From positions 1 to 64,000 of the forward strand of contig NZ_VIRS01000005.1 of the NCBI RefSeq assembly GCF_006912135.1: a stretch of DNA of 64,000 nucleotides. Reading direction: 5' to 3'. Source of the stretch: Cryptosporangium phraense (GTDB lineage: Bacteria > Actinomycetota > Actinomycetes > Mycobacteriales > Cryptosporangiaceae). Within the stretch, counting starts at the first letter, position 1. Each line of letters starts with the position of its first letter. Below the pieces are notes generated by a model. The model was not told where the DNA came from and searched no databases. It worked only from the letters and a program-made list of their open reading frames with translations. Shown in pieces: positions 1 to 64,000 of the stretch. Position numbers and translations under genes: made by a program.

Positions 1-755
1 GCGGCCAGGTCGTGGCCGACCGCGACCAGCAACCGGTCGCCGGCCGCCTCGCCGTGGTGGACGTTGAACGCACCGAAGTCGTCGAGATCCAGAAACGCGA
101 CGCTCAACGGCCGGTCGGAACGGGCGGCCCGGCCGGCCGCCGACTCCAGCGCCCGGTCGAACCCGCGCCGGTCGGGCAGGCCGGTGAGGTCGTCGGTCTC
201 GGCCCGTGCCGCCGCCCGGACCAGCCACCCGAGGATCACCCCGAGGATCGCGTTCTGCCCGGACATCGCGATCACCGCCGCCCACGGCATCGCGTCCCAC
301 TCGACCTTGCTCACGACCAGCGTCGCCGCGCAGAGCAGCTGCAGCGCCCAGGCCGCGGGCCAGGTGAAGAACGCGAACGCGAAGATCGTCACGAACGTGA
401 GCTGCGAGGCCAGCGCCATCGCGAGGATCTCGCCCCGCTCGGCCCGCACCCCGATGCCGATCACGCCGATCACCACCGCGGTCAGCGCGTAGTACACGGC
501 CGGCGGGATCCGGATCCCCCGCACCGCGACCACGCCCAGCCCGACCCCGAACAGGCTCGCCAGCAGCGCGAGCAGCAGCACCGGGGTCCGTCCCCGCTCC
601 CCCAGCACGAGCGCGCAGGCCACGCCGATCAGCCCGCCGACCAGGTACGAAGCACCGGCGATGGCCGCCATCGCCCGGCCGGTCGCGATCACCGGCCGCC
701 GGAATCCACGCAGCCGGAGCCACCCGCGCAGTGCCGAGAGCACGTCGGGTTTCAT
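1..755 (-). CDS. GGDEF-domain membrane protein (diguanylate cyclase-like), C-terminus outside window
   Basis: The gene starts at ATG 755 with GGAG 9-12 nt upstream and runs off the left edge. About 251 codons are visible. The N-terminal ~175 residues form several hydrophobic membrane segments (for example a run around LLLALLASLFGVGLGVVAV). They are followed by DDLTGLPDRRGFD and LDLDDFGAFN, the characteristic opening of a GGDEF domain. The family makes cyclic di-GMP from two GTP. The signature GG(D/E)EF loop lies beyond the window edge, so catalytic competence cannot be judged. The gene is divergent from the heat-shock regulator at 840. Confidence 0.85.
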   Translation of the reverse strand, partial: MKPDVLSALRGWLRLRGFRRPVIATGRAMAAIAGASYLVGGLIGVACALVLGERGRTPVLLLALLASLFGVGLGVVAVRGIRIPPAVYYALTAVVIGVIGIGVRAERGEILAMALASQLTFVTIFAFAFFTWPAAWALQLLCAATLVVSKVEWDAMPWAAVIAMSGQNAILGVILGWLVRAAARAETDDLTGLPDRRGFDRALESAAGRAARSDRPLSVAFLDLDDFGAFNVHHGEAAGDRLLVAVGHDLA

Positions 756-809
756 ACCCGCTCCATCGGCGGCTCCATCTCCGAGCGAAGTGTTCCGGTG
801 AGGGATGCT

Positions 810-828
810 TGTCATCGCAACGACGACG
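810..828 (+). promoter_or_regulatory. RheA-like operator upstream of the hsp18-type regulator
   Basis: TGTCATC-N5-GACGACG lies directly before the ribosome binding site of the gene at 840. The left half matches the half-site known for the Streptomyces RheA repressor (TGTCATC-N5-GATGACA); the right half matches 4 of 7. A nearly identical copy stands at 1844-1862 before hsp20. Because it abuts the RBS, with no -10 at the right distance downstream, it would act as a downstream roadblock or autoregulatory site here. This is inference from similarity and repetition. Confidence 0.5.
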
Positions 829-839
829 GAGGAGGAGCG

Positions 840-1817
840 GTGACGGAAGGTCCGCTGCGGGATCACTTCGGCGAGGGCGGAGCGCCGGAGTCCGCCGCGG
901 CGGACCTCGTCCGCCTCGTCCACGGACTCCTGCCTCATTCCGACGTCCTCCCTGCCGACGTTCCGGACGCCAGAGAGCCGGACGCTCCACCGGTGGACGC
1001 CCCGCCGAAGGGCGCGGTGGCGGCCGGCGCGGGAGCGGTGGGGGCTCGCTCGGAGGGCGCAGGATCAGCGGGCGCAGGAGCGGCCGGCGCGAAAGCGGCC
1101 CGCGCGGAAGCGGCCGGCCCGGAAGCGGCCGGCGCGGAAGCGGTGGGGGCTCGCCCGGAGGGCGCGGGATCAGCGGGCGCAGGAGCGGCGGGCGCGGGGG
1201 CGGCCGGCGCGGGGGCGGTGGGGGCTCGGTCGGAGGGCGCGGGCGGGGAGGCCGCCCGGGCAGGAGTGGACGCGGCGACCGTGTTGTCGGCGCTGGCGAC
1301 GCTGCGCGAGGTGCGGGCCGAGCTCGCCCGCTGGGAGCCGCTGCTCGTCGACGCGGCCCGAGCCCTGGGCGTGAGCTGGCACGACCTCGCACCGGCGCTG
1401 GGCGTCGCCAGCCGGCAGGCGGCCGAGCGGCGCTATCTGCGGTCCCGCCCGGCCCGGGACGACGAGTCCGGATCGACCCGCGACGAACGCGTCCGCAACG
1501 AGCGCGACCGGCGCGCCGAGGACCGGGCGGTCGTCGACTGGGCCCGCGCCCACGCCGCGACGCTGCGCCGGGTCGCGGCCCGGGCGGCCGACCTGCGCGG
1601 CCGGCCCGACCTCGACGAGCCGACCCGGCGCGCCGTCGAGGAGGTGCACGACACGCTCGGCGGCAACGACACGTCGGCGCTGATCGCCCCGCTCCGAGCC
1701 GTCCGGGAGTCGCTCGGCCCGAGCCATCCGGCGCTCGCGAAGTCTATCGACGACGTCATCGACCGCACGGATGAACTGCGCGGTGACACCCGACGTCGAC
1801 GATCCCAGGACCGATAA
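840..1817 (+). CDS. HSP18-type transcriptional regulator with expanded Ala/Gly linker
   Basis: Start is GTG 840, preceded by a GGAGGAGG ribosome binding site; 325 aa. Residues ~140-325 match the actinobacterial family found next to hsp18/hsp20 genes: an ARWEPLLVDAARALGVSW segment, then an HTH-like stretch containing LAPALGVASRQAAERRYL, then a charged RDERVRNERDRR helix. Residues ~55-140 are a degenerate Ala/Gly/Glu repeat encoded by ~15-nt units, probably a flexible linker produced by slippage. The adjacent hsp20 and shared operator-like boxes suggest it controls hsp20 and itself. The direction of regulation is inferred. Longer in-frame reading upstream is antisense to the GGDEF gene and is not used. 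Confidence 0.75.
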   Translation: MTEGPLRDHFGEGGAPESAAADLVRLVHGLLPHSDVLPADVPDAREPDAPPVDAPPKGAVAAGAGAVGARSEGAGSAGAGAAGAKAARAEAAGPEAAGAEAVGARPEGAGSAGAGAAGAGAAGAGAVGARSEGAGGEAARAGVDAATVLSALATLREVRAELARWEPLLVDAARALGVSWHDLAPALGVASRQAAERRYLRSRPARDDESGSTRDERVRNERDRRAEDRAVVDWARAHAATLRRVAARAADLRGRPDLDEPTRRAVEEVHDTLGGNDTSALIAPLRAVRESLGPSHPALAKSIDDVIDRTDELRGDTRRRRSQDR

Positions 1818-1871
1818 CGTCATCTTTCCGACGACCGGACGCTTGTCATCGGAACGACGACGGGCTATAAC
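1818..1871 (+). promoter_or_regulatory. hsp20 promoter with tandem RheA-like boxes
   Basis: A strong sigma70-type promoter is visible: TTGTCA at 1843-1848, a 17-nt spacer, and TATAAC at 1866-1871. A TGTCATC-N5-GACGACG box (1844-1862) covers the -35 element and spacer. A second related box, CGTCATC-N5-GACGACC, lies at 1818-1836, centred 26 bp upstream. This layout fits repression by a regulator that blocks RNA polymerase. The promoter reading is direct; the operator assignment rests on resemblance to the RheA site. Confidence 0.65.
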
Positions 1872-1916
1872 AGAGGTGCGCGTTGACGAATCGGACAACG
1901 AATCGAGGAGGTCGTC

Positions 1917-2342
1917 ATGTTGATGCGCACCGACCCGTTCCGGCAGCTCGACCAGCTCTTCGCCGGCGTACCGGGCACCTGGTCCAAGCCCGCCGTCATT
2001 CCGATGGACGCCTACCGGGTGGGCGACGAGTTCGTCGTCGACTTCGACCTTCCGGGCGTGACGCCCGACGCGGTCGAGCTGGACGTCGAGCGGAACGTAC
2101 TGACGGTCCGGGCCGAACGGCGGCCCACCGTGGAGCAGCCGGCCGAGATGCAGGTTCGTGAGCGTCCGCTGGGTGTGTTCACCCGGCAGCTGTTCCTGGG
2201 CGACGCGCTCGACACCGAACGCATCCGGGCGTCTTACGACAACGGGGTGCTGACGCTGCGCATCCCGGTGAGGGAGCAGGCGAAGCCGCGCCGGATCACG
2301 ATCTCGCCGGGCGAGACCGCCCGCAAACAGATCGACGCCTGA
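1917..2342 (+). CDS. Hsp20/alpha-crystallin family small heat shock protein
   Basis: The 141-aa product starts at ATG 1917 after GAGGAGG. It has the alpha-crystallin domain from ~residue 28: MDAYRVGDEFVVDFDLPGV, the core ...VELDVERNVLTVRAERR..., and the terminal NGVLTLRIPV element with its short I-x-I-type tail (RRITISPG). Small heat shock proteins hold unfolding proteins in oligomeric cytoplasmic complexes without using ATP. Length is normal for actinobacterial HSP18. It lies 99 nt after its probable regulator and has its own promoter. Confidence 0.93.
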   Translation: MLMRTDPFRQLDQLFAGVPGTWSKPAVIPMDAYRVGDEFVVDFDLPGVTPDAVELDVERNVLTVRAERRPTVEQPAEMQVRERPLGVFTRQLFLGDALDTERIRASYDNGVLTLRIPVREQAKPRRITISPGETARKQIDA

Positions 2343-2356
2343 CCGGGCCGGCAGCC

Positions 2357-2623
2357 ATGAGCGCTGTCCTCGAGGATGCGTTCGTCGCGCTGGTGACGGC
2401 GGATCCGGAGTTGGTCCGGGCGGAGTTCGAGGAACTGATCGCGGCCGGGTGGGGGTCAACCGATCCCCCGGACGCCAGGCCCCCGGATCAGCCCGGAGAC
2501 GCGAGCCGACCGCCGCCGGGGCCGGTTCTGTGGTGTGATGCGGGCCCGCCCGCACGGCCTCCGGGCCATGACCCGGAGAACGCCCCCGACCGCGAACGCT
2601 CCCCGCCCGAGCCCCGGGCCTGA
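2357..2623 (+). CDS. small hypothetical protein (only N-terminal part convincing)
   Basis: An ATG 15 nt after hsp20 opens an 88-aa frame. The first ~33 residues (MSAVLEDAFVALVTADPELV and onward) are an amphipathic, protein-like segment that recalls small conserved actinobacterial proteins. The rest is Pro/Asp/Arg-rich and looks like read-through of GC-rich spacer. It may be a truncated or frameshifted gene. No function can be assigned. Confidence 0.35.
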   Translation: MSAVLEDAFVALVTADPELVRAEFEELIAAGWGSTDPPDARPPDQPGDASRPPPGPVLWCDAGPPARPPGHDPENAPDRERSPPEPRA

Positions 2624-2660
2624 GGCCCCGGGCCCGAGCACGACCGACCGACCGACGACG

Positions 2661-2701
2661 ACGAATCGGGGCTACGCGACGCTCGCGTAGCCCCGATTCG
2701 T
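2661..2701. terminator. bidirectional hairpin terminator
   Basis: A perfect 19-bp inverted repeat (left arm 2661-2679, right arm 2683-2701) with a 3-nt CGC loop lies between the rightward hsp20 unit and the leftward aldo/keto reductase. It has no U-tract, as is usual for high-GC actinobacterial terminators. Its position between convergent units supports use in both directions. Confidence 0.8.
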
Positions 2702-2710
2702 TGCCGGGGC

Positions 2711-3661
2711 TTACTCCGGAATGCGGGCCGAGACCTCGTCCAGCGTGGCCCGCTCCTCGGCGTCGAGGTCGAGGGTCGCGGACGCGATCAGAGCAGGCAG
2801 CTGCTCCGGCGTCCGGGCGCTGGCGATCGGCGCGGCCACGTCCGGACGTCCCCGCAACCAGGCCAGCGCCACCGTCGCGATCTCGACCCCACGCGCGGAC
2901 GCGATCTTGTCGAGCTCGTCGACGACCGCGAGTCCCTCGTCGGAGAAGTACCGGGTCGCGAGCCGGCCGCGGATCGCACCCGCCTCCAGGTCGTCCTTCG
3001 TCCGGTACTTGCCGGTCAGGAACCCGCTGGCCAGCGCGAAGTACGGCACGACGGCGAGGCCCTCGGCGGCCGCGACCGGCGCCAGGTCCCGCTCGTAGGC
3101 GGCCCGGGCCACCAGGTTGTAGTTCGGCTGCAGCGCCACCGGCGCGTCGAAACCCTCGCGCCGGGCGATGCCGACCCACTCCCGGATCCGGTCGGCGCTG
3201 TAGTTCGAGATACCGACGGTCCGGACCTTGCCCGCCTTCACCAGCGCGTCGAAGGCCGCGACGGTGTCGGCCAGCGGCGTCTCCGGATCGTCGAAATGGG
3301 CGTAGTAGACGTCGATGTAGTCGGTCTTCAGGCGGGTCAGGGAGGCGTCGGCCGCGGCCGCGACGGTCGCCGGGGCGAGGCCCTTGAACTCCGGGTGGGC
3401 CGAGACCTTCGTGCCGAGCACGATCTCGGCGCGGTTCCCGCGGTCGGCCAGCCAGGACCCGAGCACGGTCTCGGACTCCCCGCCGGAGTTGCCGGGGATC
3501 CAGGCGGTGTAGCTGTCGGCGGTGTCGATGAAGTTCCCACCGGCCGCGACGTAGGCGTCGAGCACGTCGCGGGAGGTCGCCTCGTCGCTGGTCCAGCCGA
3601 AGGTGTTGCCGCCCAGGGCGAGCGGGAACACGTCGATGCCGCTGTTGCCGAGTTTTCCCAT
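2711..3661 (-). CDS. aldo/keto reductase
   Basis: This 316-aa (alpha/beta)8 oxidoreductase uses NAD(P)H to interconvert carbonyls and alcohols in the cytoplasm. The opening MGKLGNSGIDVFPLALGGNT and FIDTADSY carry the family Asp/Tyr, the Lys lies in VLGTKVS and the His in YYAHFDD, which gives the catalytic D-Y-K-H tetrad. VGISNYSA and the C-terminal cofactor-binding segment (IASARTPEQLPALIAS) are present. The stop lies 9 nt beyond the hairpin terminator. It starts 7 nt after the stop of the upstream LLM oxidoreductase gene, so the two form one operon. Substrate unknown. Confidence 0.93.
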   Translation of the reverse strand: MGKLGNSGIDVFPLALGGNTFGWTSDEATSRDVLDAYVAAGGNFIDTADSYTAWIPGNSGGESETVLGSWLADRGNRAEIVLGTKVSAHPEFKGLAPATVAAAADASLTRLKTDYIDVYYAHFDDPETPLADTVAAFDALVKAGKVRTVGISNYSADRIREWVGIARREGFDAPVALQPNYNLVARAAYERDLAPVAAAEGLAVVPYFALASGFLTGKYRTKDDLEAGAIRGRLATRYFSDEGLAVVDELDKIASARGVEIATVALAWLRGRPDVAAPIASARTPEQLPALIASATLDLDAEERATLDEVSARIPE

Positions 3662-3668
3662 TCCCCTA

Positions 3669-4688
3669 CTAGATCGGAGATGGTTGCTCGCGGCAATTCT
3701 TCAGCGCGGCGGCGAAGTCGGCGATCAGGTCGTCCGGCGCGGGGTAGCCGGGGAAGTACGCGCAGATCCGGTCGCAGTCGCCGAAGCGGCGGACGATCTC
3801 GGCCGCGACCTCGTCGGGCGTGCCGCAGACCGCGAGCGTGTCCACCATCTCGTCGGTGATCAGCGCGGGCATCGTCGCCCACTCGCCCCGCTTCGAGCGC
3901 GCGTTGAGCTCCGGCTGCAGGTCGCCCCAACCCTCGACGTCGAGCACCGGGCGGTAGGACGGGGTGGATCCGTAGAACGCGAGCAGCGACCGCACGTTAC
4001 GGGCCGCGGCCAGCTCCTCCGGCGTACGCCCGACGCCGACGATGACCTCCGCGGTCACCTCGAACGCGGTCCGGTCGCGCTCGCCGAGGCCGGAGCGGAT
4101 CGCCGGCCAGGTCCGCTCGCGCATGTGCCGGGCCGAGTTGAACGGCATCACGAGGATCCCGTCGGCCGCCTCCGCGGCCATCCGCGTCATCCGCGGCCCG
4201 AGGGCTCCCACCAGTACTTTGGGGACGCCGTGGGGGTTCGGGCCGGGGTCGAACGTCGGCGTGGTGAGCGTGTGGGTCGTGTACTCGCCGCGGAAGTTCA
4301 GCGGGGTGCCGTGCTGCCAGTGGTCGAGGATCGCCTTGGTCGCGAGGACCCACTCGCGCAGGTGCTCGACCGGATTGCCCCAGCGGGCGCCGTACCGCTT
4401 CTCGACGTGCGCGCGTACCTGCGAGCCCAGCCCCAGCCGGAACCGGCCGCCGGAGAGCAGGTGCAGGTCGTAGGCCGCGTGGGCGAGGTGCATCGGACTG
4501 CGCGGGAACGCGATCGCGACGTTGGTCATCAGGTCGAGCGTGCAGACCGGGGCGGCTGCTACCAGGGGGAAGAACGCGTCGTGGGAGTTCTCGAACGTGA
4601 AGACGCCGTCGACGCCGGCCGCTTCGAGCGCCCGGGCCCGCTCGGCCGCCTGCATGACCGAGTCCGAGAGCATGACGTCGAGCTTCAC
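3669..4688 (-). CDS. LLM-class (F420-dependent type) oxidoreductase
   Basis: The product has 339 aa from GTG 4688 (VKLDVMLSDS). This start is chosen because TATAAA lies 6 nt upstream and the longer frame has a non-protein-like Pro/Arg extension. The protein shows the luciferase-like TIM-barrel pattern: AAGVDGVFTFENSHDAFFPL, SGGRFRLGLGSQVRAHVEKR and a late LVGALGPRMTRMAAEAADG. The family transfers hydride with F420 or FMN. It resembles the actinobacterial subgroup annotated as TIGR03617-type F420 enzymes; cofactor choice is inferred. It is co-transcribed with the aldo/keto reductase. Confidence 0.88.
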   Translation of the reverse strand: MKLDVMLSDSVMQAAERARALEAAGVDGVFTFENSHDAFFPLVAAAPVCTLDLMTNVAIAFPRSPMHLAHAAYDLHLLSGGRFRLGLGSQVRAHVEKRYGARWGNPVEHLREWVLATKAILDHWQHGTPLNFRGEYTTHTLTTPTFDPGPNPHGVPKVLVGALGPRMTRMAAEAADGILVMPFNSARHMRERTWPAIRSGLGERDRTAFEVTAEVIVGVGRTPEELAAARNVRSLLAFYGSTPSYRPVLDVEGWGDLQPELNARSKRGEWATMPALITDEMVDTLAVCGTPDEVAAEIVRRFGDCDRICAYFPGYPAPDDLIADFAAALKNCREQPSPI

Positions 4689-5372
4689 GCATACTTTATA
4701 AACCGACGGGTGGGGGTGCTGGCTGGGTTCGGCGACAGAGGCCCGAACACCCGTCCGGGCGGCGCGGTTCGGCGCGGGTTCGGCGCGCGGCTTCTGCCCA
4801 CTCGACGGGCCGCCCATGGTCGATGCGGCGGGCGGCCGACCCGAGCCGGACGGTGGTCGATCCACTGCGGACAGCCGGAGCGGACCTCCGCTCAGCGCGG
4901 TTCCATCATTTCGGGAGCGCGCCGGAGATCGCGGCGGACCCACGTCGACGGAGGAACCTGACTGCGCGGCCGGGTTGATTCCACCGGGCCTTCTCGACCA
5001 CGGCCACCAGGCCCTCGCGACCGCGGCCGCCGGGCCCTCGCGACCGCGGCCGCCGGGCCCTCGCGACCGCGGCCGCCGGGCCCTCGCCGCTCGCCGCCGG
5101 CGGGCCTTCGCCGGTCGCGCTCGACGGCCGATCGCCTCGGGAAGTGGCCGGTGTTGTGCGCGGCCCGCGCTGGGCGATCAGCGCTTGCGTTGCGGGGCGC
5201 GGACCTCCGCCGGATCCCGGGCCCCCCTCCACCGCCGGGACGGCCGCTCCGGCCGGGCTTCAGGCGCTGGAGTCGTTGGCCGCCGGTCGAGGTGCTGCGC
5301 ACCCCCGGGTGAACCGACACGGCGATGTCCGGCGCGGCCCGACCGAACGCCCGCACCCGCGGTGGCGCCGGC
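4689..5372. repeat. long intergenic spacer with 23-bp minisatellite
   Basis: This 684-bp gap contains no convincing gene. Positions 4989-5096 are a tandem array with a 23-bp period: one degenerate unit (18/23 identity), three near-perfect units beginning CCCTCGCGACCGCGG at 5012, 5035 and 5058, and a partial unit at 5081. The period is not a multiple of three, so a coding origin is unlikely. The reading frames through it are repeat-derived. Confidence 0.7.
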
Positions 5373-5966
5373 TCACTTGGCCAGGGCGGCCTGGAACACG
5401 ATCACGTCGGAGAAGTTCGTTCCGTCGACCTGGTACGCGTAGCAGCCGGGGCCGCTCACCATCGTCGTGGCCGGGAAGTCGTTGTCCTTTTCGGTCAGTA
5501 CGAAGCGGTATCCACCGGCCACGTGCTCGGCCATGTCGAAGAGCTTGGCGAACGCGGTGCCCGCGCCGTCGATCCGGGCCGCCCGCACCAGCAGCGGCCC
5601 GGTGTAGCCGACGCCCAGCCAGCGCACCTTCTTGCTGTAGGTGCCGTCCGGGTTCTTGTCTTCGGGAGTCAGGGTGAGCGTCGCGCCGGCGCCGTCGAAG
5701 TAGTACGCGATCGGGGCCACCGGCCCGCGGCCGAGGACCTTCTGGCCGTCGTCGTAGGCGATCGAGCTCTTCACCGCGCGTTCGCCGGTCATCGGGCAGG
5801 GCGCACCCTGGGCCACCGTCGGCAGATGCAAAGCCGGAACCTGCGCCGACGCCGACGCCGACGCCGAGGGCGACGGGGCCGGCGGCGCGGGTTTCGGGTC
5901 GCTCGAGCAGGCGGCGACGACGAAAAGCAACCCGCTGAGCAGCACGACCCCGACCCGACTCCTCAT
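5373..5966 (-). CDS. secreted lipoprotein of unknown function
   Basis: The 197-aa protein starts at ATG 5966 (MRSRVG). A lipoprotein signal peptide ends in LLFVVAAC with the lipobox Cys at ~20, followed by a Pro/Ala/Ser-rich tether. The mature domain has several Cys residues (PCPMTGE and GPGCYAY), a possible disulphide. No recognisable family beyond extracytoplasmic lipoprotein. An upstream in-frame ATG at 6002 would place residues before the signal peptide and is not preferred. Confidence 0.8.
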   Translation of the reverse strand: MRSRVGVVLLSGLLFVVAACSSDPKPAPPAPSPSASASASAQVPALHLPTVAQGAPCPMTGERAVKSSIAYDDGQKVLGRGPVAPIAYYFDGAGATLTLTPEDKNPDGTYSKKVRWLGVGYTGPLLVRAARIDGAGTAFAKLFDMAEHVAGGYRFVLTEKDNDFPATTMVSGPGCYAYQVDGTNFSDVIVFQAALAK

Positions 5967-6046
5967 TTCTCCATTATCGACCCTGTGTCCAGGGTCACAC
6001 AACGCCAGCCGGCTTCCTGTTCGTACATGTGATCGAAGAAATGTCG

Positions 6047-6052
6047 TACAGT
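6047..6052 (+). promoter_or_regulatory. -10 element of lexA-like gene, leaderless layout
   Basis: TACAGT ends 6 nt before ATG 6059, so transcription probably begins at or next to the start codon. TCGTACA occurs twice just upstream (6021-6027 and 6044-6050), and an imperfect dyad TTCG-N10-CGAA spans 6020-6037. A canonical actinobacterial SOS box (CGAAC-N4-GTTCG) is not seen. Confidence 0.5.
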
Positions 6053-6058
6053 CGTGGT

Positions 6059-6817
6059 ATGGCGACCGAGTTGAGCCCGCGGCAGCGGCAGATCCTCACC
6101 GTGGTCCGGCGATCGACCCGGCAGCGCGGCTATCCGCCGTCGATCCGGGAGATCTGCGCCGAGGTCGGCCTGACCTCGACGTCGTCCGTCGCCCGGCAGC
6201 TCGCGATCCTGGAGGATCGCGGCCTCCTCTCCCGCGGCAACCGCGCAGCGCGCGCCCTCGACGCCCGCCAGCCCAACGACCGGCACGACGCCCGACCCAC
6301 CGACCGGCACGAGGACCGGCCCACCGACCGGTCCGCCCATCGGTCCACCGACCGGCCTGCCGGCCGGCCCGCCCAGCACCCGACCAGCTCCGCCCACGCC
6401 GGCCCCGACAACGAAACCGCCCGCGACACCGGCAATGACGCCAGCACCACGGTCCCCCTCCTGGGCGCCATCGCCGCGGGCGCCCCCATCCCCGCCTCCG
6501 AGGACTTCGAAGAGAACTTCACGTTGCCGACGAGCCTGGTCGGGCACGGCGAACTGTTCGCCCTCCGAATCCGCGGCGACTCGATGATCGACGCGGCGAT
6601 CTGCGACGGGGACATCGTCGTCGTACGGCGCCAGGCGACGGCCGAGAGCGGCGAGATCGTCGCCGCGATGCTCGACGGCGAGGCGACCGTGAAGGTGCTC
6701 GACCTCACCCCCGAGCACGTCCGGTTACTCCCACGCAACGAGCACTACGAACCGATTCCGGCCGACGACGCCGAGATCCTCGGCCGCGTCGTGAGCGTCC
6801 TCCGGCGGCTCTCTTGA
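6059..6817 (+). CDS. lexA: LexA-family repressor/autopeptidase with long Asp/Arg/Pro-rich linker
   Basis: The 252-aa product starts at ATG 6059. An N-terminal winged HTH covers residues ~5-68 (RQRGYPPSIREICAEVGLTS then TSSVARQLAILEDRG). A C-terminal S24 peptidase has cleavage site Ala140-Gly141 (GAIAAGAP), nucleophile Ser175 (RGDSMID) and general base Lys212 (EATVKVL). The family represses SOS genes and self-cleaves with RecA. Residues ~70-130 are an expanded low-complexity linker (TDRHDARPTDRHEDRPTDR type) longer than usual. No classic SOS box is seen upstream and the neighbours are not SOS genes, so it may be a paralogue rather than the main LexA. Confidence 0.88.
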   Translation: MATELSPRQRQILTVVRRSTRQRGYPPSIREICAEVGLTSTSSVARQLAILEDRGLLSRGNRAARALDARQPNDRHDARPTDRHEDRPTDRSAHRSTDRPAGRPAQHPTSSAHAGPDNETARDTGNDASTTVPLLGAIAAGAPIPASEDFEENFTLPTSLVGHGELFALRIRGDSMIDAAICDGDIVVVRRQATAESGEIVAAMLDGEATVKVLDLTPEHVRLLPRNEHYEPIPADDAEILGRVVSVLRRLS

Positions 6818-6842
6818 CTATGTAGGTCGTCATACATAGTGT
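6814..6842 (+). promoter_or_regulatory. tautomerase promoter overlapping TetR-type palindrome
   Basis: TTGACT (6814-6819), a 17-nt spacer and TAGTGT (6837-6842) place the -10 six nt before ATG 6849, a leaderless layout. The spacer carries TATGTAGGTCGTCATA (6819-6834), embedded in a perfect 8-bp inverted repeat (6817-6824 with 6833-6840). A variant of the same palindrome lies in the TetR/methyltransferase intergenic region, so the TetR protein at 7324 probably binds both. Confidence 0.6.
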
Positions 6843-6848
6843 CGCGGC

Positions 6849-7280
6849 ATGCCGATGATCGACGTGTACGCAACCGCGGGGACGTTCACCGACCCGCACG
6901 GACTGGCCCGGTCGCTGGCCGACGCGGTGATGGCGGTGGAGCAGGTGCCCGACATCGCGATGTTCCGGAAGAACACCGCGGCGTTCGTCCACGAGCTCCC
7001 GTCCGGCGCGATCTCGAACGTCGACGGCGACCGCGACTACGTCCGCGTCCAAGTACTGACGAACGCGGGCGCGCTCGACCGCGGGAAGCAGATCGAGGTG
7101 GTGCGGCAGCTGACCGACCTGATCGCGGAGGCCGGCGTGCCGGCCGAGCGCGTCTGGGTGCTGCTGACCGAGGCGCCGGAAGGCGGCTGGGGCCTCGAGG
7201 GACACGCGCACACGAACGCGGAGCTCGTGGCCGCAGCCCGCGCCGAGCTGTCCGCCCACCGCGCGGACGCAGGCCGGTGA
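6849..7280 (+). CDS. tautomerase-superfamily protein
   Basis: The 143-aa protein starts MPMIDVYATAGTF. Removal of Met exposes Pro1, the catalytic base of the 4-oxalocrotonate tautomerase/MIF superfamily. Conserved blocks NTAAFVHELP and VRVQVLTNAGALDRGKQ and the closing WVLLTEAPEGGWGLEGHAHT match a ~140-aa actinobacterial subfamily (two beta-alpha-beta units). Substrate unknown. The adjacent TetR gene and shared palindrome suggest induction by a reactive small molecule. Its last 11 codons lie in a duplicated segment. Confidence 0.85.
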   Translation: MPMIDVYATAGTFTDPHGLARSLADAVMAVEQVPDIAMFRKNTAAFVHELPSGAISNVDGDRDYVRVQVLTNAGALDRGKQIEVVRQLTDLIAEAGVPAERVWVLLTEAPEGGWGLEGHAHTNAELVAAARAELSAHRADAGR

Positions 7281-7313
7281 CCGAGCTGTCCGCCCACCGC
7301 GCGGACGCAGGCC
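7243..7313 (+). repeat. tandem duplication at the 3' end of the tautomerase gene
   Basis: Two identical 33-nt copies (7243-7275 and 7281-7313), period 38, begin CCGAGCTGTCCGCC. The first encodes the tautomerase C-terminus; the second is noncoding and sits between the convergent tautomerase and TetR stops. It looks like a recent slippage duplication. Confidence 0.85.
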
Positions 7314-7323
7314 AGAAACTGAG

Positions 7324-7872
7324 CTAGCCGGTCACCGCGCGGACGTGGGCCAGTAGGTAGCCGGCGACCGCGTCGAACGGCTCCAGGCCGCGTTCGGCGC
7401 GGGCCAGCACGACCGCACCCTCGGCCGCGGCGATCAGCGTCGGCGCGAATCCGGCCGGCATCCCGCCCGCGGTGAGCCGCTCCTCGAGCAGCGCGCGCCA
7501 CGACCGGAACACGTCCCGGGCCCGGTCGAGCACCTCGTCCGACGGCGGCGCGACCGTCACCGCGAGCACACCGCACCCCATCGACGTCGCACTGCGCTCG
7601 AGCAGCAGCCGCCACATCCCCAGGAACGCCTCGGTGATCGCGACCGCGTCCGCGTCGTCGAGATCACCGAGCGCGCGCAGCGCGTTCTCGCCGGCCGCAT
7701 CCACCGCGGCCAGCACGAGCTGGTTCTTCCCGCCCGGGAAGTGGTGGTAGATCGACCCCCGCGGCGCCTTCGTCAGCTTCAGGACCTCGGAGAACGAGGT
7801 CGCCTGCGGACCCTGCTGGGCCAGCAGCCGCATCGCTCCGGCAATCATCCGCTCGCGCACGCCCTCGGCCAC
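7324..7872 (-). CDS. TetR-family transcriptional repressor
   Basis: The 182-aa product starts MAEGVRERMIAGAMRLLAQQ. Its N-terminal HTH covers residues ~8-55, with the recognition region LTKAPRGSIYHHFPGGKNQL typical of TetR proteins. The C-terminal helical domain (MGCGVLAVTVAPPSDEV) resembles the LmrA/YxaF-like ligand-binding group. The gene is divergent from the methyltransferase at 7915 and convergent with the tautomerase. Palindromes at 7889-7904 and 6819-6834 suggest it represses both neighbours and itself. Confidence 0.9.
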   Translation of the reverse strand: MAEGVRERMIAGAMRLLAQQGPQATSFSEVLKLTKAPRGSIYHHFPGGKNQLVLAAVDAAGENALRALGDLDDADAVAITEAFLGMWRLLLERSATSMGCGVLAVTVAPPSDEVLDRARDVFRSWRALLEERLTAGGMPAGFAPTLIAAAEGAVVLARAERGLEPFDAVAGYLLAHVRAVTG

Positions 7873-7888
7873 GACACCTCCACTCGAC

Positions 7889-7904
7889 TATGTCGACCAT
7901 CATA
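7889..7904. promoter_or_regulatory. TetR-type operator between tetR and methyltransferase
   Basis: TATGTCGACCATCATA is a near-palindrome sharing 12 of 16 positions with the site at 6819-6834. The shared pattern is TATGT-N-G-N2-C-N-TCATA. It overlaps TAGGAT (7903-7908), a -10 located 6 nt before GTG 7915. Operator function is inferred from dyad symmetry and recurrence. Confidence 0.55.
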
Positions 7905-7914
7905 GGATCGGGAC

Positions 7915-8682
7915 GTGGATCCGACGACGCGAGCGAACCGGGCGGCGTGGCACGCCGCGGGCGAGAAGTACGAGCGCGAGTACGACGACCTGCGCGACCG
8001 GGCGGCTGCCGGTGGCACGTTGCTGGAGGTCGAGCGCGCGGTGCTCGGCGACCTCCTGCGGCGCTCCCCCGAGGTGGTCCACCTGCAGAGCGGCGACGCG
8101 ATGGACGATCCCGCGCTGGTGGCGGCCGGAGCCAGGTCCGTCGTCGGGGTCGACTTCAGCGAGGTCGCGGTCCGGGCCACGCAGCGGCGCGCGACCGAGC
8201 TCGGCCTCCCCTGCCGGTACGTCGTCGGCGCGCTGCCCGGCGCTCCGCTGGCGGCCGGCTGCGCCGACCTCGTCTACACCGGCAAGGGCGCGCTCATCTG
8301 GATGACGGATCTCGACGCGTGGGCCGCGGACGTCGCCCGGCTGCTGCGACCGTCGGGCCACCTCTTCCTCTACGACGGCCACCCCGCGTTCGCCATCTGG
8401 ACGTGGGACGAGGACCATCCGCGCGTCCGGCCCGATCGGAGCTACTTCGCCCGGTCCTACGTCGGGGACGACACGTTCCCGGGGCACGGGGCGGTGGAGT
8501 TCCAGTGGACGCTCGGGCAGGTCGTGACCGCGGTGGCCGGGGCCGGGCTGGAGGTCGTGCACCTGGCCGAGTACCCGGAGCCGTTCTGGCGGTACTCCGA
8601 CGTGTCGGCCGCGTCCTGGGACGGCCGCCTCCCGAACTCGTTCTCGCTACTGGCCCGCCGCCGCCGCGAAACGGCCGGCTAG
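7915..8682 (+). CDS. class I SAM-dependent methyltransferase-like protein
   Basis: The 255-aa protein starts at GTG 7915 with a leaderless promoter. The Rossmann-like core has VVGVDFSEVAVRATQRR (motif I end/post-I) and LLRPSGHLFLYDGHP (motif III region). The usual glycine-rich motif I is replaced by LQSGDAMDDPALVAAGA, as in a subfamily whose members read LQCHxGTDTL there. Substrate unknown; SAM binding may be atypical. Its 3' end overlaps the convergent WYL gene by 36 bp. Confidence 0.82.
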   Translation: MDPTTRANRAAWHAAGEKYEREYDDLRDRAAAGGTLLEVERAVLGDLLRRSPEVVHLQSGDAMDDPALVAAGARSVVGVDFSEVAVRATQRRATELGLPCRYVVGALPGAPLAAGCADLVYTGKGALIWMTDLDAWAADVARLLRPSGHLFLYDGHPAFAIWTWDEDHPRVRPDRSYFARSYVGDDTFPGHGAVEFQWTLGQVVTAVAGAGLEVVHLAEYPEPFWRYSDVSAASWDGRLPNSFSLLARRRRETAG

Positions 8683-9624
8683 CTGCGCGAACGCCTCCTT
8701 CAGCTCGGGTGGGCCGATCACCTCGACGTCGACGTCGAACCGGCCGAGCGAGGACGCGATGCTCGTCCAGGACCAGCCGCCGAGCGTCAGCCTGCACCGG
8801 TCGGGGCCGAGTTCCTCGACGAGCGCGTCGCCCGCGAACGTCGCGACGCGCGCGGCCGGGGCGTCCAGAATCACCTCGGCCCGCAGGGGCCAGCCGGCGA
8901 ACCCGCCGTCCCGGGAGGGGGTCTCGTCCGCGCCGCGGAAGCGGCGGGCGACGAACGCGGCGACGTCGCCACCGGGGAGCTCGCGGGGAGGAAAGCGCGG
9001 GCCGGTGGGGGTGCGGGGGGTGATCCGATCGGCGCGGAACGTGCGCCAGTCGGCGCGGTCGAGGTCCCAGGCGACGAGGTACCACCGCCGTCCCCAGGTG
9101 ACCAGGTGGTGGGGCTCGGCCCGGCGCGGGGGCGTCGGTTCCGCCGGGGCGCCGTAGTCGAAGCGGAGAATCTCGCGGGCGCGGATCGCGTCGCCGATCG
9201 CCAGGAGCACGGCGGTCTCGGCCTGCGGGGCCGGCCCCGGGGACACCGCGGTGACCTCGAGGCCGTCGATCCGGTGCCGGAGCCGGGACGGCATGACCTG
9301 GCGGACGGTGGCCAGCGCCCGGGCCGCCGCCTCCTCGATCCCGGCTCCGGACGTGACCGCCAGCCGCAGCGCCACCGCGAGCGCGACCGCCTGCTCGTCG
9401 TCGAACAGCAGCGGCGGCAGCTGGGATCCGGCGTCGAGGCGGTAGCCGCCGTCCGGTCCCTTGGTCGCCTGGATCGGATACCCCAGCTCGCGCAGCCGGT
9501 CGACGTCCCGGCGCACGGTCCGCGGGCTCACGTCCAGACGCTCGGCCAGCAGCATCCCGGGCCAGTCGCGGCGCGCCTGCAGCAGCGAGAGCAGCGAGAG
9601 CAGCCGGGATGAGGTAGGAAGCAT
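8647..9624 (-). CDS. WYL-domain transcriptional regulator (YafY/DeoR-like)
   Basis: The product has 325 aa from ATG 9624. An N-terminal HTH (residues ~1-60: LLSLLQARRDWPGMLLAERL then DVSPRTVRRDVDRLRELG) precedes a WYL ligand-binding domain with WGRRWYLVAWDLDRADWRTF and a C-terminal WCX-like region. Such proteins sense nucleic-acid-type or small ligands. The gene is divergent from the winged-helix gene at 9687; the inverted repeat between them (9644-9668) is a candidate autoregulatory site. Confidence 0.9.
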   Translation of the reverse strand: MLPTSSRLLSLLSLLQARRDWPGMLLAERLDVSPRTVRRDVDRLRELGYPIQATKGPDGGYRLDAGSQLPPLLFDDEQAVALAVALRLAVTSGAGIEEAAARALATVRQVMPSRLRHRIDGLEVTAVSPGPAPQAETAVLLAIGDAIRAREILRFDYGAPAEPTPPRRAEPHHLVTWGRRWYLVAWDLDRADWRTFRADRITPRTPTGPRFPPRELPGGDVAAFVARRFRGADETPSRDGGFAGWPLRAEVILDAPAARVATFAGDALVEELGPDRCRLTLGGWSWTSIASSLGRFDVDVEVIGPPELKEAFAQLAGRFAAAAGQ

Positions 9625-9643
9625 GGCATTGATAATGCGCTCG

Positions 9644-9668
9644 ATAGCGGCCCGTACCTGACCGCTAT
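9644..9668. promoter_or_regulatory. inverted repeat in divergent WYL / winged-helix promoter region
   Basis: ATAGCGG-N11-CCGCTAT is a perfect 7-bp dyad at the centre of the 62-bp divergent gap. The compact palindrome GCATTGATAATGC lies at 9626-9638 beside the WYL start. Either could bind the WYL regulator; the assignment is positional inference. Confidence 0.45.
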
Positions 9669-9686
9669 GGCCGGGAGGGTGTGTCC

Positions 9687-10742
9687 ATGATCCTGAGCAC
9701 CCGGGCGTTGAACCGGGCGACACTGGCCCGTCAGCTGCTTCTCGACCGCGCCGACCTTCCGGTCGAGGCCGCGGTCGCGCACCTCGGCGGTCTGCAGGCC
9801 CAGGAGCCGCAGGAACCGTTCGTCGGGCTCTGGTCCCGGCTCCGGACGTTCGACCCGGCGGTGCTGTCCGGCCTGCTGACCGAGCGCCGGGTGGTGCGGA
9901 TGCACCTGATGCGCCGGACCGTCCACCTCGTGACGGCCGACGACGCGCTGGCCTGGCGGTCCCGGCACGACGTGATGCTGCGCCAGCGGATGCTCGGCGT
10001 CTACCGGCGTGACCTGGCCGGGGTCGATCTGGACGAGCTGGCCGCGGCCGGCGTCGCGCTGATGGCCGACGGCGAGCCGCGGTCGATGGGCGAGGTCGGG
10101 CGGGCGCTGGTGGCGCGCTGGCCTGGGGTCGGGGCTCGGGTGCTGGGGGAGGCGGTGGTGGCGTGCCTGGTGCCGACCGTGCAGCTGCCGCCGCGGGGGC
10201 TGTGGCGGGTCACCGCCGGGGTGAAGAACTTGCCGTTGGCGACGTGGCTCGGGCGGGAGGTACCGCCGCTCGACGCGGACGGGACCGACCCGGTCGGGGT
10301 GGTGTTGGTGCGGCGGTACCTGGCCGCGTACGGTCCGGCCGCGACCGCGGACCTCAGGGCGTGGTGCGGGCTGGCCGGGCTGCCGAAGGCGGTGGCGCAG
10401 GTCCGTCCGGAGCTGGTCGCGTTCCGCGACTCGCGGGGGCGCGAGCTGCTCGACCTGCCGGACGCTCCGCGCCCGGATCCGGACGTGGAGGCGCCGGTAC
10501 GGTTCCTGCCCGCGTTCGACAACGCGATCCTCGGCTACGACGACCGGACCCGGATCATCGACGACGAGCACCGCGGGCTGTCGGTCGCCGGCATCCGGGT
10601 CGTGCTGGTGGACGGGCGGGTGAGCGCGACGTGGAGGCTCGACGGCGGGGTTCAGGTGACACCGCTGCGCCCGTTCACGTCGTCCGAGGCGGAGGCGGTG
10701 GACGCCGAGGCGCGCGCCGTGGAAGCGTTCCTGGTGGGGTAG
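9687..10742 (+). CDS. winged-helix DNA-binding domain protein (HTH_42/YcaQ-like family)
   Basis: The 351-aa product starts at ATG 9687, 8 nt after GGGAGG; the GTG at 9681 is too close to that RBS. It matches the actinobacterial winged-helix DNA-binding domain family: LGGLQAQEPQEPFVGLWSRL, RRTVHLVTADDALAWR, GPATADLRAWCGL-type and FLPAFDNAILGYDDRTRII segments. Related enzymes (AlkX/YcaQ) unhook DNA crosslinks as glycosylases, but catalytic function is not established for this branch. It may be controlled by the divergent WYL regulator. Confidence 0.85.
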   Translation: MILSTRALNRATLARQLLLDRADLPVEAAVAHLGGLQAQEPQEPFVGLWSRLRTFDPAVLSGLLTERRVVRMHLMRRTVHLVTADDALAWRSRHDVMLRQRMLGVYRRDLAGVDLDELAAAGVALMADGEPRSMGEVGRALVARWPGVGARVLGEAVVACLVPTVQLPPRGLWRVTAGVKNLPLATWLGREVPPLDADGTDPVGVVLVRRYLAAYGPAATADLRAWCGLAGLPKAVAQVRPELVAFRDSRGRELLDLPDAPRPDPDVEAPVRFLPAFDNAILGYDDRTRIIDDEHRGLSVAGIRVVLVDGRVSATWRLDGGVQVTPLRPFTSSEAEAVDAEARAVEAFLVG

Positions 10743-10790
10743 CACGGGAATTCTGGGCGGGCGCTCAGGAAGCGGGGCGATGCTGGGACC

Positions 10791-11714
10791 ATGGCTGTGG
10801 ACCGCACGTACCGTGGCAGACCGCTCCCCCGGCCCGACGAGGACGTCGTCGACCAGGGGTTGGGGTTCGACCTGGGCACGCTGTTCAGTCGGCGTCGCGC
10901 GCTGGCCGTGCTCGGCCTGGGCGCGGTGGTGGTCGGTGCGGCCGCGTGCAGCCCGGACTCGTCGTCGACGGCCGACGCCGGTGAGCTGACCGAGATCCCC
11001 GACGAGACCGCCGGGCCGTACCCGGGAGACGGGTCGAACGGCCCCGACGTGCTCGAACAGAGCGGGATCGTGCGCAGCGACATCCGCTCGAGCTTCGGGT
11101 CGGCCTCGGGGACGGCGTCGGGCATTCCGATGACGCTGGGGTTGTCGATCGTCGATCTGGCGAACGGCGGCGGCCCGTTCCCGGGCGTGGCCGTGTACGT
11201 GTGGCACTGCGACCGGGACGGGAGGTACTCGCTGTACTCGGACGGGGTCACGGACCAGAACTATCTGCGCGGTGTGCAGGTCGCGGACGCGGCCGGGATC
11301 GTGCGTTTCACGAGCGTCTTCCCGGCGTGCTACGCCGGTCGGTGGCCGCACGTTCACTTCGAGGTGTACCCCGACACGGCGAGCATCACCGACGCGACGA
11401 AGGCGATAGCGACGTCCCAGGTGGCGCTGCCCAAGGCGGTGTGTGAGGCCGCGTACGAGGCGGACGGGTATTCGCAGTCGGTGACGAATCTGGCCGCGGT
11501 CTCCCTGGAGGGAGACAACGTCTTCGGTGATGACGGCGGGGTTCATCAGCTAGGCACGGTGACCGGCGACGCGACGGCGGGTTACGCAGTGAGCCTGAAG
11601 GTTCCGGTAGACACCAGGACGAAGCCGCAAGGCGGCTCAGCCCCGGGCGGCCGCGCGCCGGGCGGCCGCGCGCCGGGCGGCCCGCCGCCGAGCGGGCAGG
11701 CGCCAGGCAGCTAG
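10791..11714 (+). CDS. exported intradiol ring-cleavage dioxygenase-like lipoprotein
   Basis: The protein has 307 aa. A twin-arginine-type signal (SRRRALAVLGLGAVVVG) ends in lipobox GAAAC, so it is probably a membrane-anchored lipoprotein. The intradiol fold is recognised by GVAVYVWHCDRDGRYSLYS and FPACYAGRWPHVHFEVY, which supply the Tyr/Tyr/His/His non-haem iron ligands. Actinobacterial homologues are secreted catechol-type dioxygenases; substrate here unknown. The last ~25 residues are a Gly/Pro/Ala repeat (GGRAPGGRAPGG) that merges into the repeat block beyond the stop, so the C-terminus may have grown by slippage. Confidence 0.85.
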   Translation: MAVDRTYRGRPLPRPDEDVVDQGLGFDLGTLFSRRRALAVLGLGAVVVGAAACSPDSSSTADAGELTEIPDETAGPYPGDGSNGPDVLEQSGIVRSDIRSSFGSASGTASGIPMTLGLSIVDLANGGGPFPGVAVYVWHCDRDGRYSLYSDGVTDQNYLRGVQVADAAGIVRFTSVFPACYAGRWPHVHFEVYPDTASITDATKAIATSQVALPKAVCEAAYEADGYSQSVTNLAAVSLEGDNVFGDDGGVHQLGTVTGDATAGYAVSLKVPVDTRTKPQGGSAPGGRAPGGRAPGGPPPSGQAPGS

Positions 11715-12180
11715 CCGCCAGCCGGGAACCGGGCGGCCGGGAACCGGGCGGCCGGGAACCGGGCGGCCGGGAACCGGGCGGCTGCCGCCCCGCGACCGCG
11801 AACCAGGCGGCTGGCCGGGCGGGAACCGGGCGGTCGGCCCCCCGCAACCGGGAACCGGACGGCAGGCTGCCCCGCGGCCGGACACCGGGCGGCAGGCCGG
11901 GCGGGAACCGGGCGGCTGGCCCCCGCGACCGGGAACCGGACGGCTGGCCGCCCCGCGGCCGGACACCGGGCGGCAGGCCGGGCGGGAACCGGGCGGCTGG
12001 CCCCCGCGACCGGGAACCGGACGGCTGGCCGCCCCGCGGCCGGACACCGGGCGGCAGGCCGGGCGGGAACCGGACGGCTGGCCGCCCCGCGGCCGGACAC
12101 CGGGCGGCAGGCCGGGCGGGAACCAGGCGGCCGGGTGCCGGGCGGCCGGGTGCCGGGCGGCCGGGTGCCGGGCGGCGCCC
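11715..12180. repeat. nested GC-rich tandem repeats
   Basis: The block starts inside the coding tail of the dioxygenase (~11640) and continues to 12180. It begins with four ~15-nt units of the GGGAACCGGGCGGCC type. Larger units of 81 bp follow, seen from GACACCGGGCGG at 11881, 11962 and 12043, then a shortened 53-bp unit to 12096. It closes with 15-nt units of the GGGTGCCGGGCGGCC type. Long open frames exist on both strands only because the sequence lacks AT-rich stops. No CRISPR-like spacers are present. Confidence 0.85.
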
Positions 12181-12609
12181 CTACAGCCCCATCCTGACCG
12201 TCCACCGCCCCGGCGGGGCCGCGAGACGGCAGGCTCTGGCACGGCGAGGTCGGGCGGCCACCCCGAACGGGCGCATGCGGGCAGGCAGGGTCGCGGCCGA
12301 GGCGAGGCGGGCGCGAGCAGGAACGGTCCGCATAGCTATGGGCGCACTGCGGACACGACGCCCCCACTCGCGCCGCCGCCCACGCCGGGCAGCCGCGCCG
12401 GAGGCGCTTGCGGGCGAGCAGGTCGGAGACCGCCCGCTCGCGAGCGGCGCTCGGCCGCGAGGCACACGCTTGCGAGCGGCGCTCGGCCGTGGGGGTGCAC
12501 GCTCGCGGGGCGGCGCTCGGACGCCGGAGGCGGGGTGCTCGGCGGGCAGGAATATCTCCGGGCGTCCAGACTTGTAGCCGTTGAAGAGACCTCGACGGAA
12601 GAAGGCGGC
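12181..12609. other. intergenic region without recognisable gene
   Basis: The 429-bp GC-rich spacer between the repeat block and the DUF427 gene contains short degenerate repeats (GCGAGCGGCGCTCGG-like at ~12448 and ~12474). I see no supported coding sequence or RNA gene. The promoter of the DUF427 gene must lie in its last ~100 bp (AT-richer near 12550-12600). Confidence 0.5.
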
Positions 12610-13002
12610 ATGGCTGACAAGCCGGTACTCCAGCCCGGACCCGACCACCCGATCACGGTCACGCCGAACCACAACCGGGTGATCGTGACGGTCGCCGGCA
12701 AGGTGGTCGCGGATACCCGCAACGCGTTGACGCTTCAGGAATCTACCTATCCGCCGGTGCAGTACGTGCCGCTCGAGGACGTGGACCAGTCGCTGCTCGA
12801 GCGCACCAGTACCGAGACGTACTGCCCGTACAAGGGTGACGCGAGCTACTACTCGATTCCGCTCGGCGGCGACAAGTCGACCGACGCGGTGTGGGAGTAC
12901 CAGTCGCCGTATGACGCCGTGGCGCCGATCAAGGGGCACGTTGCGTTCTGGGATGGCCGGGTCGACTCGATCGACGTCGAGGCCGAGGGCGCCCGGGCCT
13001 GA
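12610..13002 (+). CDS. DUF427 domain protein
   Basis: The 130-aa protein starts at ATG 12610 after GGAAGAAGG. The DUF427 fold is clear: NRVIVTVAGKVVADTRNALT, STYPPVQYVPLEDVD, then TYCPYKGDASYYSI and the closing VAFWDGRVDSIDVEAEG. The family is a small beta-rich cytoplasmic protein with conserved Cys-Pro-x-Lys-Gly; biochemical role unknown. It stands alone between two low-complexity blocks. Confidence 0.9.
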   Translation: MADKPVLQPGPDHPITVTPNHNRVIVTVAGKVVADTRNALTLQESTYPPVQYVPLEDVDQSLLERTSTETYCPYKGDASYYSIPLGGDKSTDAVWEYQSPYDAVAPIKGHVAFWDGRVDSIDVEAEGARA

Positions 13003-13796
13003 TTTGGCCCCTCGCCGCCCGAGCCCACGCTCGGGCGGCACCCGCCTCGGTCCACCCACCCGGCCTGCACGCCCCGGTCCACCCGCTCCGGCCCGCCCGA
13101 CCGGTCCACCAGCCCGACCGGTCCACCCACTCGGCCTGCGCGTGCCGGTCCGCCGCTCGACCGGTCCACCCGCCCGACCGGTCCACCACCCGGCCTGCGC
13201 GACACGATCCACCCGCTCCGGCCCGCCCAACCGGGCCACCCGCCCGATCTGCACGCCACGATCCACCCGCTCCGGCCCGCTCAGCCGGTCCAGCCGCCCG
13301 ACCTGCGGCGCCCCGACCTGCGGCGCTCCCTCCCGCCTGTTTCCGGCGCGCCCACCCGGTCTGGCCGGCCAGGCCGGCCAGACCCGCGCGCTCCGGCCCG
13401 CGCGACCCGGCCAAGCCCGACCGACAAGACCCGCGCGCCCGGGCATGCCCCAACCGACCCGGCCAGGCTCAGCCAGGTCCCTACCCCGCCCAGCGAGATC
13501 CGGACCCCGCCCAGCCAAACCCGGACCAAGCCCAGCCAGGCCCGGAACCCGCCCAGCCCGCGCGCCCCAGCCCACCCGGCCGACCCGGCCGACCCGGCCG
13601 GCCCAATCCGCCCAGACCCGACCTAGCCAGGCCCACCCAAGCCCGGCCCTCCCTGGCCCGCCCAAGCCCGTCCGTCCCTGGCCCGGCCCAGCCCGCCCGG
13701 CCCAGCCCGCCCGACCTAGCCCGGCCGCCCGACCTCGCCCGGCCCGCAGACCAGCGTCACCCCCACCCCCCGAACACCAATGCCAAACTGACCCCC
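13003..13796. repeat. C-rich low-complexity intergenic block with strong strand asymmetry
   Basis: The region is 794 bp. The plus strand is dominated by CCCGGCC/CCCGCCC/GCCCAGCC motifs and is strikingly C-rich over G-rich. Units such as GACCGGTCCACC and ATCCACCCGCTCCGGCCCGC recur between 13040 and 13310. Frames on the minus strand read as Gly/Arg/Trp repeats and are not credible proteins. The promoter of the YciI/ECF42 unit must lie at its right end. Confidence 0.75.
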
Positions 13797-14132
13797 ATGA
13801 AGTACGTCCTCCTCATCTGCGACGACGAATCCGTTCTCCCCACCAACGAAGACCTCGCCACCGATCCGCAGCACCAGGCCTGGGTCGACGCCCTCTCCGC
13901 CCACCACGGCACCGGCCGCGGCGCGCGCCTTCGCCCGACCTCCGAGGCCACGACCGTCCGCGTCCGGAACGCCGAGACGCTCGTCTCCGACGGTCCGTTC
14001 GCCGAGACCAAGGACTTCGTCGGCGGCTTCGCGATCGTCGACTGCGACACGCTCGACGAGGCCGTAGCACTCGCCGCCAAGCACCCCTACGCCCAGTGGG
14101 GCAGCGTGGAAATCCGCCCGATGTGGGAGTGA
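13797..14132 (+). CDS. YciI-like (DGPF) protein, ECF42 partner
   Basis: The 111-aa protein starts MKYVLLICDDESV. It carries the diagnostic SDGPFAETKDFVGGFAIVDCD segment and ends HPYAQWGSVEIRPMWE. YciI-like proteins are ferredoxin-fold dimers. In actinobacteria this branch is encoded with ECF42 sigma factors and is thought to belong to their regulons. The stop overlaps the sigma gene start by 4 nt (GTGA), so the two are translationally coupled. Confidence 0.93.
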   Translation: MKYVLLICDDESVLPTNEDLATDPQHQAWVDALSAHHGTGRGARLRPTSEATTVRVRNAETLVSDGPFAETKDFVGGFAIVDCDTLDEAVALAAKHPYAQWGSVEIRPMWE

Positions 14133-15313
14133 CAACCGCCGTCGACGCCGCCTACCGCGCCGAAAAACCTCAAATCGTCGCCACGCTGATCGGCCTCTAC
14201 GGCGACTGGGACCTGGCCGAGGACTGCGCCCAGGACGCGTTCGCGGCCGCGCTCGCCACCTGGCCGCGCGATGGCGTCCCGGCCAACCCCGGCGCCTGGC
14301 TGACCACGACCGCCCGCAACCGGGCCACCGACCGGCTCCGCCGGGACGCGGTCGGCCGCAGCAAACTGCGCCAGGCCGCGCTGCTGGCCCACTCCCCCGA
14401 GCCGCCGGACCAGGACCACTTCCCCGACGAGCGCCTCCGCCTGATCTTCACCTGCTGCCACCCCGCGCTCTCGTTCGACGCCCGGGTCGCGCTCACCCTG
14501 CGCACGCTCACCGGGCTGAGCACCGCCCAGATCGCCCAGGCCTTTCTCACCACCGAGCCGACGATGGCCCAGCGCCTGGTGCGCGCGAAACGCACGATCG
14601 CCATCAAGAACCTCCCCTACGAGGTGCCCGGGGCCGACCACTTCCCCGAGCGCCTCGCCTCCGTGCTCGCCGTCCTGTACCTGATCTTCAACGAGGGCTA
14701 CGACAGAAACTCGGGGCGCACCCGCGAGGCCCTCGACCTCGCCCGCATGCTCACCCGCCTCCTCCCCGACGAGCCGGAACCGCTCGGCCTCCTCGCCCTG
14801 ATGCTCTTCAGCGAGGCCCGCCGCCCCTCCCGCATCGCCGACGGCGTCCTCGTCCCCCTGGAACTCCAGGACCGGTCCCGCTGGGACCGCACGCTCATCA
14901 CCGAGGGGGTCGCGGTCCTCGACCGCGCCGTCGCGAAGCGACGCCCCGGCCCGTACCAGGTGCAGGCCGCGATCGCGTCCTGTCATTCCACGGCGGACGG
15001 GACCCCGAGCACCGATTGGGCCCAGATCGCCGCCCTGTACGGGACGCTCCGCGAGCTGGCGCCGTCGCCGGTCGTCGAGTTGAACCGGGCCGTGGCCGTC
15101 GCGATGTCCGAGGGCATCCCGGCCGGCCTGGCACTGATGGCGCACATCGAAGGCCTCGACGGCTACTACCTGCTCCCGGCCACCCGCGCCGACCTCCTCC
15201 GCCGCGCCGGCCGCGACACCGAGGCCCGCACCGCCTACGACGAAGCCATCGCGCTCGCCCCCACCGACCCCGAGCGGAGGTACCTCGCGGCCCGCCGGAA
15301 AGAAGTCTCGTAA
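14129..15313 (+). CDS. ECF42-type RNA polymerase sigma factor with long C-terminal extension
   Basis: The product has 394 aa from GTG 14129, chosen because it overlaps the YciI stop as GTGA. Sigma2 (GDWDLAEDCAQDAFAAALAT then GAWLTTTARNRATDRLRR) spans ~20-90. Sigma4 (RTLTGLSTAQIAQAFLTTEP then TMAQRLVRAKRTI) spans ~130-175. A ~200-residue TPR-like extension containing YLIFNEGY and LNRAVAVAMSEG is typical of ECF42 and replaces an anti-sigma partner. The cognate signal is unknown. Confidence 0.92.
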   Translation: MTTAVDAAYRAEKPQIVATLIGLYGDWDLAEDCAQDAFAAALATWPRDGVPANPGAWLTTTARNRATDRLRRDAVGRSKLRQAALLAHSPEPPDQDHFPDERLRLIFTCCHPALSFDARVALTLRTLTGLSTAQIAQAFLTTEPTMAQRLVRAKRTIAIKNLPYEVPGADHFPERLASVLAVLYLIFNEGYDRNSGRTREALDLARMLTRLLPDEPEPLGLLALMLFSEARRPSRIADGVLVPLELQDRSRWDRTLITEGVAVLDRAVAKRRPGPYQVQAAIASCHSTADGTPSTDWAQIAALYGTLRELAPSPVVELNRAVAVAMSEGIPAGLALMAHIEGLDGYYLLPATRADLLRRAGRDTEARTAYDEAIALAPTDPERRYLAARRKEVS

Positions 15314-15383
15314 CCCGTGTCGATCTGAAACCGAACCGTTCGTCGGTGGGGCGATCCAACTGAGCGACGGAGGAAACGCCACA

Positions 15384-16169
15384 ATGACCGACCACTGCTG
15401 CGGCCACCACCAGGCCGAACCGCGAACCCGTCCGGACGTCGCCACGGCCGCACTGCCACCCGTCGTCGAGCGCACAGCGTTCGAGGCCGAGATCAGCCGC
15501 CTGCGGGTCCGCGAGAAGGCACACACCCGCGAGGGCGACGCGATCGCCGCGCAGCGGCGGCGGCTCCCGATGGTCGAAGTCCCCGCGGAAACCCGCCTGA
15601 CCGGCCCGGACGGCCCGATCACCCTGCTCGACGCGTTCGAGGGCCGACGGCAACTGCTCGCCTACTACTACATGTGGTATCCGGGCAGGCCCGCCGCCGA
15701 GCAGTGCGAGGGCTGCACCTGGTGCGGCGGCAGCGTCGCCGAGCTCTCCTACCTGCACTCCCGCGACATCACCTACGCCGTCGTCGCGCAGGGCCCCTAC
15801 CCGGAGAGCCGCCGCTACCGCGACTTCATGGGCTGGGAGATGCCCTGGTACTCCGCCGGAGAAGAAAGCTTGAAGGCTCTCCTCGTCGGCCGGACCGTCG
15901 GCATGATGCACCTGATCAACTACGTCCGCGACGGCGACCGGGTGTTCGAGACGTACTGGACGACCCGGCGGGGCGTCGAGCACATGGACTACACGTACCG
16001 GCTGATGGACGTCACCGTGTACGGACGTCAGGAGCCGTGGGAGGACTCGCCGGCCGGCTGGCCGGAGTACCGCGGCGGCGACGGCGACTACCAGCGCCTG
16101 AACGGACGCCCGATCCCGCAGTGGACCCGCCTGGCCGCGGGCCGCTCCGACGACCTCACCGGCGGCTGA
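15384..16169 (+). CDS. DUF899 thioredoxin-like family protein
   Basis: The 261-aa protein has the DUF899 core: TLLDAFEGRRQLLAYYYMWY, CEGCTWCGG (a CxxC redox-type pair), SRRYRDFMGWEMPWYS and the terminal MDVTVYGRQEPWEDSP. The N-terminus has a His/Cys-rich start (DHCCGHHQ). DUF899 proteins resemble thioredoxin-fold oxidoreductases, but their reaction is undefined. The 3' end overlaps the convergent hydrolase gene by 14 bp. Confidence 0.88.
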   Translation: MTDHCCGHHQAEPRTRPDVATAALPPVVERTAFEAEISRLRVREKAHTREGDAIAAQRRRLPMVEVPAETRLTGPDGPITLLDAFEGRRQLLAYYYMWYPGRPAAEQCEGCTWCGGSVAELSYLHSRDITYAVVAQGPYPESRRYRDFMGWEMPWYSAGEESLKALLVGRTVGMMHLINYVRDGDRVFETYWTTRRGVEHMDYTYRLMDVTVYGRQEPWEDSPAGWPEYRGGDGDYQRLNGRPIPQWTRLAAGRSDDLTGG

Positions 16170-16935
16170 CCAGCCGGCGGATCTCCTCGACGACGAGGGC
16201 GGGCCGCTCGAACATCAGGTTGTGGCCCGCCCCGTCGGCGACGACCAGCCGTCCGCCGGCCGCGGCGACCGAGGCCGCGTGGGCCGCCCGGAGCGACGCG
16301 GGCCCGGCCCCGGCCGAGAGAATCGTGACCGGCAGGTCGCCGAGGGACGGCGGCGCAGCCCGCAGCGACGCCAGGCCGGGCACGAACTCGCGCACCTCGG
16401 CCGCATAGACCCGCGCACCCCGGCGGCTGAAACACTCCTCCCGGAACTGCGCGTAATCCGGCAACGCCGACCCGATCCGGGCCGCGAGCCGGTAGATCCC
16501 GAGCCCGGCCAGCGTCCGCGTCACCGGCCCGGCCAGCCGCATCCGGCCGGCCGTCGGCGGGACGTCGAGCTCGTCCGACGGATCGACGAGCACCAGCCCG
16601 CGCACGTCGAACTCGCGACGGGACGCGAGCACCCGCACGATCGGGCCACCCCAGCTGTGCCCGACCAGCACGAACGGCCCGTCCAGGGAACGCAGCAGAA
16701 CACCCAGGTCGGAAGCCAGCCGAGGCAGTGTCCGGGGAGCGACGTCGAACGTGCTCCGCCCGTACCCGGCCCGGTCGTACACGACCGTGCGCGCGAACTC
16801 GTCCACCCCCGGCGCGACCAGCCCCCAGCACACGCCCGACATGCCCAGGCCGGCCTCGAACACCACGGTCACGTCGCCCGCACCTCCGGTGCGGAAGTGC
16901 AGGCGACGGTCTCCGATCTCGACGAAGCCGCTCAG
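16156..16935 (-). CDS. alpha/beta hydrolase, last gene of iron-uptake operon (probable CTG start)
   Basis: The product has 259 aa if translation begins at CTG 16935, which overlaps the binding-protein stop as CTGA. The reading frame has no ATG, GTG or TTG before the conserved first strand (FVEIGDRRLHFRTGGAGDV). The fold is clear: nucleophile elbow VGHSWGG, acid in VTILSAGAGP or nearby, and C-terminal GAGHNLMFE with the catalytic His. Its place behind a siderophore uptake system suggests an esterase releasing iron from ferric-siderophore, but the sequence is a general hydrolase. A GTG inside strand 2 is the alternative but would truncate the core. Confidence 0.8.
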   Translation of the reverse strand: MSGFVEIGDRRLHFRTGGAGDVTVVFEAGLGMSGVCWGLVAPGVDEFARTVVYDRAGYGRSTFDVAPRTLPRLASDLGVLLRSLDGPFVLVGHSWGGPIVRVLASRREFDVRGLVLVDPSDELDVPPTAGRMRLAGPVTRTLAGLGIYRLAARIGSALPDYAQFREECFSRRGARVYAAEVREFVPGLASLRAAPPSLGDLPVTILSAGAGPASLRAAHAASVAAAGGRLVVADGAGHNLMFERPALVVEEIRRLVSRR

Positions 16936-17945
16936 AGCTTCTTGGCCGCCTTCAGGTCGGCGGCCAGCTCCGCGTAGATCTTCGCGTAGGACGCGTACGA
17001 GTACGGCGCCGCCGCGTACCACGGGTAGACCTGCCCGGCCTTCACCGCGGGCAGGTTCGCCCAGGTCGCGACCTTGGCCAGGTCGGCCTTCGAGCCCTCG
17101 TAGGTGCGGGCGTCGACCAGGATGACGTCGGCGTCCTTGTACGTGGGCGCCTCCTCCCAGCTCTGCTGGGCGAAGACGTCGGTGTCCTTCGACTTGCCGG
17201 TCGCGTCCATCAGGTCGAGGCCCTGGGCCTTCAGCGTGTTGCCCTCGGGGACCATCGCCGGCTTCACGACGTACAGGGAGTCCTTGCCCGGCGACATGAT
17301 CGCGACCTTGAGCCCGGAGGTCTTCGCGACCGCGCTGATGTCCTTCAGCGCGGTGTCGTACCGGGTCTTCGCGGTCTTCAGCGCGTCGCTGCCGGTGTCG
17401 GCGCCGAGCTTGCCGGCCAGGTCGACGAACGTCTGGATGGCCTCGTCGGTGGTCTGGTAGTTGCCCGGGACCGCGAGCGTCGGCGCGAGCTTCTCGACCC
17501 GGTCGGCCTGGGCCTGCGGGACGTACCACAGCGCCTTGGCGTCGTACGTGTAGTCGATCAGCAGCTGCGGGTCGAGCAGCGCGTACTTCTCGGTGTCGAA
17601 CTCGCCGTAGGTCTTCCCGATCACGTCGACCTTCTTCAGGTCGAGGTTGCCGGCCTGGAAGCTGAGCTTCCCGCCGGCGTCCGGGGTCAGCTCGCCGTAG
17701 GCGCCCTTGACCTGGAAGCCCGCGTCCCAGAGGGCGGCCGCGACGCTGCTCTGCGCGACGACGGTCGTCGGCGTCTTCTCGATCGTGACGGTCTTGCCGC
17801 GGGCGTCCTTGAACTCGAACGGACCGGCCGGCGCCGCGCTGGAGGAGGACGACGAGTCGGTGTCCGAGCCGCCGCAGGCGGCCAGGATCAGCGACGCGGC
17901 GACGGCGACGGCCAGGCCGGCGACGCGGGTCGATCGGAGCTTCAC
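16932..17945 (-). CDS. ferric-siderophore ABC transporter substrate-binding lipoprotein (FecB/FhuD type)
   Basis: The product has 337 aa. GTG 17945 overlaps the ATPase stop as GTGA. A lipoprotein signal ends ASLILAAC, followed by a Ser/Asp tether. The class III periplasmic-binding-protein pattern is present (FKDARGKTVTIEKTPTTVVA, then DVIGKTYGEFDTEKYALLDP and VDVILVDARTYEG-like). Such lipoproteins capture Fe(III)-siderophores at the cell surface and hand them to the FecCD permeases. Iron control is supported by the box at 20789. Confidence 0.92.
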   Translation of the reverse strand: MKLRSTRVAGLAVAVAASLILAACGGSDTDSSSSSSAAPAGPFEFKDARGKTVTIEKTPTTVVAQSSVAAALWDAGFQVKGAYGELTPDAGGKLSFQAGNLDLKKVDVIGKTYGEFDTEKYALLDPQLLIDYTYDAKALWYVPQAQADRVEKLAPTLAVPGNYQTTDEAIQTFVDLAGKLGADTGSDALKTAKTRYDTALKDISAVAKTSGLKVAIMSPGKDSLYVVKPAMVPEGNTLKAQGLDLMDATGKSKDTDVFAQQSWEEAPTYKDADVILVDARTYEGSKADLAKVATWANLPAVKAGQVYPWYAAAPYSYASYAKIYAELAADLKAAKKL

Positions 17946-18748
17946 AGGAGGGATTCCTTCCGGGTGTTGACGGTGAGACGCGGGATGATCAGCGGGGTGC
18001 CGGATTCCGGGTCGTCGATGACCCGGCAGGGAAGCCCGAAGACGTCCTCGATGAGGGTGGGCGTGATGACCTCGGCCGGCTCGCCCTCGGCGACGATCGC
18101 GCCGTCCTTCATCGCCACCAGGTGGGTGGCGTAGCGGGCGGCGAGGTTGAGGTCGTGCAGCACGGCGACCAGCGTCGAGCCGCGCTCGGTGCGCAGCCGC
18201 GCGCACAGGTCGAGCACGTCGATCTGGTGACGCAGGTCGAGGTACGTGGTGGGCTCGTCGAGCAGCAGGATGTCGGTCTCCTGGGCCAGCGCCAGGGCCA
18301 GCCAGACCCGCTGACGCTGCCCGCCCGAGAGCTCGTCGAACAGCCGGGTGGCCAGCTCGGTCGTCCCGGTGAGCTTCAGGGCGGCGTCGACCGCGGTCTG
18401 GTCGGCCGGGGACCACTGGCGCAGCAGCGTCTGGTGCGGGTACCGGCCGCGGGCGACCAGGTCGCGGACGCTGATCGCGTCCGGCGCGGTCTGGGACTGC
18501 GGCAGCAGGCCCAGCCGCCGGGCGACCTCTTTCGACGAGTAACCGCCGATGGCCTTGCCGTCGAGCACGACCGAGCCGTTCTCCGGCTTGAGCAGGCGGG
18601 CGAGCCCGCGCAGCAGCGTGGACTTCCCGCTGCCGTTCGCGCCGACGATCGCGGTGAACGAGCCGTCGGGGATCGTCAGGTCGAGGCCGTGCACGACGCG
18701 GCGCCCGTCGTAGCCGAGCGCGACGCCCTCCGCCTTCAGCCTGGTCAT
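17942..18748 (-). CDS. ferric-siderophore ABC transporter ATP-binding protein (FecE/FepC type)
   Basis: The product has 268 aa. Walker A is VGANGSGKSTLL, the signature LSGGQRQRVW, Walker B DILLLDEPTTYLD and the switch His in LHDLNLAARY, so it is a complete ABC ATPase. PLRxWSPADQTAV-type spacing matches FepC/FecE. Overlaps: ATGA with the upstream permease and GTGA with the binding protein. Confidence 0.95.
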   Translation of the reverse strand: MTRLKAEGVALGYDGRRVVHGLDLTIPDGSFTAIVGANGSGKSTLLRGLARLLKPENGSVVLDGKAIGGYSSKEVARRLGLLPQSQTAPDAISVRDLVARGRYPHQTLLRQWSPADQTAVDAALKLTGTTELATRLFDELSGGQRQRVWLALALAQETDILLLDEPTTYLDLRHQIDVLDLCARLRTERGSTLVAVLHDLNLAARYATHLVAMKDGAIVAEGEPAEVITPTLIEDVFGLPCRVIDDPESGTPLIIPRLTVNTRKESLL

Positions 18749-19779
18749 GTGCGGCCCTTCTTCCACTCGCGGCTCAGCAGCCAGGCCAGGTAGAGGCCGC
18801 CGACGACCCCGGTGATGACGCCTACCGGCAGTTGCCGGGGCTGGAAGGCTTCCCGCGCGGCGAAGTCGGCCAGCACCAGCAGCAGCGCGCCGACCAGCCC
18901 GGACGCGACCAGGTTGGGCCCGGCCGCCCCGGTGAGCCGGCGCGCGATCTGCGGCGCCGGGAGCGCGACGAACTGGATCGGACCGGCGGCGGCGACCGCC
19001 GCCGACGACAGCAGCACGCCGACCGCGACCGCGCCGAGGCGCGCCCGCCCGACGTTCAGGCCGAGGCTCGTCGACCGCTCGTCGGAGAACTCGCTCAGGC
19101 TGAGCGGCCGGTACAGCGCCGCACACAGCACCACACCGACGAGGAGTACCGCGCCCATCAGCCGGGCCTGGGTCCACTCGCGACCGGCCAGGCTGCCGAC
19201 GATCCAGGCCGAGGCGCTCTGGGCGTCGTACAGCTGGGACCGCACGATCAGCAGCGAGTTGATCGAGTTCAGCATCAGCGCCGCGCCGAGTCCGACGAGC
19301 ACGAGCCGGAGCGGGGCCACGCCGTGGTGCGCGGAGAGCACGAACACCAGCGCGGCGGTGATCGCGCCCCCGGCGACCGCGCCGACCGACGCGGCGGTGA
19401 AGCCGCCGTGCAGGATCAGCATCGTGACCAGCGCTCCGGTCGTCGCGCCCTGGCCGAAGCCGACGACGTCCGGGCTGCCGAGCGGGTTGCGGGTGAGCGA
19501 CTGGAAGATGCCGCCGGAGATCCCCAGCCCGGCGCCGACCAGCACCGCGGTGATCGCCCGGGGCAGCCTCAGCTCGCCGATGATGAGCTGCTCGGCGGGG
19601 GTGCCGTTCCCGACGATCGCCGGGAGCACCCGGGACACCGCGAACGAGTTGGCCCCGGCGGCCAGCGACACGACGACCGCGGCGATCAGCGCGACGACCA
19701 GCCCGGCACACACGAGCAGCGACCGCCGGTGCAGCCGCACCGACCACGACCCCGCCGCCAGGACGGGCATCACCGTCAT
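18745..19779 (-). CDS. FecCD-family siderophore permease, second subunit
   Basis: The product has 344 aa from ATG 19779, overlapping the previous permease stop as ATGA. About ten membrane helices are visible. FecCD hallmarks are RLPRAITAVLVGAGLGISGG, QSLTRNPLGSPDVVGFGQGA and AAVAAAGPIQFVALPAPQIAR. It pairs with the first permease as a heterodimer moving Fe-siderophore through the membrane. Confidence 0.95.
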   Translation of the reverse strand: MTVMPVLAAGSWSVRLHRRSLLVCAGLVVALIAAVVVSLAAGANSFAVSRVLPAIVGNGTPAEQLIIGELRLPRAITAVLVGAGLGISGGIFQSLTRNPLGSPDVVGFGQGATTGALVTMLILHGGFTAASVGAVAGGAITAALVFVLSAHHGVAPLRLVLVGLGAALMLNSINSLLIVRSQLYDAQSASAWIVGSLAGREWTQARLMGAVLLVGVVLCAALYRPLSLSEFSDERSTSLGLNVGRARLGAVAVGVLLSSAAVAAAGPIQFVALPAPQIARRLTGAAGPNLVASGLVGALLLVLADFAAREAFQPRQLPVGVITGVVGGLYLAWLLSREWKKGRT

Positions 19780-20783
19780 GCCGCGGCCAGCAGGCGACGG
19801 CGCACGAGCGCGATGAACAGCGGAGCGCCGACGATCGACGCGATCAGCCCGGCCTCGATCTCCGCCCCGCTCGACACGACCCGGCCGAGCGTGTCGCAGA
19901 GCACCAGGAAGAACGCGGCCAGCAGCATCGAGAGCGGCACCGCCCGCCGCTGATCGGGCCCGACGAACCACCGGGCGACGTGCGGCACGGTCAGCCCGAC
20001 GAACACGATCGGCCCGGCCACCGCCGTCGCGCCGCCGCAGAGCAGCGTGATCGCGACGCCGGTCGCGGCCCGCGTCCGGCCGACGCCGAGCCCGAGCGCG
20101 CGCGAGCTGTCCTCGCCGAGCGCCAGCGCGTTCAGCCCCGGGGTCACGACCAGCGCGAGCAGGGCGCCGACCACGATGAACGGCATCGCGGCGAGCAACC
20201 CGTCGTAGCCCCGGTTGACCACCGAGCCGACCACCCAGAACCGCATCTCGTCGAACGTGTTCTGGTCGCGCATCGCGAGCGCGTTCATGTACGCGAACAG
20301 CACCGCGGTGAGCGCGGCCCCGGCCAGCGCGAGCCGGGCCGGGGTGGTGGCCGCCCGTCCCCCGCCGCCGAGCAGGTAGACCGCGACCGAGCCGAACGCG
20401 GCGCCCAGCAGCGCCAGCCAGACCTGCGGGAACCCGCTGGAGATCCCGAAGAACGTGAACCCGGTGACGACCGCGGCCGCGGCTCCGGCGTTGACGCCGA
20501 GCAGGCCCGGGTCGGCCAGCGGGTTGCGGGTCAGCGCCTGCATCAGCGCGCCGGCCCCGCCGAGCGCGAGGCCGACGACGACCGCGACGACCGTCCGTTC
20601 GAGCCGCAGGCCGCGCACGATGTCGACGGCGTCGCCGTGCGCGTCGGGCAGTAACGCGCGCACGGCGGTCAGCGGCGAGATCGCTTGGCGACCCACCATC
20701 AAGCTCACGACGACGACCACGGCCAGCGCGGCGACCGCCGCCAGGAAGACCGTGAGCTGTCGTCCGAGTACCCGGGCTCTCAC
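19776..20783 (-). CDS. FecCD-family siderophore permease, first subunit
   Basis: The product has 335 aa from GTG 20783. Hallmarks are LRLERTVVAVVVGLALGGAG, QALTRNPLADPGLLGVNAGA and ATAVAGPIVFVGLTVPHVAR, with ~10 membrane helices. It is the first gene of a five-gene operon. The iron box lies 6 nt upstream and covers the probable -10 (TAACCT, 7 nt before GTG), so the message is probably leaderless and blocked by the iron repressor in iron-replete cells. Confidence 0.95.
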   Translation of the reverse strand: MRARVLGRQLTVFLAAVAALAVVVVVSLMVGRQAISPLTAVRALLPDAHGDAVDIVRGLRLERTVVAVVVGLALGGAGALMQALTRNPLADPGLLGVNAGAAAAVVTGFTFFGISSGFPQVWLALLGAAFGSVAVYLLGGGGRAATTPARLALAGAALTAVLFAYMNALAMRDQNTFDEMRFWVVGSVVNRGYDGLLAAMPFIVVGALLALVVTPGLNALALGEDSSRALGLGVGRTRAATGVAITLLCGGATAVAGPIVFVGLTVPHVARWFVGPDQRRAVPLSMLLAAFFLVLCDTLGRVVSSGAEIEAGLIASIVGAPLFIALVRRRLLAAA

Positions 20784-20788
20784 GCGGG

Positions 20789-20806
20789 TTAGGTTAGCCT
20801 ACCTAT
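20789..20806. promoter_or_regulatory. iron box (DtxR/IdeR-type) of siderophore uptake operon
   Basis: TTAGGTTAGCCTACCTA matches the DtxR/IdeR consensus TTAGGTTAGCCTAACCTAA over the first 13 positions; the right arm lacks one base. It overlaps the operon's probable -10 element, which fits Fe(II)-dependent repression. The consensus is established knowledge; binding is inferred. Confidence 0.8.
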
Positions 20807-20853
20807 ATCCGCAGGCAGGCAAGGGTCCCCTAACCCATCCCCTGACCCGTTCC

Positions 20854-22050
20854 CTAACCCGTTACGTACCTCCCGATCGAACTGCGCAGCTGGGCCAGGC
20901 TCGGCCGGGCGATCTGGATGGCGTCCGCCTTGCCGCCGAACGTGATGATCGTTTCCTCGCAGCTGCGCACGTTGCCCCGGAACGCGCTGTGTCCGACCAG
21001 CTTGCCGGTCCTCGCCTGCCGGACCGTCACGTCGTAGGTGGCGTTGCGCAGCGTCTGGCGCAGCACCGGGCCCTTCGAGCCGCGGTAGGCACAGCTGGCC
21101 AGCACGCTGCCCAGCGTGTACTTCACGCAGGCGACGATCTGGATCTCGGCCGGGTTGTCGGACTCCCAGGCGCTCAGGTCACCGAGGTAGTACTCGGCCG
21201 CGTGTCCGGCCGCCCGGACGTCGACGTAGACGTGGTGGCGGGGCGGGCCGGCGAACGCCGGGGCGTCCGGGAACACCTTGCCCTCACAGACGTCGGCGTA
21301 GTCGGAGGTCGTGGTCGCGATGCCGGAGTCCACGGTCGGCTCGAGCGTCGGCTCGGGCTCGCTGTAGACCGGTGGGAGCGGGGAGTCGATCACCGTCGAG
21401 TAGCTGCGCGGGCTCTGCGGCGGCCCGAACGAGCCGGCCACCGACGGGTCGGCCGACCCGACGCCCGGGATCACCGCGAGCAGCAGCAGCGTGATCAGCA
21501 CCAGCACGCCGAGCCCGCCCAGGGCCCCGAGGTTCTGCTGGTCGTGACGTAACCAGCTCTGCCGGGCGACCGGGTCGATCGAGCCCGGCCGGTGACGTTC
21601 GATCGTGTCGATCAGCCGGCCCCGCGGGCCCAGCCCGGCCAGCGGCAGCACCCGGGGCGGGGGCAGCAGCTTCAGCGTGAACGTCTCGGCCGGATACCGG
21701 GTCAGCTCGACGCCGGCCACCTCGGTCCACCGGACGACCTGCACGACCGGGCCCCCGACCGGTGGCTCCACGACGTCGACGAAGCCGTGCTCGTGGTCGG
21801 CGAACCACCGCCGGACGGAGGCCGACGGCAGCAGGAACCAGAGGCCGAGCGACGCGACCGCCAGGATCAGGACGACGAGCCCGACGAACGGCACCCCGGC
21901 CAGCGCCAGCACGAGGGCCAGCAGACAGCCCGCGCCGACGACGACCGCGGCGAGCCGGACCGGGAACGCCCGGCGCGAGCGGAACACGCTGCCGGGGCGG
22001 CCGAGCCCGGCCTGGCCGGCCGCGTAGAGGGCTTGCGGGGGCAGACTCAT
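20854..22050 (-). CDS. membrane protein of unknown function with extracytoplasmic C-terminal domain
   Basis: The product has 398 aa from ATG 22050 after GGAGGATC; the start overlaps the methyltransferase stop as ATGA. Two hydrophobic segments near residues 33-75 are followed by a soluble PH-like stretch. A third membrane helix (~180-200, GLGVLVLITLLLLAVIPGVG) leads to a C-terminal domain of ~190 residues with several Cys (DYADVCEG, IVACVKY, ASCAYRG, RSCEETI) that probably lies outside the cell. No named family recognised. Co-transcription with a methyltransferase is evident; their link is unknown. Confidence 0.75.
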   Translation of the reverse strand: MSLPPQALYAAGQAGLGRPGSVFRSRRAFPVRLAAVVVGAGCLLALVLALAGVPFVGLVVLILAVASLGLWFLLPSASVRRWFADHEHGFVDVVEPPVGGPVVQVVRWTEVAGVELTRYPAETFTLKLLPPPRVLPLAGLGPRGRLIDTIERHRPGSIDPVARQSWLRHDQQNLGALGGLGVLVLITLLLLAVIPGVGSADPSVAGSFGPPQSPRSYSTVIDSPLPPVYSEPEPTLEPTVDSGIATTTSDYADVCEGKVFPDAPAFAGPPRHHVYVDVRAAGHAAEYYLGDLSAWESDNPAEIQIVACVKYTLGSVLASCAYRGSKGPVLRQTLRNATYDVTVRQARTGKLVGHSAFRGNVRSCEETIITFGGKADAIQIARPSLAQLRSSIGRYVTG

Positions 22051-22847
22051 GTGATCCTCCCGGTGACGCTGACCAGTCCGACCGAAAGCCAGTCCGCGCC
22101 CGGGTCGGCCGCCGTCGCGGCGACCACGTCGGCGTCGGCCCGGGTGAGCAGGCCCGCCTCGATCAGACGGTCCCCGAGCTGGCGCAGCGACAGCTCGTAG
22201 AACGCGGCCTCCGGGCTGCCCCCGTGCAGCAGCCGGTGCGTCACCTCGGCCTCGACGTGCCCGAGGCCGGCCGCGCGGACCGCCGGGGCCAGCGCGAACC
22301 CGCAGTCCGGGTCGGCGCCCACGCCCCGGAACCCGGCCGCCACCGCGTCCATCACGTTGCTCAGCGCACCGCTCGCGGCCGGCGGCGACGTGAACGGCTC
22401 CCACAGCCGAGTCGACGGTCCGCCGAAGACCGCGTCCTCGACCACCAGCACTCCCCCGGGACGCAACGCCCGGGCCAGCCGCGCGACGACCGCCGCCGGG
22501 TCGGTCACGTGCATCAGGAGCGCGCGGGCGTGCACGAGGTCGAAGGCACCCTCCTCCACCGGGTCGACGGTCACGTCGTGCCGCTCGACCTCGACCGGCG
22601 GTTCGTCGAGGTCACGCAGGAACGTCGTGTCGAGGTCGGTCGCGAGCACGCGCCCCTGGGTTCCGACGGCGGACGCGAGCCAGCTCGCGATGGATCCGGT
22701 GCCTGCGCCGACTTCCCAGCAATGCCAGCCGTCGGCGACTCCGGCGGTGCTCAGATGGCGGATCGTCGTGGCGTCGAAGATCGCCGCCAGGCCGGCGACC
22801 CTCGTCCGTTCCTGCTCCCACTGCTGGTCGTAGATGTAGGACGCCAT
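22047..22847 (-). CDS. class I SAM-dependent methyltransferase
   Basis: The 266-aa protein starts MASYIYDQQWEQERTRVAGL. Motif I is HCWEVGAGTGSIASWLA, the acidic loop LATDLDTTFL and motif III LRPGGVLVVEDAVFG. Small-molecule methyltransferase architecture; substrate unknown. Its stop overlaps the start of the membrane protein gene. The gene is divergent from the acyl-CoA synthetase. Confidence 0.9.
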   Translation of the reverse strand: MASYIYDQQWEQERTRVAGLAAIFDATTIRHLSTAGVADGWHCWEVGAGTGSIASWLASAVGTQGRVLATDLDTTFLRDLDEPPVEVERHDVTVDPVEEGAFDLVHARALLMHVTDPAAVVARLARALRPGGVLVVEDAVFGGPSTRLWEPFTSPPAASGALSNVMDAVAAGFRGVGADPDCGFALAPAVRAAGLGHVEAEVTHRLLHGGSPEAAFYELSLRQLGDRLIEAGLLTRADADVVAATAADPGADWLSVGLVSVTGRIT

Positions 22848-22971
22848 GCCGGCTACTACTGTCGTGGCCCGTCGCGGTGCGCAACCGTACTGTCACCAAT
22901 ACGACGCAGAGTCTCTTGTGGACGTCGGCGCGGCATTGCGAACCGGGATTCCGCGGGACAGGCTGGGCAGC

Positions 22972-24534
22972 GTGGCCGCTTCTCTCTCGTACGAGCCGCT
23001 GACCCCGACCGCCTACCTCGACCGCGCCGCCGCCGCGCACGGCGACCGGATCGGCGTCGTCGACGGCGACCGGCGCTGGACCTACGCGCAGCTGCACGAC
23101 CGCTGCACCCGGCTGGCCGGTGCGCTGGCACCGCTGGCCGACGGCCGCCCGGTGGCCGTGCTCGCCCCGAACGTCCACGAGCTGCTCGAGGCGAACTTCG
23201 GCGTGCCGTGGGCCGGGGTGCCGCTGGTCGCGATCAACACCCGGCTCTCGGCGAACGAGGTCGGCTACATCCTCGAGCACTCCCGGGCCGCGGTGCTGAT
23301 CCATCACCCGGTCTTCGACGACCTGGTCGACGCGGTCCTCGCGGCCGCGGACGCCCCGCCGCATCGCGTCCGCCTGGGTGAGCGGTACGAGGAGTTGCTG
23401 AACGACGCCGAGCCACTGCACCGGACGCCGGACGACGAGCAGGCGCTGCTCTCGATCAACTACACGTCCGGCACCACCGGACGCCCGAAGGGCGTCATGT
23501 ACTCGCACCGGGGCGCGTACCTGCAGTCGCTCTCGATGGTCGGGCACACCGGGCTGAGCCCGAGCTCGGTGCACCTGTGGACGCTGCCGATGTTCCACTG
23601 CAACGGCTGGTGCTTCCCGTGGGCGGTGACCGCGGCCGCGGCCACCCACGTCTGCCTGCCGAAGGTGGAGCCGGCCGAGGTCTGGCGGCTGGTCCGCACC
23701 GAGTCGGTCACGCACCTCGAGGGCGCGCCGACCGTACTCTCGATGATCGCCTACGCCTCCGACGCGTCGCCGCTGCCGGCCGGCCGCACCGTCCGGGTCG
23801 CGGTCGGTGGTGCGCCGCCGTCGCCGGCCATCCTGCGCCGGATGGACGAGCTCGGGTTCGACGTCACCCACCTCTACGGCCTCACCGAGACCTACGGTCC
23901 GGCGATGATCTGCGACTGGCGTCCGGAATGGTCATTTTTGGACGTCGACGAGCAGGCGAAGCTCAAGTCGCGGCAGGGCGTGGGGAACATGATCTCGTGC
24001 GCGGTGCGGGTGCTCGATCCGGAGGGCCGGGACGTGCCGGCCGACGGGGCCACGACGGGCCAGATCGCGCTGCGTGGCAACAATGTGATGCTCGGGTATC
24101 TGGACGACCCGGCGGCGACCGCGGCCGCGGCCCCGGACGGGTGGTTCCGCACCGGGGACCTCGGCGTCGTCCACCCGGACGGGTACGTGGAGCTGCGCGA
24201 CCGGTCGAAGGACGTGATCATCTCGGGCGGGGAGAACATCGCGTCGGTCGAGGTGGAGCAGGCGATCATGGACCATCCGGCGGTGCTGGAGGCGGCGGTG
24301 ATCGCGGTGCCGGACTCGCGGTGGGGGGAAGTTCCGGCCGCGTACGTGACGCTGCACGACGGAGCCTCGGTGACCGCGGCCGAGATCATCGAGCACGTGC
24401 GGGGACGGCTGGCCCGGTTCAAGGCGCCCAAATCGGTGACGTTCGGCGAGCTGCCCAAGACGTCGACCGGGAAGGTGCAGAAGTACGTGCTGCGCGAGAA
24501 GGCCTGGACCGGACACGATCGCCGGATCAGTTGA
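22972..24534 (+). CDS. fatty-acid/medium-chain acyl-CoA synthetase (ANL superfamily)
   Basis: The product has 520 aa from GTG 22972, chosen because the family begins at SYEPLTPTAYLDRAAAAHGD. ATG 22846 would add 42 non-conserved residues. Adenylate-forming motifs are SINYTSGTTGRPKGVMYSHR, HLYGLTETYGP, GWFRTGDLGVVHPDGYVELR, KDVIISGGENIASVEVE and catalytic Lys in PKTSTGKVQKY. It activates a carboxylic acid with ATP to an acyl-AMP and passes it to CoA. Exact chain length unknown. Confidence 0.92.
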   Translation: MAASLSYEPLTPTAYLDRAAAAHGDRIGVVDGDRRWTYAQLHDRCTRLAGALAPLADGRPVAVLAPNVHELLEANFGVPWAGVPLVAINTRLSANEVGYILEHSRAAVLIHHPVFDDLVDAVLAAADAPPHRVRLGERYEELLNDAEPLHRTPDDEQALLSINYTSGTTGRPKGVMYSHRGAYLQSLSMVGHTGLSPSSVHLWTLPMFHCNGWCFPWAVTAAAATHVCLPKVEPAEVWRLVRTESVTHLEGAPTVLSMIAYASDASPLPAGRTVRVAVGGAPPSPAILRRMDELGFDVTHLYGLTETYGPAMICDWRPEWSFLDVDEQAKLKSRQGVGNMISCAVRVLDPEGRDVPADGATTGQIALRGNNVMLGYLDDPAATAAAAPDGWFRTGDLGVVHPDGYVELRDRSKDVIISGGENIASVEVEQAIMDHPAVLEAAVIAVPDSRWGEVPAAYVTLHDGASVTAAEIIEHVRGRLARFKAPKSVTFGELPKTSTGKVQKYVLREKAWTGHDRRIS

Positions 24535-24577
24535 CCGACCATCCCGCCCCCGGGCTGGGAGCCACCGCCGTCGCCGA

Positions 24578-25708
24578 TCAGGGGCGTAATTCGGACCGCG
24601 GGGTGGCGGCCGAGCCGTTGGGCGAGCTCACGTCCGCGTGGGTGCGCTCGCGCAGCGCGTCGAAGATCGCCATCCCCTGGCCCACCAGGCCGGCCGCGAC
24701 CTGGCTGACTCCTTCGGCGCCGTTGACCACCGTGACGTTCGCGCCCGCGAGCCCCTGCGCGGCCTGGCGGACGATCTCCGGCAGCTGGTCGATGAGCATC
24801 CGATCGAGCGCGACCCGGCCGCAGGACGCGGCCGCCTCGGCCTGGATCCGGATCTGCTCGGCCTCGGCCGCCGCCACGATCCGTACCCGCTCGGCCTCCG
24901 CCTCGGCCGGCCGCACGACCTCCGCGACCAGTTGCTGCTGCCGCAGTTCGGCCTCGCGCTGGGCCAGCTCGGTCTGGGCCGCGATGACCTCGCGCTGCGC
25001 CTGGGCTTGGGAGAGCGGGCCGGCCTGGGCCGCCTCGGCCTGCGCGGTGTCGATCTCGGCCTTGTACTGCGCCTGCACGATCGCGGTCTGCCGCGCGTAC
25101 TCCGACTGCCTGCGCTGCGACTCCTGCTGCGCCTCGGCCGCCGCCTGGTTCGCCCTGGCCTGAGCGATCTGCGCCTCCCGCTGGATGGCCGCGTTGTGCG
25201 GGGCCGCCATCGCCGCGATGTAACCGAGCTTGCCGTCGTCGATCGACTGGATCTGCAGGGCGTCGACGGTCAGCCCGATCTTCGACATCTCCTCCTTCGA
25301 CCCGTCGAGGATCTCGATGGCCAGCTTCTGCCGTTCGGTGATGATCTCCTCGACGGTCATCGAGCCGATGATGGACCGCAGGTGACCGGAGAAGATCCGC
25401 CCGGTCAGCACCGCCATCTGGTCCTGGTCGGAGAGGAACCGCTGCCCGGCCGCGACGATGCTCTGGACGTCGGTACCGACCTTGAAGGCGATGACGGCCC
25501 GCACGTTGAGACTGATTCCCTGCCGGGTGACGCAGAGCTCCTCGACTTCGGCCTCACGCATCGCCAACGTGAGGAAACGGGCCTTACGGAAGAACGGCAG
25601 CACGAAGGCGCCGTGGCCGATGATGACGCGGAACGGCGCCGCGTCGCGGTTCTTGCCGCCGGAGATGAGCATCGCCTCGTCGGGCGAGGGGACTCGGTAC
25701 CCGAACAT
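24578..25708 (-). CDS. flotillin-like SPFH-domain protein
   Basis: The product has 376 aa from ATG 25708, with AGAAGG 8-13 nt upstream. The SPFH/band-7 domain spans ~residues 10-190 (RVIIGHGAFVLPFFRKARFL, then IVAAGQRFLSDQ and LRSIIGSMTVEEIITERQKL). A long Ala/Gln/Glu-rich coiled coil (~195-310, QREAQIAQARANQAAAEAQQ) and flotillin-type C-terminus follow. Such proteins oligomerise on the inner membrane face and organise microdomains. A small NfeD-like partner is encoded 28 nt upstream. Confidence 0.92.
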   Translation of the reverse strand: MFGYRVPSPDEAMLISGGKNRDAAPFRVIIGHGAFVLPFFRKARFLTLAMREAEVEELCVTRQGISLNVRAVIAFKVGTDVQSIVAAGQRFLSDQDQMAVLTGRIFSGHLRSIIGSMTVEEIITERQKLAIEILDGSKEEMSKIGLTVDALQIQSIDDGKLGYIAAMAAPHNAAIQREAQIAQARANQAAAEAQQESQRRQSEYARQTAIVQAQYKAEIDTAQAEAAQAGPLSQAQAQREVIAAQTELAQREAELRQQQLVAEVVRPAEAEAERVRIVAAAEAEQIRIQAEAAASCGRVALDRMLIDQLPEIVRQAAQGLAGANVTVVNGAEGVSQVAAGLVGQGMAIFDALRERTHADVSSPNGSAATPRSELRP

Positions 25709-25736
25709 GGTTCGGACCTTCTTTCGGAAACGGGCG

Positions 25737-26006
25737 TCAGTCGGTGGGGCCCGGAGAGGGAACTTCAGGAAGTGGACGAGCGGCCTGTTCGCGCCGACTG
25801 TCCCACGCGACCACGTCGACGGTCCGCGCACCGCGCACGTCGACCACCAGGACCCGGGTGCCCCGCGGCATCGCCGCGTCGGACCAGGCCAGGTAGGCCT
25901 CGGGAGCGCCACCGACGACGAGGAGGACCTCGCCGGCCCCGGCCGCGCCGCGAGTCGGGACGATCAACTGGCCGACGCTGCCGACGACCGTGCGCTCCCC
26001 GTCCAC
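25737..26006 (-). CDS. NfeD/OB-fold-like small protein, partner of flotillin-like protein
   Basis: The product has 89 aa from GTG 26006, chosen because TATCCT lies 7 nt upstream; GTG 26033 is possible. The sequence reads ERTVVGSVGQLIVPTRGAAG, then GEVLLVVGGAPEAYLAWSD and GTRVLVVDVRGARTVDVVAW. This is a small beta-barrel pattern like the soluble OB domain of NfeD proteins that accompany SPFH proteins. Assignment rests on that pattern and the neighbouring gene. Confidence 0.7.
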   Translation of the reverse strand: MDGERTVVGSVGQLIVPTRGAAGAGEVLLVVGGAPEAYLAWSDAAMPRGTRVLVVDVRGARTVDVVAWDSRREQAARPLPEVPSPGPTD

Positions 26007-26081
26007 AAGCCCGAGGATAGGCCTGCCCGGCACGTCGGCCGCACCGGTGCCGACGGTCCCGGAATCACGGGTCGGGGGCGG

Positions 26082-26741
26082 TCACGTCGCCGCGCTGCGG
26101 AGCCAGGTGAGGACCGCGAGGACCCGGCGGTTGCCGTCGGTCGCCGGGGGCAGGTCGAGCTTGACCAGCACGTTGCCGACGTGTTTGCCGACCGCCGCCT
26201 CGGACAGGAACAGCCGGCGGGCGATCGCCGCGTTCGAGTGGCCCTCGGCGACCAGCGCGAGCACCTCCCGCTCGCGCGGCGACAACCGGGCGACCGGGTC
26301 GCTCCGCCGCCCCAGCAGCCGCCGGACGACCTCGGGGTCGACGACAGTGCCGCCGTCGACGATCCGGTGCAGCGTCCGGACGAAGTCCCCGACGTCGACG
26401 ACCCGGTCCTTGAGCAGGTAGCCGACCCCGCGGCCGTCGCCGGACTCGAGCAGGTCGGCCGCGTAGGCGTGCTGGACGAACTGACTGAGCGCGACCACCG
26501 CGAGCCCCGGATGCCGCCTGCGCAGGGCGATCGCCGCGCGCAGCCCCTCGTCGCCGAACCCGGGTGGCATCCGGATGTCGGTGATCACCAGCGCGGGGAT
26601 CAGCCGCGCGACCGCCGCGGCCAGCGCATCGGCGTCACCGACCGCGGCCACCACGTCGAACCCGAACCGTTCCAGCACACTGGTCAGCCCCTCGCGCAGC
26701 AGGACGCCGTCCTCGGCCAGGACCGTCCGGAGGCCGGTCAC
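26082..26741 (-). CDS. NarL/LuxR-family response regulator
   Basis: The product has 219 aa from GTG 26741. The receiver domain runs ~1-120 with acidic pocket (LAEDGVLL), phospho-acceptor Asp in LVITDIRMPP and the Lys in YLLKDRV. The C-terminal LuxR-type HTH reads LSPREREVLALVAEGHSNAA then IARRLFLSEAAVGKHV. The histidine kinase gene ends 43 nt upstream, so the two form a two-component pair. Confidence 0.93.
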   Translation of the reverse strand: MTGLRTVLAEDGVLLREGLTSVLERFGFDVVAAVGDADALAAAVARLIPALVITDIRMPPGFGDEGLRAAIALRRRHPGLAVVALSQFVQHAYAADLLESGDGRGVGYLLKDRVVDVGDFVRTLHRIVDGGTVVDPEVVRRLLGRRSDPVARLSPREREVLALVAEGHSNAAIARRLFLSEAAVGKHVGNVLVKLDLPPATDGNRRVLAVLTWLRSAAT

Positions 26742-26784
26742 AGCGGATCCCGGGGAAGCTCGGCGCGGAGCGTCCGGAGGCCGC

Positions 26785-28233
26785 TCACGCCGGACCCCAG
26801 GGCATCTCGGCGCGGAGCCGGGTCGGGCCGCCGGGCGGGCTGGACAGCAGGACCCGGCCGCCGACCGCGGCGACGCGGTCGGCCAGTCCGGTGAGGCCGG
26901 TGCCGTTGGCGGCGTCGGCGCCGCCGCACCCGTCGTCGAGAACCTCGACGACGAGCGTGTCGCGGTCCCGGCCGGTGTGGACGGTCGCCTGGCCGGCCGC
27001 GCTGTGCTTGGCGACGTTGGTCAGCGCCTCGGCCACGACGAAGTAGGCGGTCGTCTCGGCCTGGGCCGAGGGCCGGCCGGGCAGGTCCGTGTGCACGCGG
27101 GTCGGGACCGGGTTGCGGTCGGCCAGCTCGCGCAGCGCCTCGGGGAGGCCGAGGTCGGTGAGGAGCTGGGGGCGGATCCCGCGTATGAGCTCGCGAAACT
27201 CGGTCATGAGCTCCTTCGCCTGCCGATGCGCAACCGCTACGGCGGCCGCCGACTCGGCCGTGGCGATCGCCGTCGCCGTCGGGTCCGACTCGGCCGCAGC
27301 GGAGGCAGACGCCGGAGTGGAGGCCGGGGCCGGGGCCGCGGCAGAGGCCGGGGCCGCGGCAGAGGCCGGGGCCGCGGCAGAGGCCGGGGCCGCGGACGAG
27401 GCGGGCGGCTCGGTCGCCGGCGGGACCTCGGCGAGGAGGGTCCGGGCCAGGCCGAGTTGGAGGGTCAGGCTGACGAGGCGCTGCTGGGCGCCGTCGTGGA
27501 GGTCACGCTCGATCCGCCGACGCTCGGCCTCGAACGCGTCGGCCAGCCGCGCCCGCGAGCGCGAGACCTCCACCAGCTCGGCCCGCAGCCGAACCTCCCC
27601 GGGCGGCTGCAACAGCACCCGCGCGACCGCCGCATGCGCCCCCGCCACCACCGCCAGCAGATACGGCACGACCGGCAACGCCAGCACGGCCGCGATCGCA
27701 TAGGGCGCGGCCTCGGCCGGACTCCCCACCGTGTCGAACCCGACCGCGATCGGCCCGTCGCCCACGACCACCGGAGCCACCACCCACGCGGCCAGCAGCA
27801 CGAGCACCGACACCACCGCCCCGTACACCACCGGCCCGGCCGTGAGCAGCACCAACGCGTAGGCCAACGCCCGCCAGGTAGCCGGATCCGTGTAGAACGC
27901 CCGGATCCCACGCCCCCGTGCCGAACCCCGGAGCGGCCGGTCGTCGATCAGCCGCAACCGGACCCGCTCGACCTCCGCGACCGGCCACGCGACCAACGGC
28001 CCGACCCCACCGATCAGCACACCCCCCACCACCAGCAGCACCAGATCACCAACCCCGGCGAACTCCAACCGGGACACCCGCACCGCGAGCACCAGCCACG
28101 GCAACCCCAACACCCCGAACGGAACCGCAGCCACCGCCCCGACCGGCACCGTCGACACCAGATACGCACCAGCCCGCCACGGCCACGCACCCACCAGAAA
28201 CCGACGGCGCCGCAGAGCCCCGAAAACTGTCAC
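26785..28233 (-). CDS. NarX/DesK-type sensor histidine kinase with Ala/Pro insert
   Basis: The product has 482 aa from GTG 28233, chosen because TACCGT lies 6 nt upstream; GTG 28284 would add 17 residues. About six N-terminal membrane helices come first. The HisKA_3 box is AERRRIERDLHDGAQQRLVS and the HATPase region includes VVEALTNVAKHSAA-like and DDGCGGADAANGTGLTGLAD. Between the two DHp helices lies a ~55-residue Ala/Pro/Ser insert (PASAAAPASAAAPAS), encoded by ~18-bp repeats at 27320-27400, which would sit at the hairpin tip. It partners the regulator at 26082. Confidence 0.9.
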   Translation of the reverse strand: MTVFGALRRRRFLVGAWPWRAGAYLVSTVPVGAVAAVPFGVLGLPWLVLAVRVSRLEFAGVGDLVLLVVGGVLIGGVGPLVAWPVAEVERVRLRLIDDRPLRGSARGRGIRAFYTDPATWRALAYALVLLTAGPVVYGAVVSVLVLLAAWVVAPVVVGDGPIAVGFDTVGSPAEAAPYAIAAVLALPVVPYLLAVVAGAHAAVARVLLQPPGEVRLRAELVEVSRSRARLADAFEAERRRIERDLHDGAQQRLVSLTLQLGLARTLLAEVPPATEPPASSAAPASAAAPASAAAPASAAAPAPASTPASASAAAESDPTATAIATAESAAAVAVAHRQAKELMTEFRELIRGIRPQLLTDLGLPEALRELADRNPVPTRVHTDLPGRPSAQAETTAYFVVAEALTNVAKHSAAGQATVHTGRDRDTLVVEVLDDGCGGADAANGTGLTGLADRVAAVGGRVLLSSPPGGPTRLRAEMPWGPA

Positions 28234-28365
28234 CGGCGGACGGTAACCTCGCCGAGTCCCCGCCCCCCAGCCGTCTGGATCCACCCACCCGGTAGACCTG
28301 GCCCTACCCCCACCCGATACCTACGCGCCGTGCCCCGGCGCCCCACCGCTGGTGTGCTCGACGGC

Positions 28366-29076
28366 ATGCGATCACCCCTGACCGCGCTGGCCGCGGCCGT
28401 CCTCATCGGTTGCACCGCCTGCACCGACATCAGCTCGATCAACGAGTCGAGCCACGACCGGCGCTCGTTCGACCTGCCCGGCGACTCGCTCGTCGTCGAC
28501 GCCGGCGGCACCGACGTCCGGCTGGTCACCGGCGACCCCGGACGCGTCCAGGTCGACCGGACGCTCACCGGCAAGGCGACCGCCGACGGCAACGCGTCCT
28601 GGTCGCTGTCCGGCGACCGGCTGCGGCTCCGCGTCACCTGCAGCGGGTTCGTCCCGGACTGCGGCGGGCTGCACGTCGTGCGTGTCCCGCCCCGCACCGC
28701 GGTCACGATCACCAGCGACGCGCCGGTCCGCGCGGTCGGCCCGACCGGCGCGCTCACCGCGACCGTCAGCGACAGCTGGCTCCGGGTCGAGCGTCCGGCC
28801 GGTCCGCTGCGCCTGCGCGCGCAGCAGTCGGTGACGGTCACCGACGCGACGTCCGCCGACGTCCGCGCCACCTCCGACGAGCGAAAGGTCGACGTCGCGT
28901 TCGCGCGCCCTCCCGATCATGTGGACGCCGAGGCCGCGGGCGCGGTGCGCGTCACGTTGCCGCCGGGGCCGGAGACCTACCGGATCACGTGCGACTGCCC
29001 CACGAAGAGCGACCCGGCCAGTCCCCGAACCGTCGTCGCCCACGGCACGACCGCCCAGGTCAGAAAGGCACCCTGA
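28366..29076 (+). CDS. putative lipoprotein with DUF4097-like beta-helical domain
   Basis: The 236-aa protein starts MRSPLTALAAAVLIGC with a lipobox Cys at 16. The mature part contains repeated short beta-strand units (LVVDAGGTDVRLVTGDPGRV, SWSLSGDRLRLRV, TVTDATSADVRATSDERKV) resembling DUF4097/adhesin-type right-handed beta-helices. It is divergent from the histidine kinase, so it could be a target or a sensor accessory; that is inference. Confidence 0.75.
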   Translation: MRSPLTALAAAVLIGCTACTDISSINESSHDRRSFDLPGDSLVVDAGGTDVRLVTGDPGRVQVDRTLTGKATADGNASWSLSGDRLRLRVTCSGFVPDCGGLHVVRVPPRTAVTITSDAPVRAVGPTGALTATVSDSWLRVERPAGPLRLRAQQSVTVTDATSADVRATSDERKVDVAFARPPDHVDAEAAGAVRVTLPPGPETYRITCDCPTKSDPASPRTVVAHGTTAQVRKAP

Positions 29077-29270
29077 CCCGCGATCGACGTTCCCGAGGCG
29101 GTGTGGCTGATCACCGCCGAGCAGGCCGGCCACGGAACCGGCCCGTGCGGGTTCTCGCCGACAAGGCTACGAATCGGCGGACCATTCGGCAGTCGAAGTC
29201 GATCCGATCGACCGTTTTTCCAAAATTGCGATGCTGATATGCTGGAAATCCATCGCATTACATTCTCGGC

Positions 29271-30002
29271 GTGACGAATTTCAGCGTCGACGTGCATTCT
29301 CTGTCCTATCGCGAGGGCGATTCCCAGTTCACCGGGCTGCTGTACCGGCCCTCGGCGCCCCCGGGCGACCGTCCGGGAATTCTGTTGTTCCACGGCGGCG
29401 CGGGCCTCGACTCGCACGCCCAGCAGCAGAGCCGCCGGTACGCAGAACTGGGCTACACCGTGTTCGCCGCGGACCTGTACGGCGACGGAACCGCCGGCGA
29501 TCGGCAACGCATCCTGGCCCAGGTGACGGCCCTGCGAGACGATCCCGACCTGCTGGCCGCCCGCGGCCGGGCCGCGCTGGCCGCCGCGCCCCAGGTCGAC
29601 GCGTACGCCGTGATCGGATTCTGCTTCGGCGGCCTGGCCGCACTCACCCTCGCCCGCGCCGGGGCCGAGCTGGCCGGCGCCGAGCTGGCCGGCGTGATCA
29701 GCGTCCACGGAACGCTGACCACCAGCGCTCCGGCCGAGCCGGGTGCGGTCACCGCCCGCGTCCTGGTCTGCCACGGGGCCCGGGATCCGCACGTACCGAT
29801 GGCGCACGTCGAGCAGTTCGCCGCCGAAATGGACCACGCCCGGGCCGACTGGCAACTGAACGTCTACGGCGGCGCCGAGCACGGCTTCACCCACGAGCAC
29901 GCCACCCCCGGAGCGACTCCCGGCGTGTCCTATCACCGCGACGCCGACGCGCGGTCGCACGCCGACATCCGCGCCTTCCTCGCCGACGTCCCGGCCCGCT
30001 GA
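29271..30002 (+). CDS. dienelactone hydrolase family protein
   Basis: The product has 243 aa from GTG 29271; TACATT lies 6 nt upstream in a short AT-rich stretch. The alpha/beta hydrolase triad is Cys (VIGFCFGG), Asp (CHGARDPHVP) and His (GGAEHGFTH). DLH enzymes open enol-lactones or cleave related esters in the cytoplasm. The 194-bp gap before it (29077-29270) holds no gene. It is convergent with the response regulator at 30026. Confidence 0.92.
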   Translation: MTNFSVDVHSLSYREGDSQFTGLLYRPSAPPGDRPGILLFHGGAGLDSHAQQQSRRYAELGYTVFAADLYGDGTAGDRQRILAQVTALRDDPDLLAARGRAALAAAPQVDAYAVIGFCFGGLAALTLARAGAELAGAELAGVISVHGTLTTSAPAEPGAVTARVLVCHGARDPHVPMAHVEQFAAEMDHARADWQLNVYGGAEHGFTHEHATPGATPGVSYHRDADARSHADIRAFLADVPAR

Positions 30003-30025
30003 CCCCGCGGTGGCCCCGCGTCGGC

Positions 30026-30655
30026 TCAGCCCAGTAACCCGGCTCGATGGGCCGCATCCACCGCCGACGCGCGATCACGCACGCCGAGCTTCTCGAACAG
30101 GTGCAGCAGGTGCGTCTTGACCGTCGTCTCGGAGATGAACAGCGTCCGGGCCGCCTCGCGGTTCGTCGCCCCGGCGGCGACCAGCCTCAGCACCTCCAGT
30201 TCCCGCTTGCTCAGGCCCGGACTCGCCACGGCCGGCGGCGCGGCGGCCCGGCTCATCAGGCGGCTGGCCACCGCGGGCGAGAGCACCGCGTCGCCCTTGT
30301 GGGCGCTGCGCACGGCCCGCACGAGCTCGTCGCCGGGCGCGTCCTTGAGCAGGTAGCCGGTGGCGCCCGCGGCCACCGCGTCCAGCACGTCGGCGTCCGC
30401 GTCGAACGTCGTCAGGACCAGGACGCGAGCGGTGACGCCGCGGCGGCGGAGCTCGCGGATGGCCTCGACGCCGCCGGCGCCGGGCATCCGGAGGTCCATC
30501 ACGACGACGTCCGGCTGCTCGACGACGGCGAGGAGAACCGCCTGCTCGCCGTCGGAGGCCTCGCCGACGACCTCGATGTCGTCGATGCTGTCGAACATCC
30601 CGCGGAGGCCGTCGCGGACGACCGGGTGGTCGTCGACGAGCATCAGCCGGATCAT
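30026..30655 (-). CDS. NarL/LuxR-family response regulator
   Basis: The product has 209 aa from ATG 30655, overlapping the kinase stop as ATGA. The receiver has LMLVDDHPVVRDGL, Asp in VVVMDLRMPG and Lys in YLLKDAPG; the HTH reads LSKRELEVLRLVAAGATNRE then AARTLFISETTVKTHLL. Last gene of the ABC-exporter/two-component operon. It probably controls expression of the exporter or of a nearby target. Confidence 0.94.
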   Translation of the reverse strand: MIRLMLVDDHPVVRDGLRGMFDSIDDIEVVGEASDGEQAVLLAVVEQPDVVVMDLRMPGAGGVEAIRELRRRGVTARVLVLTTFDADADVLDAVAAGATGYLLKDAPGDELVRAVRSAHKGDAVLSPAVASRLMSRAAAPPAVASPGLSKRELEVLRLVAAGATNREAARTLFISETTVKTHLLHLFEKLGVRDRASAVDAAHRAGLLG

Positions 30656-31923
30656 GACGCGGTCACCGGGGCGCCGCACGGCAGCGTGGCCACCAGCGCG
30701 GTGCCCTCCCCGGGCGTGCTCTCGACGATCAACGTGCCGTCGACCCGGGCCAGCCGGTCACGCATCGCGGTGAGCCCCATCCCGGTGCCGTCGGGCCGCT
30801 CGCCGACGGCGTCCGGATCGAAACCGACGCCGTCGTCGCGGACGTCGAGCATCACCGCGTCCTCCAAGTAGGTGAGCGTCACGCCGACGCGCGTCGCGGA
30901 CGCGTGTTTCGTCACGTTGGCTAGGGCCTCCTGGACGACCCGCAGCAGAACCACCTCCTGGTCGGTCGGGAGCACGCGGACCGGTCCGGTGACGTCGACG
31001 TCGACCGGGAGGTCGGCGCCGGCGGCGACGCCCTGGATCGCCTTCGGCAGCGTAGAGCCCTCGAGGCGGCCCGGCCGGAGGGCCTGCAGTGACCGACGGG
31101 CCTCGGAGAGGCCCTCCCGGGCCAGCTGCGCGGCCTGATCGACGTGCGGACGGGTGGCGCCGGCCAGCTCGCCGGTGCGGTCGGCCGCCTCGAGCTGGCG
31201 GATGATGCCGGTCAGGGCCTGGGCCAGCGTGTCGTGGATCTCGCCGGCCAGGCGGGCCCGCTCGTCGAGCGCCCCGGCCTCGCGGGCCTGGGTGACCAGC
31301 TGGTTCTGCAGTCCCCGGTTCTCGGCCAGGGTCTCTTCCAGACGCTGGTTGGTCGCGGTCAGTTCCTCGAGCATCCGGCCGCGCTCGATCTCCTGCTCGC
31401 GGGACTTCCGGACGACCCCGGTGACGAATCGCACCAGCGCGAAGCTCCCGGCGGACAGCAGCAGCCAGACGACGATCAGCACCGGGGTCGTCGGGTAGCC
31501 GCCGATGTAGCTGGCCGAGGCGATCATGGCGACTCCGCCCATCGCCGGGTAGACCAGCCGGTCGGGCAGGTAGTTCGGGCCCTCGACGTACGCGTACCAG
31601 GTGTAGATGCCGTACCACGGGTTCAAGCCGACCAGTATCGCGGTGAGCACCAGCCGGACCAGGAAGTACGTAACCGGCCGGCCGCGCACCGACGGGTGGA
31701 AGACCCAGGTCCACCCGGCGGCGAGCAGCGTGACCCCGGCCAGGACCGGGATCGCGACCCGGAACGGGATCGCGTCGGCGCTGCGATGGCTGAGGACCGT
31801 GTCGGTCACCGCGACCACGAGGGAGGCGGCCAGCAGCGTCAGCGGCATCCAGCGCCGCAGGTTCGCGTCGGTCACCGCGTCCAACGGCACCGCACCAACG
31901 GTCGCCTCCGGCGAGGTACTCAC
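30652..31923 (-). CDS. sensor histidine kinase (HisKA_3/NarL-partner type)
   Basis: The product has 423 aa from GTG 31923, 5 nt after GGGAGG; GTG 31941 is an alternative. Six hydrophobic segments (~30-190) are followed by a coiled coil (REQEIERGRMLEELTATNQR), the phospho-His box DERARLAGEIHDTLAQALTG and an HATPase domain with QEALANVTKHASA and DDGVGFDPDAVGE. It lies 34 nt after the ABC permease, an arrangement typical of systems that sense and export cell-envelope-active compounds. Confidence 0.93.
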   Translation of the reverse strand: MSTSPEATVGAVPLDAVTDANLRRWMPLTLLAASLVVAVTDTVLSHRSADAIPFRVAIPVLAGVTLLAAGWTWVFHPSVRGRPVTYFLVRLVLTAILVGLNPWYGIYTWYAYVEGPNYLPDRLVYPAMGGVAMIASASYIGGYPTTPVLIVVWLLLSAGSFALVRFVTGVVRKSREQEIERGRMLEELTATNQRLEETLAENRGLQNQLVTQAREAGALDERARLAGEIHDTLAQALTGIIRQLEAADRTGELAGATRPHVDQAAQLAREGLSEARRSLQALRPGRLEGSTLPKAIQGVAAGADLPVDVDVTGPVRVLPTDQEVVLLRVVQEALANVTKHASATRVGVTLTYLEDAVMLDVRDDGVGFDPDAVGERPDGTGMGLTAMRDRLARVDGTLIVESTPGEGTALVATLPCGAPVTAS

Positions 31924-31957
31924 GGCCGCCTCCCTTCCCACGATTCCATTCTGACGT

Positions 31958-32697
31958 TCAGGACCAGCGGAACCTACGGACGGCCGCTCCGATGAAGACC
32001 ACCGCGTAGGCGGCCAGCACGACCAGCGACAGCGTCGGCGGGAAGTGGCCGTCGATCGACGAGCTCAGCGCCTGGCTGGCCGCGCCGAGCGGCGTGTAGT
32101 GCGAGAGCGTGGCCAGCCAGTGCGGCATGACCTGCTGCGGCAGCCAGAGCCCGGCGAAGAACATCAGCGGGAAGAACAGCCCGGTGGCGATCGCGTTGGC
32201 GATCTTCGCGCTCGGGGCCAGGGCCGAGATCAGCGACGCCAGCCCGAGCATCGCGGCCGACGACAGGACCAGCGAGACGATCCAGCCCGGCACGCTGCCG
32301 GGGAACCCGCCGTCGAACGTCAGCGTCGCCACGAGCAGGAGGACGACGACGGTGGCGAGCGTGATCGCGAGGTGGATGCCGATCTGGGTGGCCAGCAGGC
32401 GCCAGGGCCGCATCGGCGTCACCGACAACCGGCGGAGGATGCCGCGTTCCCGGTAGATGCCGAGGGACTGCGGCAGGCTCATCGACGACACCATCGCCAG
32501 CGAGATCAGCGCGATGATCCCGAGGTAGACCTGCGCGTAGCTGAGGCCGCCGAGGTCGTGGTTGGGCCGGCTGGTGCCGGGGACCACCGCGAGGATGACG
32601 AACGCGATCACCGGGAGCAGGAAACCCCAGATCAGCGTCGCCGGTTCGCGGAGGAAGAGCCTGGTCTCGGTCTTGAACAGGGTGGTCAGAGGCGCGG

Positions 32698-32701
<4 letters not shown>
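31958..32701 (-). CDS. ABC-2 type exporter permease
   Basis: The product has 247 aa from GTG 32701, overlapping the ATPase stop as GTGA. It has six membrane helices with the ABC-2 pattern: FKTETRLFLREPATLIWGFL, YRERGILRRLSVTPMRPWRL and FFPLMFFAGLWLPQQVMP. It forms a homodimer with the ATPase, like DrrB-type drug or lipid exporters. Confidence 0.93.
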
Positions 32702-33606
<905 letters not shown>

Positions 33607-33731
33607 GTCTCGAGCGTCGCGGCTCCGGGAGCTGGCGGGCATGCACCAGGAGGGCGGGGCCGGAAGGACCCGGGGGTCCTCCATCCGGAGGACTCAGGGT
33701 TCCTTCAGGTCGGCGCCGGTTACCTGGACGG

Positions 33732-34547
33732 GTGCGAGACGTGGCGTTGGTGCTGGCGATCGCGGCGGCCGTGGCCTACGGGGCGGGCTCGCTGCTGCAG
33801 GCGGTGGGGGCTCGGCGGGCCCGCAGCACGGTGCTCGTGTGGCGGGAACCGGCGTATCTGGCCGGACTCGGGCTGGACGGAGTGGCCTGGCTGTTGTCGC
33901 TGGTCGCGCTGCGGACGCTACCGATCTACCTGGTGCAGACGGTGCTGGCCGGGTCGCTGGCGGTGACCGCCCTGGGGGCGCGGGCGTTCCTCGGCACCGT
34001 GCTGCGCCGGGCCGACGGAGGGGCGATCGCGGTCACCGTGGTGGGGCTGGCGCTGCTCGCCGGGGCGTCCGGGACGCAGACGGAGGGCGGGTTCTCCACC
34101 GCGGTCTCCGTGGTGGTGGCCGCCTCGGCGGTCGCCCTGGCCGCGGCCGGCTGGTGGACGGCCCGGCGCGCGCGGGCCGGGCGGGAGTGGGCGGTGGTCG
34201 GGTGCGCCGTCGTGGCCGGAGCCGCCTTCGGCGGCGCCGCGATCGCGGTGCACGGAATCACGGTGGGCGGGAGCTGGCCGGCCGAGCCGGCGGTCTGGGC
34301 GCTCGTCGTCTTCGGCGTGACCGGTGCGCTCCTCTACGCCGCCGCGCTCGAGCACGGGAACGTCGCCCGGGTCACCGCCGTGCTCTGGACGGTCGAGGTC
34401 GTCGTCCCGTCGAGCGTGGGGTTCGCGTGGCTCGGCGACACGGTCCGATCGGGCTGGATACCGGCCGCGGTGGCCGGCTTCGCGCTGGCGATCGCGGCCG
34501 CCCTGGTCCTGGCCGGCTCCCCGGCCCAGGAACCCGCGACGGCCTGA
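33732..34547 (+). CDS. multi-pass membrane protein of the DMT/EamA-like group
   Basis: The product has 271 aa from GTG 33732, with TTACCT 6 nt upstream. About nine to ten hydrophobic helices are visible, opening VALVLAIAAAVAYGAGSLLQ and including YLVQTVLAGSLAVTALGARA. The pattern resembles drug/metabolite transporter or NIPA-like proteins of actinobacteria. No substrate can be named. It borders the island: only 9 bp separate its stop from the convergent SLOG gene. Confidence 0.82.
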   Translation: MRDVALVLAIAAAVAYGAGSLLQAVGARRARSTVLVWREPAYLAGLGLDGVAWLLSLVALRTLPIYLVQTVLAGSLAVTALGARAFLGTVLRRADGGAIAVTVVGLALLAGASGTQTEGGFSTAVSVVVAASAVALAAAGWWTARRARAGREWAVVGCAVVAGAAFGGAAIAVHGITVGGSWPAEPAVWALVVFGVTGALLYAAALEHGNVARVTAVLWTVEVVVPSSVGFAWLGDTVRSGWIPAAVAGFALAIAAALVLAGSPAQEPATA

Positions 34548-34556
34548 CCTCGCGTT

Positions 34557-35033
34557 TCAGACGCGGCCCGCGCCGACGGGCCAGACGACGCGAGTCTCGA
34601 TGCCCCGCGCACGCGCGTACGCGACGATGTCACCGGTGCCACCCAGCCCCGCCGCCGGGGCGCCGTCCCACACCGCGAGGAGCACGTCGGACGAGTCGAC
34701 GATCGCGTGCCCGGCCGCGAGGTACGCCTCCTCGGACGGCGTCGGGTACGCGAGCACGCGGTGCTGCTGAGCCCGGGCCAGCAGCCGGTCGTATTCGGGC
34801 CGGTCGTCGTCGGCGAACGTCGTCCGGTATCCCGCACTCGGAACGACGACCCTCAGGCTCCCCCGGCAACGGAGCACCTCGCGCGCGAAGAGCTGATCGG
34901 CCCCGACGGCCAGGCTGCAGATCCCGACCAGTGGTTCACCGACCTCCGCCAGCTCGGCGCGGAGTGCGCTGACGACCAGACCGACGGTCGGCGCCGAGAG
35001 CGATTGGTGGCCGGTGAATCCCACGATCGTCAC
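34557..35033 (-). CDS. SLOG-like nucleotide-sensing domain protein
   Basis: The product has 158 aa from GTG 35033, which overlaps the caspase stop as GTGA. The opening VGFTGHQSLSAPTVGLV, the ICSLAVGADQLFAREVLR segment and VDSSDVLLAVWDGAPAAGLG form the Rossmann-like SLOG pattern (YspA/YpsA-related). Family members bind or process nucleotide-derived ligands and recur in bacterial conflict systems. Tight coupling to a caspase suggests it senses a signal or tunes the protease. No catalytic role can be proved from sequence. Confidence 0.7.
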   Translation of the reverse strand: MTIVGFTGHQSLSAPTVGLVVSALRAELAEVGEPLVGICSLAVGADQLFAREVLRCRGSLRVVVPSAGYRTTFADDDRPEYDRLLARAQQHRVLAYPTPSEEAYLAAGHAIVDSSDVLLAVWDGAPAAGLGGTGDIVAYARARGIETRVVWPVGAGRV

Positions 35034-36034
35034 AGGGCATCCCGCCGCGCCAAGTCCCAGAAGTACTGGCCTATCGGGGTCAGATACACCTCGCCGCCCT
35101 CCAGCGCTACCCAGTACAACGCTCGTCCTTCGTCGGTCGTGAGCAAGTTTGCATTGCGCAGCCGCCCGAAGTAGTCGAACTGCTGTTGCTCCGCCGTTCC
35201 CGTCAAGCCCGGGGGGAACGGTCGCCCCTCACCCTCGTGGTCCGGGCTGAGCCGGACGCGCGCTTTGGCCTTGGGAAAATGCTGCGGCAGTTCACGCAAC
35301 AGCTCGACGTCCAGCCACGGCCGCCCCTCGCGGAGAACGGTCGGCTCGGTCAGATGCGCCTTGAGCAGTGGGCGCTGCGCCCACGCGTCGAACGCCGCGC
35401 TGACGAACTCGTACAGGCCGAGCCCGGTGATCCGGCCGAGATGATCGGTCGCACCGCCCTCCAGGCCGGCCAGCAAGACGCGGGTGAACACGCCGTGGCC
35501 GCGAGCCTCGCCGACCGGCTCGGTCGGCCGGCTCGCGGTCATCACCACGACGTTCTCCCGCAGCACCGCGACGCCGTGCCGGAACTGCTCGGCGATCGAG
35601 AGCGGCTGCAGCGCGGCGACGTTCCCGACGTCGCCGCTGTAGCAGCAGTCCAGGATGATCGTGGCGCTCCGCGCGGCCGAGCCGTTCGCCAGCGTGATCA
35701 GGTCGTTCATCGACACACCGGGGCTGTTGTGGGTGCCGTCCTGCGTCATGAGGTCCGCGCCCCACGCGGTCTGGCCACCGTGACCGGCGAAATAGAACAG
35801 CAGGTCATGGTCACGCGAGTTCGCGAACAGCCGCCCCAGTTCGTCGCGCAGGAGGCCGCGCGTCACGCCGCCGGGATTGGTCGCGGTGCCCAGTAGCACC
35901 TGCACGGTGAAGTTCCGGCTGCCGTCGTCGTTGCGCCTCAGGAGCTCCGCGACCGCCTCCGCGTCGGCGACGCATCCGCCCAGATTCGTCATGGTCGGGT
36001 AGTGATCGATGCCGACCGCTAACGCACGCTTCAT
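35030..36034 (-). CDS. caspase-family (clan CD) protease, probable defence effector
   Basis: The product has 334 aa from ATG 36034 after a GGGGGGA ribosome binding site. The peptidase C14 p20 pattern is complete: MKRALAVGIDHYPTMTNLGG, FYFAGHGG (catalytic His85) and ILDCCYSGD (catalytic Cys131). The C-terminal ~90 residues (QFDYFGRLRNANLLTTDEGR then VYLTPIGQYF) look like a small winged helix, perhaps an adaptor. No signal peptide, so it acts in the cytoplasm. Operon order HerA-NurA-caspase-SLOG suggests a death effector released by the ATPase/nuclease sensor. Confidence 0.88.
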   Translation of the reverse strand: MKRALAVGIDHYPTMTNLGGCVADAEAVAELLRRNDDGSRNFTVQVLLGTATNPGGVTRGLLRDELGRLFANSRDHDLLFYFAGHGGQTAWGADLMTQDGTHNSPGVSMNDLITLANGSAARSATIILDCCYSGDVGNVAALQPLSIAEQFRHGVAVLRENVVVMTASRPTEPVGEARGHGVFTRVLLAGLEGGATDHLGRITGLGLYEFVSAAFDAWAQRPLLKAHLTEPTVLREGRPWLDVELLRELPQHFPKAKARVRLSPDHEGEGRPFPPGLTGTAEQQQFDYFGRLRNANLLTTDEGRALYWVALEGGEVYLTPIGQYFWDLARRDAL

Positions 36035-36077
36035 GAGATCCCCCCGCTCTTAGTGTGTCAGCGAATCTGCGAGCTCC

Positions 36078-37499
36078 TCAGCGATGTGGCCAGCGAGGCG
36101 GTTGCGGCGGCAGCGCAGTGGGGCGAATTCCCAGCGTGACCTGGGCATGAGTCCGTAAGACCTCGCTGCCGATTCCCACTGGCAGGCTCGCGTAGTTGTG
36201 CGCCAGGGCAACCGGGATCACGGCGTCCTCGTAGAGTCGCGTGCCGACGGTGTCCAGAAGATCCACCGTGGTGCGTAAGGTCGGATAGGCGTTCCGATTC
36301 ACCGCGAGGCGGTCATCGGTGACCGTCCCTCCGGAGAGACGCGGCACGGCGAAGACGTGCACGCGGCCGTCTTGCGTGCGGTACAGGAAACGCCGCCCGA
36401 AGTCGGTGTCTTTCCCGTATGCGGAAGCCGGTCCGGGAACAACCCAGCGCCGAAGATATCCGTCGGGCAGCTCGACGAGGGTGCCCGGTGGTAGCAGGTC
36501 GAGGCTTGCCAGCTGATGGGCGTGGTCGACGAGCACGCCGGTCTTCTGCAACCCGAGAATGGGGGGACTCTTCCATCCTCGTCGCGTCGCCGTCTCGTGG
36601 ACGGCCTGGAGAAAACGCTCCGCGCCTCGTTTGAGGTCGGCCGCGGCACCGTGCACCGACAGCGGGCCGTCGAGAATGAAGGCCGTGTGCTGGTACTCAC
36701 TCCCCTGCGCGAAGCATCGGATGAACCAGAGAAAGACCAGAACCTCGACGACGTTCATCAGCCTTCCGAGCACGGTGAGGTTACTGCCCTCCGGGGCGAC
36801 CTCGAGGTGCAGCTGAAGGACGTCGGTCGGATAGATCGGCTCCCGACAACTGGGGCAGGAAATTGCCGCCGAACCGACCCGATGGGGTCCTTCGCACCCG
36901 CACGACGGACACTTCCGCACCTCGAGGAAGGCGGCCGGCGCGTCGGGGGTGCCCGGCCACACGTGAAGCAACACGTCGGTGAGCGACGCGAGGTCGTCTT
37001 CGCTGTCCCCCATCCGGCTGGCACGAAAGATGGTGTCGACAGCTTGCCGGATAGCCGCGGGCTGGTCCTGCCCGTCGCGATAGTTGATCACCGAAGTCGG
37101 AATGACGCTCTTCAGCACATAGCCGACCGCCGCCCGGCCGATCTCCCGAGGATCCACGAATCGATCCGCCGGCGGTGCGAGCATGCGATTCAGGTCGACA
37201 TGGGCAACCGCTACCTGCAGATAGCCGACGCGCGCAGCGGGGAAATCTGGAAGAACTTCCACCTCGGCCGGACTGCCGTCCACGGCGACGGCTCGGCTGG
37301 TAGCCCGGCCGACCAGCGGCAGATCCAGCCGTGACGTTCGTAGGGCGCCGATGTCGTCCTGGATCCGATCGCGGGCCATCGCCCGGTCCGGAAGGTTCAT
37401 TCCTTTGAGTGCCGCGGTCACGGCAGGGTCGACGATCAGGCCGCGATGATTGAGCCGATCGGCGCGCTCGTGGTTGCCTGACTCGTTCACGTACGGCAT
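36078..37499 (-). CDS. NurA-like nuclease with inserted zinc ribbon
   Basis: The 473-aa protein starts 6 nt after the HerA stop. The NurA pattern includes VAVDGSPAEV (metal-binding Asp74), VAHVDLNRML and FILDGPLSVHGAAAD (Asp277), plus a later LQKTGVLVDHAH. Between them residues ~197-218 form a four-Cys ribbon (CPSC and CPSC), a likely zinc site. NurA is a Mn-dependent 5'-3' nuclease that works with the HerA hexamer on DNA ends. Bacterial HerA-NurA pairs are often anti-phage. Identification rests on motif order and the adjacent HerA gene. Confidence 0.78.
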   Translation of the reverse strand: MPYVNESGNHERADRLNHRGLIVDPAVTAALKGMNLPDRAMARDRIQDDIGALRTSRLDLPLVGRATSRAVAVDGSPAEVEVLPDFPAARVGYLQVAVAHVDLNRMLAPPADRFVDPREIGRAAVGYVLKSVIPTSVINYRDGQDQPAAIRQAVDTIFRASRMGDSEDDLASLTDVLLHVWPGTPDAPAAFLEVRKCPSCGCEGPHRVGSAAISCPSCREPIYPTDVLQLHLEVAPEGSNLTVLGRLMNVVEVLVFLWFIRCFAQGSEYQHTAFILDGPLSVHGAAADLKRGAERFLQAVHETATRRGWKSPPILGLQKTGVLVDHAHQLASLDLLPPGTLVELPDGYLRRWVVPGPASAYGKDTDFGRRFLYRTQDGRVHVFAVPRLSGGTVTDDRLAVNRNAYPTLRTTVDLLDTVGTRLYEDAVIPVALAHNYASLPVGIGSEVLRTHAQVTLGIRPTALPPQPPRWPHR

Positions 37500-37505
37500 G
37501 CGGCC

Positions 37506-39674
37506 CTACCGTCGTCCGTCGAAATCATCGCTGCGGAGATCCTCACGATGAGTCGGCGCAGCCGGTCCGAGCGCGTCACCGGACGGGAGTCCGGACGGGA
37601 CGACTCGCGCGGCCTCGGCGGTCGTCCGAGCCGCACCGATCATCTCGGCATCGAACTTTGCGATCTGCACCGGCACGATGTAACGCCCGCTCATGGTCTT
37701 CATGCGCACGAAGCCACGATCTTCGCTACCGCGGATCGCATCGCCGAAAGACTCGAAGTCGTAATACTTCGACAACTCGTTGACCTCATGTTTGCTGTTG
37801 AGGTGGGCCACGACCCAGTTGTAGGTATTGCTGAGCACTTCGTCGGCGACGGAGCGAACTTCCTGAGTGGCGTACATCAACCCGATCTTCAACTTGCTCG
37901 CCGTGCGCGCCAGCAGGACGTACGGGTCACGTTCCTGACTACCGAACTTCGACTTCTCGAAGAGCGTGTGCGCCTCTTCGATGACGATCTGCATCTTCGG
38001 CGGATTCTCGTTCTGGCGGAATACCTCACCTCCGCGGTCCAGCACCTCCATGATGATGCGCTCGGAGATCGCCTGCAGCACCGACTGCGTGCCGCGCGAA
38101 AGCTCGACGATGACGATCCTGCCCTCGGCGAGTTCGTTGTAGATCTCGACCGCGAAGTTACCGCTGGCATGCTGGTTGTGGAACGGCTCGACGTCTCGCA
38201 TGCGGGCGATACCGGCGCGGTTGGTACTCGACTCGAAGACTGACATCACCGCTTGAGTTTGTTCCTCACGCAGCCAGTAGGCGATCGTCTGCCGGTCGGT
38301 GTTGGGACCGTCGTCGCGATGCTTGACGAGCCACTCGCAGACGTTGATCAGGTCCTGCCTCGACTCGATGCGAATCGAGCCACCGTCCAGCTTCACGATC
38401 GTGGCGCCGGTTTCAGCGATGATCGCGTCAGCGATGCGAGCCGCCATCTTCAGCGTGTACGACCAGCTCCTGGGCAGGCGAAAGTTCGCCTTGGCGAGGA
38501 GCGCATAGAAGAACATGCGGGCCCGTGCGATGTGCTGCTTCGCGCTGTCGAGCGCTCGCGCGTCCGGGTAGTCGGCGGGATCCGGATCGGAGAGGTCGGC
38601 GCTCACGAATCGAGTGATGTACTTCGCGTTACTCGTGCCGGCCAGTAGCACGTCGGCAATGACCTGCCGGGCCGGCTCGAGCATCTCCCGATCGAAGAAA
38701 TTCAGCTGCAGGGCCCGACCGTCCTCGCCGAACCGGAGCCCGTAACGATAGATCGACACATGTTCGGCGCCCAGGTCCGCCAGCGCGGTTCCGTCCTGCT
38801 GGTTGACGTTGGCGTACTCGCCCTGAGGATCGAACAACAGTTGCCCGATCCGTTCGCCGTTCTCCGAGGCGTGCCGGAAGACAGCCGTCGTCAGCGTCTT
38901 GACGGTGTTGGACTTCCCGGTACGCGTCATGCCGAAGATGGCGGTCTTCTGCTCGATGAAGTCAGTGACGCGGACCGCGACCGGCACCTCGTGCTCACTG
39001 CGCAATTTGGCTCGTCGACGCGTGCTCGCGTAGCGAACGTGTCCGATCGGGAGCAGTTGCGGAGCCGCCCCCGACTCCGCCTCCCCTTCGGTGACCGACG
39101 GATACGACGCAATGACCTCGAGCGCGGCAGCTGACGGCTTGTAGACGCGGTAGGACGTGGCGGCATAGATGTTGTCCAGGTCGCTGCCGAACGCCAGATA
39201 AGGGACCTGATTCGACGTGATGTCGGCGTAGAAGGTCCCCAGGATGCGGCAGCGCAGACCGCTGTACTGCATCCGGTCGCGGGTCAGGTTGTCGATCGGA
39301 ACGGCCGACGAGTCGAGCGTGAGGGCAGCCGGGTCCGGCGCCGCGTCACCCCAGACGGCCTCGTGCCGGGCCGCCGCCTCACGGATCTCGGTCAGCTCGG
39401 CCTGTCGGGGTATCGGAGCGGTGCCTTCGACGCGGAGAAGCAGCACCTCGTCGTCGTCCGGACTGCGTGCGGGCACGCCCGCCTCGCGAACCGTGGCCAG
39501 CAGAAAGCAGAACTCCGGAATCCCTCCGACGTCTCGCTTCCAGGCATCGTTGGTGATGACGGTCGCCCCGCGGAAGTCGATATCGAACACACGGCCGACG
39601 TTTTTGCCGTCGAGCAACACGTTGAGCGGATTCGCCTCCGCTTGAGCACGAGCGGATCCGATCGGCATCGCCAT
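37506..39674 (-). CDS. HerA-like DNA-translocating ATPase
   Basis: The 722-aa product starts at ATG 39674 after a GGGGGA sequence. An N-terminal HAS-barrel-like region (LNVLLDGKNVGRVFDIDFRG) precedes the FtsK/HerA ATPase: Walker A FGMTRTGKSNTV (~248-258), LLFDPQGEYAN, Walker B MQIVIEEAHTLFEK (~561-573) and the arginine-rich closing segment. HerA hexamers pump DNA and feed NurA. First gene of the HerA-NurA-caspase-SLOG unit. Base composition is visibly less GC-extreme than in flanking operons, which suggests acquisition by transfer. Confidence 0.9.
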   Translation of the reverse strand: MAMPIGSARAQAEANPLNVLLDGKNVGRVFDIDFRGATVITNDAWKRDVGGIPEFCFLLATVREAGVPARSPDDDEVLLLRVEGTAPIPRQAELTEIREAAARHEAVWGDAAPDPAALTLDSSAVPIDNLTRDRMQYSGLRCRILGTFYADITSNQVPYLAFGSDLDNIYAATSYRVYKPSAAALEVIASYPSVTEGEAESGAAPQLLPIGHVRYASTRRRAKLRSEHEVPVAVRVTDFIEQKTAIFGMTRTGKSNTVKTLTTAVFRHASENGERIGQLLFDPQGEYANVNQQDGTALADLGAEHVSIYRYGLRFGEDGRALQLNFFDREMLEPARQVIADVLLAGTSNAKYITRFVSADLSDPDPADYPDARALDSAKQHIARARMFFYALLAKANFRLPRSWSYTLKMAARIADAIIAETGATIVKLDGGSIRIESRQDLINVCEWLVKHRDDGPNTDRQTIAYWLREEQTQAVMSVFESSTNRAGIARMRDVEPFHNQHASGNFAVEIYNELAEGRIVIVELSRGTQSVLQAISERIIMEVLDRGGEVFRQNENPPKMQIVIEEAHTLFEKSKFGSQERDPYVLLARTASKLKIGLMYATQEVRSVADEVLSNTYNWVVAHLNSKHEVNELSKYYDFESFGDAIRGSEDRGFVRMKTMSGRYIVPVQIAKFDAEMIGAARTTAEAARVVPSGLPSGDALGPAAPTHREDLRSDDFDGRR

Positions 39675-39982
39675 CCCGTTCCCCCTTCACCAGTGCCGGA
39701 TCCCTGTCGACCGCAAGCGCTGGAGCGTAAACGTGGTATGCAGAAATGCTGCCCGCTGACTTCCCCCTGGCGAGCCGTAGTGTTCCACAGTGGATCAACG
39801 ACGTCTGAGCCGCGCGCTTTTTCCGACCCGAATCGCCCGAACGGTCAGCGTTTCTGGATGCTCGGTACAGATCCTTCCGGGTCGGAACTTCTACTATCCA
39901 CACTGGAGACGAGCGCGCTGGTGCACCCTGAGAGAGGGCGATACCGTGTGACGATGAGCGGTACGGCCGACTAGGAGCGTGC
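39675..39982. promoter_or_regulatory. divergent control region of the island
   Basis: This 308-bp AT-richer gap separates the leftward HerA operon from the rightward methyltransferase and must hold both promoters. A TACGCT -10-like element reads leftward at ~39724-39729. An imperfect dyad TACCG-N12-CGGTA lies around 39942-39963. No secure gene: a 78-codon frame beginning near 39738 lacks a ribosome binding site. Confidence 0.4.
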
Positions 39983-41050
39983 GTGGAAGACGGCGGGGAT
40001 GGCCCACCAGAGCAACCGGTGGCCCGACGCACCCCCTGGGATCCTGACGACGTCAGGAACAAGCCGGGGCCGATTGAGAACGAGAGCCAGTTCGCGCAGT
40101 CCGTGGTGAGCCCTCTTCGCTATCCCGGCGCCAAACGCCGGCTCGTTCCCGCCATCGAGACCATCGTTCAAGGGAACGTCCCCCCGCCGCGCCTCATGAT
40201 CGAGCCCTTCTGCGGCGGCGCGTCGACGGCCCTGCGGCTCGTCGGAACGGGCGTCGTCGAACACGCGATCCTCGCCGATTACGACTCGTTGGTGGCGTCG
40301 TTCTGGCGCACCGCCGTCTTCGATACGGCCTGGCTGATCGACGCGATGCGGGATGAGGAGATCACGGTCGCGCGGTGGGAGTGGTGGAAGCAAGCCAGCC
40401 CGCGGACCGTGCGCGATCAAGCCCTCAAGTGCCTGTTCATGAACAGGACGACCTTCTCGGGAATTCTTCACGGGCGAGCGGGCCCGATCGGCGGAAAGAA
40501 GCAGACCGAGACGACCAAGTACAAGATCGACTGCCGGTTCAACAAGGCGACGCTGGCCGAGCGCATCGAGGCCATCGGCAAGCTGGGCGACACCGGCCGG
40601 ATCCTCGACGTCTGGACCTCGGATTGGCACGAGACTCTGTCCCGGATCGGCCGTGACTATCGCCCCCGGTTGGCACCCGACGAAATTCTCGTGTACTTGG
40701 ATCCACCATACGTCGACAAGTCCGAATTCCTGTACCACCTGGCTTTCGACGAGAAGCAGCACAGTGATCTCGCCGCGACGTTGAACGGTGCCGATACCTA
40801 CCGCTGGATTCTGTCGTACGACGACGACCAGGTGGTGCGGGCGCTCTACCCGGTAACGGGAGGCCGGCGGGTCTTGCACGCCCGTCATCAGTACAGCGCG
40901 GCCGCACTCAAAGCGCGAAACGATACGAAGGGTCGACGTCAGTCAAGGGTCGAATTACTGGTCACGAATTTTCCCGATGTACCGGAGTCGGACCGGTACC
41001 ACCCGGTGGACGATTCGTCGTGCGACATCTGCGAGGGACGTTCGCCATAG
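39983..41050 (+). CDS. D12-class DNA adenine-N6 methyltransferase (Dam-like)
   Basis: The product has 355 aa from GTG 39983, with AGGAG 7-11 nt upstream. The D12/Dam order is clear: SPLRYPGAKRRLVPAIE (motif X, ~44-60), LMIEPFCGGASTALRLV (SAM motif I, ~71-87), KCLFMNRTTFSGI and VYLDPPYVDKSEF (DPPY at 240-243). It would methylate adenine N6 in host DNA. Placed divergently from HerA-NurA, it may mark self DNA so that the nuclease or caspase arm acts only on unmodified invaders. Recognition sequence unknown. Confidence 0.92.
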   Translation: MEDGGDGPPEQPVARRTPWDPDDVRNKPGPIENESQFAQSVVSPLRYPGAKRRLVPAIETIVQGNVPPPRLMIEPFCGGASTALRLVGTGVVEHAILADYDSLVASFWRTAVFDTAWLIDAMRDEEITVARWEWWKQASPRTVRDQALKCLFMNRTTFSGILHGRAGPIGGKKQTETTKYKIDCRFNKATLAERIEAIGKLGDTGRILDVWTSDWHETLSRIGRDYRPRLAPDEILVYLDPPYVDKSEFLYHLAFDEKQHSDLAATLNGADTYRWILSYDDDQVVRALYPVTGGRRVLHARHQYSAAALKARNDTKGRRQSRVELLVTNFPDVPESDRYHPVDDSSCDICEGRSP

Positions 41051-41149
41051 GTTGCTGGTGCGTTGTCCACGAAGGTTCGCGGTGTTGGGGGCTGACTGCG
41101 GCGATCCCGGTTCGTCCAGCCTGGTGGGTGGGGTGCTCTAGGCAGGGTG

Positions 41150-41510
41150 GTGGGCTGTTTGCCGGATCTGGTGAGAGCGCGCAGGTTGACCGATGAAGCT
41201 GGTCCGCCGGGGTCGGAACCCGATCCGGGTGTGATCCACCGGTTCAACGAGGTCGAGCTCAAAGCTCGGGACCCTCGGTGGGCGGGAGGCCGTCCCCGCC
41301 GTTCACGCGGTGGAGCCTGCGGAAACTCGCCGCACCGCCGTTTCGCGTTGCTAATCCCTCGCCGGGGACCGCCTCTGGGGCGTGCTGCGCCGCCGCAAAG
41401 GCGGCGACCCCAACCACATCGCGCTGGCCCAGGGCCTGCACCGATACCTACCACCAACGCCCGACGTTCTGGCAGCACAACGGCGCGAACCAGAATGGTC
41501 AACGCATCAG
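41150..41510 (+). pseudogene. remnant of an IS630-family transposase
   Basis: Three fragments in different frames read like one IS630 transposase. GVIHRFNEVELKARDPRWAG is near 41230-41290, FTRWSLRKLA near 41300-41330, then LWGVLRRRKGGDPNHIALAQ and TPDVLAAQRRE up to ~41490. The catalytic DDE core is missing, so the element has internal deletion and frameshifts. It lies between the methyltransferase and the TIR-WD40 gene and marks past mobility at the island. Confidence 0.65.
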
Positions 41511-42904
41511 TCACCGAGGAGCCGCCACACGCGGACGGTCTCGTCGTGTGCGCTCGCGCTAGCCAGCAGAGTGCCGTCCGGACTGATCGCAACGGAGGAA
41601 ATCGCAGCCCGGTGGCCGGTCAGGGCGTCGTGGGCCGGCTTACCCGTGGCCGGATCCCACAGCTCAATGGCCCCATCCGAACCTCCGGCGGCCAGGACGC
41701 TCCCGTCCGGGCTGAACGCGACCGTGAACACTGCTTCGTTCTGCCCGGACATCGAGTCGCCGATCGGATCGCCCGTCACTGGGCGCCAGAGCCTCACCGC
41801 CCCATCCGTGCCGGACGTCGCCAGGGCGCTCCCGTCCGGATGGAACACCATCGACGACACCGGCGTGCCGACCGGATACGCCGGCCGAGCAGCCGGCCTC
41901 GGGCTGTCGGTACGCCAGACTCGTACAGTTCCGTCGGTACTGGCACTCGCGAGAAGTTCTTCCTCCGGGCTGAACGCCACCGACACGACGGAGTCACGGT
42001 GGCCGATGCGCGGATTCCCGACCGGCCTGCCGCTGGCGGGGTCCCACAGCCTGACCGTTTGATCGGTGCCGGCCGTAGCCACCAGGCTGCCATCAGGGCT
42101 GAAGGCCACCGACATCACCCAACCCCCATGGCCGCTGAGTGGTTCACCAACCGGCCTTCCGAGCACCGGATCCCAGAGCCGCACAGTTTTGTCGGTGCCG
42201 GCCGTAGCCACCAGGCTGCCATCAGGGCTGAAAGCCACCGACATCACCCAACCACCATGGCCAAGAAGCGGCCCGCCGATCGGCTCGCCGGACGCCGGAT
42301 CCCACAATCTGACCGCCCGGTCGTGGCCGGCCGTTGCCAGCAGCGTTCCGTCCGGGCTGAAGCAGAGGGACTCGACCGCGCCGACATCGCCGGCCAGGGG
42401 ACGGCCGTACCGGCCTGGCGCGAGGCGCTCGAGCAAGGGAGCGTCTGCCGGTCGGCTCTGGTCCGCGGTCGTCAGTGCGCGCGACCCAATTGGCGGCTGT
42501 TCGATGACCTGAGCGAAGAAGTCGCTGGTAGGCAGACGGCCATCGAGCACCTCCTCGTAGTGCACACCGGTGAGCCGGAGGGGAATTCGGCAGTCTTCGA
42601 GAAGCAACGGCAGGACTGGCTTGTCTTGGCCGAGCGCATAGAGGAACTCGTCGATGACCCAATCGGAATCGACTGCCGCCGGCGTCAAGACGACGATGAG
42701 CGCATCGCAGGCGTCGATGCGATTCTGCGTCTCGCGCATGTAGCGGGCACCCGTGCGGAGCTGCTGATCCCACCAGGGCGATATGCCCTCTGCCGCCAGG
42801 TGGGCGGCGAGCTTCTCGACGTACTGCCGATCGCGCCGGTTGTAGCTGATGAACATCGAGGTACCCGGTCGCGCGTCACCGGCGGCCCGTTGTGATGGTG
42901 TCAC
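41507..42904 (-). CDS. TIR-domain protein with C-terminal seven-bladed WD40 propeller
   Basis: The product has 465 aa from GTG 42904, which overlaps the RecQ stop as GTGA; ATG 42856 would give 449 aa. The TIR domain covers ~1-120 of the shorter form: [20 protein letters not shown], then [20 protein letters not shown] with the catalytic-type Glu70 in SxWxxxE. Seven WD40 repeats follow (~130-449), such as [20 protein letters not shown]. Bacterial TIR domains cleave NAD+ or make signalling nucleotides; the propeller would recognise a partner or invader protein. A defence role is inferred from domains and island context. Confidence 0.88.
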
Positions 42905-44724
42905 CCGGCCAGGACCTCCAGGATCTTCTCCCCGTACCGGGCCAACTTGTTCTCCCCCACGCCGCTCACCTGGCTCAACTCGGCCAGCGACGCCGGCCCG
43001 TCGGTGACGATCTGGCGGAGCGTCTTGTCGTGGAAGATGACGTACGGCGGGACGTTCTGTTCCTTCGCGGTGGTCGCCCGCCAGGCCCGGAGCCGCTCGA
43101 AGACCTCCTGGGCCTCGGGCGCGAGGTCGGCGACCGGTTCCTTCTTCCCGGCGCGCCCCGACGATCCGGACGACTTCGCCGGCCTCTCGGGCTCGCGGCG
43201 CATCATGACCTTGCGCTGCCCGCCCAGCACCGGGCCGCTGCCGTCGGTCAGCACCAGGACGCCGTACTCGCCCTCCACCGCGAGCAGACCTTGGGCCAGC
43301 AGCTGACGCACGACCCCGCGCCACTGGGGGTCGCTCAGGTCGGTGCCGATGCCGAACACCGTGAGCTCGTCGTGGCGGTACTGGCTGACCTTCTCGGTGC
43401 GCCGGCCGAGCAGGATGTCGATCGACTGCCCGGCCCCGAACTTCTGGCCCCGCTCGCGCTGGAGCCGGAGCACGGTCGAGAGCAGCTTCTGGGCCGGAAC
43501 CGTGCCGTCCCAGGACTCCGGCGGCTCCAGGCACGTGTCGCAGTTGCCGCACGGCCCGCTGCCCTCCTGCCCGAAGTACGCCAGCAGCCGGGAGCGTCGA
43601 CAGTCGACGGTCTCGCAGAGCGCGAGCATGGCGTCCAGATGCTGGGCGAGCATGCGGCGGTGGGCCAGGTCGCCCTCCGAGCCGTCGATCATCTTGCGTT
43701 GCTGGACGACGTCCTGCAGGCCGTAGGCCAGCCAGGCCGTGGACGGGAGGCCGTCGCGCCCGGCGCGGCCGGTCTCCTGGTAGTAGCCCTCGACGGACTT
43801 CGGCAGGTCGAGGTGGGCGACGAACCGCACGTCGGGCTTGTCGATGCCCATGCCGAACGCGATCGTGGCGACGATGATCAGCCCGTCTTCCCGCAGGAAC
43901 CGGGCCTGGTTCCGCGCGCGCGTCCGGGAGTCGAGCCCGGCGTGGTACGGGAGCGCGGCAATACCCTGCGACACGAGGAACTCGGCGATCTTCTCCACCG
44001 ACGCCCGGGACAGGCAGTAGACGATGCCGGCCTCGCCGTCGTGCTCGGTGCGGATCAGGTTGAGCAGCTGCTTGCGCGGCTCGGCCTTGGGCGCGATGCG
44101 GTAGCGGATGTTGGGCCGGTCGAAGCTGGCGACGAAGTGCCGGGCGTCGTCGAGGTTGAGCCGGGACGCGATCTCGGCGTGGGTGCGCGAGGTGGCGGTG
44201 GCGGTCAGCGCGATGCGGGGCACGTCGGGCCAGCGCTCGTGCAGCATCGAGAGCGCGAGGTAGTCGGGCCGGAAGTCGTGGCCCCACTGGGCGACGCAGT
44301 GCGCCTCGTCGATCGCGAACAGCGCGATCGTGCCCTTCTCGAGCAGGCGCATCGTGCGCGACTCGCCGCCGGCCAGCGCTTCGGGGGCCAGGTAGAGCAG
44401 GTCGAGCTCGCCGGCCAGGAACGACTTCTCGACCGCCCGCCGCTCCTCGAGATCCTGCGTCGAGTTGAGGAAGCCGGCCCGGACGCCGAGCGCGGTCAGC
44501 GCGTCGACCTGGTCTTGCATCAGCGCGATCAACGGCGAGATGACGACGCCGGTGCCCTCGCGGACCAGCGACGGGATCTGGTAGCACAGCGACTTGCCAC
44601 CGCCGGTGGGCATCAGCACCAGCGCATCGCCACCGCCGATGACCTGCTCGATGATGGCCTGCTGCTCGCCCCGGAAGGCCTCGTAGCCGAACACCCGCCG
44701 CAGTACGTCCAGAGCCCCGTCCAC
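42901..44724 (-). CDS. recQ: RecQ-family ATP-dependent DNA helicase
   Basis: The product has 607 aa from GTG 44724, chosen because TAGTAT lies 7 nt upstream; TTG 44754 is possible. The order is: Walker [22 protein letters not shown] box in [20 protein letters not shown], helicase motif [15 protein letters not shown], zinc-binding Cys set ([11 protein letters not shown] with GPCGNC), winged helix, and an HRDC domain at the end. It unwinds 3'-5' DNA in recombination and repair. Its stop overlaps the TIR-WD40 start, an unusual coupling. The -10 overlaps the TAG stop of the ligase gene. Confidence 0.95.
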
Positions 44725-44734
44725 GCGGGCGATA

Positions 44735-46348
44735 CTACGAGCCCCCGCCGACAATCCGCTCGCTCTCCACAGCCGCGGCGATACGGCGGGCCAACGCCTT
44801 CTTGTCCAGCTTGCCCACCGCGGTCTTCGGCAGCGCCGGAACCCACTCCAGTCGCTCGGGCCACTTGAACTTGGCCACGCCCAGCCCTTCCAGGAAAACC
44901 TGCAGGTCGGGCAGCGACACCTCCGACCCGACCAGGTACGCGCACGACCGCTCGCCCAGCCGCTCGTCGGGCATCGCCACGATCGCCGCCTCCCGGATCG
45001 CCGGGTGCCGCAGGACCAGCACCTCGACCTCCTCGGCGCTGATCTTCTCGCCGCCGCGGTTGATGATGTCCTTCAGCCGCCCCTCGATCGACAGCGCGCG
45101 CTCCGGCCCGAACGTCCGGACCGCGACCAGGTCACCGGTCCGGTAGAACCCGTCGGACGTGAACGCCACCGTGTTGATCTCCGGCGCGTCGTAGTAGCCC
45201 CGCAGCGTGTACGGGCCCCGGCAGGCCAGCTCACCCACCTCCCCGTCGGGAACCACGGTCTCGGACGACGGGTCGAGCACGCGGAACTCGTCCAGCGGGG
45301 AGATCGGCGTCCCGACCGTGGTCAGCCGGGCCTCGCGGGGCGCCCCCGAAGCGCTCAGCGCGAAGAACCCCTCCCCCATCCCGAACAACTGCCCGGCCCA
45401 GACGCCGAACGCCTCCAACGCCGAGAACAGCGGCAGCGGCACCTTGGCTCCCGACAGCACGACCCGGCGCAACGACGGCACCACGGCCGGGAACGCCGGA
45501 TGCGCCACTGCCCCGTAGTGCCCGTGGCCGAACAGCACGTCGGTGGCCCGTTCGGCCGCCAGCAGCGGCAACGCCTCGTCCAGCCCCGGCGACGTGAGCA
45601 CCAGGCACCCGCCGACGCTGTGCGGCGCGTGCACCCCGCAGACGATGCCGGCATTGTGGACGATCGGGATCAGGTGCCCGTTGCGGGTCGTCTCGTCCCA
45701 GCCGGACGCCTCGGCGTAGGCCCGCGCGTTGTACCAGTACTCGGCGTGCAGCCGCGGTATCACCTTCGGCACGCCGGTCGTGCCGCCGGAGAGCTGGAAC
45801 GCGGCCACGCCGTCGGGGTCGAGCGACGACTGGATCCGGTCGACGACCTTCCGGGCCAGGGCGTCGTCGTTCCCGGACGGCAGCGCGTCCAACCGGAGCA
45901 GCGTTCCGATCCCCAGCCTCCGCGCGAACTCCACCAGGTCGAAGCGGCCCCCGGCTTCGACCAGGTGCGCCGCCGCCCCGGTCTTCCCGGCGATCGCCCG
46001 GATCTCGTACTCGCGGTGCGCGGTCAGCGTGCAGACCGGGACCAGACCGGCCTTGAGCAGCCCGTACCAGGCCACCACGCTCGCCAGCCGGTTGCCGATC
46101 TGCAGGACGACCCGGTCGCCCGGCGCCAGCCCCAGCTCCACCAGCCCGAGCGCGAGCCGATCGGCCCGCCCGTCCAGCTCGCGGTAGGTCAGCCGGCCGT
46201 CGGGCGCCACCACCGCGTCCCGATCTCCGAACCGCTCCGCGATCGACCGGAACTCGGCCGCGATCGGCCGCGTGCCCCAGGCCCCGGCCGCGCGGTAGCG
46301 CGCAACGACGTCGTCGGGGTACCGGATCACGCCGTCGGTCCAGGTCAT
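44735..46348 (-). CDS. aryl-AMP/CoA ligase of the DhbE/EntE-like ANL group
   Basis: The 537-aa protein has [20 protein letters not shown] (core motif typical of 2,3-dihydroxybenzoate or salicylate AMP ligases), [54 protein letters not shown] and the C-terminal Lys in [13 protein letters not shown]. It adenylates an aromatic or cyclic acid. A divergent salicylyl-CoA-type hydroxylase supports an aryl-acid substrate. It shares the control region 46388-46417 with that gene. Confidence 0.88.
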
Positions 46349-46387
46349 GCTGGGAATCTAACCCGGTCGGACACATCTGTCAAAAGA

Positions 46388-46417
46388 TTGACGTTAACGT
46401 CGACCGAGATCTACGGT
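46388..46417 (+). promoter_or_regulatory. promoter and TetR-type palindrome of the catabolic cluster
   Basis: TTGACG (46388-46393), an 18-nt spacer and TACGGT (46412-46417) place the -10 seven nt before ATG 46425 (leaderless). Over the -35 lies TGACGTTAACGTCGAC (46389-46404), containing the perfect 12-bp palindrome GACGTTAACGTC. GTCAA-N4-TTGAC (46379-46392) abuts it. The palindrome matches the site before the TetR gene (52029-52044) at 12 of 16 positions. Confidence 0.65.
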
Positions 46418-46424
46418 GGACAGC

Positions 46425-47894
46425 ATGAAGCTGCGATCGGTCGCCGTCCTCGGCGGAGGCCCCGGGGGGCTGTACGTCGCCCGGCTGCTGAAATTGAGCC
46501 GCCCGGAGTGCCAGGTCGACGTCTACGAGCAGAGCCCGCCCGAGCAGACGTTCGGGTTCGGCGTCGGGCTGGCGAGCCGGACGCAGCGCAACCTCGCCGC
46601 CGCCGACCCGGCCAGCCTGGCCGACATCGTCGGCGCCTCCTACCGGCACGGGATGGCGATGACCGTCGGCGACACTACGGTCCGCCTCCCGGCCGGCGAC
46701 CTGATCGCGATCGGCCGTTCCACGCTGCTGGAGATCCTCCGCCGGCACGCCGAGGCCGCGGGCGTCCGCGTCCACTACGGGTCCCGGATCCCCACACCAC
46801 GAGGCACCGACCTCGTCGTCGCCGCCGACGGCGTCAGCAGCGCCACCCGCGAGGCCGGCGACTTCGGCGCCCGGATCACCACCCACCGCGGCCTCTACCT
46901 CTGGTGCGGCACCGACTTCGCGCTCCCCAGCGCGGTGTTCCGCCCGGCCACGACCGAGTTCGGCACGTTCGTCGCGCACGCCTACCCGTACCGGGCCGAC
47001 CGCAGCACGTTCCTGATCGAGACCGACCAAGACACCTGGCGGCGGGCCGGCTTCGACGCGACCACCGACGACACCCCGTTCGACGCCAGCGACGAGCACT
47101 CGCTCGGCTACCTCACCAAGGCGTTCCACGACGAACTGCAGGGCCACCCGCTGATCGGCAACCGCACCCGCTGGCTGCGCTTCCGCACGGTGACCTGCGA
47201 CCGCTGGCACGACGGCAACGTCGTCCTGCTCGGCGACGCGGTCCACACCGCGCACTACTCGATCGGCTCGGGCACGAAGCTGGCCATGGAGGACGGGATC
47301 GCGCTGGTCCGGGCCCTGGACGAGGCCGGCGACCTGGAGACCGCGCTGCGCCGGTACGAGGAGGAGCGCCGTCCCGAGGTCGAGCACCTGCAGGAGACCG
47401 CCCACCGCAGCATGCTCTGGTGGGAGTCCTTCCCCGGGCGGCTCGAGGTTCCGGTCGAGACGTTGCTGGTCTCGTACATGACCCGGGCCGGGAAGGTCAC
47501 GCTCGACCGCTTCGCGGATCTCGCCCCGGAGGTCGTCCGGGTCGCGCTGGCCCGGTTCGCCGGCTGCGACCCGGCGTCGGTCCCCGACTCCGGCCGGGCC
47601 GCCTGGGTGCTCCGCGACCGTACGGTCGGCGCGTCCGGCCGTGCTCCGGTCCCGGTCGATCTCCCGGACGCCTGGGGAGCGTCGGCCGACGCGCTGGTCG
47701 GCCGGGTGCGGGGCCCGGTCGTCCTGTCGTGCGCCGACGCCCGGGAGCCGGTCCTCACCCTGTTCGACGTGGGGGAACGGCTCCGTCGCGAGGCTGATAG
47801 CGTCGTGACGGCCCGCCTCGACCGGCGGTGGGCCGAGTTCGCGGCGTCGGCGCTGGCCAGCGGGCGGATCGACTTCGTGGAATTCACCGACTGA
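46425..47894 (+). CDS. FAD-dependent aryl-CoA hydroxylase-like monooxygenase
   Basis: The product has 489 aa from ATG 46425. The N-terminal FAD motif is VAVLGGGPGGLYVARLLKLS. The second FAD region reads GNVVLLGDAVHTAHYSIGSG then TKLAMEDGIALV, and VVAADGVSSATRE gives the DG motif. The pattern, notably LYVARLLKLSRPECQVDVYE, matches the salicylyl-CoA 5-hydroxylase/anthraniloyl-CoA monooxygenase group, which uses NAD(P)H and O2 on a CoA-bound ring. Substrate remains inferred. Followed by a MaoC-like gene 9 nt on. Confidence 0.88.
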   Translation: MKLRSVAVLGGGPGGLYVARLLKLSRPECQVDVYEQSPPEQTFGFGVGLASRTQRNLAAADPASLADIVGASYRHGMAMTVGDTTVRLPAGDLIAIGRSTLLEILRRHAEAAGVRVHYGSRIPTPRGTDLVVAADGVSSATREAGDFGARITTHRGLYLWCGTDFALPSAVFRPATTEFGTFVAHAYPYRADRSTFLIETDQDTWRRAGFDATTDDTPFDASDEHSLGYLTKAFHDELQGHPLIGNRTRWLRFRTVTCDRWHDGNVVLLGDAVHTAHYSIGSGTKLAMEDGIALVRALDEAGDLETALRRYEEERRPEVEHLQETAHRSMLWWESFPGRLEVPVETLLVSYMTRAGKVTLDRFADLAPEVVRVALARFAGCDPASVPDSGRAAWVLRDRTVGASGRAPVPVDLPDAWGASADALVGRVRGPVVLSCADAREPVLTLFDVGERLRREADSVVTARLDRRWAEFAASALASGRIDFVEFTD

Positions 47895-47903
47895 GGGGCC
47901 ATC

Positions 47904-48347
47904 GTGGGACTGCTCCGGGCCGAGGACCTCACGGTCGGCGCGGAGGCCGCGCTCGGCCGCTATACGGTCACCGCGGACGAGATCGTCGAGTTCGGACGGC
48001 AGTGGGACCCGCAGACGTTCCACGTCGACCCGGTCGCGGCCGCGGACAGCTACTTCGGCGAGGTGATCGCCAGCGGGCTGCACACCCTGGGCGTGCTCCA
48101 GCGGCTCGCGGTCCTGGGCGTCTACCAGCACTGGGACGTGATCGCCGGCCGGCGCATCCGCTCGATCGAGCTCACCGCCCCGGTCACCGGAGGCATGACG
48201 CTGGCCGGCACGCTCACGGTCGAGTCGGTCGAGCCCCGCGGCCCGGAACGCGCGCTGGTGACCGTCCGCGGCCGCCTGCGCGACGCGGCCGACGAGCGTC
48301 CGGTACTCGAGGCCGTCTTCGAGATGTACCTCCGCCGCGCGGGCTGA
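47904..48347 (+). CDS. MaoC-like hot-dog-fold dehydratase/thioesterase
   Basis: The product has 147 aa from GTG 47904. The hydratase-2-type core VTADEIVEFGRQWDPQTFHV then DPVAAADSYFGEVIASGLHT has the family Asp and His. Such enzymes hydrate enoyl-CoA or hydrolyse acyl-CoA as dimers. It is translated 9 nt after the FAD hydroxylase, which suggests the next step on the same CoA intermediate. Confidence 0.9.
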   Translation: MGLLRAEDLTVGAEAALGRYTVTADEIVEFGRQWDPQTFHVDPVAAADSYFGEVIASGLHTLGVLQRLAVLGVYQHWDVIAGRRIRSIELTAPVTGGMTLAGTLTVESVEPRGPERALVTVRGRLRDAADERPVLEAVFEMYLRRAG

Positions 48348-48366
48348 CCCTGCTAAGAAAGCGTCC

Positions 48367-49161
48367 ATGCCCGACCAGCGCACCGGTCACGCCTGGGACC
48401 TGATCGTCACACCCTGGCACCTCGACGAGCACCTCTCGGACTTCCCGGTCCCGGCCGGCGCGATCGAGGTCACTCCCCCGTCGCTGCCCGGCGGCCCGGT
48501 CGCCGCGCGGATGAACCGGCTGCACCGGGCGGTCGCCGACGAGGTGGCCCGGGTCGCGCGGCCGCTGGTGCTCTCCGGCGACTGCCCCACGTCCCGCGCG
48601 GCGGTCGCCGCGGTCCAGCGCCGCTTCCCCGACCTGGCCGTCGTCTGGCTCGACGCCCACGGCGACTTCAACACCCCGGCCATCAGCACCAGCGGCTACC
48701 TCGGCGGGATGGCCCTGGCCATGCTGACCGGCCGGACGCCCGGGCTGTTCGGCGACGACCTCGGCCTCCGGCCGATCCCCGACGCCCGGGTTGTCCTGGC
48801 CGACGCCCGCGACCTCGACCCGGCCGAGCGCGACGCCCTCGCCGCCGGCCGGGTCCGGCGCGTTCCCGCCGACCCGGCCGCGCTGGCCGCCGCCGTCGGC
48901 GACCTCGGCTCCGTTCCGGTCTACCTGCACCTCGATATCGACGTCATCGACGGCGCCGAACTGCCCGGCGCGCGGTTCCCGTCCGGTCCGGGGCCGACGC
49001 TCGCGCAGATCGAGGAGTGCCTGTCGGCGATCTGTGCCGTGGCCGACGTCCGCGCGGCCTATCTGGCCTGTGCGTGGCTGCCCGACCGCGTCGGCGACCG
49101 CGCGGCCCGGGACACGATCGCCCGGCTCACCCGGGCCCTCGGCGCCGACCCGGCCTACTGA
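48367..49161 (+). CDS. arginase/agmatinase-fold protein with atypical first metal ligand
   Basis: The 264-aa ureohydrolase-like fold shows VVWLDAHGDFN (Asp96, His98, Asp100) and YLHLDIDVID (Asp190, Asp192), both metal-binding motifs. The first ligand motif, normally GGDHS, is LSGDCPTS, so His is replaced by Cys73. This occurs in a divergent arginase-like subgroup; the reaction may not be arginine hydrolysis. It lies third in the rightward operon of the catabolic cluster. Confidence 0.82.
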   Translation: MPDQRTGHAWDLIVTPWHLDEHLSDFPVPAGAIEVTPPSLPGGPVAARMNRLHRAVADEVARVARPLVLSGDCPTSRAAVAAVQRRFPDLAVVWLDAHGDFNTPAISTSGYLGGMALAMLTGRTPGLFGDDLGLRPIPDARVVLADARDLDPAERDALAAGRVRRVPADPAALAAAVGDLGSVPVYLHLDIDVIDGAELPGARFPSGPGPTLAQIEECLSAICAVADVRAAYLACAWLPDRVGDRAARDTIARLTRALGADPAY

Positions 49162-49185
49162 TCCCTCTCCACCGCTCCGGCGCGG

Positions 49186-50409
49186 TCAGGCCGGGAACCG
49201 GGCTCCGAGCCACTTCTCGATCACGGCCGACGCGAGCTCGTTGCCCGACGGCCCGTCCGGCGTGAGCGGGCGTCCGAAGTGGGTGCCGGCCACCGCGTCG
49301 ACGGTCAGGTCGTCCGCGCCCAGGGCCTGGGAGAACGCGGCGATGTCGGACGGGAACGAGGCCTGGTCGCCGGTGAACTCCAGCAGCAGCGTCGGCACGG
49401 TCACGCCGGGAGCGCAGCGCAGGAAGTCGGCGTTCGTGGTGTTCGCGCTCCACGTCGACATCCAGGCCTCGGCGGTCGACAGCCGGCCGAAGCCGACCAG
49501 CCCGTAGTTCGTGAGGTCCGGGCGACGGCCGAACAGCGACCCGTACGGCCGGGCGTTCGGGTCGATCGAGAGGTCGACGTTGCGCAGGTCGGCGTCGGTG
49601 CGATGGACCGTGAGCAGACGTGGGACCAGCGCACGGCGCCGCTGCGAAGCGTCCGCGTGGGCTTTGTAGGAGCGGTTGGCCGACCGGGCCTCGGCCACCA
49701 TCGCGGCGGCGGTGGCGTCGAGCCGGCGGACGCGGTCGGCTTGGGCGGCGCGGTAGCGGGCGACGAAGTCGGCGCCGTACTCGGCCGGGGCGGGCGCGTC
49801 GCGGAAGCCGTTCGCGGCGGCGAACGGGTCGAGGGCCGGGTCGACCGAGAGCGGGTCGGCCTCGTCGGTGACCGACGGGTCGATGACGCGCTGCAGCAGC
49901 GCACCCTGGCCCGGGTGCGGGGCGAGGAAGATCGCGCCGTCGGGAAGCGGCATCGTCGCGTCGGGGAGCGCGACCGGGCGGCCGGAGGGCGCGGTGCCGA
50001 GACGATCGGTCCGCGCGGCCTGCTCGACGTAGAACGCGGCCAGCGTGCCGCCGCCGGAGTGGCCGAGCGTAACGACGTGGTCGAAACCGGACTCGTGGAG
50101 AAAGACTTGGCCGGCGGCGAAGTCGAGGATCGCCTGCTCGTGGAGGAGGTTCAGGTCGTTGTTGAGCGAGCGCGAGCCCTGGGTCCAGACCGCGTACCCG
50201 GCGGCCAGCAGGTACGGCACCAGCGTGTGATGCGTGACGTCCTGGCGGGGGTGCATGAGCGTGACGACGCTGCGCGCCCGGCCGGGGACGCGCAGGACGC
50301 CGGTAACGGCCGCACCGTCGACCGTGGACAGCTCGTGCACCGAGGTCGCGACGTCGTCGGAGACGGCCGGGCCGGCGTCCGCGTAGCGCCCGGCGCCGAG
50401 CCGCGTCAT
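49186..50409 (-). CDS. alpha/beta hydrolase
   Basis: The product has 407 aa from ATG 50409, overlapping the upstream small gene as ATGA. Nucleophile elbow VVTLGHSGGGTLAAFYVEQA, acid region VPTLLLEFTGDQASFPSDI and terminal His in VAGTHFGRPL complete a serine hydrolase triad. It is larger than usual because of a helical cap (~180-290). Last gene of a four-gene leftward operon with VOC and maleate-isomerase-like proteins. Substrate unknown. Confidence 0.85.
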   Translation of the reverse strand: MTRLGAGRYADAGPAVSDDVATSVHELSTVDGAAVTGVLRVPGRARSVVTLMHPRQDVTHHTLVPYLLAAGYAVWTQGSRSLNNDLNLLHEQAILDFAAGQVFLHESGFDHVVTLGHSGGGTLAAFYVEQAARTDRLGTAPSGRPVALPDATMPLPDGAIFLAPHPGQGALLQRVIDPSVTDEADPLSVDPALDPFAAANGFRDAPAPAEYGADFVARYRAAQADRVRRLDATAAAMVAEARSANRSYKAHADASQRRRALVPRLLTVHRTDADLRNVDLSIDPNARPYGSLFGRRPDLTNYGLVGFGRLSTAEAWMSTWSANTTNADFLRCAPGVTVPTLLLEFTGDQASFPSDIAAFSQALGADDLTVDAVAGTHFGRPLTPDGPSGNELASAVIEKWLGARFPA

Positions 50410-50648
50410 CGGGCTTCCGTGCGGAGCGCGTTCTTGTCCCACTGGGCGATCCGGGCGCCGTCCAGGCCGGCGACGCAGCTGTACCAGACCGCGTGCCGGA
50501 CGCCGGTGGCCCGGCGGTCGATCGAGATCGGCCGGTCGGACTCGAGGACGAAGTACGGACCGATCCGGCCGACCGTCACGTCGGGCAGGTCGCGGGCGAC
50601 CGCGGCGATCGACGCGTTCTCGGGGACGTCGAGCACGAACAGCCTCAT
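50406..50648 (-). CDS. small conserved-type protein of unknown function
   Basis: The product has 80 aa, with ATGA overlaps at both ends, so it is firmly part of the operon. The sequence (MRLFVLDVPENASIAAVARD ... RATGVRHAVWYSCVAGLDGA) is compact and globular-looking, without signal peptide or metal motif. Possibly a small subunit or accessory of the neighbouring hydrolase or VOC enzyme. Confidence 0.75.
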   Translation of the reverse strand: MRLFVLDVPENASIAAVARDLPDVTVGRIGPYFVLESDRPISIDRRATGVRHAVWYSCVAGLDGARIAQWDKNALRTEAR

Positions 50649-51253
50649 CGGGCGTCCTGCCAGTGCCCGGCCCGCTCGACGATCAGCTCGGCCTTCCGGA
50701 CGAGCAGGTCGTCGAGGGTCGCGCCCGGGCGCGAGACGACGTCGACGAGCGCGTCGATGGTCAGGTTCGCGTCGAGATCCTCCTGGGGCGTCACCGGGCG
50801 CATCGCCCGGGTGATCTCGACCATGTACCCGTTCGGGTCGTGGGTGTAGATCGACTCGATCGTCTCGTGCTGGATCTGCATCTCGACCGGCCAGGCGCTG
50901 GCGTCCAGGCGGCGCCGGTACTCGAGCAGGTTCTCCTCCGAGTCGACGTGCAGGGCCAGGTGCCGCGAGCGGACGAACCAGTCGGGCGTCTCGTCGTCGA
51001 ACCGGGCGTAGACGTCGCCTTTGGTCACGTCGGGAGTCGGCAGGCCGAAATAGTAGAAGAACGCGAGGCGGTCACCACCGCCGATGTCGAAGAAGAAGTG
51101 GATGAAGTCCGGGTGGGCCTCCGGGCCCCAGCCCGCGGCGCAGATCGAGTGCACGACCGGGAAGCCGAGCGTGTCGCGGTAGAACGCGACGGTCGCGGCC
51201 GGGTCGAACGTCGGGAACGCGGCGTGGTCGACGCCGCGGACGAGGTGGTCCAT
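50645..51253 (-). CDS. VOC-family (glyoxalase/extradiol dioxygenase-like) metalloenzyme
   Basis: The 202-aa protein has paired beta-alpha-beta-beta-beta modules. Metal ligands are in GVDHAAFPT (His), SRHLALHVDS (His) and GYMVEITRAM (Glu), the 2-His-1-Glu set. VFYRDTLGFPVVHS-like text marks module 1. It may be an extradiol dioxygenase or isomerase for a ring intermediate. First-strand metal residues are intact. Translationally coupled to the small gene downstream. Confidence 0.88.
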   Translation of the reverse strand: MDHLVRGVDHAAFPTFDPAATVAFYRDTLGFPVVHSICAAGWGPEAHPDFIHFFFDIGGGDRLAFFYYFGLPTPDVTKGDVYARFDDETPDWFVRSRHLALHVDSEENLLEYRRRLDASAWPVEMQIQHETIESIYTHDPNGYMVEITRAMRPVTPQEDLDANLTIDALVDVVSRPGATLDDLLVRKAELIVERAGHWQDAR

Positions 51254-51262
51254 CTCTCCTCC

Positions 51263-51997
51263 TCAGGCGGTCAGCAGCGAGCCCGCGTGCGGGATCGCGA
51301 CCGGCAGGTCGTTGGCGCGCAGGATGCTGTAGGCGCCGGCCGTCGCGGCCGACAGGACCGGCAGGCCGAACTCCTGCTCGGCCTGCTCGACGAGCTCCAG
51401 GGACGGCATCTGGACGCACGCGGAGATCACCAGCGCGTCGACGCCGGTGAGGTCCAGTGACCGCGCCGCGGCCATCACCCGGTCGCCGGGGATGCGGCCG
51501 ACCTCGGCGTTGTCCTCGACCTCGAGCGCGCGCCAGTCGGCGACCGCGAACCCCTCGGCCTCGAGGTAGTGGACGACCTTCTCGGCGAGGGGGCGCAGGT
51601 ACGGGGTGACGAGCGCGATCCGTTGGGCCTTCAGGGCCCGGAGGCCCTCGGTGAGGGCACCGGCGCTGGATCGCACCTTCGTTTCGGCGCCGCCCGCGGC
51701 CAGCTGCTCGGCGACTTTGGCCTCGACGCGCTGGTGTTCGCCCGGGCCGGCCGCCATCAGCGCGACCAGGCAGGCGTAGAGGAGCACGTCGGGGGCGGCG
51801 TCGCCGAGCTCGAGGACACAGCGCTCACGCTGCGCGTTCATCGCGGCGAGGCCCTCGGGCGAGACCTTGGCCATCCGCATCCGGCTGGCGTGGAACGAGA
51901 ACGACGCGTCGGGGTGGCGACGCAGGAGCGCCGGCATCTCGGTCTCGACGGTGACGTTCGAGCTGGGGACGACGAGCCCTACGCGTACGTGCTTCAT
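51263..51997 (-). CDS. Asp/Glu racemase superfamily, maleate cis-trans isomerase-like
   Basis: The product has 244 aa from ATG 51997; ATG 52006 adds three residues. VGLVVPSSNVTVETEMPALL is the diagnostic N-terminus of maleate isomerase/arylmalonate decarboxylase relatives. The two active-site Cys lie in LLYACLVALMA and LVISACVQMPS. Maleate isomerase makes fumarate late in nicotinate- or gentisate-like ring degradation. First gene of the leftward operon, divergent from the TetR gene. Confidence 0.88.
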   Translation of the reverse strand: MKHVRVGLVVPSSNVTVETEMPALLRRHPDASFSFHASRMRMAKVSPEGLAAMNAQRERCVLELGDAAPDVLLYACLVALMAAGPGEHQRVEAKVAEQLAAGGAETKVRSSAGALTEGLRALKAQRIALVTPYLRPLAEKVVHYLEAEGFAVADWRALEVEDNAEVGRIPGDRVMAAARSLDLTGVDALVISACVQMPSLELVEQAEQEFGLPVLSAATAGAYSILRANDLPVAIPHAGSLLTA

Positions 51998-52028
51998 GAT
52001 TCTCATGGTTCAACGCGCGTGGCGAAAA

Positions 52029-52044
52029 GTCAACGCGAGCGTCA
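52029..52044. promoter_or_regulatory. TetR-type operator between maleate-isomerase operon and tetR
   Basis: GTCAACGCGAGCGTCA (reverse TGACGCTCGCGTTGAC) is a near-palindrome with consensus TGACG-N6-CGT-like symmetry. It matches the site at 46389-46404 at 12 of 16 positions. It sits in the short divergent gap, so one repressor could close both units. Confidence 0.6.
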
Positions 52045-52063
52045 TTCGATACCGTGATCGACT

Positions 52064-52744
52064 ATGAACAGCGAGCGGACGAAGACTCGTCGGGGCCTGG
52101 TCGAGCAGGAGATCTACGTCCAGGCAACCAAGCTGTTCGCCGAACGCGGCTTCGCCGGGACGAACTTCCAGGACATCGCCGACGCCGTCGGCCTCACCCG
52201 GCCGGCGCTGTACCACTACGTGAGCAGCAAGGACGAGCTGCTGGCCAAGCTGGTCGCCGAGATCACCCAGGACGCGGCGAACGACATCGCCGCCGAGGCC
52301 GCGCGGGCGGACGTGGACGCGGCCCAGAAGCTGCGCTCGATCGTCGCCGGCACGGCCCGGCGCCAGGGCGAGCACGCCGACCGGTTCCGGCTGCTGGTGC
52401 GGTCTGAGGCCGACCTGCCGGAGGAGATCGCGGCCGCGCACGAGGCCGGTCGGCGCGCGGTGCTCAAGTCGATCGCGGGCGTGATCGAGGAGGGGGTCGG
52501 GGACGGCACGTTCCGGACCGTCGATCCGCGCGTGGCGGCGCTCGGCGTGCTGGGGATGGTGAACTGGGTGGCGTGGTGGTACCGGCCCGGCGGCCGGGAC
52601 GACCTGGGTGCGGTCTGCGACGAGCTGGCCGAGATGGCGGTGGCCGGCCTGCGCGGCCGGGACGGTTCGGCGGCGCCCCGGTCGGCCGCCGACGCACTCG
52701 CCGTCGTGCGCGAGGACCTGAACCGGCTCGAACGCCTTCTGTGA
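52064..52744 (+). CDS. TetR-family repressor, probable regulator of the catabolic cluster
   Basis: The product has 226 aa from ATG 52064. Its N-terminal HTH (~15-60) reads QATKLFAERGFAGTNFQDIA then DAVGLTRPALYHYVSSKDEL, a textbook TetR domain. The C-terminal domain (KLRSIVAGTARRQGEHADRF, VLGMVNWVAWWYRP) resembles the FadR/KstR2-like group that senses acyl-CoA. That matches a cluster built on CoA esters and the palindromes at 46389 and 52029. Confidence 0.9.
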   Translation: MNSERTKTRRGLVEQEIYVQATKLFAERGFAGTNFQDIADAVGLTRPALYHYVSSKDELLAKLVAEITQDAANDIAAEAARADVDAAQKLRSIVAGTARRQGEHADRFRLLVRSEADLPEEIAAAHEAGRRAVLKSIAGVIEEGVGDGTFRTVDPRVAALGVLGMVNWVAWWYRPGGRDDLGAVCDELAEMAVAGLRGRDGSAAPRSAADALAVVREDLNRLERLL

Positions 52745-52759
52745 GTTTACGCTGGTCGT

Positions 52760-53221
52760 ATGTCCTACGCCGTGGATTTCGCCGCTGTCTCGACCGTCGG
52801 GCTGGAGTCGTCGCCGGTGGCCGCGACCCTGGCCGGCCTCCGCGCCAACGAGGCCCGGTACTTCAAGAACAAGTACGACCACGTCTTCACGGTCGAGCCG
52901 GCCGCCGACGCCGAGGAGACGATCGCCTGGGTGAGCCGGATCCTCGCGGACGAGCGCGGCATCGTCATCGCGTCGCCCCCGCTGGAGGCGACGACGTTCC
53001 AGGTCGAGGACACGAAGTGGGCGTACGTCTTCTACGAGAGCGGCCTGTCGATCAACGTGTTGTACGCGCTCGAGGACGGCGGAAAGCGCGCGGTCGGGTT
53101 CAAGCTCTCCGACGGGATGGAGGTGCCGGACGAGCTCTCCTCGTTCAAGTTCGCCCGGCAGAAGTCGAAGCTGGCGGGCACGATCCGCGGCTCGTACTTC
53201 GTCATCAAGGGCGAGTACTGA
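52760..53221 (+). CDS. conserved actinobacterial protein of unknown function
   Basis: The product has 153 aa from ATG 52760, with TACGCT 6 nt upstream, so it has its own leaderless promoter although tetR ends 15 nt before. It contains NEARYFKNKYDHVFTVEPAA, YVFYESGLSINVLYALEDGG and the end GTIRGSYFVIKGEY, a pattern common in actinobacteria and sometimes labelled phage tail protein without support. No catalytic motif seen. It overlaps the convergent acetyltransferase by 17 bp. Confidence 0.8.
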   Translation: MSYAVDFAAVSTVGLESSPVAATLAGLRANEARYFKNKYDHVFTVEPAADAEETIAWVSRILADERGIVIASPPLEATTFQVEDTKWAYVFYESGLSINVLYALEDGGKRAVGFKLSDGMEVPDELSSFKFARQKSKLAGTIRGSYFVIKGEY

Positions 53222-53753
53222 TCTCGTAGCGCACGCCGCCGTGTTCGGCGCCCTCGACGTCCGCCAGGTCGGGCGGGGTGTCGATGGTGCCGGTCAGCGT
53301 CATCCCGAGTTTCTCCAGCACGTTCCTGGAGGGTCGGTTCACGGCCATCGTGTCGGCCCAGACCGTGTGCACTTTCAGTTCGGTGAAGGCGCGGTCGATG
53401 AGGGCCCGGGAGCCTTCGGTGGCATATCCCTTGCCCCATTCGTCCCGGCGGAGGCGGTAGCCGAGTTCTACTTCGTCGGTCGTCGTCCCGTCTTCCGGGC
53501 GGAGGAAGAACCAGCCGAGGAACGCACCGGTGTCCTTGTGCTGCGCGGCGAACACGCCGAACTTGCCGTCCCACATCTCGTAGCCGGCCAGGATGATCGG
53601 CAGGACGCGCTCGCGGACGGTCTCCGGTGGGGTCGGGGAGGTGGACAGGTAGCGCAGGACGGGTGGGTCGCTGTCGAGCTCGATCAGCAGGTCCGCGTCG
53701 GCGGCGGTGAAGCGGCGCAGGACGAGGCGGTCGGTCTCGAGGTAGACGTGCAT
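53205..53753 (-). CDS. GNAT-family N-acetyltransferase (RimJ/RimL-like)
   Basis: The product has 182 aa from ATG 53753. The GNAT pattern: LETDRLVLRRFTAADADLL, the acetyl-CoA loop LGYRLRRDEWGKGYATEGSR and NRPSRNVLEKLGM at the end, typical of RimJ/RimL-type enzymes acetylating amino groups of proteins or small molecules. Substrate unknown. Convergent with the gene at 52760. Confidence 0.92.
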   Translation of the reverse strand: MHVYLETDRLVLRRFTAADADLLIELDSDPPVLRYLSTSPTPPETVRERVLPIILAGYEMWDGKFGVFAAQHKDTGAFLGWFFLRPEDGTTTDEVELGYRLRRDEWGKGYATEGSRALIDRAFTELKVHTVWADTMAVNRPSRNVLEKLGMTLTGTIDTPPDLADVEGAEHGGVRYEISTRP

Positions 53754-53825
53754 GGATGCATGGTGGTCCAAGCAGACCCGCGGCCTCGGCTTGAGCGGTC
53801 GCTCAAATCGGGGCATGCTGAGGGC

Positions 53826-54560
53826 ATGACACCTCTGCGTCGCGTCGACTGCCGGATCGAGCAGCGGGTGCTCGTGAACGTGCGGGTCGACCCGGACGTC
53901 GCGGCCCGCCTGGTGCCCGCGCCGTTCCGCCCGCGGCTGGTCGACGGAGCAGCCGTCGCCGGCATCTGCCTGCTCTGGCTCGACGCGATCCGTCCGGCCG
54001 GTTTCCCGGCCCGGACCGGGCTGCGCAGCGCGAACGCCGCGCACCGGATCGCGGTCGAGTGGTCCGACGGCCCAGGACCCGGCCACGGTGTCTTCATCCT
54101 GCGCCACCGGCACACCGACTCCACCCCGACCGCGCTGGCCGGCGGCCGCCTGTTCCCGGGCGTCCACGAGCGCGCGCACCTATCCCGCACGACCGGCCCC
54201 GACCGCCTGGAAGTCCACCTCACCGACGCGGCGGACGAGGTCGCGCTGGCGGGTCCGATCGTCGACCGGATGCCGCCGGGCTCCGTGTTCCCCGACGTCG
54301 AGGCCGCGACCGCGTTCTTCGCCCGGGACTCGCTCGGATGGTCGGCCGGCTACCGCGCCGGCACGCTGGAGGGCGTCGAACTGGTCGCCGAGCGGTTCGA
54401 ACTCGTCCCGCTCGGCGTCGAGGCGATGCGGTCGACGTTCTTCAGCGAGCGTTTCCCACCGGGCTCGACCCGCTTCGACAGCGCCCTCCTGATGCGCCCC
54501 ACCCCCGCCCACTGGCACGCCCACCCACCCTGGCGCCTCCCGGCCCCGATCCCAGCCTGA
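53826..54560 (+). CDS. DUF2071-like acetoacetate-decarboxylase-fold protein
   Basis: The product has 244 aa from ATG 53826. RVLVNVRVDPDVAARLVPAP then FRPRLVDGAAVAGICLLWLD and NAAHRIAVEWSDGPGPGHGV match the DUF2071/YqjF group, related to acetoacetate decarboxylase. No catalytic Lys can be confirmed. Stands alone. The following 285 bp (54561-54845) show no secure gene; a leftward hydrophobic frame there lacks a start. Confidence 0.78.
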   Translation: MTPLRRVDCRIEQRVLVNVRVDPDVAARLVPAPFRPRLVDGAAVAGICLLWLDAIRPAGFPARTGLRSANAAHRIAVEWSDGPGPGHGVFILRHRHTDSTPTALAGGRLFPGVHERAHLSRTTGPDRLEVHLTDAADEVALAGPIVDRMPPGSVFPDVEAATAFFARDSLGWSAGYRAGTLEGVELVAERFELVPLGVEAMRSTFFSERFPPGSTRFDSALLMRPTPAHWHAHPPWRLPAPIPA

Positions 54561-54845
54561 CCCCCCGACCGGTTGCCCGGAAAGCCCACCCCGGCGACCG
54601 ATCCCGAAGCGCCCGCCGCGCCGCGTCGCGGTGGATCGGATCAAACTTCGGACACACTCGGTAACTCGGCCGGGAACTGGCGACCGGCCTGGCCGTGGCC
54701 GCTGCCTTCTCGGCGACCGGCAGGACCAATTCCACCGGGGCGAGGAGGAATCCGGCCAGAGAGGCGCCTCCTACAACGCCGGCGGCGGGCCGGAACTCGG
54801 CGCTCGAGAAGTGCCAGACGACCGAGTAGTAGCTCAATGGCCGGC

Positions 54846-55454
54846 TCAGGAACCGATCCGGCGGTAGCGGACGTGGGTCGTCAGCGGGGAGTGGAGCACC
54901 TCCACCGGCTCGAAATCGAACCCCACCTCCCCGTCGAAGATCCGCTCCCCCGCCCCCAACAACACCGGCGCGATGTCCAGCGTCAACTCGTCGATCACCC
55001 CGGCCGCCAGCGCCTGCCGCACCGCCGACGCCCCGCCGGCGATGTCGACCCCCTCCGTCCCCGCGGCCTCCCGCGCCGCGGAGTAGGCCGCCTCGAACCC
55101 CTCGGTGACGAAGTAGAACGTCGTCCCGCCGTCGAGCGGAATCGGATCGTGCGCGTGATGGGTCAGCACGAACACCGGCGCGTGGTACGGCGGCTCCGCG
55201 CCCCACCAACCCGTCCAGTCCTCGTCCCACTCGCCCCGGATCGGGCCGAACATGTTCCGCCCCATCACGTACGCACCCCGCGGACGCATGAGCCACTCGG
55301 CCGCGACCTTGTCGGCCTTGTTCGCGCGCGGGTCGCCGATGTGCCAGCCGTGCAGCTCCAGGCCCCGCTTCCCCAGCGGGTTCTCGCGACTCTGGTCCGG
55401 TCCGGCGACGAATCCGTCCAGCGAGATCGACATGTGGCACGTGGTGTCCGACAT
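54846..55454 (-). CDS. dihydrofolate reductase-like (RibD C-terminal domain) protein
   Basis: The product has 202 aa. The start MSDTTCHMSISLDGFVAGPD is the hallmark of the YwjB/RibD-C family. AYVMGRNMFGPIRGEW and VDIAGGASAVRQALAAGVID continue the NADPH-binding fold. These proteins probably reduce small ketones or lactams using NADPH; true substrate unknown. Divergent from the hydantoinase operon. Confidence 0.92.
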   Translation of the reverse strand: MSDTTCHMSISLDGFVAGPDQSRENPLGKRGLELHGWHIGDPRANKADKVAAEWLMRPRGAYVMGRNMFGPIRGEWDEDWTGWWGAEPPYHAPVFVLTHHAHDPIPLDGGTTFYFVTEGFEAAYSAAREAAGTEGVDIAGGASAVRQALAAGVIDELTLDIAPVLLGAGERIFDGEVGFDFEPVEVLHSPLTTHVRYRRIGS

Positions 55455-55500
55455 GCGCGGACGGTATCAGCCCGAGAACATTTACACCTGCGTCGGTCTA

Positions 55501-55547
55501 TTGACGTCCACGTAACCCGCTGCCTATGTTGTGTGAGCCCAGACACA
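55501..55547 (+). promoter_or_regulatory. promoter and dyad upstream of hydantoinase operon
   Basis: TTGACG (55501-55506), an 18-nt spacer and TATGTT (55525-55530) form a good sigma70-type promoter. TGTGT-N8-ACACA (55530-55547) overlaps its end and could bind a regulator. An AAGG ribosome binding site precedes ATG 55567. Confidence 0.6.
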
Positions 55548-55566
55548 GACTGCAAGGCGGACTGAC

Positions 55567-57666
55567 ATGGCTTACGTCATCGGTGTGGATGTCGGCGGAA
55601 CCTTCACGGACGCCGTGCTCGACGACGACTCCGGGAACCTGGTCGCAGCCAAGGCCCCGTCGACCCCGCCCGACTACTCCCAGGGCGTCATGGACGTCCT
55701 CGCAGTCCTGGCCGAGACCGTCGGCGAACCGCTCGAGCAGATGCTCGCGAACACCCACCACATCGCCCACGGCACCACGTCGTCACTGAACGCGCTGGTC
55801 ACCGGCAACGTGCCCCCGGTCGGGTTCCTCACCACCCAGGGCCACCGCGACTCGATCTTCATCATGAACGTCGAAGGCCGGTACCTGGGCTCCTCCCCCG
55901 ACCAGCTGCAGAACGTCCTCGGGCAGACGAAGAGCCACGCGCTGATCCCCAAGCGGCACGCGCTCGAAGTCGTCGAACGCCTCGACCGCGACGGCCGCAC
56001 GGTCGTCCCGCTCGACGAACGCACGGTCCGGGCCGCCACGAAAAGCCTGCTCGGCCACGGCATCCGCTCGATCGCCGTCTCGTTGCTGTGGTCGTTCAAG
56101 AACCCCGCGCACGAGCAGCGCGTCCGCGAGCTGATCCACGAACTCGACCCCGACGTCTTCGTCGCGCTCTCCAGCGAGGTCAGCCCCCGCATCCGGGAGT
56201 TCTCCCGGAACGCGACGACGATCATGAGCGCCCAGATCGGCCCCGGCCTGCGCAGCTACCTGGGCACGCTCGAAGGCCGCCTGAAGACGAGCGGCCTCAC
56301 CGGCCCGCTGCTGGTCATGCAGAGCAACGGCGGGGCGATCGCCGCCGCCGAAGCGCCCCGCACCGCGATCAGCACGGTAGGCTCGGTGCTCACCGGCGGG
56401 GTCGTCGGCGCGGTCTCCCTCGGCCGGCAGCTCGGCCACCGCAACATCATCTCGACCGACGTCGGCGGCACGACGTTCCTCGTCGGCCTCGTCGTCGACG
56501 GCGAGCCGGTCCGCACCAGCACGACGGTCATCAACCACCACCCGATCAACGTCCCGACGCTCGAGGTGCACGCGATCGGCGCGGGTGGCGGGGCGATCGC
56601 CTGGCTCGACGCCGGCGGCAACCTGCGGGTCGGCCCGCACAGCGCCCAGTCGGTGCCCGGCCCGGCCTGCTACGGCACCGGTGGCACCGAGCCGACGAAC
56701 ACCGACGCGAACCTGGTGCTCGGCATCCTGCCCGAGTCCGGGCTGCTCGGCGGCCGGAAGGCGCTGGACAAGCGGGCCGCCGAGGAGGCGATCCGCACCA
56801 GGATCGCCGAGCCCCTCGGTCTGACCACAGAGGACGCCGCCGCCGCGATCTACGCGATCCAGAACGCCCAGACCGGCGACCTGCTCCGCAAGACCGTCGT
56901 CGAGGCCGGCCACGACCCGCGCGAGTTCGTGCTCTACGCGTTCGGCGGGGCCGGCCCGGCCTACTGCGCCTCCTACGCGGCCGAGGTCGGCGTCCGCGAG
57001 GTGGTGGTGCCGCTCGGGCCGGTCGCCTCGGCGTTCTCGGCCTACGGCCTCGCCTCCTCGGACATCGTGCTGGCCCGCGAGCTCTCCGACCCGGGCCTGA
57101 TGCCCCTGCCCGACGCGACCGTCCAAGCCCATTTCGACGAGTTGCAAGCCGCGCTCGCAACCGAGCTGGACCGGCAGGGCCTGACCTACGACCGGGTCGA
57201 GTACGTCCGCTCGATCGATCTGCGCTATACGTCCCAGCTGGCCGAGGTGTCGGTCGAAGTGGCCGACGGCGACGACCTGACCACGGTCGCCGAGAACTTC
57301 GAACGTCGCTACGCCGAGCTGTTCGGCGAGGGCACCGGCTTCAGCGCGGCCGGCATCCAGGCGATCACGTTCCGGGTCCGGGCGACCGGCACGCTGCCGT
57401 TCGACCCGCAGCTCCCCAAGCTCGCCGACGCCGCGAGCCCCGACCCGGCCGAGGCCCTGCACACGACCCGGAAGGTCTGCCTCGACGCCCGCCACGGCTA
57501 CGTCGACACCCCGGTCTACGACTACCGCAAGCTCCGCCACGGGCACGTCCTCACCGGCCCGGCCGTCATCGAAGTCCCCACGACGACCGTCGTCGTCCCG
57601 CCGGGCACCACCGGCACCGTCGACCACCTCGGCAACCTGACGATCACCCGGGAGCCCCGCTCATGA
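55567..57666 (+). CDS. hydantoinase/oxoprolinase family protein, A subunit (HyuA-like)
   Basis: The 699-aa protein opens with YVIGVDVGGTFTDAVLDDDS, the ATP-phosphate loop of the HyuA/5-oxoprolinase/acetone-carboxylase beta-like group. STDVGGTTFLVGLV (second ATP site), GAGGGAIAWLDAGG and DLRYTSQLAEVSVEVADG follow. The family uses ATP to activate amides, ketones or lactams together with a B subunit. Its stop overlaps the B-subunit start as ATGA. Confidence 0.93.
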   Translation: MAYVIGVDVGGTFTDAVLDDDSGNLVAAKAPSTPPDYSQGVMDVLAVLAETVGEPLEQMLANTHHIAHGTTSSLNALVTGNVPPVGFLTTQGHRDSIFIMNVEGRYLGSSPDQLQNVLGQTKSHALIPKRHALEVVERLDRDGRTVVPLDERTVRAATKSLLGHGIRSIAVSLLWSFKNPAHEQRVRELIHELDPDVFVALSSEVSPRIREFSRNATTIMSAQIGPGLRSYLGTLEGRLKTSGLTGPLLVMQSNGGAIAAAEAPRTAISTVGSVLTGGVVGAVSLGRQLGHRNIISTDVGGTTFLVGLVVDGEPVRTSTTVINHHPINVPTLEVHAIGAGGGAIAWLDAGGNLRVGPHSAQSVPGPACYGTGGTEPTNTDANLVLGILPESGLLGGRKALDKRAAEEAIRTRIAEPLGLTTEDAAAAIYAIQNAQTGDLLRKTVVEAGHDPREFVLYAFGGAGPAYCASYAAEVGVREVVVPLGPVASAFSAYGLASSDIVLARELSDPGLMPLPDATVQAHFDELQAALATELDRQGLTYDRVEYVRSIDLRYTSQLAEVSVEVADGDDLTTVAENFERRYAELFGEGTGFSAAGIQAITFRVRATGTLPFDPQLPKLADAASPDPAEALHTTRKVCLDARHGYVDTPVYDYRKLRHGHVLTGPAVIEVPTTTVVVPPGTTGTVDHLGNLTITREPRS

Positions 57667-59963
57667 CCATGCCCATCCCCGGCTCCGAGCACTTCGCCAG
57701 CCGCCCCGCCGACCCGGCCGAGCTCGCGGCCCAGCTCCCCGGGACCCTGGAGATCCACCAGGTCGCCCAGGACCGGATCGACGAGCTCGACCCGCTCACC
57801 TACGAGGTCATCCGGCACCGGCTCTGGTCGGTCACCGAGGAGATGGGCGAGGCGCTCAAGCGCATGTCCGGCTCCCCGATCGTCACCGACGCCAACGACT
57901 TCGACTTCGCGATCTGCGACGAGCTCGGCCAGGAGGTGCAGGTCGGCCTCTACAACACGATGCTGGTCGGCGCCGTCGACCTGGCCATCTACTGGACCCT
58001 CCGGCACCGGGCCACCAACCCGGGCATCCGCGAGGGCGACATGTTCCTCTGCAACGACCCCTGGGTCGGCGGCGGCCTGCACCAGAACGACGTCATCGTC
58101 TACCAGCCGGTCTTCCACGACGGAAAGCTGTTCGCCTGGACCAGCGCGATCTGCCACGAGCCCGACCTGGGCGGCGTCGGCCTCGGCTCGTTCAGCCCGG
58201 CCGCCCAGGACGTGTTCTCCGAGGCCCTCCCGACGCCCCCGGTGAAGGTCGTCCGCGACTTCCAGCTCCAGGACGACGTGGCCGACCTGTGGGTCCGCCG
58301 CTCGCGCGTGCCGATGCTGGTCAGCCTCGATCTCCGGGCCAAGGTCGGCGCGAACACGGTCGGCCGCAAGCGTCTGCACGAGGTCATCGACCAGTACGGC
58401 GCCGACACGGTCAAGGCCGTGATGAAGCGGATGATGTCCGACGCCGAGGGCCGGCTGCGCGAGAAGCTGCGCGCGCTGCCCGACGGCACCTGGAAGGCCA
58501 CCGGCTACCAGGACCAGTCCCACGAGGGCGACCGGGGCGTCCACAAGATCGAGCTCGCGATGTCCAAGCGGGACGACCGGCTGACGTTCGACTTCACCGG
58601 CACCGACCCGCAGGCCGGCGTCATCAACTGCACGTACGCCGGGATGCGCGGCGGCGTGATGCTGGCGCTGCTGCCGATGCTGGCCCAGGACATCCCCTGG
58701 TCGGCCGGCGGGCTGATGCGCTGCTTCGACCTGGTCTCCGAGGAAGGCACGATCAACAACGCGACGTTCCCGGCCGCGGTCGGGCGCGGCCCGATCGGTC
58801 CGGCCTGGCTCACCGGGACGCTGGTCGCCGAGTGCCTGTCGCAGCTGCTCGACTGCTCCCCCGACCTGGGCCGGAGCGTCCAGGCGGCCTGCTGCGGCAC
58901 CTGGGACACCGCGGTCGTCGCCGGGCTAGACCAGCGCGGCGATGCGCCGGTGCCGTTCCTCAACATCATGATGGAGCCGATGGCCGGCGGGTACGGAGCC
59001 CGCCCCACGGTCGACGGCATGGACACCGGCGGGCTGTTCTGCATCCCGATGGGCCGCGTCCCCGACGTCGAGATGACCGAATTTCTCTACCCGCTGCTGA
59101 CGCTGTGGCGGCGGGAGGAACCGGACTCCGGCGGTCCGGGCCGCCAGCGAGGCGGGGTCAGCGCGTCGCTCGCCGTCGCTCTGTACGGCTCGGAGGTGCC
59201 GGCCGGCCTGGTCTTCGCGTCGGCCGGGAAGGCCGTGTCGCAGAACGGCGGGCTGGCCGGGGGCTACCCCGGCAACACCGGGCTGGAGGTCCTCGTCCGC
59301 GGAGCGGACGTCCACGGTGCACTCGCGAGCGGACGGATCCCGCAGTCGGTCGAGGACTTCGGCGGCGAGGCGGAGATCGCGCCCTGCTACGCGCAGTCCT
59401 ACCTGGCGCCCGGCGAGGTGCTGTACATGAACTGGCAGGGCGGCGGAGGCTACGGCGACCCGCTGCGGCGGGATCCGGAGGCGGTCGCGCACGACGTGCG
59501 CGAGCTGAAGGTCACCGCGTCCGCCGCGGCGGACGTGTACGGCGTCGTGCTGTCCGACTCCCAGGTCGACGTTTCGGCGACGGCCGCCCGGCGCGCCGAG
59601 CTGGCCTCCCGGCGGAGGGACCGCTCGCAGCCGGACCCGGTCTCCGAGGGTCGGGTCGACCTGGCCGAAGCCCGGCGGATCGACGACAACCTGGTCGTGG
59701 CCGGTTCGGTCGTGGGTTGTGCGCACTGCGGTCAGCAGTTGGCCGACACCACGGTGGACGCGACGCTCGCGCTGCTGCGCTACGACGGCCCGGTCGCCGA
59801 GGCGGGCCCGCAGATCGTGTCGAACCCGGCCGACTACGTCGACGACGAGGTCGTGTTCCGGCAGCTCTCCTGCCCGGGTTGCCAGGCCGCGATCTACTCC
59901 GGTGTCGTCCCGAAGGCGCACGTCGATCACGTGGCCGACGTCTCCCGGTTCGTCACTCGGTGA
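57663..59963 (+). CDS. hydantoinase B/oxoprolinase subunit fused to a C-terminal zinc-ribbon (AcxC-like) domain
   Basis: The product has 766 aa from ATG 57663. HyuB features: LTYEVIRHRLWSVTEEMGEA, MFLCNDPWVGGGLHQNDVIV, GGGYGDPLRRDPEAVAHDV. After ~residue 670 a further ~90-aa domain contains CAHCGQQL and CPGCQAAI, a four-Cys ribbon like the gamma subunit of acetone carboxylase. This fusion suggests an ATP-dependent carboxylase for a ketone or aryl ketone rather than a plain hydantoinase, but substrate is not visible. Confidence 0.9.
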   Translation: MTMPIPGSEHFASRPADPAELAAQLPGTLEIHQVAQDRIDELDPLTYEVIRHRLWSVTEEMGEALKRMSGSPIVTDANDFDFAICDELGQEVQVGLYNTMLVGAVDLAIYWTLRHRATNPGIREGDMFLCNDPWVGGGLHQNDVIVYQPVFHDGKLFAWTSAICHEPDLGGVGLGSFSPAAQDVFSEALPTPPVKVVRDFQLQDDVADLWVRRSRVPMLVSLDLRAKVGANTVGRKRLHEVIDQYGADTVKAVMKRMMSDAEGRLREKLRALPDGTWKATGYQDQSHEGDRGVHKIELAMSKRDDRLTFDFTGTDPQAGVINCTYAGMRGGVMLALLPMLAQDIPWSAGGLMRCFDLVSEEGTINNATFPAAVGRGPIGPAWLTGTLVAECLSQLLDCSPDLGRSVQAACCGTWDTAVVAGLDQRGDAPVPFLNIMMEPMAGGYGARPTVDGMDTGGLFCIPMGRVPDVEMTEFLYPLLTLWRREEPDSGGPGRQRGGVSASLAVALYGSEVPAGLVFASAGKAVSQNGGLAGGYPGNTGLEVLVRGADVHGALASGRIPQSVEDFGGEAEIAPCYAQSYLAPGEVLYMNWQGGGGYGDPLRRDPEAVAHDVRELKVTASAAADVYGVVLSDSQVDVSATAARRAELASRRRDRSQPDPVSEGRVDLAEARRIDDNLVVAGSVVGCAHCGQQLADTTVDATLALLRYDGPVAEAGPQIVSNPADYVDDEVVFRQLSCPGCQAAIYSGVVPKAHVDHVADVSRFVTR

Positions 59964-59967
59964 GCGG

Positions 59968-60711
59968 TCAGAACCCTCCGGCGCCCCCGTCGACGGTCAG
60001 CCGGTGGTCGGTGACGTAGCCGGTCGTGACCAGGAAGATGACCGCGTCGGCGACCTCGGCCGGCGAGCACACGTGCCCAAACGGCGAGGTCGCGTCGACC
60101 TCCCGGATGTCGGCGACGCCCGCCGTCGCGCGGGCCAGCCGGAACCCCATCTCGGTGTCGACGAGACCGGGCGCGACGATGTTCACGTGGACGCCGTGGG
60201 CCCGTTCCTCGCGGGCCAGCGTGTGGGCGAGGGCCTCGGCCGCGGCCTTGCCCATCGTGTACGGCGCCCCGCCGGGAGGGGTCGTGCGGGCGGCGATGCT
60301 CGAGATGAAGACCAGGTCGGAGCGGGCGGCCCGGCGGAGGTGCGGGAGCGCGACCTGGGCCAGCCGGTGCGGGCCGAGCGCGTGCACGCGCAGGACCTTC
60401 TCCAGTTCGGCCGGGTCGGTGTCGACGACCGTGTGACCCCGGCTGGCGATGCCGGCGTTGCTGACCACGAGATCGAGTCCGCCGAGGTCGGCGGCGGCGC
60501 GTTCGACCGCGTCCGCGGTCTGGTCGAGGTCGGCGATCGACGCCCGGTAGGCCGGGCCGCCGGTCTTCCCGGCCGTCTCGCTGGCCGCTTCCTCGTCGCG
60601 GACGTAGGTGATGGCGACGTCCGCGCCCACGTCGGCGAGGGCGAGCGCGATCGCCCGCCCGATGCCGCGGCTGCCTCCGGTGATCAGCGCGTGCCGTCCG
60701 GTGAGGTCCAT
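59968..60711 (-). CDS. short-chain dehydrogenase/reductase
   Basis: The 247-aa protein has the NAD(P) motif ALITGGSRGIGRAIALAL, NNAG-like VSNAGIAS, catalytic Ser in FISSIAART and the Tyr-x-x-x-Lys pair in APYTMGKAAAEALA. C-terminal LTVDGGAGGF is typical. Interconverts alcohol and ketone; could supply the ketone for the HyuAB-like carboxylase nearby. It is convergent with hyuB, only 4 bp away. Confidence 0.94.
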   Translation of the reverse strand: MDLTGRHALITGGSRGIGRAIALALADVGADVAITYVRDEEAASETAGKTGGPAYRASIADLDQTADAVERAAADLGGLDLVVSNAGIASRGHTVVDTDPAELEKVLRVHALGPHRLAQVALPHLRRAARSDLVFISSIAARTTPPGGAPYTMGKAAAEALAHTLAREERAHGVHVNIVAPGLVDTEMGFRLARATAGVADIREVDATSPFGHVCSPAEVADAVIFLVTTGYVTDHRLTVDGGAGGF

Positions 60712-60806
60712 GGCTCCACCTTGCCCCTGGGCCGGTTGTCAGCGGGGCCGTTCGGGGAGGTCGAGCCGTAGAGCGACGGCTCAGGGGCCGGCCCGACCGA
60801 ACCGGC

Positions 60807-63078
<2,272 letters not shown>

Positions 63079-63093
63079 GCGGCTCCGTTCTGT

Positions 63094-63119
63094 CCTAGTG
63101 CCTGCGCGAGCCTACTAGG
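63094..63119. promoter_or_regulatory. inverted repeat upstream of GntR-type gene
   Basis: CCTAGT-N14-ACTAGG is a perfect 6-bp dyad in the 71-bp gap between the GntR-type gene and the rightward kinase gene. Probable autoregulatory operator by position; no second copy was found near hyuAB. Confidence 0.45.
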
Positions 63120-63149
63120 CCACTACGGCTTCGCACTACGCTCATCGGC

Positions 63150-64000
63150 GTGGACGGCTACTCGGCTCGGTTGCCGGCGCGGTGGCGCGTCGCCCTGGCC
63201 GTCGGGTCGGTCGTCGTCACGGCTCCGGCCCTCACGTTCGGCTCGGGGATCCCGTACGCGAGCGTCCTGGCCGTCGGGTCGATTCTGGTGCAGGCGGTCG
63301 CGCTGTGGTGGCTCCCCGACCGGCCGTCGGCCGCGACCGCGGTCGTTCTGCTGGTCAGCGCCGGTCTGCAGGTGCTCTATCCGACGTTCGGCCCGGGCAT
63401 CGCGTTCGTCGTGCTCTGTACGTACGCCTGGCTGCGACCGACCCCGGAGTCACTGTGGATCGTCGCCCCGGCGGTCGCGGCGATCTGCGGGCCTGCGCTC
63501 GCCCGGGAGCGGTGGGGCTTCGCCGCGGCCTGGTTCGGCGCGGTGCTGCTGGCCTGGAGCTGGGGCGCGCTGGCCCGGGCCCGCGGCGCCCGGCGGGTGG
63601 CCGAGCAGCGCCAGGCCGTCCTGGAGGAACGGGCCCGGATCGCCCGCGAACTGCACGACGTGCTCGCCCACACGGTGTCGGTCATGGTCGTGCAGGCGGC
63701 CGCGGCCGACGACGTCTTCGAGGCGAACCCGCAGCAGGCCCGCGAGGCTCTGCGCCGCACCGAGCAGGCCGGCCGCGAAGCCCTGGCCGAGCTCCGCATC
63801 TTCCTCCGCAGCGTGCGCAGTGACGAGGACGGCGACAGCCCGCAACCCACCCTGGACGATGTGGACCGACTGGCTGCCACACTGGGCGAATCCGGCCTGC
63901 GGGTGGACGTCCGCCGGGAAGGTGGAGGAGAACCACCGCGGGCGGTGCAGCTGACCGCCTACCGGATCGTGCAGGAAGCGCTGACCAACACGCTGCGCCA
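63150..64000 (+). CDS. sensor histidine kinase (HisKA_3 type), C-terminus outside window
   Basis: The gene starts at GTG 63150, with TACGCT 7 nt upstream, and runs off the right edge. Four to five membrane helices (~10-140, such as VVVTAPALTFGSGIPYASVL) precede RIARELHDVLAHTVSVMVVQ, the phospho-His box, and LTAYRIVQEALTNTLR, the start of the HATPase domain. The cognate response regulator is expected beyond the edge. Confidence 0.9.
   Translation, partial: MDGYSARLPARWRVALAVGSVVVTAPALTFGSGIPYASVLAVGSILVQAVALWWLPDRPSAATAVVLLVSAGLQVLYPTFGPGIAFVVLCTYAWLRPTPESLWIVAPAVAAICGPALARERWGFAAAWFGAVLLAWSWGALARARGARRVAEQRQAVLEERARIARELHDVLAHTVSVMVVQAAAADDVFEANPQQAREALRRTEQAGREALAELRIFLRSVRSDEDGDSPQPTLDDVDRLAATLGESGLRVDVRREGGGEPPRAVQLTAYRIVQEALTNTLR

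Follow-up and report, generated by a model that had tools for sequence, protein, structure and literature searches.

An acquired-looking island of five genes in Cryptosporangium phraense, analysed here within a window of 64,000 nucleotides, is likely to hold two defence modules side by side. Module A, formed by a HerA-like DNA motor, a NurA-like nuclease and a DNA methyltransferase, is conserved as a unit and is probably a restriction–modification-like system, whose activities we infer. Module B pairs a caspase-like protease with a small SLOG protein and is read here as the effector part of a TIR–caspase system resembling type IV Thoeris. The original prediction had joined all five genes in a single system; as a conserved unit this is rejected, the two modules occurring together in 2 of 27 HerA–NurA loci (the window and locus L027).

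All five genes are real, with the coordinates and strands first proposed, and the four on the minus strand are as tightly packed as had been described: HerA and NurA are 6 bp apart, NurA and the caspase 43 bp, and the caspase and SLOG genes overlap by 4 bp. The HerA and NurA genes had been said to be less GC-extreme, and G+C contents of 0.635 (HerA), 0.660 (NurA) and 0.639 (methyltransferase) against a window mean of 0.719 agree with this and support an acquired-looking island of defence-type genes. The caspase (0.687) and SLOG (0.730) genes differ in G+C from HerA–NurA; their GC3 of 0.88 is not clearly foreign, because two flanking genes (33597–34547 and 29271–30002) also have values of 0.89–0.90. 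The insertion-sequence remnant attributed to the island was not recovered, with no transposase match among the three pieces scanned, out of ten six-frame translations of 35 residues or more from 41051–41506, and no terminal-repeat-like pair seen in 33500–43500. RecQ is kept in the same-genus genomes G001 and G003, but neither showed the ABC, kinase or regulator genes next to it, so only G002 is informative on the insertion.

The predicted motor of module A is a HerA-like DNA translocase of 722 residues (37506–39674, minus strand), which matches Pfam DUF87/HerA (E = 1.9e-14) and whose Walker A residues G253, K254 and S255 are invariant in 17 of 17 aligned sequences, consistent with the HerA-like pump originally named. 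A profile of 17 relatives reaches TdpA at E = 9.7e-40; the remaining HerA-type chains in the list score no better than 3e-20. HerA is present in 8 of 396 genomes, its own counted, and relatives occur on phages, plasmids and viral contigs; a weak match to a Halorubrum plasmid covers 16% of the query.

Adjoining this Walker A ATPase is a 473-residue protein with a cysteine (zinc-ribbon-like) insertion (36078–37499, minus strand), confirmed as a NurA-like nuclease through its relatives and the RNase H-like fold of a predicted model. The protein has no confident Pfam match of its own, and 3 of 18 relatives match Pfam NurA at E ≤ 0.01. Its AlphaFold model, with a mean pLDDT of only 69, is matched best in Foldseek by TdpB (8wfd_G, 5e-9) and then by NurA of Deinococcus, Sulfolobus and Thermococcus; the 14 best PDB fold matches are NurA/TdpB or TM1739, an RNase H-like putative nuclease. 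D74 and the motif D277-G-P-L are invariant in 18 of 18 sequences. In a profile search against PDB sequences a release factor came first (E = 0.0019) and TdpB second (E = 0.023); the release factor matched via a cysteine stretch, and the fold search decided for NurA/TdpB.

Divergent from HerA, as predicted, is the D12-class DNA adenine methyltransferase (39983–41050, plus strand; Pfam MethyltransfD12, E = 1.3e-13). Its tie to HerA–NurA is the part of the proposed five-gene neighbourhood that stands, while the position of the caspase–SLOG pair beside HerA–NurA does not recur beyond the two joint loci among the 27 opened. A methyltransferase adjoins HerA–NurA in 22 of the 27 loci opened, three being without one and two being cut by a contig end, so that a DNA methyltransferase is linked to the nuclease in 22 of 25 assessable loci; the same profiles found none in 28 control loci (SLOG, caspase or ThsB loci). 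The enzyme is of the D12 type in 19 of these loci and of the N6_N4 type in three, two families that are not fully apart: the L005 methyltransferase, with 24.0 bits, lies above the D12 cut-off of 22 as well. The gene shares 4 bp with the end of NurA in L012, L025, L121 and L123; in L021 the overlap is with the start of HerA. At least two changes of methyltransferase type are needed on the HerA tree, on which two N6_N4 rows sit on long branches with unsure placement. Module A recurs in bacteria, on an archaeal plasmid and in phages; the opened stretch of three cyanobacterial plasmid copies of HerA–NurA has no methyltransferase.

That HerA–NurA acts here as a DNA-repair (end-resection) pair, with the methyltransferase and caspase as unrelated passengers of the island, is highly improbable. 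HerA–NurA of archaea and Deinococcus have been studied as repair enzymes, going by paper titles, and the fold matches of the model include repair NurA proteins; however, HerA is rare and patchy and is found on mobile and viral DNA, the pair is coupled to two methyltransferase families, and TdpA is a closer relative of the window HerA than is 4d2i, a solved HERA of the archaeal type.

The putative restriction–modification-like module also differs from the described systems that it resembles. TdpABC is a phosphorothioate-based defence of Thermus, in which TdpC is the phosphorothioation enzyme. TdpA and TdpB (PDB 8wet, 8wfd and 8y1k) are the closest solved relatives of both motor and nuclease, TdpB being the best match by fold and a marginal one by sequence. 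Unlike in TdpABC, a DNA methyltransferase adjoins the pair here, and no phosphorothioation (TdpC-type) family was matched in Pfam among the seven window proteins scanned. HerA–DUF4297 and Sir2–HerA (Nezha) likewise form a HerA complex with an effector enzyme, according to the parts of PMC12948488 and PMC12977600 consulted, but their effector enzymes are others, and the listed HerA-type chains except TdpA match the window HerA less. In PADLOC, the mad8 model of MADS scores 47 bits on HerA and PD-Lambda-5_B scores 213 bits on the methyltransferase; no other MADS or PD-Lambda-5 gene was matched among the six proteins scanned, and no complete system was returned. NCBIfam matches for HerA, the caspase and the methyltransferase all lie below curated cut-offs. 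The expectation that no named system has this exact set agrees with the lack of a PADLOC or NCBIfam model naming it; no description of it was found in the literature, mostly in titles and abstract openings, and the parts of PMC10952713 and PMC6102401 consulted describe neither module.

In module B, the caspase-like protease of the TIR–caspase family (35030–36034, minus strand) matches Pfam Peptidase_C14 (E = 2.2e-14) and has the intact His/Cys pair that had been noted. His85 and Cys131, corresponding to the type IV Thoeris dyad, are invariant in 11 of 11 sequences of a full-length alignment, in which identity to the window protein is 33–66%; a PDB sequence search gave nothing at E = 0.01. Its small partner (34557–35033, minus strand) has no confident Pfam match, and the proposed SLOG (YpsA-like) identity comes from relatives: it is 35–50% identical to eight SLOGs, all from caspase loci, and one relative, annotated DUF1273, matches the YpsA SLOG family weakly, at E = 0.0023 and below the curated cut-off. 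A structure model built without relatives was unusable (pLDDT 38), and two weak PDB matches to sulfhydrylase (E about 0.09) were taken as chance.

In type IV Thoeris, as described in the parts of PMC12847820 consulted, a caspase-like protease is switched on by N7-cADPR that a TIR makes, and the two genes share an operon. Caspase loci here show a similar arrangement: in 11 of the 15 opened, the gene immediately before the caspase codes for a ThsB-like TIR. The caspase follows such a gene in every one of the eight plasmid loci opened, out of 69 matching records, and four of the eight also carry SLOG. Set beside this description of type IV Thoeris, the window differs in having a SLOG gene and no ThsB in the same operon: ThsB has no match in the window, the best tblastn hit (E = 0.083) falling inside a neighbouring TIR-WD40 gene. 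On another contig of the same genome is a single ThsB-like gene (Pfam ThsB_TIR, 33 bits; cut-off 21.2), with a GC3 of 0.78, where the gene next to it has 0.94; none of the three same-genus genomes showed it, and such a gene is present in 2 of 61 relatives, the own genome counted. A weak link in trans to the window pair may be drawn; the encoded protein is 54% identical to the ThsB of L054 and of L074 alike. Caspase–SLOG pairs lacking an intact ThsB also occur in G428, which has a remnant, and in G389, where none was found in a genome 87% complete. A full-length caspase with no ThsB match is present in G002, and because it lies near a CATRA-TIR protein instead, the TIR partner of the caspase can vary.

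The TIR-WD40 gene beside the island (41507–42856, minus strand, with the start placed by us at 42856; Pfam TIR_2, E = 2.7e-22, and WD40) may supply the signal or may be an independent conflict gene, the third at this site. That it drives the caspase–SLOG pair in place of ThsB is unlikely. It is adjacent in the same island, the TIR partner can vary, and by eye a TIR-like gene adjoins caspase–SLOG in L055 and a TIR-propeller-like gene adjoins SLOG without a caspase in L066; however, it sits on the far side of module A from the pair, and no second TIR-WD40 was noticed beside a caspase in an unsystematic look at the loci opened.

Spacing and recurrence might instead suggest one integrated system, in which HerA–NurA restricts unmarked DNA and the co-transcribed caspase–SLOG pair is a built-in back-up that kills the cell if restriction fails. 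The caspase lies close behind NurA on the same strand, and the pair meets HerA–NurA–methyltransferase again in L027, though both modules are rare (SLOG is in 16 of 396 genomes, its own counted). Set against this are the 2 of 27 loci, the distinct base composition of the pair, the usual position of the caspase after a ThsB-like TIR, and the pair in L027, which has its own ThsB and is located upstream of the methyltransferase. Neither HerA nor NurA lies beside caspase–SLOG in the 14 kb opened of G289, G428 and G389, and G162 has HerA and SLOG on different contigs; we judge an integrated system quite unlikely. Because the two joint loci are widely separated in the HerA tree and differ in gene order, the side-by-side modules most simply met twice. 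A search of the Vibrio phylum returned 1 of 349 genomes, the starting genome only. There is a small chance that a methyl-marked HerA–NurA restriction machine captured caspase–SLOG on two independent occasions, with the sensor TIR split off to another contig and one effector answering both failed restriction and a nucleotide signal in trans.

With two modules acting side by side, the methyltransferase would mark the cell's own DNA, and a HerA hexamer with NurA would load on unmarked or broken-ended foreign DNA, pump it and cut both strands; exonucleolytic cutting of both strands is described for archaeal HerA–NurA in the part of PMC12977600 consulted. An ADP-ribose-type signal, possibly made by the one ThsB-like protein encoded on the other contig or by the neighbouring TIR-WD40 protein, would reach the caspase or, as a candidate ligand, SLOG, and the activated caspase would degrade cell proteins in a suicide system like type IV Thoeris.

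Most earlier readings of HerA–NurA have been as a repair pair. The conserved HerA–NurA–methyltransferase cassette, with two methyltransferase families in one slot, argues for a role in restriction and gives Tdp a methylation-based counterpart that can be tested. SLOG recurs beside TIR–caspase genes and may be that pathway's third component, and loci without a TIR in cis allow testing whether such effectors are wired in trans.

The five open reading frames of the original prediction are all present where it placed them. First in transcription order on the minus strand is the HerA-like gene (39674-37506), followed after a 6-bp gap by the NurA-like gene (37499-36078), after a further 43 bp by the caspase gene (36034-35030), and by the SLOG gene (35033-34557), which overlaps the caspase gene by 4 bp. 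Divergent from these four, on the plus strand, is the D12 methyltransferase gene (39983-41050). Beyond it are a minus-strand TIR-WD40 gene (41507-42856), which contains direct repeats at 129-bp spacing, and, adjoining it, a RecQ gene (42901-44754) named by eye.

Pfam supports the HerA-like, caspase and methyltransferase identities. The NurA-like protein itself has no match in Pfam, and is assigned through its relatives, 3 of 18 of which match Pfam NurA, and through its fold: the top match of its AlphaFold model (mean pLDDT 69) is TdpB, followed by NurA of Deinococcus, Sulfolobus and Thermococcus, and the best 14 matches are all NurA/TdpB or the RNase H-like putative nuclease TM1739. Least certain among the five is the putative SLOG protein, which has no match in Pfam, PADLOC or NCBIfam and is recognised from homologues, one of them annotated as DUF1273 and matching YpsA SLOG under the cut-off (E 0.0023).

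HerA of this type is rare. Relatives were drawn from genome, plasmid, phage and viral collections; among genomes, matches occur in 8 of 396 of the same phylum (C. phraense included), in 8 of 394 of the same class with a wider profile (three being the same genomes as before), and in 1 of 349 of the Vibrio phylum, the starting genome alone. Opening 27 HerA loci, with one weak plasmid match left out, and scanning them with profiles, some built from those same loci, places NurA next to HerA in 27/27 and a methyltransferase next to the pair in 22/27, the independent cases being fewer owing to near-copies (L010/L011, L003/L004, L030/L031 and L006-L008). The other five are three cyanobacterial plasmids with no methyltransferase and two loci truncated at a contig end. 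Pfam confirms the methyltransferase in all seven loci scanned (the window, L005, L009, L021, L023, L027 and L030), and the methyltransferase, HerA and NurA profiles are unmatched at 1e-5 in 28 control loci, taken for their SLOG, caspase or ThsB genes. In five loci (L012, L025, L121, L123 and L021) the methyltransferase gene shares 4 bases with NurA or HerA. On the cyanobacterial plasmids L006, L007 and L008, HerA-NurA lies behind a small HTH regulator, with no methyltransferase match in the opened stretch.

Nineteen of the 22 methyltransferases are D12-type and three (L005, L009 and L027) match best with the N6_N4 family, L005 also scoring just above the D12 cut-off (24.0 versus 22 bits); both families comprise DNA methyltransferases. 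Mapped onto a 25-row HerA tree, the N6_N4 label requires at least two changes, both N6_N4 rows being long branches of unsure placement; L009 and L010 are excluded because their HerA is interrupted. Restriction-modification would predict such a pattern, with one position taken by different methyltransferases. Two Vibrio phages (L010 1309-5751 and L011 1309-5750) carry the HerA-NurA-methyltransferase cassette between integrase and excisionase, and HerA-NurA is found on four viral contigs, with the methyltransferase on three of them. HerA is broken into two ORFs in L010, and on a Deferribacter plasmid (L009 5914-9712) it is split by an IS200/IS605 TnpA-TnpB element.

As a conserved set the five genes do not hold together: HerA-NurA-methyltransferase and caspase-SLOG are adjacent in just 2 of the 27 HerA-NurA loci, the window and L027. 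The order in L027 is TIR-caspase-SLOG, then N6_N4 methyltransferase, HerA and NurA, and on the midpoint-rooted tree its HerA and that of the window fall into opposite main groups; the simplest reading is that the modules came together on two occasions, each time in a different order and with a different methyltransferase. SLOG occurs in 16 of the 396 same-phylum genomes, and in one genome (G162) HerA and SLOG are both present but on separate contigs. Given the rarity of both genes, two adjacencies seem more than chance placement would give; clustering in defence islands would explain them without functional coupling.

Base composition also differs along the island. G+C is 0.635-0.660 and GC3 0.77-0.82 in HerA, NurA and the methyltransferase; in the RecQ, AMP ligase, ABC, kinase and regulator genes GC3 is 0.94-0.96. 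Caspase (G+C 0.687) and SLOG (0.730) both have a GC3 of 0.88, close to that of two flank genes (33597-34547 and 29271-30002; 0.89-0.90). Of the three same-genus genomes, G002 keeps the RecQ and ABC-kinase-regulator genes in the order of the window, RecQ and ABC being ~3.5 kb apart versus 9.2 kb, and the interval matches no island gene; the other two have RecQ, with no ABC-kinase-regulator genes found next to it. The island was thus probably acquired, and caspase-SLOG may have arrived separately. The predicted IS remnant was not found, either in a transposase scan of 3 of the 10 six-frame pieces in 41051-41506 or in a check of 33500-43500 for terminal-repeat-like pairs.

The caspase family is widespread, matching 69 of 72,556 plasmid records. 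In all eight plasmid loci opened, a ThsB-like TIR gene, identified from the record annotation and with a custom profile, lies directly upstream of the caspase, and SLOG is also present in four. Pfam ThsB_TIR confirms both cis TIRs scanned (L054 and L073). Across 15 caspase loci, chromosomal ones included, ThsB is intact and adjacent in 11, a remnant in L055, and absent in the window, L058 and L112; L027, L054, L055 and L058 come from HerA/SLOG searches that favour SLOG, which biases its rate there and leaves the plasmid rate unbiased. The L055 remnant (5475-5633) is truncated and directly precedes an intact caspase-SLOG pair. The L077 caspase is broken, spanning two ORFs. A RyR-like small protein can follow the caspase where SLOG is missing (L078 4487-4771, weak Pfam RyR, E 0.0022; L112 ~9060-9304, by eye), and related SLOG genes in L056, L057 and L063 have nearby what by eye resemble radical SAM genes, in place of caspases.

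These loci match the architecture described for type IV Thoeris, TIR plus caspase-like protease, in the accessible text of PMC12847820, and SLOG is often added to it. We saw SLOG mentioned alongside type IV Thoeris neither in the literature searched, primary papers excepted, nor in the available part of PMC10952713. The SIR2-SLOG protein ThsA is reported, in the text available, to be activated by cyclic ADP-ribose isomers (PMC11204291), said to be recognised by its SLOG domain (PMC9503650), which makes a ligand-binding role plausible for SLOG here.

The window yielded neither a ThsB-like gene nor a clear remnant of one, the best tblastn match (E 0.083) lying within the TIR-WD40 gene. Elsewhere in the genome, contig 7 carries a single ThsB-like gene (276586-277020; L090 8587-9021), next to a ribonucleotide reductase-looking gene; 18 kb around it contain no caspase, SLOG or HerA match. 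Its GC3 is 0.78 versus 0.94 for its neighbour, and ThsB-like matches occur in 2 of 61 relatives, this genome and G008, where two copies adjoin the caspase; none occurs in the three same-genus genomes. A system split between caspase-SLOG in the window and ThsB on contig 7 is thus possible. What speaks against this is that G428 and G389 retain caspase-SLOG without intact ThsB, that G002 has a full-length caspase and no ThsB match, and that the contig 7 sequence match is unspecific (54% to L054 and to L074). Near the G002 caspase is a CATRA protein with a CAP12-type TIR (L112 5131-6600).

The view that no named system fits is supported for HerA-NurA-methyltransferase, a set that no PADLOC or NCBIfam model names. 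HerA operons may be discussed in Iyer 2004. We recognised no description of the set in the literature searched, which leaves subscription papers mostly outside its scope, or in the accessible text of PMC10855626, PMC7251087, PMC12977600, PMC11291478, PMC10853773 and PMC6102401. The closest solved relatives are TdpA for HerA by profile (9.7e-40, the others 3e-20 or weaker, among the matches listed) and TdpB for NurA by model fold. Tdp is a HerA-like/NurA-like pair coupled to phosphorothioation. For archaeal HerA-NurA, exonucleolytic cutting of both strands is described and a defence role suggested (PMC12977600, in the part available). We rate caspase-SLOG as a variant member of TIR-caspase immunity, and HerA-NurA-methyltransferase as an apparently new variant of the HerA-NurA/Tdp kind, in which the methyltransferase would mark self DNA and HerA-NurA would degrade DNA that is unmarked or broken-ended.
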